Source: Methanoregulaceae archaeon (lineage in GTDB: Archaea > Halobacteriota > Methanomicrobia > Methanomicrobiales > Methanospirillaceae). From it: 32,143 bases of DNA. The DNA is taken from positions 1 to 32,143 of the forward strand of contig JAJFVA010000009.1 in NCBI GenBank assembly GCA_021371995.1, in the 5' to 3' direction. Numbering within the stretch: position 1 is the first letter of the stretch; each line of letters begins with the position of its first letter. Shown here one piece after another: positions 1 through 32,143 of this stretch. The notes under the pieces are model-generated. The model was given only the letters and a program-made list of their open reading frames with translations, did not search any database and was not told the origin of the DNA. A program made the translations under genes and the position numbers.

Positions 1-419
1 TCCTTATACTGCTCCAGGACTTTCCGGATAATCCGGCTCGTGCTGGAACAGGAGTCCCCGGGATACTGGCCGATTCTCACCACATCAGAGGTGATACTTC
101 TTGCAAGGAGTTCTCCTTTGATCTTTTCTTCGTCAAAATGCTGGTTGAACCCGATGGTGATGATCGCCGGTCCAATCTCGCGGATCGGCCGGAACATGTC
201 ATGCAGGTCGCCGAGCACCGCATGGTCGACCGGTTTTAACGCCGCGACCATCTTCAGGCGCTGGTCTTCGGGGAGGACCGGTTTTGGCTTATGCCGGACA
301 TTGGCATCCCTGGCCACGATCACGCAGAGTTCCTCACCAAGCCGGCGCGACTCCTCGAGATAGTAGAGGTGCCCCGGGTGAAGCAGGTCAAAGGTCCCCG
401 TGGCAACGATCCGCTTCAT
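1..419 (-). CDS. ribL: FAD synthetase RibL (FMN adenylyltransferase), 3' end cut off by window edge
   Basis: The visible 139 residues begin MKRIVATGTFDLLHPGH, the nucleotidyltransferase signature with HxGH at residues 14-17, and later carry a CSSTSR stretch near residue 128 that matches the ISSTxI-type second signature. Archaeal RibL makes FAD from FMN with ATP (or CTP). The ATG overlaps the stop codon of the JAMM gene in an ATGA at 416-419, so the two are translationally coupled and share an operon with the dihydropteroate-synthase-like gene. The family is about 145-150 residues long, so only a few C-terminal residues are missing. Other small cytidylyltransferases (phosphopantetheine or glycerol-3-phosphate type) share the fold. 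The choice of RibL rests on overall resemblance to the archaeal group and is inference. Riboflavin genes ribB and ribK lie 20 kb away in this window. Confidence 0.8.
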   Translation of the reverse strand, partial: MKRIVATGTFDLLHPGHLYYLEESRRLGEELCVIVARDANVRHKPKPVLPEDQRLKMVAALKPVDHAVLGDLHDMFRPIREIGPAIITIGFNQHFDEEKIKGELLARSITSDVVRIGQYPGDSCSSTSRIIRKVLEQYK

Positions 420-787
420 TCCACCACCCCGATGTCAACCGGTGTGCCGCTGGCAGAAAAACAGCGCCAGTCGTCCTCTTCATACGGGAATCCCACGATG
501 ATATGGTATCTCCCCGTCCGCGGGAAGAACCCGAGATCGGCATCAGAAGGGAAGATGACCCCGTTCGGGTGGGAGTGGGCGCTCCCCGCCAGGTGGGTGT
601 CAAGCGGCATCATGTCAAGAAAAAGGCTTGCAGAATATTCGTTGCTCGTGGTGCCCGGCACCAGGTTGATCTCTTCAATGATACCGTCCTGTTCGCGAAG
701 GAGCCCGGCAAATTCGTTCGGGTGCTGCTCCCGCCCGAGCTGGAGCAGGAGGGAGAGCAGGTCCTTTCGTATTCCCCTGATACGCAT
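416..787 (-). CDS. JAMM/MPN-domain metalloprotease-like protein
   Basis: This 123-residue protein (from the ATG at 787) is a single JAMM domain. Glu25 in HPNEF is the conserved upstream glutamate. H71-S-H73 followed by S81 and D84 gives the full zinc motif HxH-x7-S-x2-D, so it should be catalytically competent. In archaea such proteins cleave isopeptide-linked SAMP/ubiquitin-like modifiers, or release sulfide from sulfur-carrier proteins. The substrate here is unknown. The start at 787 is preceded by AGGAT and gives a protein of normal family length. A TTG at 868 in the same frame would add 27 residues and overlap the upstream gene by 23 bases. It is preceded by GGGAG, but those bases also encode the upstream protein. 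The gene sits 58 bases after the dihydropteroate-synthase-like gene and overlaps ribL by 4 bases. Confidence 0.82.
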   Translation of the reverse strand: MRIRGIRKDLLSLLLQLGREQHPNEFAGLLREQDGIIEEINLVPGTTSNEYSASLFLDMMPLDTHLAGSAHSHPNGVIFPSDADLGFFPRTGRYHIIVGFPYEEDDWRCFSASGTPVDIGVVE

Positions 788-845
788 ATCCTGCCCTAGT
801 TTTGGGATAGCGGAGAGATTAAACCAGGGGTCGGGATACCCTGCC

Positions 846-2258
846 TCAGAAGGGGCCGTCCTGTTCAAAACTTCTCCCGAACCTTATGGCGAGTTCGGCC
901 TTGTAGAGTTCGGCTCCAAGGTAGGCAGCATGATCAAGGAGCGAGACCTCCCCGCGTTCCAGGATTTCGTGGAACACGTCTGCCCAGGAACTCCCCCGGT
1001 ACGCCCTTCCGCTGATGACGGCCACGATCTCGTTTCCCTCGATCCCGATACGGAAGTTCCCGCAGGGATCGTAGGTGATCTCCTGCGGCATCTTCCCTGC
1101 AGGTATCTCTTCACGGTAGTGCAGCGGAGGCTCCCGCCTTCTCCGTTTTTCCTTGAGCACGAGAAGGTCGATCCCAAGATCCTTTGGATAGGGCCGTTCC
1201 TTTGCAAGCACCATCATCTCTGTCGCCCGGCGCATCTCACTGACAGCCCCCCTGGTCTTGTCCGAATGCTCACTGGTGAATATCACGGATGCCTTCACCT
1301 CCATTGCCATCCCGGCAAGGAGTGCGTTTGCCCCGATCGAATCGGCATCGAGGAGTTCTGCCACGTTTCCAGCTCCGAAGAAGAGAGGGTAGCCGGGATC
1401 AGAAAAATTCGAGAGAGAAGGGACAAGCCCTGACCCGACAGGAGCGATGAGCGGATCGGCTATGATACAGGAGATCCCGGCCGACTCCGCCCGCCTGATA
1501 TTCTCAGCAAGGGATTGATCCCCGGGCACAACTACCGCCCCTGCCCCGCATTCTGCTACACGGCCACCAACAGGACCGATGTTCCGGTCCGACAGCGAGA
1601 GCACAAGGTCGGCCCGAAAAAGCCCTGCCGCGATCAGGGCCGGGTCCTGGGTATCGATGGAAAGAGGTCCCGGAAGGTCTTCCAGTTCACATAAGACCCG
1701 CTTCACATCGTCAGGGGTCGCATCAAATCCGAATCCCAGGTCCACGATGTCAGCGCCGGATGCAAAATATTCACAGACCTTCGCACGGATATCTGCCTCC
1801 TTGTGGGCGTCCATGATCTCGGCAAGAACCTTCATCCTCGAATTGCCACCGATTTTCACGCCCCTGATGAGGTACTCTCCTTCTGCCTCTTCCTCCCGTT
1901 CCGCAATAGTCCGCATTGCTTCCGTCCGTTTCTCGGATACCAGGAAATCATCTGCGGGAGTAGTCCGGGAGAGCTGAATGGTGCCGAGGAGGGGCAGGAT
2001 CAGGGCAAGATCGGCAGCATGACGGGGGCCCCTGTAGACAGGAACCCCTGTCCGCCGCTCAACCTCTTCGAATGATGCAGTACACATGCCTGAGACGAGT
2101 GCCAGGTCATACCCCCTGCCTGAAAGAAGCCTCTCCAGATGTGCGGGGGTGAGAAAGGAGGCGATCTCCCCGGTCACCACAACGTCTGCATCCATCCCCC
2201 GGGCTGCCATTTTCACCATTTCAAAGGTTACAGAGCCGGTAGGGAGGAGGATGCGCAT
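846..2258 (-). CDS. Dihydropteroate synthase-like protein (methanogen family)
   Basis: The protein has 470 residues in three parts. An N-terminal domain (about 1-125, starting MRILLPTGSVTFEMVK) is typical of the methanogen dihydropteroate-synthase-related family. A TIM-barrel pterin-binding-like core follows (about 130-330, with GGNSRMKVL, DIVDLGFGFDATP and LSIDTQDP). The C-terminal region (about 375-470, with EITYDPCGNFRI) resembles DUF4346. The family occurs widely in methanogens and is thought to act on pterins, but the exact reaction is not settled to my knowledge. Methanopterin synthesis uses a different enzyme for the true dihydropteroate-synthase step, so a simple folP label would mislead. 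It is the first gene of a minus-strand unit with the JAMM protein and ribL. A TATA-like AATATTCATT about 38 bases upstream could be its promoter. Confidence 0.8.
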   Translation of the reverse strand: MRILLPTGSVTFEMVKMAARGMDADVVVTGEIASFLTPAHLERLLSGRGYDLALVSGMCTASFEEVERRTGVPVYRGPRHAADLALILPLLGTIQLSRTTPADDFLVSEKRTEAMRTIAEREEEAEGEYLIRGVKIGGNSRMKVLAEIMDAHKEADIRAKVCEYFASGADIVDLGFGFDATPDDVKRVLCELEDLPGPLSIDTQDPALIAAGLFRADLVLSLSDRNIGPVGGRVAECGAGAVVVPGDQSLAENIRRAESAGISCIIADPLIAPVGSGLVPSLSNFSDPGYPLFFGAGNVAELLDADSIGANALLAGMAMEVKASVIFTSEHSDKTRGAVSEMRRATEMMVLAKERPYPKDLGIDLLVLKEKRRRREPPLHYREEIPAGKMPQEITYDPCGNFRIGIEGNEIVAVISGRAYRGSSWADVFHEILERGEVSLLDHAAYLGAELYKAELAIRFGRSFEQDGPF

Positions 2259-2345
2259 GATAATTCTTGTACTCTATCAGCACCAATGAATATTTCTGAA
2301 CGTATCCAAAAAGGAGGCATTTGTCGGGACCTGCCCCAGCACAGA

Positions 2346-2603
2346 TTACACTCGATGATAGATGTTTTTCCGGTGCCCGATTCCGATAACAAGAATGACG
2401 AGTGACTGCCTGTGGACATCGAGCAGGATCCGAAAATTACCAACCCGGAATGAGAAGAGTGGAGAGCCTTCCAGCTTGTGGATGAAGGTCAATGGCTCGG
2501 TGGCAATCCCTTCAAGCGCCAAAAGGATTCGCTCGCGATCATGGTGAGGGAGTGCCTTCAGATCACGCAAAGCCCTTTGAGAATAGGTCAGAGTATAGGG
2601 CAT
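2346..2603 (-). CDS. RelE/ParE-family toxin
   Basis: An 85-residue basic protein with RelE-fold hallmarks: YSQRALRDLKALP near the N terminus, RVGNFRILLDV in the central strands, and the C-terminal GHRKNIYHR. RelE toxins cleave mRNA on the ribosome; ParE members attack gyrase instead. The arginine- and histidine-rich C terminus favours the RelE-like type, but this is inference. The start codon directly follows the antitoxin stop codon (2604-2606), giving the usual antitoxin-first, tightly coupled order. The protein looks full length and undamaged. It stands 87 bases before the dihydropteroate-synthase-like gene on the same strand. Confidence 0.85.
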   Translation of the reverse strand: MPYTLTYSQRALRDLKALPHHDRERILLALEGIATEPLTFIHKLEGSPLFSFRVGNFRILLDVHRQSLVILVIGIGHRKNIYHRV

Positions 2604-2840
2604 TTACGATAATCCCAACTCTTTCTTCACCTGTTCGTGAGAATAGATACGGCCTTCGCGGATATCACGGACACTCTCTTCAATGGCATTCAGCTCCTCT
2701 GCTGTCAGTGGCTCGGTATCATATGTCTGATCCAGCAACCGGCCGATCACATCGTTATATGATTCCCTTGGATGACTCTTCAGTGCATCCAGGCGCCGCC
2801 GGTTATCAGTGCTGATGCGGAGGCACGGGTTGTTTTGCAT
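2604..2840 (-). CDS. Antitoxin partner of RelE-type toxin
   Basis: A 78-residue acidic protein. The N-terminal part (LRISTDNRRRLDALK, then SYNDVIGRLLDQ) reads like a short ribbon-helix-helix DNA-binding unit: a strand followed by two helices. The C-terminal half (residues 45-78, rich in Glu) would wrap the toxin. It is the first gene of the pair and abuts the toxin start with no spacer. Archaeal antitoxins of this kind repress their own promoter. The bases around the start codon (2837-2854) form an imperfect palindrome containing GTATAC that could be the operator. No transposase or integrase is visible nearby. Confidence 0.78.
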   Translation of the reverse strand: MQNNPCLRISTDNRRRLDALKSHPRESYNDVIGRLLDQTYDTEPLTAEELNAIEESVRDIREGRIYSHEQVKKELGLS

Positions 2841-2854
2841 ATCTATGTATACGC
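2837..2854. promoter_or_regulatory. Imperfect palindrome at antitoxin start, candidate autoregulatory operator
   Basis: The 18 bases match their own reverse complement at 12 positions and have GTATAC inside. They cover the ATG of the antitoxin and the bases just upstream, where a self-repressing antitoxin would bind. The evidence is symmetry and position only. Confidence 0.25.
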
Positions 2855-2947
2855 TTGTAGACTTATGAAGATATTGATGAATGAATGGAATCGGTACAAC
2901 AATTCAATCTTGCTTAATACCAGTGAGATAAAAAGTCATATGGTACC

Positions 2948-3616
2948 ATGCTTTCCTGCGACCTCCATGTCCACACCAGTTTTTCGCGTGACGGGGAGAG
3001 CAGCCCCGAGGAGATCATACGCAGGGCTGAGGCAGCCGGCCTTGATGCCATCGCCATCACTGATCATGATACCGTGGAAGGTGCTGTTGCCGCACTCAGC
3101 ATCCCTTCCCGCATCGTGATCATTCCGGGTATCGAGATCTCGACCCGGCAGGGCCACCTGATCGCACTCGGGGTCACCGAGAAGATCCCCTCCGGGCTGG
3201 ATGTGCTTGAAACCATCAGGATTGCAAAGGAGAGGGGGGCTGTCCTCATCCTCCCCCACCCGTATCACATCTGGCGGCACGGAGTCGGAAGGAAACTCCG
3301 TTCTGCACTGTATTCGGTTGACGCCATCGAGATCTTCAACAGCCGGTACATCGTCGGATCGGCAAACCTCAAGGCCGCACGGATGGCACGTCGTATCGGC
3401 AAGCCATGCGTCGGAGGATCCGATGCACACCACTCACGATACGTTGGATTTGGATGGACAATCGTGGATGCAGAGAGAGACTGCGCCTCAATCCTTGCCG
3501 CGATCAGGGCAGGAAAGACCAGGGCGGGGGGGAAGATGACCCCTCTTCCAAGCTATACCAGGCAGACGATAAGGAATACATGGAAGAAGTTCAGGCGCCG
3601 GATCTCCCACCGGTAA
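2948..3616 (+). CDS. PHP-domain metal-dependent phosphoesterase
   Basis: A 222-residue PHP-superfamily protein. The metal ligands are in place: H7-V-H9 in DLHVHTSFSRDG, D39-H40-D41 in ITDHDT, E63 in GIEIS, H70, the histidines in LPHPYH, and D-x-H in GGSDAHH. Stand-alone PHP proteins of this size hydrolyse phosphoesters such as short oligonucleotides, nucleoside 3',5'-bisphosphates or histidinol phosphate. Which applies cannot be read from the sequence. The basic C-terminal tail (TRQTIRNTWKKFRRR) might bind RNA. The gene overlaps truA by 37 bases in another frame, so the two are probably co-expressed, which favours a role in RNA metabolism (inference). Confidence 0.85.
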   Translation: MLSCDLHVHTSFSRDGESSPEEIIRRAEAAGLDAIAITDHDTVEGAVAALSIPSRIVIIPGIEISTRQGHLIALGVTEKIPSGLDVLETIRIAKERGAVLILPHPYHIWRHGVGRKLRSALYSVDAIEIFNSRYIVGSANLKAARMARRIGKPCVGGSDAHHSRYVGFGWTIVDAERDCASILAAIRAGKTRAGGKMTPLPSYTRQTIRNTWKKFRRRISHR

Positions 3617-4404
3617 GACTGGCCTGCAGGGTCGCCTACCTTGGTGACCGGTTCTTTGGATCGCAGATGCAGGCAGAAGCGCGGACTGTTGAGGGAGAAT
3701 TTATATCCGCATGTATCCGGCTCGGCCTCTTTTCAGACCACCGGAGTGCCGGATTCTCTGCTGCCGGAAGGACGGATCGCGGGGTCCATGCCAGGGGGCA
3801 GATCTTCGCCTTTTTTACGCCGTATCCCTCCCGGGCGCTCTCTGCCCTCAACTGGCAGCTGCCTTCAGATTGCTGGATCAGCGGATGTGCAAGGGCTGAT
3901 GCCGGTTTCAACCCGCGGTACGATGCAAAAAGCCGGACCTACCGCTATTATTTCGGGACCACCGCCCTTGATGAGAAGGCCATGGATTCTGCTGCCCGGC
4001 TTTTTGTCGGCACCCACGATTTCTCCATCTTTTCGAGGACCAGTGAACGAAACCCTGAGCGGACGATCACCGCGGCGAGAGTCTGGGGTGAACCAGGCAC
4101 CTGCATTTTTGAGGTGACCGGTGACAGTTTCCTCTGGAACATGGTCCGGCTCATGGCGGCCTGCCTCAGGCGTATCGGGGAAGGAGAGGAGGGGGAGGAT
4201 GCAGTTATTCAAAGGCTTGAAGGTGAACGGCTCTCACCGCTCTCCCCGGCACCACCTGATGGTCTCATCCTCTGGGACGTGGACTGCGGGATATCGTTCC
4301 TTCCGCTTCCTCTGGAAGGGAGGCGGCTGGCGATTCTCCTGCGGCTCCGTGAACACCATGCTGTGCTTGAACGGGTGGTCCGCGACCTGAAAGAAGGGAA
4401 CTGA
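3580..4404 (+). CDS. truA: tRNA pseudouridine(38-40) synthase TruA
   Basis: The 274-residue protein has the TruA signature: VAYLGDRFFGSQ near the N terminus, catalytic Asp66 in AAGRTDRGVHA, the RTYRYYF strand, and the C-terminal GDSFLWNMVRLMAACL. TruA converts uridines 38-40 of the tRNA anticodon arm to pseudouridine. The frame is open further upstream, but the ATG at 3580 has AAGGA four bases before it, and family similarity begins just after it. The gene therefore starts inside the PHP gene. A small ACCGGT/ACCGGT hairpin follows the stop codon. Confidence 0.9.
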   Translation: MEEVQAPDLPPVRLACRVAYLGDRFFGSQMQAEARTVEGEFISACIRLGLFSDHRSAGFSAAGRTDRGVHARGQIFAFFTPYPSRALSALNWQLPSDCWISGCARADAGFNPRYDAKSRTYRYYFGTTALDEKAMDSAARLFVGTHDFSIFSRTSERNPERTITAARVWGEPGTCIFEVTGDSFLWNMVRLMAACLRRIGEGEEGEDAVIQRLEGERLSPLSPAPPDGLILWDVDCGISFLPLPLEGRRLAILLRLREHHAVLERVVRDLKEGN

Positions 4405-4405
4405 T

Positions 4406-4430
4406 ACCGGTCTTCATGCGAACCGGTTTG
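4406..4430 (+). terminator. Possible terminator hairpin after truA
   Basis: ACCGGT at 4406-4411 pairs with ACCGGT at 4422-4427 around a 10-base loop and is followed by TTT. The stem is short and the T-run weak. The rest of the 176-base gap to 4580 shows only a TATA-like CATAAATCC about 30 bases before the next start codon. Confidence 0.3.
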
Positions 4431-4580
4431 GATAATGATGAGCGGGAAGAGTGTGAGCGGGTGTAATTCCGGAATGCTTCCTGGGAACAATGATGCAGAC
4501 AGGGTTGACGGGCCTATCCATGGTACCGATCTGCCTAAGCCTCCATCTTCATAAATCCTCCGGGAAAAGATCTCTTCAGG

Positions 4581-5039
4581 ATGGCACGGTTTGTCTGCAC
4601 GCGGTGCGGAAAATGCTGTATGAGCCTTGGCCGGCATATCCGGATCGAGCGGAGCATTTCTGCGGCGCAGCACTACTGCCGCGTGACAGTCACTGGTGAA
4701 CTGCTCCCGGTCGCGGTTCATCCGCAACACCGGGATCTCTTTTCATCGGGTGAGAGGGATCCCTCCTGGTGCCCGTTCCTCCGGAAGGAGGATGCGGGTC
4801 TCTTCACCTGCACAATCTACGAGACCCGGCCCCGTATCTGCCGGGAGTTCAGGTGCCGTACGATGATAATCTATGGTCCCGGAGGCAGGGAAGCGGGGTG
4901 TGTAAAGGGAAGAAGAAGCCTCGTGACTAATGATCCTGTCCTTGAATCCGCATGGCGGGAGATCCCTCCAGATTCAAACGATGCCGTCCTGAAAGAAATT
5001 CTCCGGAAGCACAGCTACTTGGCCGAACTGCTGGAGTAA
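4581..5039 (+). CDS. YkgJ-family cysteine-cluster protein
   Basis: A 152-residue protein with the CxxCxxCC N-terminal motif (C6, C9, C12, C13 in CTRCGKCC). Further cysteines lie in CPFL, FTCTIYETRPRICREFRC and GCVKG. This matches the zinc- or iron-chelating YkgJ-like family, whose members bind a metal or an iron-sulfur cluster. The function is generally unknown, although one distant relative is FliB-like. It appears to be transcribed alone: a TATA-like CATAAATCC sits about 30 bases upstream, and a small hairpin (TCCCC 5051-5055 with GGGGA 5064-5068) lies between it and porB. Confidence 0.75.
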   Translation: MARFVCTRCGKCCMSLGRHIRIERSISAAQHYCRVTVTGELLPVAVHPQHRDLFSSGERDPSWCPFLRKEDAGLFTCTIYETRPRICREFRCRTMIIYGPGGREAGCVKGRRSLVTNDPVLESAWREIPPDSNDAVLKEILRKHSYLAELLE

Positions 5040-5050
5040 GGCCTGGCCAT

Positions 5051-5068
5051 TCCCCGGATTCGAGGGGA
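5051..5068. other. Small hairpin in the por leader region
   Basis: TCCCC at 5051-5055 can pair with GGGGA at 5064-5068 over an 8-base loop, between the cysteine-cluster gene and porB. It could end the upstream transcript or be a regulator site for por. The likely TATA element of por (CTTATTAC, 5077-5084) lies just downstream. Confidence 0.25.
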
Positions 5069-5115
5069 TAATACCCTTATTACTGATGGAAGGCTAACCT
5101 TTCTTACGATTTTCC

Positions 5116-5997
5116 ATGACCGAGATCCCCAAAGAGGAGTATATACTGAAGTGCACATCGGCCTGTGCCGGATGCCCCTCCTCCCTCATTCTCCGGTATG
5201 TCCTCAAGGCAGCAGGACCTGATACGGTGCTTGTCGTCCCTGCCTGCTGCACCAGTGTCATACAGGGCATCTACCCCAATACCGCACTGAATGTTCCCGT
5301 GTACAATGTTGCGTTTGCTGCCGCCGCGGCGTGTGCATCAGGAATGAGCGAAGCATTCCGGAAAGCCGGGAAAAAGACCAGCGTGATCGTGTATGCCGGT
5401 GACGGCGGGACGGTCGATATCGGCATCCAGGCCCTCTCGGGGGCATTCGAACGGGAGACCGATTTCCTTTATATCTGTTACGACAACGAGGCGTACGGCA
5501 ATACCGGCATGCAGCGATCCGGTTCAACTCCTGTTGGTGCGAGGACCACCACCACGCCGGGCGGAAAAACCCATGCAAAAAAGGATATCGACGCCATTGT
5601 CGCTGCCCATAATCCTTCCTACCTCGCAACAGCCTGTGCTGCGTACCCGCAGGACCTCTTTAAAAAGGTCGGAAAAGCCCTCTCTCTCCGGGGGTCAAAG
5701 TTCATCCATGTCCTTGCCCCGTGTCCCCCCGGATGGCGCTTCTCCTCAGAGATGACCGTCGAGATGGGGAAACTCGCGGTTAAATCCGGCATCTGGATCC
5801 TGTACGAGAGAGAGAGTGGGAAGGTCACCATCAACGGTCCTTCAAAAGCGGCAATGATCAAGCCGGTCCCGCTCGAGGATTACCTGTCAGGCCAGGGCCG
5901 GTTTAAGGGGATTAGCCAGAAGGCCATCGATGCACTGAAGTCCCAGGCAGAGCAGCGGGCAAAGCACCTGCAGAAGGAGGCTGAAGGGATATGCTGA
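5116..5997 (+). CDS. porB: Pyruvate synthase (pyruvate:ferredoxin oxidoreductase) beta subunit
   Basis: This 293-residue subunit binds thiamine diphosphate: G95-D96-G97 starts the motif that ends in YDNEAYGNTG (Asn124). Cluster-ligand cysteines are expected at C17 and C20 (ACAGC), C44 or C45, and C203 (LAPCPPGW), as in beta subunits with one [4Fe-4S] cluster. The enzyme reductively carboxylates acetyl-CoA to pyruvate using reduced ferredoxin, the main entry of C2 units into biosynthesis in methanogens. The TTTTPGGK region fits PorB rather than 2-oxoglutarate (KorB) or branched-chain enzymes. It is the first gene of the operon and overlaps porA by 7 bases. Confidence 0.92.
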   Translation: MTEIPKEEYILKCTSACAGCPSSLILRYVLKAAGPDTVLVVPACCTSVIQGIYPNTALNVPVYNVAFAAAAACASGMSEAFRKAGKKTSVIVYAGDGGTVDIGIQALSGAFERETDFLYICYDNEAYGNTGMQRSGSTPVGARTTTTPGGKTHAKKDIDAIVAAHNPSYLATACAAYPQDLFKKVGKALSLRGSKFIHVLAPCPPGWRFSSEMTVEMGKLAVKSGIWILYERESGKVTINGPSKAAMIKPVPLEDYLSGQGRFKGISQKAIDALKSQAEQRAKHLQKEAEGIC

Positions 5998-7103
5998 CGA
6001 TCGCCACCGGGAACAAAGCGGTCGCCGCCGCGGTGAAAGAGGTCAGGCCGGAAGTCATCGCCGCATACCCGATCACCCCCCAGACCGAGATTGTCGAGCA
6101 GATCGCCGAATACGTGACCTCCGGTGAGCTGGACAGCCGTTACATCCCGGTGGAGAGCGAGCATTCCGCGATGGCTGCCTGTATCGGGGCGAGCATCACG
6201 GGGGCAAGGACGTTTACCGCCACGAGCTCCCACGGCCTGGCCTATATGCACGAAATGGTCAACTGGGCGGCGGGAGCCCGGCTTCCGATTGTCATGGCGA
6301 ACGTGAACCGGGCCCTTGGCCCCGGGTGGAATGTCTGGGCCGAGCATACCGATTCCTTCCAGGAGCGGGATACCGGCTGGCTCCAGGTCTACGTGAGCAC
6401 GGTGCAGGAAGCATACGATACTGCCCTCATGGCGTTCCGGATTGCAGAACACAAGGACGTTCTCCTTCCCGTGATGGTCAACCTGGACGGATTTGTTTTA
6501 TCGCACTCCATGCAGTCGCTCGAGACGGTAACTCCGGGAGACTTTGTTCCACCCCTCCACCTCCCCCACGCGATCGATGTCACGAACCCGGCCGGTTACG
6601 GTACATTGACCGGACCCGATGAGCACTTCAAATTCCGGTGGGAGATCGAGCAGGCGATGAGGAAATCGGTTCGGGTCATTGCAGATACCGAGAGAGACTT
6701 TGCCGAACGGTTCGGCCGGCAGTACGGGGTCGCAGAGGAGTACCGGTACGAGGATGCCGATGTGGTAGTGATCGCGATGGGAACCCTTGGCAAGGAGGCC
6801 GAGGTGGCAGTCGATCTCCTGCGAAATGAAGGGGTGAAGGCCGGATCCCTCCGGGTCCGGTGGCTCCGCCCGTTCCCGGAACTCGACCTCTCCGGCCGCG
6901 ATATCGTGGTCATCGATCGCGATTATTCGTTCGGTTTTGGAGGAGTCCTTGCCCATTCCCTGATGGCCAAGTCCCGGATTGAGCCATACAGCGTGATCGC
7001 CGGCCTCGGAGGTCAGGAAGTCACCTTCGATGACATCGCAGGATTTGTGAGGGACAGAACGCCTGGCAGTGAAACATGGTTCGGGGTGAAGGGCAATGTA
7101 TGA
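5991..7103 (+). CDS. porA: Pyruvate synthase alpha subunit
   Basis: The 370-residue subunit carries the pyrimidine-binding domain (AAYPITPQTEIVEQIAEYV at about 24-42), the SSHGLAYMHEMVNWAAG helix, and a transketolase C-terminal-like domain (VVVIAMGTLGKEAEVAVDLL, then LRVRWLRPFPE). Together with PorB it forms the catalytic core that condenses acetyl-CoA and CO2. It overlaps both neighbours (7 bases with porB, 8 with porC), which implies coupled translation and fixed stoichiometry. The length is slightly below that of typical PorA (about 380-390), but no domain seems missing. Confidence 0.92.
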   Translation: MLTIATGNKAVAAAVKEVRPEVIAAYPITPQTEIVEQIAEYVTSGELDSRYIPVESEHSAMAACIGASITGARTFTATSSHGLAYMHEMVNWAAGARLPIVMANVNRALGPGWNVWAEHTDSFQERDTGWLQVYVSTVQEAYDTALMAFRIAEHKDVLLPVMVNLDGFVLSHSMQSLETVTPGDFVPPLHLPHAIDVTNPAGYGTLTGPDEHFKFRWEIEQAMRKSVRVIADTERDFAERFGRQYGVAEEYRYEDADVVVIAMGTLGKEAEVAVDLLRNEGVKAGSLRVRWLRPFPELDLSGRDIVVIDRDYSFGFGGVLAHSLMAKSRIEPYSVIAGLGGQEVTFDDIAGFVRDRTPGSETWFGVKGNV

Positions 7104-7623
7104 GATACGGATCCACTCCAGGGGGGGACAGGGCGGGGTCACTGCCGCCCGCCTCCTCGCGCTCGCTGCATTCCGGGACGGAAACTATGCAACAGCATGC
7201 CCGTTCTATGGAGCGGAACGGCGGGGTGCCCCCGTCGTCTCCTATGTCCGGATCGATGACCGGCCGATCCGGATCTACAGCCAGATACGGAACCCGGACC
7301 TGGTTGTTGTGCTGGATCCAAGCGTGATGGAGGTCGTGGACGTCCTCCATGGCCTGAAATCAGGCGGGCGGGTCCTGATCAACGGGGCAACTACTGATAA
7401 GATCCGTGGCTGCCCGGCCTATGCCGTCGATCTGACCGGGATCGCGCTCGCAGAGAAACTGGTTGTTGCCGGCAGCCCGATCCTGAACACCCCGGTGATC
7501 GGGGCCCTTGCAAAGATGGGAATAGTCTCAGTCGATTCGGCAAAGAAAGCGATCCGGGAGATGTTTTCCGATGAAAGAAATGTCAGGGCAGCAGAAGCGG
7601 CCTACCGGGAGCTGGTGATATGA
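7096..7623 (+). CDS. porC: Pyruvate synthase gamma subunit
   Basis: A 175-residue subunit with the gamma-subunit signature RGGQGGVTAARLLA (residues 9-22), the FYGAERRGAPV segment and the GSPILNTPVIGALAKMG stretch, all typical of the CoA-binding gamma domain. It overlaps porA by 8 bases and porD by 4 (7620-7623), so all four por genes form one translational chain. Pyruvate specificity comes from the company it keeps; the gamma domain alone does not separate pyruvate from other 2-oxoacid enzymes. Confidence 0.9.
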   Translation: MYEIRIHSRGGQGGVTAARLLALAAFRDGNYATACPFYGAERRGAPVVSYVRIDDRPIRIYSQIRNPDLVVVLDPSVMEVVDVLHGLKSGGRVLINGATTDKIRGCPAYAVDLTGIALAEKLVVAGSPILNTPVIGALAKMGIVSVDSAKKAIREMFSDERNVRAAEAAYRELVI

Positions 7624-7865
7624 GCACCTGCCCGGCAATGAGCAGACCGGTCAAGGGGGCTTCGGGAAAGACCGGGTCCTGGCGGGTCTTCAGACCTGTC
7701 GTGGACAAAGAGAAATGCAATGCATGCGGCATCTGCGCCATGTTCTGCCCGGATGCAGCAATCAGCGAGGAGCTCGAAGTCGATCTCGATTTCTGCAAGG
7801 GATGCGGGATCTGTGCACAGGAGTGCCCGAAAAAAGCAATCTCTATGGAACGGGAAGAGAAATAG
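7620..7865 (+). CDS. porD: Pyruvate synthase delta subunit (two [4Fe-4S] ferredoxin)
   Basis: This 81-residue subunit has two complete CxxCxxCxxxCP motifs (CNACGICAMFCP and CKGCGICAQECP), which bind two [4Fe-4S] clusters passing electrons between external ferredoxin and the PorB centre. The first 30 residues (SWRVFRPVVDKEKC) are the usual PorD-type lead-in. It closes the operon, and a strong hairpin follows at 7886-7911. Confidence 0.92.
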   Translation: MSTCPAMSRPVKGASGKTGSWRVFRPVVDKEKCNACGICAMFCPDAAISEELEVDLDFCKGCGICAQECPKKAISMEREEK

Positions 7866-7885
7866 CCCCTTCCGGTTTTAAGAGG

Positions 7886-7911
7886 AGATCCGGTTCTCCC
7901 TGACCGGATCT
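7886..7911. terminator. Bidirectional terminator hairpin between por operon and convergent gene
   Basis: GATCCGGT (7887-7894) and ACCGGATC (7903-7910) pair perfectly around an 8-base loop, and A7886-T7911 adds a ninth pair. It fills the 46-base gap between the convergent stop codons of porD and the zinc-ribbon gene, so it could serve both strands. Confidence 0.7.
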
Positions 7912-8280
7912 TCATTCGTTTTCTTCAATCGGGCATTTTGCGATATATTCAAGATCGAACTTGTAGAAGTGGGTGAACCCGCAGTTCCTGCACCGTGCCG
8001 TAAAGTGGCTGCACCCGATGGTAAGGTCATGGGGACCGGTCGTGCGACAGTTACGGCAGGATGCCTCAGTAACGAGGTTCCAGAGATCATAACAGCCGAT
8101 CTTTGTGAAACTGCCTTCCTTTGTGACCTCCTCTCTCCTCGGGATAAAGATCCGGGTGGCACCACAGGTATCGCAGATGACCTGTGCCTGGTAGGGGACG
8201 GCCTTGATGATCTGGTCCGCCTCCTTGTTGCAATGGTAGCAGGTCGTCCGGAACCTGGTGAAGATAAACCGGTCCGTCAT
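7912..8280 (-). CDS. Small zinc-ribbon protein of unknown function
   Basis: A 122-residue protein with 11 cysteines. Four CxxC pairs form two likely zinc ribbons: C14/C17 with C36/C39, and C75/C78 with C97/C100. Extra cysteines stand at 63, 90 and 116. Short strands rich in aromatics separate the pairs (HYKF-like segments near the end). I do not recognise the family. Double zinc-ribbon proteins of this size often bind nucleic acid or a protein partner. It appears to have its own promoter (CTTATAGC near 8300-8307), giving a nearly leaderless message, and converges on the por operon. RNA- or transcription-related binding would be a guess. Confidence 0.7.
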   Translation of the reverse strand: MTDRFIFTRFRTTCYHCNKEADQIIKAVPYQAQVICDTCGATRIFIPRREEVTKEGSFTKIGCYDLWNLVTEASCRNCRTTGPHDLTIGCSHFTARCRNCGFTHFYKFDLEYIAKCPIEENE

Positions 8281-8398
8281 GCATGATCATTCCCGCGGAG
8301 GCTATAAGAAAGTAGTCATGCACAGGAAAACCCTGCTGGTGAAAAGCGGCACTGATGCCGGGGCTATGTTATTGTACTAAGCATCCAGGGATATTTTT

Positions 8399-8405
8399 AA
8401 AAAAA
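8399..8405 (-). terminator. Oligo-T terminator after thermosome gene
   Basis: On the minus strand a run of seven T residues lies about 40 bases after the thermosome stop codon, behind a C-rich stretch. Oligo-T tracts are the usual archaeal termination signal. The rest of the 163-base gap holds the promoter of the zinc-ribbon gene. Confidence 0.5.
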
Positions 8406-8443
8406 GGTTGTTTTGAGGGGAGAGGGGGGGTAAGAGGCGGGGA

Positions 8444-10105
8444 TTAGTAGTCGCCCATACCGGGCATGCCGCCCATGCCACCCATGCCGCCCATACCTTC
8501 CATGCCGCCGGGGGGTCCCTGGGGTGCTGCGCTCTTGGATGCGGCAATGACATCATCAATACGGAGGATCATCACGGCTGCCTCTGCAGCACTCGAGATA
8601 GCCTGCGTCTTGACACGGAGGGGCTCGACAACCCCGGACTTGAGCATGTCCTCGGCCTTGCCATCAAACACGTTCAGACCAACGGTTTTCTTGCCCTTCT
8701 CGTGGGCTGCACGGAGCTCTACCAGCATGTCGATGGGATCAAGCCCTGCATTCTCGGCAAGGGTCCTTGGGATGATCTCAAGGGCGCTTGCAAATGCCTC
8801 GATGGCGAGCTGTGCACGCCCTCCGACACTTGCTGCGTATTCGCGGAGGCGGAGCGAGAGTTCGATCTCAGGGGATCCGCCGCCTGCAACAAGTTTCTTG
8901 TCCTCAAAGACGACACCGACAACGCGGAGTGCATCCTCAACGGCACGCTCGATCTCGTCCACCACGTGCTCGGTCCCGCCACGGACGATGAGGGAGACGG
9001 CCTTGGGGTTCTTGCACTCGACAACAAAGATCATCTCCTCGCCGGAGACTTTCTTTTCCTCGACAAGCCCCGCAAAACCAAGCTCTTCCTTTGAAATGGC
9101 ATCGATGCTTGAGACAAGGTTCCCGCCGGTTGCCCGGGCGAGTTTCTCCATGTCGCTCTTCTTGACACGCCGTGTTGCAAAGATACCGGCCTTGGCCAGG
9201 TAGTGCTGGGCGATATCGTCGATTCCTTTCTGGCAGAAGAGGACGTTGGCTCCGGATGCCACGACCTTGTCGACAATGTTCTTGATCATCCGCTCCTCTT
9301 CATCGAGGAACGCCTGGAGTTGGTCCGGGCTTGTGATGTTGATCTCTGCATCGACTTCGGTCTTCTTGAACTCGACGGCTGCATTCAGGAGGAGGATCTT
9401 TGCGTTCTTCACCCTCTTTGGCATCGCGGGGTGGACACGCTCCTTGTCGATAAGGACTCCTTCGACAATCTCAGAGTTGTCCACGGATCCGCCGACTTTC
9501 TTCTCCACCTTGATGTTATCCTTGTCAACCGTCCCATCATCGTCAGCAACCATCATGACGGCCTTAACCACGAGGTCACAGAGCTTCTCCTTTGAAGCCT
9601 CCGCACCCTTGCCGGTCATGGCGGTCTCTGCGATCTTCTTCAGCATCGCTGCATCGGTCGGTTTGATGGTGATCGCGATGTTCTTCAGGATCTCCTGTGC
9701 CTTCTCAGCGGCCTGACGGTATCCCTGGGCGATCACGGTCGGGTGCACGTCCTGCTCAAGCAGGTCTTCCGCCCGCTTCAGCAGTTCTCCGGCAATGACG
9801 ACTGCAGTGGTGGTCCCGTCCCCGACTTCATCGTCCTGGGTCTTTGCGATCTCCACCATCATTTTTGCTGCCGGGTGCTCGATGTCCATCTCTTTGAGGA
9901 TTGTCACACCGTCGTTGGTAATTACGACATCGCCGATAGTGTCAACGAGCATCTTGTCCATGCCCTTCGGCCCAAGCGTCGTTCTTACCGCACTTGCAAC
10001 GGCCTTTGCGGCGGTGATATTCATACCCTGTGCATCACGTCCACGGGTGCGTGAACTGCCTTCTTTCAGAATAAGGATTGGTTGTCCTCCAAGCTGCTGT
10101 GCCAT
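8444..10105 (-). CDS. Thermosome subunit (group II chaperonin)
   Basis: This 553-residue group II chaperonin subunit has the ATP-binding motif [16 protein letters not shown], the GDGTT motif in its N-terminal part, and the glycine-methionine repeat tail (GGM repeats over the last 25 residues) typical of thermosomes. It assembles into double-ring ATP-dependent folding chambers in the cytoplasm. It is preceded by a strong TATA element (10146-10154) and a Shine-Dalgarno GTGGTGA six bases before the ATG, consistent with high expression. Methanogens often carry several paralogous subunits. Only one is seen here, so I do not assign alpha or beta. Confidence 0.96.
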
Positions 10106-10145
10106 AGATATTCACCACTTGTAGCGATAAAATTGGTTTGTGGTT

Positions 10146-10154
10146 CTATATAAA
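10146..10154 (-). promoter_or_regulatory. Strong TATA box of the thermosome gene
   Basis: On the minus strand the bases read TTTATATAG, centred about 45 bases before the thermosome ATG and 3 bases past the stop codon of the upstream regulator gene. This predicts a transcript start near 10123 with a short leader containing the GTGGTGA ribosome site. Confidence 0.6.
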
Positions 10155-10156
10155 TA

Positions 10157-11074
10157 TTATGACTTATCGATCATATCGATCAGCTCTTCACCGTCTGCAA
10201 CTGAATGGAGCCGCTCCTCTCCAATCACCAGGGTACTGCCGATCTTTTTCTGCTTATAATAGTCAGTGAGCACGCACATCGCATGGGTCCCGGTGACCTG
10301 CGAGATATTCCCGATGAGTGCAGCGCGCCTGACAACCTTATCGGTCGTGCCATACCCGGCGAGGATGGTATGATCTGAAAATTCGATCATGGCCTGGAAG
10401 GGAGCCCGGTGCATGGTGTGGAGCTTCATGCCGATCCGTTCAAGGAAGCTCATCGGGACGTCTTCTTTTTCCTTCTCCGGTTCGTTCATGAAGTGGGACT
10501 CGTAGGTGATGAGGTCGATCGACCTGACAAGTGCTGCATCAAAGATCTCCTCAATCCGGAGCGCGATGTCGAGCGTGGTACCCATACCGCTCTCATACTT
10601 GCTGATAGCCCTGCGGGAGACACCGAGAAGGGTGCCAAGGTCTCCAAGTGAGAGGTTCCGCTTCTCCCGCTGCTCGCGGAGTACCTCCCCGTTGATGTTC
10701 ACGTAGAGCCCGCCCGGGGAGGCGTACACAAGAGGAGGATTGTTCTCGACAAAGGCATCATAGAGGGTTGAGACACTGACCGCATAGATACCGTACCTGA
10801 CATACACGGCTCCCCGCTCGAGCTCCGCATCACGGGCTCTCTCGCCGATAATCATGGGTGATCCCCGGAGAGAGCGTGCAATATGATCGAGATCCCGGGC
10901 CGTCTCCTCGCTCACGCTGTCGATATGGGAGACCACCTTGATGACAAGAAGGGTTTCCCGCCTCCCTGCAATCAGGTCGAAGCTCCGCGGCCTCATGGAG
11001 AAACGTTCCGTGACCCGGAACCCGGCCATGAGCAGTACCGATACAACCATCTGGAGGAGGCGATCCTGGGACAT
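10157..11074 (-). CDS. Archaeal HTH-type transcriptional regulator (COG1395-like)
   Basis: A 305-residue regulator. Its N-terminal domain (about 1-110) has a restriction-nuclease-like strand order (SFDLIAGRRETLLVIKV) but no obvious catalytic set. A helix-turn-helix of the Cro/XRE type lies at about 131-180 (LREQREKRNLSLGDLGTLLGVSRRAISKYESG). A C-terminal domain of about 120 residues may sense a ligand. This architecture matches a conserved archaeal family of putative regulators with unknown targets. It is divergent from tiaS, with 50 bases between the starts, and lies directly upstream of the thermosome gene on the same strand. A perfect 10-base palindrome in the divergent region is a candidate binding site. 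Confidence 0.82.
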   Translation of the reverse strand: MSQDRLLQMVVSVLLMAGFRVTERFSMRPRSFDLIAGRRETLLVIKVVSHIDSVSEETARDLDHIARSLRGSPMIIGERARDAELERGAVYVRYGIYAVSVSTLYDAFVENNPPLVYASPGGLYVNINGEVLREQREKRNLSLGDLGTLLGVSRRAISKYESGMGTTLDIALRIEEIFDAALVRSIDLITYESHFMNEPEKEKEDVPMSFLERIGMKLHTMHRAPFQAMIEFSDHTILAGYGTTDKVVRRAALIGNISQVTGTHAMCVLTDYYKQKKIGSTLVIGEERLHSVADGEELIDMIDKS

Positions 11075-11104
11075 TTCCGTTACGAATGGATATAGCAGGG
11101 CAGG

Positions 11105-11114
11105 CTATTAATAG
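11105..11114. promoter_or_regulatory. Perfect palindrome CTATTAATAG in divergent promoter region
   Basis: The 10 bases are fully self-complementary and lie 34 bases before the regulator ATG, at TATA-box distance, and 11 bases before tiaS. It may be the regulator's TATA element, an autoregulatory operator, or both. GATATAGC at about 11088-11095 is a better-placed TATA for tiaS. Confidence 0.35.
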
Positions 11115-11124
11115 TAGTGCATAC

Positions 11125-12366
11125 ATGCGAATCGGAATCGACGACACGGATTCGCCGGCCGGGATGTGTACCACCTACCTCGGGGCAGTTCTTGCCGGCC
11201 GGCTTTCTGATTCCGGGATGACCGTGAGGGATGCAATTCTGGTCCGGCTGAATCCCAATGTGATCCACAAGACCCGCGGGAATGCAGCGATCTGCCTTGA
11301 TGTCCTGGGTGATCCGGACACCGCGTTTGGCATGGCATGCGACATCGTTGAGGAGCTGGCCGATTTCTCCTGCGAGGACACAAACCCCGGGGTTGTCGTT
11401 TCCGAAGCAGATCTTCCCGTAGAATTCTACGAAAAAGCGGTCGGGGATTTCTGCGAGACTGACGAGGCAATCGCGCTTCTTGCGAAGGCGGGAGCCCGCT
11501 TTCGGGGATACAGAAACGGGCGGGGACTGATCGGGGCTGCTGCCGCGGTCGCCAGCCGGTTTGAAGATACAACCTCCGAGATTCTTGTGTACCGCAAACC
11601 GGAACGGTGGGGATCCCCACGGACGGTCGATCGTGAAAGCCTCTTTCTGGCAGAACGGGAGACGTATCCCCACACGTGGGATACGGTAGATACAGAAAAC
11701 GATGTCGTTGTCTGTGTCCCCCACACCCCGGACCCGGTCCTCTTTGGTATCCGGGGGGTATCAGAGGAGTGGGTGCTCCGGGCGCGAAGCATGGTTTGTT
11801 CGGAAGAGCCGGAGCGGGAAAGAGTATTTACGACAAATCAGGGGACCGATGCCCACCTGGGAAAAGGATCCATCGGGGCCCTTGAACCCGGAAGATCCTA
11901 CCTGATCAGGGGGACAGTCTCCTCGGTCCCGGTCACCCGGACAGGCGGGCATGTCTCGTTCATGCTGTCAGAAGGCGCTCGTTCTGTCCGGTGCATGGCA
12001 TACGAACCGACAAAAGGATTCAGGGATATCATACGTATGCTCCGTCCCGGGGACGAGCTGGTGGTTGCCGGGAGTTACAAGGAAGGGAGCATAAATCTCG
12101 AAAAAATCAGGGTGATATCGGTCATATCCCTGTCCGAACGAAAGGCACCGTTCTGCGTTTCGTGCCAGAAGCGAATGACAAGTGCAGGGACGGCCAAGGG
12201 GTATAAATGCCGGATCTGCGGTGCACGTGAACAGGAACCGGATCTCGTGCGCCTCCCCCGGAATCTGAAACCCGGCTGGTACGAGGTTCCGCCTTCTGCC
12301 CGGCGTCATCTGGCAAAGCCGCTCTGCAGGGGACAGCCGGATCTGGAAAAATACGGGATAGCGTGA
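11125..12366 (+). CDS. tiaS: tRNA(Ile2) 2-agmatinylcytidine synthetase TiaS
   Basis: The 413-residue protein starts MRIGIDDTDSPAGMC, the TiaS hallmark, and continues with an N-terminal catalytic half (RGNAAICLDVLG), an OB-fold-like region (about 255-335) and a C-terminal zinc ribbon (C344/C347 and C362/C365). TiaS attaches agmatine to C34 of the AUA-reading tRNA(Ile), so that it reads AUA and not AUG. It is essential in archaea. I start it at 11125 because the family begins exactly with MRIGIDDTD; upstream in-frame codons lack similarity. A TATA-like GATATAGC about 32 bases upstream suggests a leaderless transcript. The stop codon directly abuts that of the convergent gene. Confidence 0.93.
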   Translation: MRIGIDDTDSPAGMCTTYLGAVLAGRLSDSGMTVRDAILVRLNPNVIHKTRGNAAICLDVLGDPDTAFGMACDIVEELADFSCEDTNPGVVVSEADLPVEFYEKAVGDFCETDEAIALLAKAGARFRGYRNGRGLIGAAAAVASRFEDTTSEILVYRKPERWGSPRTVDRESLFLAERETYPHTWDTVDTENDVVVCVPHTPDPVLFGIRGVSEEWVLRARSMVCSEEPERERVFTTNQGTDAHLGKGSIGALEPGRSYLIRGTVSSVPVTRTGGHVSFMLSEGARSVRCMAYEPTKGFRDIIRMLRPGDELVVAGSYKEGSINLEKIRVISVISLSERKAPFCVSCQKRMTSAGTAKGYKCRICGAREQEPDLVRLPRNLKPGWYEVPPSARRHLAKPLCRGQPDLEKYGIA

Positions 12367-15300
12367 TCAGCAGGACGGTTCCTCTCCGGGCGTATCCTTC
12401 TCTACGATCATGATCTCTTCAGGGGAGAGGCGATAGAGCTCATAGACTATCCCGTCAATCCGGCGGTCCAGTTCCATGATCTGCTGCCGGTATAGTGTCT
12501 TTTTTCGGATATCGTTCGTTTCGGCAGATCTCTTCCGGATCAGGAGGACCCGCCCCACCAGGGCTTCAAGCGAATCGTGCCTGGCTGATTCGGCACGGTC
12601 ATCGAAGTCAGGGACAAAGACCGGGATATGTTCGAAGAGAGGGCCGTATAATCTCCTGTAATCCCCCCGGAATGGCGGAACCGTATTCCTGATGACGAAC
12701 CAGATGAGCCGTGAGTTCAGGATCGAAAGCAGGTAGGGGGATGATGACCCGATGATCCGGCAGGTATCAGGGCAATAGTGGCCGGACACATCCAGGGTAA
12801 ATCTTCTTTCTCTCGCAATTCCCGGGAATAAAATTTTAGGCTTTTCAAACAGGTCGGCAGAATTATAGGTATTTGGATGTTCGTACCAGTGAGACGCATC
12901 TGACTTTTTTTGTATACCTTCCTCTCCTTTAACATCCCTTTTCCCCTGAACAGGTTCCTTTTTATGGCGCATGAGATACCGGAATACTGCGGGATACTTT
13001 TTCATGTCAGTTCCCAGCGGAACCATGATGAGGTGACTGCCACCAGTATCAGGAGGCAGGTATCGTTGCAGGCCTTTGCAGGAAAGAAAAGGCCTGATGA
13101 TCGCGGCTGATTCCGGATCTTCCTCAATGAGCCGCTTTTTTGTCTCCTCATCGATTATAAGAGCAGAACAATTCCCGATCCTTATTCCCGGACACAGTGC
13201 GCCCATAACATACTCCCCAAGCGGGGTTCCGGCCTTCTGCACCTTGCTGACAAGATCCTGCACCCTTGTATCCGAAAGGATCCATCTCCCCTCCCCAAGC
13301 CGGCTCATGGGGAGTGTATACCGGTGCGTTTCCAGATAGCCTTCAGCGGTCCCTGGTTCCGGAATCTCTCCCTGCACCACGGAAAGAGAGGGTCCCGGCG
13401 CCTCTTTTACCGCCCTGATACTGCAGGATTGCAGGAGACCATCCCACCCTCCTCCCCTATTGCCGGTGTCGATGATCTCCCGTATTCCGAATCCTCGAAG
13501 GAAACTCCGGAGCTTCGTTCCATTGTCCGCCCGCAGCCACGCATCCGGGAGTATGGCGGAGAACTGCCCTCCCGGCCTGAGAAGCATGATTCCTTTCTCC
13601 ACAAAGCAGTGATACAGGTCTGCCGTGCCCGGGAAGATCCTGTACCGCTTCTCAAGGTATTCCTTCTCCCCTTTGAGCGATTCCCTGCGAAAATGGGGGG
13701 GATGACCGGTGACCATGTCAAATCCTCCCGATTTCATGATACCCGGGAATGCTGCTTCCCAGTCAAACACATGGAGCCGTTCCCATGAACGGGGATCGAT
13801 CAGTGATGCATCAGGGTCATTAAAAATATCGGGGCCGACAAGCGAATTCCCGCACCGGATATTCCCGGAGAGATCCGGGAGCGGGAGTCCGCCATGATCC
13901 ATATCTTCCATTAGTTTTACGAGGAGGAGGAACCTTGTTGTCCCAACCGCTCTCCTGTCGATATCCACCCCGAAGATCGTGGCAAGCAGGATCCTCTTTC
14001 TTTCTCCTGCCGTGAGTCTCCAGGTGATCTCTTCCCGTGATGAATTCCCCCCGCGTTCCGTGCAACGGATGATGGGAAGAGGGGGGGCCGTATCCCCCTC
14101 TTTTCCAGGTCCCGGCAAAAAACCCAGGGTGTTGTCCAGAGTAAAGTTCGCGCGCCCTATGACGGGTACGAGGTTTTCAGTATACCATCTGAGATGCCAG
14201 TCGAGGAGGAATTCGTACGCCATGACCAGGAACAGGCCGGATCCGCAGGCAGGATCAAGCACACGGAGGCCTGCGATATCCCGCGGTGTCTTTCCCTTCA
14301 CGAGCTCAAAAAGGGTCTCTCTCACGATATATGCTGCAATCTCACGCGGAGTGCCGGAAGGGCCCCCGGCCGCCCTTATTTCGGGACGCTCCTCGACAAA
14401 GGCCTGGTGCCCGGTGGTGAGCCGGATCACCTTCCCGAGGAACGGAGAAAAGACCTCCGCGAGTATCTGAGCGGGGATCACGGAAAACTCGTACGGGCTT
14501 TCCGGGGGGGAGATCCGGGTGATGATCTTTTTTATCGATTCATCATCGACAGAAAGGGTGAGCGTCAGATCGTCAGAGGGTTCGTCTGTGCCCGTTCCTT
14601 CCGAAAAACGGAAGAGCCCTCCACCGTATTCATCCTCAGCGTACCTGAAAAGCCCGCAGAGCCTGCCATAGGCCGACCCCCCTTCGATGACTCTCCGGAG
14701 GATTCCGTACTGCCCGATCCCCCTGTCTTCCGCGATACGGAGAAAGAGGATGCGGCTGAGAAGCTGCTGCACCGCCTCGTTGATTGCCCCCGCAGAAAGC
14801 CCGTGGTTGCGGAGCGCAATCCTTTTTGCGAGCAGGAGCCGCCACTCTTCGATGTCACCCAAAAGCAGTTGTCTGATGCCGGCTGCCCCTTTTTCAACCC
14901 CCCTCTCTTTGAGGAAAAGACCTGGTGATCCCCCAAGAACACACTCCCGGGAGATCACTGCCGCGATCCGGTCCCACTTTTCTGCGTACTGGTCAACCGC
15001 AACCCTGGCAATCCGCGCTATGGCCGCATCGTCCCCGCACTGCACCGGGATCGTGGCATCATAGATCGCTGATTCCCCAAAATTCGTGAGGATGGCAAGT
15101 TTCAGCCCGGCATTCCATGCATACCTGCGGAGATCGAGCAGCCCGCCGGCAGTCCCGGGATCTGCAGCCGAAGGATTCCCGATCATGATTGCTATCACCC
15201 CGCCGGATTGGGTGCAGAGAACATAATCGACAGACTTTATCCGGCCGTTACTGCGGAAAGGGATATCCCGGCTGACCCCGGTGCGTTGCTTCCTGCACTC

Positions 15301-15522
15301 CCCTGGTTGTTCCGGCCCCCAGCCAATGTTTTCCAGGAACAGATCGATGAATTCCCTGCAGCTGTCCCGGCTGACCGTATCCCTCTCTGCAGCGTGCGGG
15401 AGGATAGCCCGGTACCGCTCGATAAGTCCGGTGATTGATGGAGGTGCTGGCATTGCAGGTATGATAGGGTCTGACCTGCGTAACCGAAAATATTCCTTTC
15501 CCGCACCTTCACCAGCAGGCAT
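12367..15522 (-). CDS. Type IIG restriction-modification-like protein with altered nuclease and methylase motifs
   Basis: A 1,051-residue protein with the layout of fused type IIG enzymes: an N-terminal nuclease-like region (about 1-200), a helical linker (about 200-400), a gamma-type N6-adenine methylase core (about 410-720) and a C-terminal TaqI-like specificity region (about 740-1000). The SAM motif is intact (D423-PACGSG-LF). The catalytic NPPY motif, however, reads H607-P-P-H610-F in FDMVTGHPPHF. In the nuclease region, D99 (SVDYVL) is followed by IAIMIGN (114-116 = I-G-N) where E-x-K is expected. Both activities are probably lost although the frame is open throughout. It could be a recently decayed enzyme or a DNA-binding protein with a new role. 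No other defence gene is adjacent. A TATA element shared with dys supports the start at 15522; an alternative ATG is at 15453. Confidence 0.85.
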   Translation of the reverse strand: MPAGEGAGKEYFRLRRSDPIIPAMPAPPSITGLIERYRAILPHAAERDTVSRDSCREFIDLFLENIGWGPEQPGECRKQRTGVSRDIPFRSNGRIKSVDYVLCTQSGGVIAIMIGNPSAADPGTAGGLLDLRRYAWNAGLKLAILTNFGESAIYDATIPVQCGDDAAIARIARVAVDQYAEKWDRIAAVISRECVLGGSPGLFLKERGVEKGAAGIRQLLLGDIEEWRLLLAKRIALRNHGLSAGAINEAVQQLLSRILFLRIAEDRGIGQYGILRRVIEGGSAYGRLCGLFRYAEDEYGGGLFRFSEGTGTDEPSDDLTLTLSVDDESIKKIITRISPPESPYEFSVIPAQILAEVFSPFLGKVIRLTTGHQAFVEERPEIRAAGGPSGTPREIAAYIVRETLFELVKGKTPRDIAGLRVLDPACGSGLFLVMAYEFLLDWHLRWYTENLVPVIGRANFTLDNTLGFLPGPGKEGDTAPPLPIIRCTERGGNSSREEITWRLTAGERKRILLATIFGVDIDRRAVGTTRFLLLVKLMEDMDHGGLPLPDLSGNIRCGNSLVGPDIFNDPDASLIDPRSWERLHVFDWEAAFPGIMKSGGFDMVTGHPPHFRRESLKGEKEYLEKRYRIFPGTADLYHCFVEKGIMLLRPGGQFSAILPDAWLRADNGTKLRSFLRGFGIREIIDTGNRGGGWDGLLQSCSIRAVKEAPGPSLSVVQGEIPEPGTAEGYLETHRYTLPMSRLGEGRWILSDTRVQDLVSKVQKAGTPLGEYVMGALCPGIRIGNCSALIIDEETKKRLIEEDPESAAIIRPFLSCKGLQRYLPPDTGGSHLIMVPLGTDMKKYPAVFRYLMRHKKEPVQGKRDVKGEEGIQKKSDASHWYEHPNTYNSADLFEKPKILFPGIARERRFTLDVSGHYCPDTCRIIGSSSPYLLSILNSRLIWFVIRNTVPPFRGDYRRLYGPLFEHIPVFVPDFDDRAESARHDSLEALVGRVLLIRKRSAETNDIRKKTLYRQQIMELDRRIDGIVYELYRLSPEEIMIVEKDTPGEEPSC

Positions 15523-15550
15523 CCTGCCGGAAAGAACCCTGAGGACGCAC

Positions 15551-15556
15551 TTATAA
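15551..15556. promoter_or_regulatory. Shared bidirectional TATA element between dys and the IIG-like gene
   Basis: The palindromic TTATAA lies about 30 bases from the dys ATG on one side and about 31 from the restriction-modification-like ATG on the other. Both are standard TATA distances for leaderless archaeal transcripts, and no other AT-rich box is equally placed in this 60-base gap. Confidence 0.45.
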
Positions 15557-15582
15557 CGTTTCAGCGAACTTAATTCTCTAGC

Positions 15583-16512
15583 ATGGAATGCGGGGATCCC
15601 GTAGAGCAGGTGTCATTACGGCCCGGTATGAGCGTGGACGAGCTGATGCGCCAGCTCGCACGGGCCGGAGCGTATAACGGGGGTGCGCTTGCCCGGGCTG
15701 CCGATATCTACGAACGGATGCTTACCGACAGGAATGCCGTGAAATTTTTCGGGCTCGCGGGAGCAATGGTCCCAGCGGGGATGGGAGGGATCGTGAGCGA
15801 TCTTCTATCACGCGGACATATCGATGTCCTTGTCAGCACCGGGGCCAATCTCACCCATGATATCATTGAAGCGCTGGGGTGCCGGCATTACCACGGCTCC
15901 GCATGCTGCTCTGATGTCGAGCTCAGGCAGGATGAGATCAACCGCATTTACGATGTGTACCTCCCGAACGATGCGTTTATTACGTTCGAGGGTTTTATCC
16001 AGGACGCTCTGGCTTCGCTCGATCCCGGGCGGAGCTATCCCATCACCGGGCTGATGGCGATGCTCGGGCAGCGGCTCGACCACGGGATCCTGTCAACGGC
16101 AGCGGGCAAAGGTGTGCCGGTATACTGTCCTGCTGTGGCCGATTCGATGATCGGGCTCCAGTGCTGGCTTTTCTCCCAGTCAGGAAAAATCTCGGTGGAC
16201 GCATTTTCTGATATGAAAGACCTGATCGATCTCTGTTTTACCGCCAAAAAGGCCGGAGCGCTGCTTATCGGGGGCGGTGTGCCGAAGAACTTTATCCTCC
16301 AGAGCATGCTGATGACCCCGCAGGGATTCAGCTATGCCGTCCAGCTGACGGGGGACCGGCCGGACCTCGGCGGGCTTTCCGGAGCAACCCTCGATGAAGC
16401 ACGGTCGTGGGGTAAAATTACCGGGGATGCAGCGGCGGTGACCGTCTATGGCGACGCAACGATCACCCTCCCGATGCTTGTCGCGGCAGTGCTGGAGCGG
16501 ATCGCGCGATGA
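15583..16512 (+). CDS. dys: Deoxyhypusine synthase
   Basis: The 309-residue protein matches deoxyhypusine synthase: FFGLAGAMVPAGM, STGANLTHDIIEALGC, the RLDHGILSTA stretch, and the catalytic lysine K278 in RSWGKI followed by VYGDATITLPMLVAAVLE. It transfers the butylamine part of spermidine to one lysine of aIF5A, using NAD, as the first step of hypusine formation. Archaeal homologues can act on other polyamines such as agmatine, so the donor is not certain. It overlaps pyrF by 4 bases (ATGA) and should be co-transcribed with it. The start lies 30 bases after TTATAA, implying a leaderless message. Confidence 0.93.
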   Translation: MECGDPVEQVSLRPGMSVDELMRQLARAGAYNGGALARAADIYERMLTDRNAVKFFGLAGAMVPAGMGGIVSDLLSRGHIDVLVSTGANLTHDIIEALGCRHYHGSACCSDVELRQDEINRIYDVYLPNDAFITFEGFIQDALASLDPGRSYPITGLMAMLGQRLDHGILSTAAGKGVPVYCPAVADSMIGLQCWLFSQSGKISVDAFSDMKDLIDLCFTAKKAGALLIGGGVPKNFILQSMLMTPQGFSYAVQLTGDRPDLGGLSGATLDEARSWGKITGDAAAVTVYGDATITLPMLVAAVLERIAR

Positions 16513-17144
16513 CCCGGCTGATCCTTGCCCTTGATGTCACCGGAAGAGACGATGCACTCCGCATTGCAGGGCAGTGCGCCCCGCACATCGATGCGATCAA
16601 GATCGGGTATCCCCTGGTCCTTTCATCGGGTCTCTCCATTGCCCGGGATCTCCGTTCAACTGGTCTTCCCCTGATCGCCGACTTCAAGGTTGCTGATATC
16701 CCGAACACCAACCACCTGATTGCCGGGCAGGTCTTCTCGTGCGGGTTCTCAGCGATCATCTGCCATGGTTTTACCGGGAGTGACTCGGCAGAGGCATGCA
16801 TCAGCTCTGCCCATGACCATGGGGGGGAATGTTATATTGTTGCCGAGATGAGCCACCCGGGGGCAGAAGAGTTCTTCCATGGCGGTGTTGCCGAGCGCAT
16901 TGCACACCTTGCGGTCAGGCTTGGTGCGGATGGCATCATCGCACCAGCCACCCGGCCGGACCGCGTCCGCCTGCTCCGGGAAATTGTCGGAGGGAAGAAG
17001 ATCTATTCCCCTGGCGTTGGGGCCCAGGGCGGCGATGCAGCACTTCTTGCAGGCCTCGTGGATGGCATCATTGTCGGCCGCCAGATCTACCGCTCCCCTG
17101 ACCCGGCTTCTGCTGCTGCACAGTTTGCCCCTCTCCGCCTGTGA
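16509..17144 (+). CDS. pyrF: Orotidine 5'-phosphate decarboxylase
   Basis: A 211-residue TIM barrel with the decarboxylase active-site signature D58-F-K60-V-A-D63-IP. LILALDVTG at the N terminus and IYSPGVGAQGGD plus DGIIVGRQIY at the phosphate-binding end are typical of archaeal PyrF. It makes UMP from OMP, the last step of de novo pyrimidine synthesis. Translation is probably coupled to dys by the 4-base overlap. Length and motifs are normal. Confidence 0.96.
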   Translation: MTRLILALDVTGRDDALRIAGQCAPHIDAIKIGYPLVLSSGLSIARDLRSTGLPLIADFKVADIPNTNHLIAGQVFSCGFSAIICHGFTGSDSAEACISSAHDHGGECYIVAEMSHPGAEEFFHGGVAERIAHLAVRLGADGIIAPATRPDRVRLLREIVGGKKIYSPGVGAQGGDAALLAGLVDGIIVGRQIYRSPDPASAAAQFAPLRL

Positions 17145-17242
17145 TGAGATGACGATGCTGATCTGCTGATGAACCCTATGAGTCACCTGAGGCGGAAGGG
17201 GCCGTTCTAAACTTTAAAATACTGAATCGACCATTTTACTGT

Positions 17243-17605
17243 ATGCAATGGAGCGAGGAACAGCAGAAACTGGCTGAAAAGTACAGGAAGCTTGAAGATA
17301 TCCCCGTTGCCGAGCGGCGTTACAAGTGCCACACCTGTCATCTCATCGTCGATGAGAAGCCCTGCCCGCAATGCGGCGATGAGCACCTCGTGATCATGTG
17401 CCCCCTTGACCACTGCCACTGCTCCCATGAGATTATTTCGGGTGTAGAATATTGTCCCCTCTGCGGTGAACCGGTCTGCCCGGATTGCGGCTCTCATGAT
17501 GTCGTCCAGATAAGCCGGGTGACCGGGTATCTCCAGGAAGTTTCCGGATGGAACGCCGGGAAACAGCAGGAATTGAAGGACCGGAAGCGCTACACGGTAG
17601 CATGA
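17243..17605 (+). CDS. Stand-alone zinc-ribbon/glycyl-radical domain related to anaerobic ribonucleotide reductase (NrdD C terminus)
   Basis: This 120-residue protein looks like the detached C-terminal end of class III ribonucleotide reductase. Two CxxC pairs (CPLCG and CPDCG) precede ISRVTGYLQ, where the glycine of RVTGY aligns with the radical glycine, and then [16 protein letters not shown], the conserved end of NrdD. The N-terminal half has further pairs (CHTC, CPQC, and CPLDHCHC), giving about a dozen cysteines and histidines. The large catalytic barrel is absent and no NrdG activase is in the window. It may complement a separate large subunit as a replaceable radical domain, or may have lost the radical role. 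It overlaps cbiZ by 4 bases. TTTAAAATA about 26 bases upstream suggests a leaderless message. Confidence 0.75.
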
Positions 17606-18483
17606 GGTATTATCTCCGGGAGAGCACCCTTTTTGTCCGGGGCAGGTTCCGCTCGGTGAGCACGGGAGCCGGGGGCGGGATCGGCACGGTCAGCACGCTT
17701 CTCTGCCATACGGTGCCACCGGAATGGGATGAACAGGATCCTCTCCGCGAGCTCGCCACTGTTGCTGCACGGCAAGGGCTCCCGGGCGATTTCTTCGGGC
17801 TGCTCACCGCTGTGAAGATGCAGCACCTGTGTATCCTGCAGTATGATTTTATGACCGTTTTCATTTCCGCCGGGATTCGCCCGGAATCCTTCGGGAACAT
17901 CACTATCATCGTCAACAGCAGCCAGGGGATGTCCGATGCAGCTCTCGCAGGCGCTGTCATCACGGCAACCGAGGCAAAGTCAGAAGCGCTCAGGGGACTC
18001 GGGCATCCCTTCTATGGAACTCCCACCGATGCGGTCATTGTTGCCTCGGAAGGACCTGTGGTGCACCCGTATGCAGGAATCCTTACGGAAGCGGGAAGAA
18101 GGATCCATGCAGCAGTCCTGTTCGGGGTGCCGGAAGCCCTGCAGCGGCACGAAGGCATCGTGGTCCGCGATGCCCCCTCCTACTTTATTTTCTCGAGATA
18201 TGGCGGGGACCACTGGGTCGAATGGCTCCCAGAAGCCTGCCCGTATTACCCCTGCCATTTTGAGGGGCAGCGTTGTGAATTCTGCTACTGCCCCTTCTAC
18301 CCGTGCGGGGATGAATCGCTCGGACAGTGGGTGCAGAGCTCTTTGAAAAACGGACCGGTCTGGAACTGTGCCGGGTGCACCCTGCTCCACCAGCCCGGAA
18401 TCGCGGATTACCTGTTAAAAAATCCCGAAGCATCGCTTCATGAACTCAAAACAAAGGAGAGAGAACGCAGGAAAAAGGCGTGA
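17602..18483 (+). CDS. cbiZ: Adenosylcobinamide amidohydrolase CbiZ with C-terminal cysteine-rich domain
   Basis: The 293-residue protein has a CbiZ domain (about 1-215; [48 protein letters not shown], and [11 protein letters not shown]). A C-terminal cysteine-rich domain follows (about 217-275; [25 protein letters not shown] and [10 protein letters not shown]). CbiZ removes the aminopropanol side chain from adenosylcobinamide to give adenosylcobyric acid, which lets archaea salvage cobinamides. The cysteine-rich domain is a known fusion partner and probably binds metal. The ATG at 17602 overlaps the stop of the glycyl-radical gene (ATGA), so it was chosen over an upstream in-frame codon lying inside that gene. 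Corrinoids are needed for methanogen methyltransferases, and possibly here for a class II reductase. Confidence 0.85.
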
Positions 18484-18494
18484 GATCTCACGCC
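18472..18494 (-). terminator. Hairpin plus T-run terminating the DUF1858 gene, embedded in the end of cbiZ
   Basis: GGCGTGAGATCTCACGCC (18477-18494) is a perfect 18-base palindrome. On the minus strand it is followed by five T residues (18476-18472), a classic intrinsic terminator layout 22 bases past the stop codon of the DUF1858 gene. It also covers the stop codon of cbiZ on the plus strand, where no T-run follows. Confidence 0.65.
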
Positions 18495-18515
18495 GTCAAT
18501 CCCTCTGTGCCCTCT

Positions 18516-18710
18516 TCAGGCTTCCTTGATGCCCAGTGCGGCCATGAGCTCTTCGAGCGGGATCCCGTGGACCATGGCTGCCTCGCGGATAGTCTCCCCG
18601 CGGGCGATTGCACATCCCACACAGCCCATCCCGAACTTGAAGAGCACCTCGGCCGATTCAGGCTTTGCTTTCAGAAGGTCGTAAATCGTGCTGTCAGCCG
18701 TAATTTCCAT
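18516..18710 (-). CDS. DUF1858-type redox-disulfide mini-protein
   Basis: A 64-residue helical protein with a single CxxC (C30-VG-C33 in FGMGCVGC). It matches the DUF1858 group of small proteins (IYDLLKAKPESAEVLFKFGMGCVGC, then RGETIREAA, HGIP). Members occur next to or fused with redox enzymes such as hybrid-cluster proteins and are thought to use the cysteine pair for disulfide chemistry or metal binding; the precise role is unknown. It stands alone, with a TATA-like ATTTAAGTA about 30 bases before the ATG, AAAGGT directly before the ATG, and a strong terminator after the stop. Confidence 0.8.
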   Translation of the reverse strand: MEITADSTIYDLLKAKPESAEVLFKFGMGCVGCAIARGETIREAAMVHGIPLEELMAALGIKEA

Positions 18711-18822
18711 ACCTTTATTGTTTGCGGGTGCAGGTACTTAAATCTGCAGCTGCCGGTTCATTTTCGCAACCCGCCCAGATCCTTTATCTATGAATGATTG
18801 TTCTAGCTAGTTCTGGAGATGT

Positions 18823-20064
18823 ATGAACATGGATTATTCCAGTATGACTGAAAGAATCTCCCTGAAAGTAAGTGCAAAAGGCCACGAGGCCGATACGGCA
18901 AAAATCGAAGGGAAACTCCGCCGCCTCATCGAGGAGTTCGGCGTACCGCCGCAGGAAGCCGAACGAACTGTTTTAAACGAGCTTGCCCGCGATCTCTCCA
19001 TCCCGGACCTCGGTTCCGGGCCTGGCACTGCTGCCGGTGAGGAGAAACAGCTCCGCCAGCTCTCGTCCGGTGACTGGGCAACTATCGAGGCAAAAGTCGT
19101 CTCGCTCTCCAGTTCCTTCTCAAGTGCGATCTCACAGACCGGCATCCTTGCCGATTCCACGGGTGCGATGCGGTTTGTGGTCTGGGCCAAAGCAAATGCC
19201 CCGCGGCTGTCGGTCGGCTCATGGTACCGCTTCGAGTCGGTAGTGGTGGATGAGTACAAAGGATCCCCCAACCTGAAGGTCCATTCAGGGACCACAATCA
19301 AAGAGATTGCCAGTGAAACGCCACTGATTCCAGAGAGTATCCCGATAAGGGATCTGACGCCAGGTATTGGCAGCGTCAGGGCGAAATTCATCCAGGAGTG
19401 GGAAGTCAGCCATGACCGGATGCTCCAGTCCGGACTTCTCGGCGATGAATCAGGAACCGCAAAATTCGTGATATGGAAAGAGGAGGGAAAAGAACGACTG
19501 GTCCCGGGCACGGTATACAGCATTTACTATGCGCTGGTAGACGAATATCAGGGACGAATCTCCCTCAACCTCACCACCGCAACGGTACTTCCCGAAGAGG
19601 GGGATATCCCGGTGAGCGGAGGAGAGGGAGTATTTGCCGGGGCACTGGTGCATGTTGCACCCGGGTCCGGACTTATCAAGCGGTGTCCGGTTGAAGGATG
19701 CAACCGTGTCCTCTCGCGACAGAACTACTGCCCTGTGCACGAGATCCAGCCGGGATTTCTCTATGATCTCCGTATAAAGGGGTGGCTTGATAATGGCAGG
19801 GAAACCCGGGAAATTCTTGTTCAGCGCGAGGTAACAGAGCAGCTTACGGGCATTTCCCTCCATGAGGCAAAAGAACTTGCCGAGAACAACCCTCTCGGGA
19901 TGGATGAGGTGTTCCTGCGGGTACGTGAGCGGATCCTCGGGCGGTACCTTACCTGCAGGGGGAGGGAGATGGACCAGAGGATCCTTGTATCCGAATGCGG
20001 ATTCCTGCATTTTGATCCGGCTGAGATCCCGGGACTCCTGAACAGGGCCGGGGGGTCATCCTGA
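18823..20064 (+). CDS. Replication protein A-type single-stranded DNA-binding protein
   Basis: The 413-residue protein has an N-terminal helical region (IEGKLRRLIEEFGVPPQEAERTVLNEL, about 25-55), two OB folds (about 75-170 and 180-280; IEAKVVSLSSSF ... GILADSTGAMRFVVW, and SGLLGDESGTAKFVIW) and a zinc finger (CPVEGC ... NYCPVH, about 287-306) before a C-terminal OB-like region. This is the RPA architecture of euryarchaea. It protects single-stranded DNA in replication and repair. The ATG at 18823 has GGAGAT just upstream and a TATA-like CTTTATCTAT about 35 bases before; a second ATG six bases later is possible. It overlaps the RPA-associated gene by one base. Confidence 0.88.
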   Translation: MNMDYSSMTERISLKVSAKGHEADTAKIEGKLRRLIEEFGVPPQEAERTVLNELARDLSIPDLGSGPGTAAGEEKQLRQLSSGDWATIEAKVVSLSSSFSSAISQTGILADSTGAMRFVVWAKANAPRLSVGSWYRFESVVVDEYKGSPNLKVHSGTTIKEIASETPLIPESIPIRDLTPGIGSVRAKFIQEWEVSHDRMLQSGLLGDESGTAKFVIWKEEGKERLVPGTVYSIYYALVDEYQGRISLNLTTATVLPEEGDIPVSGGEGVFAGALVHVAPGSGLIKRCPVEGCNRVLSRQNYCPVHEIQPGFLYDLRIKGWLDNGRETREILVQREVTEQLTGISLHEAKELAENNPLGMDEVFLRVRERILGRYLTCRGREMDQRILVSECGFLHFDPAEIPGLLNRAGGSS

Positions 20065-20657
20065 TGGCGACACCGGAAAGGCCTTCCTTTGCACGAAGGG
20101 AGGGGACGTTTGAGCGTGAACCTGCCCGGAGGGTCTTTGCCGCGGAACTCCGTGAGACGAGGATCCACTTCCGGGAAGGAGACGATGAAAAGAGCCCCAC
20201 GTACGTACTCCTTCCCACCGGAGAACGGTGCAACAGGGTGTTTCTGGTCGGCACCCTCACCGAGAAGAAGAAGCAGGGGGAGCAGAACATGTTCTACCGG
20301 GCGAGGGTAGTGGACCCGACCGGGACGTTCTTCGTTATGGCAGGGAGTTACCAGCCTGAAGCGATGCAGCAGATCGCGCGGATCGATCCCCCCGCCTTTG
20401 TGGCAGTTGTCGGAAAACCGAACGTGTACGAGACCCCGGATGGAGCGACCCTGATCTCGATCCGCTGTGAATCAGTCACCGCGGTTGACAAGGAGACAAG
20501 AGATCGCTGGGTGCTTGACTGTGGTCTCGCCACCCTTGACCGGATTGACAGTATGGCATCAACTCAGTACGGGGAGAGGGCGCAGAAGGAGTATCGTACC
20601 GACCCTGCCGTGTTCCGTAAGATGGTGTTTGAAGCACTCTCCCAGCTCAGGCTGTGA
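20064..20657 (+). CDS. RPA-associated protein (COG3390 family)
   Basis: A 197-residue protein with a central OB-fold-like region (RVFLVGTLTEKKKQGEQNMFYRARVVDPTGTFFVMAG, at about 52-92, then PPAFVAVVGKPNVYE). It corresponds to the conserved protein encoded beside RPA in euryarchaea, which binds RPA and is thought to act with it in replication or repair. The start overlaps the RPA stop codon by one base (TGATG). Its own DNA binding has not been shown here. Confidence 0.85.
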   Translation: MATPERPSFARREGTFEREPARRVFAAELRETRIHFREGDDEKSPTYVLLPTGERCNRVFLVGTLTEKKKQGEQNMFYRARVVDPTGTFFVMAGSYQPEAMQQIARIDPPAFVAVVGKPNVYETPDGATLISIRCESVTAVDKETRDRWVLDCGLATLDRIDSMASTQYGERAQKEYRTDPAVFRKMVFEALSQLRL

Positions 20658-20705
20658 CCCACAATACCTTTATTTTCCCGGGCAGAGATCTTCGTCCGAT
20701 CATCT

Positions 20706-20867
20706 ATGGATGAGAAGAAAAGGGCCGAACTGATCAAAAACCTGGATCTGAAAGTGCTGAAAGAGGAGGCAAAGGCACGGGGGATAAAGCCCGGGCGTTG
20801 CCCGACAAAGACTTCGATCGCCAAGCTGCTCCCCGATGAGGCGCTCCTCGCACTTGCAAAAAAATGA
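20706..20867 (+). CDS. 53-residue basic mini-protein, possible SAP-like helix pair
   Basis: A short reading frame starting [20 protein letters not shown] and ending LLALAKK. It contains a helix, a turn with [15 protein letters not shown] and a second helix, which recalls the SAP-type DNA-binding fold (helix, conserved Gly, helix). A TATA-like CCTTTATTTT lies about 31 bases before the ATG, so it may be expressed from its own promoter. It ends 8 bases before the convergent ferredoxin stop. Support is codon quality, a promoter and snug spacing between real genes. The function is unknown, and placement after RPA suggests DNA or nucleic-acid binding (inference). Confidence 0.6.
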
Positions 20868-20875
20868 GTGCCTGA

Positions 20876-21100
20876 TTATCCGACTGCAATTACCTGTACC
20901 GGGCAGAGATCTGCTGCCTCGATGACACAGTCTTCGAGATCGGGGGGGGCTTCCCCCTGTTCCGGTTTTCCCTCCGTCCGGTATGCTTCGACAACCTGTG
21001 AGAGGGTATCCTCTTTTCCCAGTTCAAAGAATGCAGGGCAGGTGTCCACGCAGGTCCCGCAGCTGACGCACTCTGCACGATTGATGATCACCTTCACCAT
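20876..21100 (-). CDS. Small single-cluster ferredoxin
   Basis: A 74-residue ferredoxin with C11-x2-C14-x2-C17-x3-C21-P near the start and C58 and C66-P near the end. In one-cluster ferredoxins of this layout three ligands come from the first motif and the fourth from the last CP (C66), while the remaining pair (C21 and C58) may form a disulfide. The acidic insert between them (residues 26-57) is typical of this group. It would carry electrons at low potential in the cytoplasm. A TATA-like CATATAATT lies about 40 bases upstream. The partner enzyme is not evident from the neighbours. Confidence 0.88.
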   Translation of the reverse strand: MVKVIINRAECVSCGTCVDTCPAFFELGKEDTLSQVVEAYRTEGKPEQGEAPPDLEDCVIEAADLCPVQVIAVG

Positions 21101-21579
21101 ACCGCAGCCCCTGTTTCGTACTGGTCGTCACCGGCAATTATATGCTGCGGCAATATCCCGCGGGTTTTGGTGCTGGTGTAACACTGGATGAATGCCTGGA
21201 ATCCCTGCGATAGTGCCACACGCGGAGATAATTCCCAAGATACTTATGGTATGGCAGACCTGGATTTCCCGTTTTCCATAAACGGTGCAAATGAAAAAGG
21301 AAAAGGGTATAGTGGCGTTTCAACCACCATTTTTTCACACATCTGAAGAGTTACATGTCTTAATAGGCGCTCCTTGGGGTTCTCGCCTTTTGGCTTACCC
21401 CCGCCGCTGTGGCGTCCCCCAGATGCGATAAGGCGGTATCAGGCACAAAAATTTCGTCATAGTGGATGCTGGATGGATTATCGCTTTTCCAGCAAAAATT
21501 TTCATTTACGGAATATTTTCCGACGTGATTTATTAGAGAGGCTGGTGGCAAAATAGTACTATACCTAAGGAAAAAACAA
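21101..21579. other. 479-base gap without a recognised gene; nested hairpins at 21366-21414
   Basis: Between ribB and the ferredoxin gene, both on the minus strand, I find no convincing protein gene. The ferredoxin promoter lies at the low end, and an oligo-T run for ribB is at 21570-21575 (read on the minus strand). Bases 21366-21405 can fold into a three-part nested hairpin: GGCG/CGCC outside, GGGGT/ACCCC in the middle, GCC/GGC around a four-base loop. The CGCC at 21402-21405 can instead pair with GGCG at 21411-21414. GCGATAA (21425-21431) also matches TTATCGC (21478-21484). This may be a small RNA, a leader element or a relic; no known RNA family was recognised. Confidence 0.4.
21570..21575 (-). 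terminator. Oligo-T terminator after ribB
   Basis: On the minus strand six T residues occur 5-10 bases after the ribB stop codon, matching the common archaeal oligo-T stop signal. Confidence 0.45.
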
Positions 21580-22257
21580 TCAGGGAGATGAGTACCTGTC
21601 CCAGGCTTCGAGAACATCGTCTCCTTCGACAAAAACAAGCCTGTGGTTCCGTGCATACTCCTGTGCGTCCTTTTTTGAGAGGGCAAGGCCTGATCGGTCA
21701 TCAAGCATCTCGCAGACGGTAACTGCAGGGGTGATCCCGGCCATGATCGCCATCGCAACCGAGAGTTCGGTCTGGCCCCTCCTCCGGGAAAGAAGTCCAT
21801 CGGCTGCTCTGAGTATTGCCACGTGGCCGGGAGACCGGAACCGGCCGTAAAAGTCGCACCCTCCCCCGTTCAGGCTCCGTTTTACCTGGTCTGCAATCGC
21901 AGTGATGGTGAGTGCCCTATCATTATCTGTAATCCCGGTGAAGGTATCGCGATGGTTCACCCATAGTGAGAACGATGAATGGTTCTTCCGGTCGTACGGT
22001 ATATCCCCGATCGTTTCTGCGATGCCGCTGCAGGACTGGAGGACATCGCTTGCAAAAGGCAGCCTAAGACGTGCCGCTGCATCAGGGTGAATGGCCGTGC
22101 AGATCAGCCCGCCACCATCCTTCCGCATCAGGGCAATATCTGCCGGGCGCACCATATCCGAACGTATGGCAAAATCCGTTTCACGCTCCCGTTCATCAAA
22201 ATCATAGAGCAGGATGATCTTCCCCTGCCGCAGGGCTGTCAATGCTTCGTCAATCAT
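21580..22257 (-). CDS. ribB: 3,4-dihydroxy-2-butanone 4-phosphate synthase
   Basis: The 225-residue protein has RibB signatures: DERERETDFAIRSDMV (acidic metal loop near residue 23), GGLICTAIH, and SFSLWVNHRDTFTGITDNDRALTI (about 94-118), then GHVAILRA and GQTELSVAMA. It converts ribulose 5-phosphate to the four-carbon precursor of riboflavin. It overlaps ribK by 4 bases (ATGA), so supply of the precursor and phosphorylation of riboflavin are coupled. It is a single-domain archaeal form without a fused GTP cyclohydrolase II. Confidence 0.95.
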   Translation of the reverse strand: MIDEALTALRQGKIILLYDFDERERETDFAIRSDMVRPADIALMRKDGGGLICTAIHPDAAARLRLPFASDVLQSCSGIAETIGDIPYDRKNHSSFSLWVNHRDTFTGITDNDRALTITAIADQVKRSLNGGGCDFYGRFRSPGHVAILRAADGLLSRRRGQTELSVAMAIMAGITPAVTVCEMLDDRSGLALSKKDAQEYARNHRLVFVEGDDVLEAWDRYSSP

Positions 22258-22919
22258 GGTGCCACCTCAACCTTCACTTCGTCCGTGTCATTCACCCCAA
22301 GCGTCTCCCGGATACAGACCGGGGCAATCAGCTCGAGGACGTCATCCGGGTAATGGGTCCTTCCCGGGATCACGATGCCGCAGGGGATGCCTTCAATTCT
22401 GCAGGGCAGGCAGCGGGCATCACCAAAGGTACGGCCATCCGCTGAAAAACCCTGTATCCGTACCCATTCCAGCTGGTCCAGCCTCTTTCGTATCTGGACA
22501 CTTGACGGTTCAAGTCGTATATTCAGGGTTCCCGGATAGGGCGCAAACCCGATCTTTTCAGAGAACTGCTGCACGTAGGGATCAAGGCTCATGTAATACC
22601 TGCCCTCTCCAAGACCGGAGATCACCATTCCCTGGAGGATGAACTCTTCCCGCCCGCTCCCAAACACCCGGCAATAATCCGCGTATTCATGCCGCAGGAT
22701 CTCTTCTCCGCTCCTTGTGACCGTGACATACTGGCCGTCAGGGTTGACCGAACGGGAGAGGAGCAGCTGCCGCTCGAGCGACTGGAGGCGCCGTGATGCG
22801 GTCTGCGGGCTCGTGCCAAGCGCGCTCCCAAGAGACTGGGAGGAAACCCAGACCGGCCCCTTCAGGCCACCCTTCAGGGCGATCGCTTTCAGGCACTGGA
22901 GATCCTCGGACATAATCAT
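22254..22919 (-). CDS. ribK: CTP-dependent riboflavin kinase with N-terminal winged helix (RbkR type)
   Basis: The 221-residue protein has a winged-helix DNA-binding region (about 1-85; VSSQSLGSALGTSPQTASRRLQSLERQLLLSR, GEEILR) and a C-terminal CTP-dependent riboflavin kinase domain (about 95-221; GMVISGLGEGRYYMSL, YPGTLNIRL, FGDARCLPCRIEG, THYPDDVLELIAP). This domain pair is known in archaea as RbkR, which makes FMN and also represses riboflavin genes. The leaderless start at 22919 lies about 26 bases after the TATA-like ATAAATAATA. An imperfect repeat (22921-22956) overlapping that box is a candidate operator. The second ATG at 22913 is an alternative start. Confidence 0.92.
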   Translation of the reverse strand: MIMSEDLQCLKAIALKGGLKGPVWVSSQSLGSALGTSPQTASRRLQSLERQLLLSRSVNPDGQYVTVTRSGEEILRHEYADYCRVFGSGREEFILQGMVISGLGEGRYYMSLDPYVQQFSEKIGFAPYPGTLNIRLEPSSVQIRKRLDQLEWVRIQGFSADGRTFGDARCLPCRIEGIPCGIVIPGRTHYPDDVLELIAPVCIRETLGVNDTDEVKVEVAP

Positions 22920-22920
22920 A

Positions 22921-22956
22921 TACTTATCAAAATTGAGATGCTTATTATTTATGAGT
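22921..22956. promoter_or_regulatory. Tandem imperfect 18-base repeat over the ribK promoter, candidate RbkR operator
   Basis: Two 18-base units (22921-22938 and 22939-22956) agree at 11 positions and share CTTAT at the left and TGAG at the right. Within the second unit CTTAT and ATGAG form near-inverted arms. The repeats cover the TATA-like ATAAATAATA of ribK (minus strand), where a repressor would block transcription. Assignment to RbkR is inference. Confidence 0.4.
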
Positions 22957-23033
22957 ATCTATACAGGGGATTTCGTGAAATGTCGAATCCGAGTTCGTTA
23001 ATTATATCAGCCCCCCTGCCCTCATAGTGTGGC

Positions 23034-23744
23034 ATGAAATCTGATGTGCGGTATCTGCTTGCCGAGAAGATGGCGGGAGAGATCACGCTTTCAGAATCAC
23101 CAGGCAAGGCCCTGAAGAAATGGAGGATGAGTTTCAACATTCCCCAGGGCGTGCTCTGTGAACACCTCGAAGTCTCCCCTTCCGTGATCAGCGATTACGA
23201 GAGCGGGAGAAGAAAAAGCCCGGGCACTGCTGTCGTCGGAAAGATTGTCGACATGATCCTTTCCATCGATGAGGCAAACGGCGGGAAGTACATCAAGAAA
23301 TTTGCAAAGATCCTGTATACCGATATTGACGATAATGTCATCTACGACATTTTCGATTACCCGACACCCGTAATGCTTTCACGGTTTTCCGCGCTGCTCT
23401 CATGCAAGACGCTCTGCGGTTCCCTGAGCCAGTCAATTTTTGGCTATACGATTGTCAACAGTCTCAACGCAATCACCCAGCTCTCGTCCAATGAGTTCAA
23501 CCGGATCTACGGGTGGAGCACAGAGCGGGTACTCATCTTTACCGATGTCACTTCCGGCAAGTCCCCCATGGTGGCGATTCGGGTTACCCCGTTCAAACCG
23601 CGTTCTGTGGTGCTGCAGGGGATCGAGCCGGAGCTCGTCCACCCGCTGGTTCCAAAGATGGCCGAGCGGGATCATATCACCGTGCTCTGCACCATGATGG
23701 GCATTGATGAGATAGTGGAAAAACTGAGGGAAGAACGATGGTAG
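23034..23744 (+). CDS. XRE-family transcriptional regulator preceding the HMG-CoA synthase operon
   Basis: A 236-residue regulator with a Cro/XRE helix-turn-helix at about 22-75 ([39 protein letters not shown]) and a C-terminal domain of about 150 residues with no motif I can name. This archaeal family (COG1709-like) is commonly encoded next to mevalonate genes and may regulate them. It overlaps HMG-CoA synthase by 7 bases, so it is in the same transcript. TTAATTATAT lies about 30 bases before the ATG, suggesting a leaderless message. The C-terminal domain could bind a pathway intermediate (inference). Confidence 0.82.
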
Positions 23745-24790
23745 GAATCATTACATACGGGGTGTATATCCCCCGGTACCGGATAAAGGTGGAAGAGATC
23801 ACCAGGGTCTGGGGCGCAAATGCCGAGGATGTGACGGGCGGACTGGGTGTGTATTCAAAGTCTGTCCCGGACCTGGACGAAGATACGGCCACCATCGCAG
23901 TCGAGGCAGCAAGAAATGCCCTCCGCCGGAGAGACATTGATCCCTGCGAGATTGGCGCGGTATACGTGGGCTCAGAGTCCCATCCGTATGCAGTAAAACC
24001 GACGGCCTGCACGGTGGGGGAGGCGATCGGGGCTACCCCCTGCATGACCGCAGCCGATTACGAGTTTGCCTGCAAGGCAGGAACCGCTGCGATCCAGACC
24101 TGCATGGGGCTCGCAAAGAGCCGGATGATACGGTACGGGTTTGCCATCGGGTCGGATGTTGCACAGGGTGCGCCGAGCGATGCCCTCGAGTACACTGCGG
24201 CTGCAGGAGGCGCTGCCTTCCTGATCGGCTGCGAAGACCCGATAGCGATCATCCACCGGACCTGCTCGTTTACCACTGACACCCCTGATTTCTGGCGGCG
24301 GGAGGGGCAGGACTATCCCCGGCATGGCGGTCGGTTCACGGGAGAGCCCGGGTACTTCAGGCATATTGAAGGGGCGGTGCGGCTGATCTTTGACCAGTCA
24401 GGAAAGAGCCCGAAGGACTATGACTATGCGGTCTTCCACCAGCCCAATGCCAAGTTTCCCCAGCGGGTGGCAAAGATCCTCGGGTTCTCCCAGGACCAGA
24501 TCAGGCCTGGTCTCGTGGTGCCCCGCCTTGGAAACACGTATTCCGGCTCTTCCATGATAGGGCTTGCCGCAACGCTCGATATCGCAAAAGCCGGGGACCG
24601 TATCTTTGTCGCTTCGTTCGGTTCGGGGGCAGGGAGCGATGCGTTTGATATCGAGGTCACTGATGAAATCGAGGGCCGTTCGTTCCGGCGGGACGCGGCC
24701 CCGGGAGTCGAGCGGCTTCTCGCTGACCCGATCTATATCGATTATGCACGGTACGCCAGACACAAGGGAAAAATCGTGATGCAGAAATGA
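23738..24790 (+). CDS. Hydroxymethylglutaryl-CoA synthase
   Basis: The 350-residue enzyme has the archaeal HMG-CoA synthase pattern: [14 protein letters not shown] at the N terminus, the nucleophile C112 in [10 protein letters not shown]234 in [10 protein letters not shown], and [16 protein letters not shown]. It condenses acetyl-CoA with acetoacetyl-CoA for isoprenoid lipid synthesis. In archaea it forms a complex with thiolase and a DUF35 protein that holds the intermediate in a shared CoA site; the same three genes are adjacent here. It overlaps both the regulator (7 bases) and thiolase (4 bases). Confidence 0.94.
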
Positions 24791-25950
24791 GAGAGGTAGC
24801 AGTAATAGGGGCCGGATGTACCACCTTCGGGGAGAAATGGGACACCTCGTTCCGGAATCTCTTTGTCGAGGCCGGCGCGCTTGCACTCGAGGATGCCGGG
24901 GTTTCCGGTGAACAGATCGATGCTATGTACGTGGGGAACATGAGTGCGGGACGCTTCATCGAGCAGGAGCATATCGGCGCACTGATCGCCGACTATGCCG
25001 GCCTCGCATCACACCATGTCCCGGCCACGCGGGTCGAGGCGGCATGCGCCTCAGGGGGGCTCTCGTTCCGGCAGGCAGTGATCGCAGTGGCATCAGGGCT
25101 TGAGGATATCGTGGTAGCTGCCGGAGTCGAGAAGATGACAGACGTTGGGACCGGGGCAAGTGTGGACGCACTCGCCGGTGCAGCTGACCGGGAATGGGAA
25201 GGATTTGCGGGTGCGACATTCCCGGGCCTCTATGCCATGATTGCGCAGGATTACATGCACCGATACCCCCTCACCCGCGAGCAGCTCGGGCTTGTTGCGG
25301 TCAAGAACCATTATAACGGGGCAAGGAATCCCATCGCCCAGTTCCAGCAGGAGATCAGCCTTGATACGGTCCTGAAATCTTCGCTCGTCGCAGATCCGCT
25401 CCGTCTCTTTGACTGCTCCCCCATCACTGACGGAGCTGCAGCGGTCGTGGTTGCACCGCTCGAGCGTGCCCGGGAGTTTACGGATGCTCCTGTCAGGGTG
25501 CTTGCAAGCGCCCAGGCAAGTGATACGATCACCCTCCACGACAGGCGTGACATCAGCACCCTGGATGCAACGGTTGCTGCCGGAAGGCGTGCATTCCGGA
25601 TGGCCGGGCTTTCTACATCGGATATCGATATGGTCGAGGTGCACGACTGCTTCACCATCGCCGAGATCTGCGCAATTGAAGACCTCGGGTTCTGCAGGAA
25701 AGGGGAGGCCGGCAGGTTTACCGAAGAAGGGATTACCGCCCTCAACGGCGATCTCCCGGTCAATACGAGCGGAGGACTGAAAGCATGCGGGCACCCTGTC
25801 GGTGCGACCGGGATCAAGCAGGTCTACGAGATCACAAAACAGCTCCGGGGCGAGGCCGGGAGACGGCAGATTTCGGGCGCAGAGATCGGTATGACCCACA
25901 ATGTCGGCGGCACAGGGGCCACGGTCGCTGTGCATATCCTCGGGGTGTGA
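24787..25950 (+). CDS. Acetoacetyl-CoA thiolase (archaeal type)
   Basis: The 387-residue thiolase has nucleophile C87 in [11 protein letters not shown]286 in [11 protein letters not shown], and C334-G-H336-P in [11 protein letters not shown]. It makes acetoacetyl-CoA from two acetyl-CoA molecules and passes it to HMG-CoA synthase. The sequence is of the SCP2/archaeal type, not the bacterial AtoB type. It overlaps HMG-CoA synthase by 4 bases and is 3 bases from the DUF35 gene, matching the known complex. Confidence 0.93.
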
Positions 25951-25953
25951 GCC

Positions 25954-26346
25954 ATGTCGGTCGCACGGTTCTGGAGAAAGATACCCCAGCGCTACAACCT
26001 GATCGGGACACGCTGCACCAGCTGCGGGAGGTATTTCTTCCCGCCGCGTTCCTTCTGCCCGGACTGCCGCAGGGCCGGGAAGATCGTTGATCACAAGTTT
26101 GCAGGAAACGGAAAAATTATCACGTTCACGGTGATCCGGACGGCAAGCGAGCAGTTTGAGCAGCTCACCCCGTACGTGTTCGCCATCATTGAGCTGGACG
26201 AGGGGCCGCGGACTTCGGGGCAGATCGTCTGCGCCCCCGAGGAAGCCCGGATCGGGATGAGGGTGAAGCCGGTCTTCAGGCGGATCGGTGCAGACGGTGA
26301 GAGTGGTGTCATCTACTACGGGACCAAGTACGCTCCCGCAGAGTGA
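25954..26346 (+). CDS. DUF35 OB-fold/zinc-ribbon bridging protein of the thiolase/HMG-CoA synthase complex
   Basis: The 130-residue protein has an N-terminal zinc ribbon (C21-TSC24 and CPDC at about 35-38) followed by an OB fold (about 50-125; GKIITFTVIRTAS, YVFAIIELDEGPR). Proteins of this family bridge thiolase and HMG-CoA synthase in archaea and form part of the CoA channel. Position and spacing (3 bases after thiolase) support that role here. Poly-T runs follow the stop codon. Confidence 0.93.
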   Translation: MSVARFWRKIPQRYNLIGTRCTSCGRYFFPPRSFCPDCRRAGKIVDHKFAGNGKIITFTVIRTASEQFEQLTPYVFAIIELDEGPRTSGQIVCAPEEARIGMRVKPVFRRIGADGESGVIYYGTKYAPAE

Positions 26347-26365
26347 CCTTTTTTTCTCTTTACCG
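26347..26365 (+). terminator. Oligo-T terminator after the mevalonate operon
   Basis: A T-rich tract with seven consecutive T residues begins just after the DUF35 stop codon and fits an archaeal oligo-T terminator. The gap to the convergent trm5 stop at 26464 shows no other gene. Confidence 0.5.
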
Positions 26366-26463
26366 GAACGATCTTTTTGGCAATGGTCATCCTGTTCCAA
26401 TCCAATCCTGTTTTCTTAAATGTTTCACATCCTGGTGATTGACTATAGGTGGATCCGGTACAT

Positions 26464-27378
26464 TCAGGATTTTTTCCGTATGTCATATACCGCATGCCAT
26501 CTGTCCGGGGAGTAGGAACGGACATAGCGTTCGGTGACTTCTGCGACCGGATACTTCAGGATTTCCGTCATCGCTTCCCCCTCTGCAGACTGGAGCACGT
26601 AACAGTGGATCGTCCCCCCGGGAGTACAAAGACGGAATGCCTGGGGCAGGAACGGCAGCGCCCCTGTCGGGTGGTTCATGATCACCCGGTCAAAGGTCCA
26701 GGGCACCATATGAGGGAGACTTGTGGCGTCAGCAAGGATCGGGAGGACGTTTTCTGCATGGTTCATCCGTATGTTCCTGACCATGAGACGGACTGCCCCG
26801 GGGTTGATGTCGACTGCAAGGACCCGATCCGCCTTTTTTCCGAGCGTGACCGCAAAAGGACCAACCCCGGCGAACATATCGAGAACCTGCCCGCCCTCCT
26901 TCTGCATGGTGGCGATCCGCTGCCTCTCTGTCGCGAGTCGGGCCGAGAAGTATGCTTCTGAAAGGTCGATCTCGAACCGGTGCCCGTATTCTTGGCAGAG
27001 GGTCTTTGTAACCGGTATTCCGGCCAGCACCTCAAAGCGCCGTGTACGGAAGTTCCCTTCCACGTCGCTCAACGGGAAGAGTACGGTATGAAGCGAGGGT
27101 CTGAGAGAGAGGAGTTGCTCTGCAGCGGCAGGATCCCGTTCAAGCATGATCGCGATCCCCCCGATGAGTTCGTGACGCGGCAGGTCCGGGAGCGGATCCC
27201 GCGTTTCAAACAATGCCCGCTCTGCCCCTTCAATCCCGGATATGACCGGCAAAATCAGGAACTCCCCTTCAATACGGGGTTTCCTCTGGCGGTCGAGGAT
27301 TCCTTCCCGGATGAGCTGCTGGCGCACCTCCTCCCCTCTGTTCCGCTTCACCCGCACTGCCCACTGTTCCTGCTCCAT
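26464..27378 (-). CDS. trm5: tRNA (guanine37-N1)-methyltransferase Trm5
   Basis: The 304-residue protein has a D1-type N-terminal region, a linker, and a class I SAM fold (about 160-290): VLDMFAGVGPFAVTLGKKADRVLAVDINPGAV, IMNHPTGALPFL and SYSPDRWHAVYDI. Trm5 methylates N1 of G37, preventing frameshifts, and in archaea also starts wyosine formation. The catalytic loop usually reads NLP; here it is NHP (IMNHPTGA), a conservative-looking but unusual change. A minus-strand AGATATACG box near 27417-27425 and GAGGGTGA before the ATG support the start at 27378. It lies between the HMG-CoA synthase operon and hmgA, on the opposite strand. Confidence 0.88.
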   Translation of the reverse strand: MEQEQWAVRVKRNRGEEVRQQLIREGILDRQRKPRIEGEFLILPVISGIEGAERALFETRDPLPDLPRHELIGGIAIMLERDPAAAEQLLSLRPSLHTVLFPLSDVEGNFRTRRFEVLAGIPVTKTLCQEYGHRFEIDLSEAYFSARLATERQRIATMQKEGGQVLDMFAGVGPFAVTLGKKADRVLAVDINPGAVRLMVRNIRMNHAENVLPILADATSLPHMVPWTFDRVIMNHPTGALPFLPQAFRLCTPGGTIHCYVLQSAEGEAMTEILKYPVAEVTERYVRSYSPDRWHAVYDIRKKS

Positions 27379-27425
27379 GGTTGCTCAGTCACCCTCATGT
27401 ATACCGGGAACGCACACGTATATCT

Positions 27426-28631
27426 ATGGAAGATTATCTCGAGAGGCTTAAAAGGGGGAGTCTGAAACTCTACGCGCTCGAGGAGGAACTCCCGGCCGAC
27501 GAGGCGGCCCGGGTGCGTCGGGTTTTTATTGAGCGCGAGACGGGTGTCGCGCTTCCGGCAATCGGCGCATATACCATCCCGGTCGACCGCGTGGCAAAGA
27601 AGAACTGCGAGAACCTGATCGGGGCGGTCCAGGTCCCTGTTGGCGTTGCAGGACCCCTCGCTGTCCATGGAGAGTATGCAGAGGGTTCGTTCTTCCTTCC
27701 CCTCGCAACAACAGAGGGTGCGCTCATCGCATCGGTCAACCGGGGGTGCAGTGCAATCATGCGGGCGGGGGGGGCAGAGGTCCGTCTCTTCCGGGACGGT
27801 ATGACCCGGGCCCCGGTCTTTGCTGCAAGGGACGTGATCCATGCACGCGGGATTGTGGATTATGTGAATTCACACCATGATGAGATCACTGCCGCCGCAG
27901 AGAGCACGACCTCGCATGGGAAACTGACCGGGATCACCACCCTGGTTGCAGGTACGAGCGTCTTTGTCCGCCTCGAGTTTGACACCAAGGACGCCATGGG
28001 AATGAACATGGTGACGATCGCGAGCGCCAGGGCAGCGGAACTGATCGCCTCCGCGACCGGTGCCCGGCTGATTGCGCTCTCAGGCAACGTCTGCACCGAC
28101 AAAAAACCTGCCGCAATCAATATGGTGATGGGGAGGGGCAGGACGGTTGCAGCGGGCGTGAATCTCCCCGATGCTCTTGTTCGCGAGGTGTTCAAGACCG
28201 ATGCAGCGACTCTTGCTGAGGTGAATATGCGGAAGAACCTGGTAGGATCGGCAAGGGCGGGCTCGTTTGGATTCAATGCCCATGCCGCAAACATCATCGC
28301 TGCCATCTTCATCGCCTGCGGGCAGGATCCTGCCCACGTGGTCGAAGGAAGCCTTGCAGTAACAACGGTGGATCCCGTTGAGGGCGGCATCTATGTCTCG
28401 GTAACGCTCCCGTCACTCCCGGCCGGCACTGTCGGAGGAGGGACGGGGATCGCTACCCAGCAGGAATGCCTGCGGATGCTCGGTGTTGCGGGCGGGGGTG
28501 ATCCACCCGGGTCGCATGCACGGAAATTTGCCGAGATTATCGCGGCGGGAGTCCTTGCCGGCGAACTCTCGCTTCTTGGGGCACTCGGCGCGCAGCACCT
28601 TGCAAGGGCCCACCAGAAGCTCGGCCGCTAA
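27426..28631 (+). CDS. hmgA: HMG-CoA reductase (NADPH), class I
   Basis: The 401-residue enzyme has the class I catalytic set: E62 in ENLIGAVQVPVGVAGP, K226-K227 in DKKPAAIN, D301 in GQDPAHVVE, and H364 in GSHARKFAEIIAAGVLAGELSLLGAL, with the cofactor motif DAMGMN. It makes mevalonate, the committed step to archaeal lipids. I start it at 27426 (MEDYLERLK) because similarity begins there and the upstream in-frame part is promoter-like. A GTATAC-containing box (27399-27404) about 25 bases before points to a leaderless message. The stop overlaps the convergent rimI stop by 4 bases. Confidence 0.95.
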   Translation: MEDYLERLKRGSLKLYALEEELPADEAARVRRVFIERETGVALPAIGAYTIPVDRVAKKNCENLIGAVQVPVGVAGPLAVHGEYAEGSFFLPLATTEGALIASVNRGCSAIMRAGGAEVRLFRDGMTRAPVFAARDVIHARGIVDYVNSHHDEITAAAESTTSHGKLTGITTLVAGTSVFVRLEFDTKDAMGMNMVTIASARAAELIASATGARLIALSGNVCTDKKPAAINMVMGRGRTVAAGVNLPDALVREVFKTDAATLAEVNMRKNLVGSARAGSFGFNAHAANIIAAIFIACGQDPAHVVEGSLAVTTVDPVEGGIYVSVTLPSLPAGTVGGGTGIATQQECLRMLGVAGGGDPPGSHARKFAEIIAAGVLAGELSLLGALGAQHLARAHQKLGR

Positions 28632-29089
28632 AACCGGAACCATTTCATCATGACAACGGCATCTTCACCGTTTGCGTAATAGCGGTCGATGTGAAAGACC
28701 TCGCGGTACCCGATCTTCCGGTAAAACTGCTGGGCCGCGTAATTGGAGAGCCGGACCTCGAGCTGGACTCCCGATGCAAGCTCGATGGCAAACTGGTGTT
28801 CCTCCCTCTGGACGAGTAACTTTCCCACCCCTTTTTTCCGGAACGATCCTGCGACAGCGAGGTTGCAGATATGCCCGTATATCTCCTCCCCGGTATCCTC
28901 AAGTCCGCCAGCGATGAAACCGATGACCAGTCCCCGGTATGTGGCGACAAAAAATGTTTTCTGGAAGTAGGTGAGGGTGTCAGCAAGGATACCGGCACTC
29001 CAGGGGTCCGGGAAGGAGACCGCCTCGATGTCTGCAACAGCGGTGATATCCTCAGGCCTCGCCCGGCGTATTATGATCTCGTCGCCCAT
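28628..29089 (-). CDS. rimI: Ribosomal-protein/N-terminal acetyltransferase (RimI/Ard1-like GNAT)
   Basis: The 153-residue GNAT protein opens IIIRRARPEDITAVADIEAVSFPDPWS. The acetyl-CoA binding loop is present (ICNLAVAGSFRKKGVGKLLV at about 72-91), as is the LEVRLSNYAAQQFYRKIGY segment. It is of the archaeal RimI/Ard1 kind, which acetylates protein N termini including S18. Substrate choice is not visible in the sequence. The gene ends within the hmgA stop codon. A shared AT-rich box (29120-29126) may drive this gene and the divergent DUF1015 gene. Confidence 0.88.
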   Translation of the reverse strand: MGDEIIIRRARPEDITAVADIEAVSFPDPWSAGILADTLTYFQKTFFVATYRGLVIGFIAGGLEDTGEEIYGHICNLAVAGSFRKKGVGKLLVQREEHQFAIELASGVQLEVRLSNYAAQQFYRKIGYREVFHIDRYYANGEDAVVMMKWFRF

Positions 29090-29119
29090 TTGCGGTTGTA
29101 CTGTTTGGTGTCACTGGAA

Positions 29120-29126
29120 TAATATA
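29120..29126. promoter_or_regulatory. AT-rich box between rimI and DUF1015, possible shared TATA element
   Basis: TAATATA is about 34 bases from the rimI ATG and about 42 from the DUF1015 ATG. It is the only TATA-like sequence in the 75-base divergent gap. Confidence 0.35.
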
Positions 29127-29164
29127 GTGTCAGAGGAAATGAGTAAAGAGAGCCTGGTATTTTC

Positions 29165-30412
29165 ATGGTGAGGATCTTCCGATTTGCTGCAGTCCGGCCG
29201 GGCCGGGCCGCTGCCCCGCAGGTGGCTGCGGTGCCCTACGACGTGGTGACTGCCGGCGAGGCAGGGGCCGTTATCAGGGATAACCCGATGAGTTTTTTAC
29301 GTATCAGCCGGCCGGATGCCGAGCTCCCCGATATCCCTCCGACTGATTCCCGCGTGTATTCCCATGCACGGGAACGGTTTGGCGCTCTCCAGTCATCAGG
29401 AGTGTTCGCACGCGATGCAGTTCCCGGCATGTACGTCTACCGGGTTATTGCACCGGCCGGAACCTTTACCGGGCTCTGCTGCTGCCTCCATGTCGACGAT
29501 TACGAGTCAGGAGTTATCCGGAGGCATGAACAGACGCGGTATGACAAGGAAGAGGACCGGACCCGGCATATCGATACCGTGAATGCCCACACCGGGCCCG
29601 TCGTACTGATCTACCGGGATTCTGATGATCTCTCCCGTCATATCGCCTCGCTTGCATCAGGATCGCCCGATGCTGAGGTCCGCTGGCAGGATGGATCCCT
29701 CCACCAGGTCTTCCGGATTTCCGATCCCGGGATACTCTCCCGTCTTGAAAGGGAGTTTTCATCGGTCGGCCGGCTGTACATTGCGGATGGACACCACCGG
29801 GCAAAATCCGCGGTCAACGTGGCAAAACGGCGCAGGGCTGCAGGGGGGGAGATCGGAGAGGCGGACCGGTTCATGGGAGTGCTCTTTGCCGATTCAGGGG
29901 TCCGGATCCATGGCTACAGCAGACTTGTCAGGGACCTTGGCGGGCGCACGGCCGGTGAGTTCATGCAGGAGATGTCCCTCTCATGCTCAGTCATTCCATA
30001 CGGGGAGGTGAATGACCGATCGTACCAGATCCAGCCCCGGTCCGATAGCCCCCATATCTTCCACATGTACCTTGACGGGGCCTGGTACGAATGTACCCTG
30101 CCTGACACAGCATCGTCAGACCTGATCGGTTCCCTTGATGTATCGCTGCTCCAGCAGCAGATTCTTGAGCGGATCCTTGGCATCAGCGATCCCAGGGGCG
30201 ATGCACGGCTCCAGTACCTGGGCGGTGCGCGGCCAATCGCTGATCTCATGACGATGGTGGACAGGGGGGATTATGCGGTAGCGTTCTCAATGCAGCCGGT
30301 ACTGGTTGAGACCGTGCTCTCCATTGCAGATGCCGATGGGATCATGCCCCCGAAATCAACGTGGTTCGAACCAAAGCTCCTCTCCGGGCTTGTGGTCCAT
30401 TCTCTTTCCTGA
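29165..30412 (+). CDS. DUF1015-family protein of unknown function
   Basis: A 415-residue cytosolic protein of the DUF1015 family, with its typical segments: RPGRAAAPQVAAVPYDVV at the start, HEQTRYDKEEDRTRHIDTVNAHTGPVVLIY, LYIADGHHRAKSA (about 213-225) and the end-piece MPPKSTWFEPKLLSGLV. The histidine-rich IADGHHR and RRHEQT motifs look like an active or metal site, but no reaction is established to my knowledge. Family members are often near serine-pathway genes in other genomes. Here the next gene is hisG, in the same direction, with a 64-base gap. Confidence 0.85.
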   Translation: MVRIFRFAAVRPGRAAAPQVAAVPYDVVTAGEAGAVIRDNPMSFLRISRPDAELPDIPPTDSRVYSHARERFGALQSSGVFARDAVPGMYVYRVIAPAGTFTGLCCCLHVDDYESGVIRRHEQTRYDKEEDRTRHIDTVNAHTGPVVLIYRDSDDLSRHIASLASGSPDAEVRWQDGSLHQVFRISDPGILSRLEREFSSVGRLYIADGHHRAKSAVNVAKRRRAAGGEIGEADRFMGVLFADSGVRIHGYSRLVRDLGGRTAGEFMQEMSLSCSVIPYGEVNDRSYQIQPRSDSPHIFHMYLDGAWYECTLPDTASSDLIGSLDVSLLQQQILERILGISDPRGDARLQYLGGARPIADLMTMVDRGDYAVAFSMQPVLVETVLSIADADGIMPPKSTWFEPKLLSGLVVHSLS

Positions 30413-30476
30413 ACCTTCTTTTAGTATCCGGGATGACACCCTGTATCCTCACCATCAGGGATGTTTTTTTCCTGTA

Positions 30477-31367
30477 ATGCCCAAACACTATGCCATGATC
30501 AGCATTGCGCTCCCAAAGGGCAGCCTTGAAGCCCAGACCCTGCAGCTGTTCAAGGAAGCAGACCTTGAAGTGAAACGGGGTGACCGCGACTATAACCCCG
30601 TCATCCATGATCACCGGATAGGCAAGGTGAAGATCCTTCGCCCGCAGGAGATCCCGAAATACGTTGAGATGGGGTATTTTGATGTGGGAATCTCGGGCCT
30701 TGACTGGGTGAAGGAAACCGGCGCAAGGGTGCGGGAAGTCTCTCCGCTCTCGTATTCCAAGACGGGCGAAGGGAATGTGAAGATCGTGGTGGCGGTCCAC
30801 CGCGACGAGCCGATCGATGATGTGAGGAAAATCAGGCCAAACAGCCGGGTGACGACCGAGTATCCGGAGCTCACAAAGGAGTATTTCGGCCGGCTCGGGA
30901 TTCCCGTCCAGCTCTTCCATTCGTTTGGTGCATCGGAGGCAAAAGTCCCGGATCTGATGGATGTCGTGGTGGATCTTACGGAGACCGGGACCACGCTCCG
31001 GCGAAACGGGCTTAAAATCATCGGGCAGATCATGGAGTCCTATACCGTGATTATTGCCAACCGGGAGAGTTTCGAGGACGTGGCAAAACGGCGCGCAATC
31101 GAGGAGATTGTTACACTGCTCCTGGGAGTGATCGATGCCCGCCATCAGGTGCTTCTCTCCATGAATGTCCCGGAAGATGCCATGGAGCGGGTCGTTTCTG
31201 CCCTCCCTGCACTCAAGACACCCACCGTGAGCCGGCTCCACGGGGTGGATTACTACAGCATCCAGACGGTCGTCCAGAAGGGCCAGGTCAATACCCTCAT
31301 CCCGAGTCTCAAGGCGGCAGGGGCACAGGACATCCTTGAGATCCCGATAGCAAAGATAATCCGTTAA
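30477..31367 (+). CDS. hisG: ATP phosphoribosyltransferase, long form (HisG)
   Basis: The 296-residue enzyme is the long HisG form. ISIALPKGSLEAQTLQLF, GYFDVGISGLDWV and the phosphoribosyl-binding DVVVDLTETGTTLRRNGL (about 162-179) are present, followed by a C-terminal regulatory domain (about 220-296; RLHGVDYYSIQTVVQKGQVNTLIPSLKAAGAQDILEIPI). It starts histidine synthesis from PRPP and ATP and is usually inhibited by histidine through that domain. I start at 30477; a second ATG at 30495 is closer to the family core. No Shine-Dalgarno is visible. Runs of T flank the gene on both sides. Confidence 0.95.
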   Translation: MPKHYAMISIALPKGSLEAQTLQLFKEADLEVKRGDRDYNPVIHDHRIGKVKILRPQEIPKYVEMGYFDVGISGLDWVKETGARVREVSPLSYSKTGEGNVKIVVAVHRDEPIDDVRKIRPNSRVTTEYPELTKEYFGRLGIPVQLFHSFGASEAKVPDLMDVVVDLTETGTTLRRNGLKIIGQIMESYTVIIANRESFEDVAKRRAIEEIVTLLLGVIDARHQVLLSMNVPEDAMERVVSALPALKTPTVSRLHGVDYYSIQTVVQKGQVNTLIPSLKAAGAQDILEIPIAKIIR

Positions 31368-31669
31368 TTTTTCTTTTTGCGCGTGAATAAACGATATTTT
31401 TTTTCTGGCACATTATAACCGTTCGATCAGCATACCAGACATCCTGTACTATTATTTTCCTGAACGGAGCAAAAATAATAAATAGAACGAGGCCCGATTC
31501 CCTTCTATAGCCACCGGAGGGAGAATACCGGTTGCACCAGAACAGGAGCCCGGGGGAGATTGCGTATGAACTGGCGGCCCTCCCCCGCGCTCCGTCCCTT
31601 TTTTTTCTGAAATTTGATCAATCCGATACACTGCCCGATGTATATTACCCGGAATCCGGTGAGGCACCC
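31368..31669 (+). promoter_or_regulatory. Leader region of the RNase H-like gene, with open in-frame extension
   Basis: This gap begins with T-rich sequence after hisG. An AAAATAATAAATA box at about 31470-31483 is a good TATA element, and GGAGG follows at 31516-31520. From 31532 a TTG opens a frame that runs without stop into the RNase H gene, so translation may begin here and add 46 residues. The alternative is a long untranslated leader ending in GGTGAGG just before the ATG at 31670. Confidence 0.45.
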
Positions 31670-32143
31670 ATGTATGAGAGGATCGATATTATTGTGGACG
31701 GAAGCGGGGACGGCCATTCGGTCGCCCTGTTCCCGGACGAGGAGGTCTTTTTCTCCTATGAACGGGGAGCATCGAACAACGAGGCTGAGTTCAACGCGGT
31801 CATCCTGGCACTCGAGCACCTGCCCGAACATGCCCATGCCCGTATCCGGACCGACAGCCAGGTCGTGGTCTGGCACCTCTCCGATGACGAGAAGTCGCGT
31901 CACCCCACGTTTCTCAAAAAGAGGCTTCTCATAAAGGACCTGATCGTCACAAAGAACCTCCGCGTGGACATCCAGTGGATCCCCCGGAAGCAGAACAATG
32001 CCGACCGGTTCCTGAAGCACTATATCGCAAGCCTCTGCGGCGCAGGGGGAAACGAGCCGCTTTACCGGCGCGTGCGCCGCCTTGAGAGCGAGAATTCGCA
32101 GCTCCGGGCCCGGCTGAAGCGGGCGATGAAGATGCTCGAACGC
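31670..32143 (+). CDS. RNase H-fold protein with C-terminal coiled coil, 3' end cut off by window edge
   Basis: The 158 visible residues form an RNase HI-type domain: D10 in IDIIVDGSG, E40 in NNEAEFNAVILALE, D62 in IRTDSQ, and D112 in QNNADRF, matching the four acidic residues of RNase H. After about residue 130 a heptad-like stretch (LYRRVRRLESENSQLRARLKRAMKMLER) is probably a coiled coil, which makes it longer than plain RNase HI. It would remove RNA from RNA-DNA hybrids. GGTGAGG lies five bases before the ATG at 31670. A TTG at 31532 with GGAGG upstream is an alternative start. Confidence 0.78.
   Translation, partial: MYERIDIIVDGSGDGHSVALFPDEEVFFSYERGASNNEAEFNAVILALEHLPEHAHARIRTDSQVVVWHLSDDEKSRHPTFLKKRLLIKDLIVTKNLRVDIQWIPRKQNNADRFLKHYIASLCGAGGNEPLYRRVRRLESENSQLRARLKRAMKMLER

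Follow-up and report, generated by a model that had tools for sequence, protein, structure and literature searches.

Is an unbroken restriction-enzyme gene that lacks both catalytic sites decaying, or is it kept for another function? The question is raised by a minus-strand frame (12367-15522) in the 32,143-nucleotide stretch of DNA analysed here (the window), from a Methanoregulaceae archaeon whose genome encodes McrA and therefore belongs to a methanogen. As an earlier note made from the sequence alone had claimed, the frame is open for 1,051 codons without stop or break. Its product matches the Pfam profiles Eco57I (E = 2.2e-27) and TaqI_C (E = 8e-08) and is matched to type IIG by PADLOC (E = 3e-113). 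The start codons of orthologues align with Met24 of the frame, which makes 15453 the probable start, rather than 15522, and gives a product of 1,028 amino acids (Table 1). The gene is rather likely to be a domesticated type IIG restriction-modification (RM) pseudoenzyme, which would bind DNA at a fixed site, would bind AdoMet and would act by occupancy without cutting or methylating.

Table 1. Coordinates of the gene, its domains and motifs, and its flanks within the window.
Feature	Coordinates	Strand	Basis or remarks
Catalytically dead type IIG (Eco57I-like) RM homologue	12367..15453	-	1,028 aa from Met24; longer frame from 15522; profile matches, conserved orthologue Met
Nuclease-like N-terminal domain (residues 27-215)	14878..15444	-	D99 kept, E113 to M, K115 to G; alignment with active relatives; predicted fold
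Lost E-x-K site, M113-I-G115	15178..15186	-	E113 or K115 kept in 0/7 orthologues
Helical connector domain (216-380)	14383..14877	-	Predicted structure
Pseudo-methyltransferase domain (381-690)	13453..14382	-	Pfam Eco57I; Foldseek CamA, M.BseCI, BpuSI, MmeI, BrxX
AdoMet motif I DPACGSG (423-429), intact	14236..14256	-	Sequence, alignment, column retention
Motif II D-I-D (520-522), intact	13957..13965	-	Alignment
Motif III C-G-N (557-559), intact	13846..13854	-	Alignment
Motif IV HPPH (607-610), NPPY replaced	13693..13704	-	Sequence, alignment
Target-recognition domain (691-975), TaqI_C-like, net positive	12598..13452	-	Tracks methyltransferase domain, no hypervariation; Pfam, identity and charge comparison
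Conserved C-terminal helices (976-1051)	12370..12597	-	Alignment, predicted structure
tiaS, convergent flank of slot	11086..12366	+	Neighbour comparison
dys-like deoxyhypusine synthase, divergent flank of slot	15583..16512	+	Neighbour comparison
Intergenic region shared with divergent dys; two blocks, CGAAAA-AT and ACGCA-TTATAA, conserved as possible promoter elements	15454..15582	.	7 orthologous loci aligned

The architecture is that of the type IIG enzymes (Eco57I family; BpuSI, MmeI, TspGWI), in which nuclease-like, helical, m6A-methyltransferase-like and target-recognition domains form a single chain. The AlphaFold2 model (mean pLDDT 80.9) comprises a nuclease-like N-terminus, a helical connector, a methyltransferase fold, a recognition domain and C-terminal helices, and the best PDB matches found by Foldseek are CamA, M.BseCI, BpuSI, BrxX and MmeI. 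The nearest active relatives keep EAKKP and NPPY; unlike type IIG enzymes, the orthologue group of the window protein has lost both E-x-K and NPPY. The orphan m6A methyltransferases CamA and DnmA resemble it in being stand-alone and chromosomal, and CamA is the best match in both fold and sequence, but those enzymes are active whereas the window protein has no intact motif IV. To PglX/BrxX of BREX there is only distant similarity of fold and sequence: the window protein scores 50.9 bits against a cut-off of 900, and its gene neighbours are tiaS and dys.

The replacement of NPPY by HPPH at residues 607-610 and the intact AdoMet motif DPACGSG at 423-429, both reported in the earlier note, are borne out by alignment, so that motif IV departs from the (N/D)PP(Y/F/W) form of type IIG enzymes while their AdoMet motif I is present. 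The note was also right that the nuclease site is lost, but its placement at I-G-N (114-116) was off by one: the motif of active relatives reads D-Y-S-F...F-V/C-E-A-K-K-P, and alignment with them puts the E-x-K column at M113-I114-G115, with E113 and K115 gone and D99 kept, so that the PD-(D/E)xK residues of a type IIG enzyme are incomplete. Across genus g1, to which the window's species belongs, the losses are conserved but the replacement letters are not. None of the seven orthologues covering the nuclease site keeps E113 or K115 (the site reads IMI, IMV or IKL), and none of those covering motif IV keeps NPPY (HPPH, HLPG, HLPR, SFPA, EPPH), whereas the catalytic motifs are kept in 25/25 of the comparison relatives outside the dead group. 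Retention was also computed over 103 methyltransferase columns that are invariant in active relatives, for 37 dead proteins (g1, class A and class B). The comparable columns are retained at 55.8% on average and the AdoMet-motif columns at 94.5%, a value reached in 0/100,000 permutations; outside g1 the AdoMet motif is changed in some of the dead copies, to DMACGAG or DPACRTG for example. Tyr610 is kept in 0/37, and Asn607 is gone from all g1 and class A members. Proteins proposed as intermediates that had lost the nuclease and still methylated were rejected, as they align as intact, with CEAKKP.

An orthologue is present in seven of the 12 g1 genomes (the window's species and six others), adjoining tiaS, dys or both in a shared arrangement, on the opposite strand to these genes; most genomes compared are draft or metagenome assemblies and incomplete, and G008 and G009 each contain two allele-like versions, probably from strain mixtures. 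Where the flanking genes are present, their identity to those of the window's species is higher in carriers than in non-carriers (tiaS 74-82% versus 65-68%, dys 85-91% versus 76-83%), which is consistent with one acquisition. Conservation of the two intergenic blocks in the seven loci, one of them TATA-like, suggests that the gene is expressed. In G002, G004, G007 and G010 the gene is absent and tiaS and dys are directly adjacent; G007 has an intact type IIG gene (EAKKP, NPPY; 44% identity) elsewhere in its genome. A broken relic of the dead gene, with a 250-aa frame, adjoins tiaS in G077 (C1:584382-584996), and the gene can thus be lost. The relic and the absence from several close species indicate that the dead gene is not essential.

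Dead relatives extend beyond g1. In genus g12 (39 species), intact versions of about 800 amino acids occur in 24 species and two more are split by contig ends (26/39), and in genus g8 such versions occur in 5/8 species; in both genera the nuclease domain is deleted and motif IV reads APPP, SPPP, APPA, NLPD, NPPE, NPPD, CPPE and similar. On g12 contigs with both flanks, the dead gene is always enclosed by tiaS and dys and oriented as in the window. The tiaS-dys interval of g12 is a variable island, often enlarged, in which genes for MFS transporters or PAS histidine kinases accompany the dead gene (L057, L064, L103-L115). The g8 copies lie outside the slot, and as tiaS and dys adjoin each other without the gene in close species, the functional link to tiaS or dys suggested earlier finds no support. 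Active enzymes occupy the same place in other methanogens: an intact type IIG gene lies in the slot of G055, the slot gene of G056 is split over two contigs with its nuclease half intact, and G053 and G074 have an intact gene on the dys contig. Seventeen further homologues without motif IV, with less certain alignments, were found in nine genera (g2, g3, g4, g6, g11, g13, g15, g16 and g17). Very diverged dead type IIG-like proteins recur at two loci (L065, L196-L206, L208, L071, L072), one with GDSL/HAD neighbours in g13 and g16 and the other with ribD_C/CitMHS/P-type ATPase neighbours in g11 and g17 (partly g15 and g8); a histidine kinase bearing a KaiB domain at its N-terminus adjoins the dead homologue of G084 (L065:6682-8601).

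In a maximum-likelihood tree built without the motif IV columns, all dead proteins form one clade (98/98) whose sister is six active type IIG enzymes of g8 and g12. Because the dead stems are long, trees were repeated with single dead groups; g1 and class A were each sister to the same active clade, and class B fell inside it. One type IIG lineage is therefore the likely source of the dead proteins as far as their sequences tell, and the trees are compatible with one to three losses of activity. A viral origin was rejected, since the identity of viral relatives does not exceed about 40% and NPPY is present in those whose sequences extend over the motif.

The recognition domain differs in its evolution from that of active enzymes. 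Identity in the recognition and methyltransferase domains is 0.38 versus 0.66 in active type IIG pairs, and 0.59 versus 0.66 in dead g1 pairs, 0.55 versus 0.64 in class A and 0.62 versus 0.67 in class B. A recognition-domain identity of 0.59 at a methyltransferase identity of 0.66 implies that specificity drift has stopped in g1; the recognition domain of the dead proteins appears to have stopped DIVERSIFYING, and the hypervariation typical of type IIG enzymes is not found there. It keeps its net positive charge; the mean charge of the nuclease domain is +2.6 in active and -4.4 in g1 dead proteins. A conserved, positive recognition domain would fit a protein that recognises a single fixed DNA site. 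Several active type IIG genes are followed downstream by one to five detached C-terminal fragments that share about 100-200 bp with the 3′ end of the gene at 80-93% nucleotide identity (L209, G074:C109, 2134-7014 near the gene at 9496-12504; L210, 1331-1594; L211, 5049-7348; L212, 4178-4387). These look like silent specificity-switching cassettes for recombination; the genome of the window yielded no such fragment.

The conserved recognition domain, together with the type IIG ancestry and the variability of the slot in g12, would also suit a maintained defence protein without catalysis of its own, which would identify foreign DNA from its sequence and stop its replication or transcription, or recruit another nuclease. 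This is unlikely, however, as neither a constant partner gene nor an adjoining nuclease was found among the neighbours in g1, g12 or other genera, the recognition domain has not diversified, and host sites would be unprotected by methylation.

Less likely still is that the dead protein serves as an antidote or modulator that antagonises or scaffolds an active type IIG enzyme or methyltransferase, in the manner of METTL14 or DRM3. These pseudo-methyltransferases likewise keep the fold without catalysis and are under selection, the mutated methyltransferase paralogue DRM3 is required in Arabidopsis (PMC2965745), and dead and active copies occur together in some g12 and g8 genomes. METTL14 and DRM3 are eukaryotic, however, and each has an active paralogue, whereas the window's genome (G000) has no other member of the dead gene's family; the sole other Eco57I-family protein there is a distant methyltransferase of 620 amino acids with NPPW intact, adjoining a 353-aa protein with DPPF in what is probably an active methyltransferase locus (L124, G000:C6, about 64 kb). 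An antidote sharing the specificity of a resident active enzyme was rejected, the likeness of dead and active recognition domains being 0.22 within genomes and 0.21 between them.

Equally doubtful is that the protein is still an enzyme whose altered motif IV serves a new substrate or chemistry. The AdoMet pocket signature is kept, and the motif IV Asn is present in 13/15 of class B, the inactivity of which thus rests on the lost aromatic residue. A new active site would require conservation, however, and the motif IV letters vary among orthologues; moreover, single substitutions of N or Y inactivate relatives. The N473A mutation of TspGWI (NPPY to APPY) abolishes methylation and almost wholly abolishes cleavage (PMC3968444), which supports the inactivity of the dead proteins, and DnmA Y465A is inactive and still binds DNA (PMC9973331).

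Selection bears most directly on whether the gene is decaying. By the Nei-Gojobori method with codon bootstrap intervals, dN/dS is 0.33 (0.26-0.42) for G001-G003, 0.30 (0.24-0.37) for the window and G008, and 0.315 (0.26-0.37) for the window and G009, and it is below 1 in every domain tested, the nuclease-like domain included. Active relatives mostly have values of 0.13-0.17 (one pair 0.31); constraint on the dead gene is weaker than in most of them, with dN/dS about twice theirs, but it is real. At synonymous sites the gene has diverged about as much as the flanking tiaS and dys (dS 0.67 versus 0.70 for dys with G008, 1.12 versus 1.01 with G009), which indicates vertical inheritance. In 800 simulated trials the frame was never open after 300 neutral substitutions. 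A decaying pseudogene would have dN/dS near 1 and a broken frame; here dN/dS is 0.30-0.33 and frames are open, and the lost catalytic residues, kept fold and purifying selection across species are those of a maintained pseudoenzyme. Recent inactivation followed by neutral decay that has yet to break the frame is very improbable: both catalytic sites are gone, dN/dS exceeds that of most active relatives, presence is patchy and one relic is broken, but intact dead orthologues persist in species with dS up to about 1.1, the upper bounds of dN/dS are 0.37-0.42, the AdoMet columns stay while the catalytic residues go and dead versions occur in several genera, and for the whole group decay is contradicted by dN/dS as well as by the divergence spanned. 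The gene is not a lone variant under relaxed selection, the outcome set beforehand as counting against domestication, as seven species carry it with dN/dS of about 0.3. Of the alternatives posed in the earlier note, domestication is strongly supported over recent decay by the shared locus in seven species, by dN/dS and by the dead relatives in other genera; its link to tiaS and dys is not.

Sequence comparison traces the dead proteins to an ordinary type IIG lineage that is still intact between tiaS and dys in some related methanogens; nuclease and methyltransferase residues were lost while frames stayed open, inherited vertically and under purifying selection. The recognition and C-terminal domains would bind a fixed DNA sequence, and AdoMet would still bind as a structural or sensing ligand, properties to which the conserved recognition domain and the retained motifs point. 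The protein would then act by occupancy, as a transcription regulator, a roadblock or a nucleoid-associated protein.

Restriction enzymes usually come and go as defence genes, and retained orphan methyltransferases are already known. The literature searched contains no restriction-enzyme lineage retained after the loss of both cutting and methylation, and the text of an archaeal RM survey makes no mention of 'inactive', 'NPPY' or 'pseudogene'. In methanogens, homology-based surveys will record the dead genes as RM systems or as m6A methyltransferases, and they are probably neither. It may tentatively be proposed that they form a new archaeal DNA-binding family, derived from doubly inactivated type IIG enzymes, near-standard in several methanogen genera and serving as fixed-site, AdoMet-responsive regulators or chromosome organisers. 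As judged from sequence, a restriction enzyme seems to have been given a new role in methanogens, probably that of a DNA-binding protein; if confirmed, this would be a route for defence genes to become DNA-binding proteins of the host.
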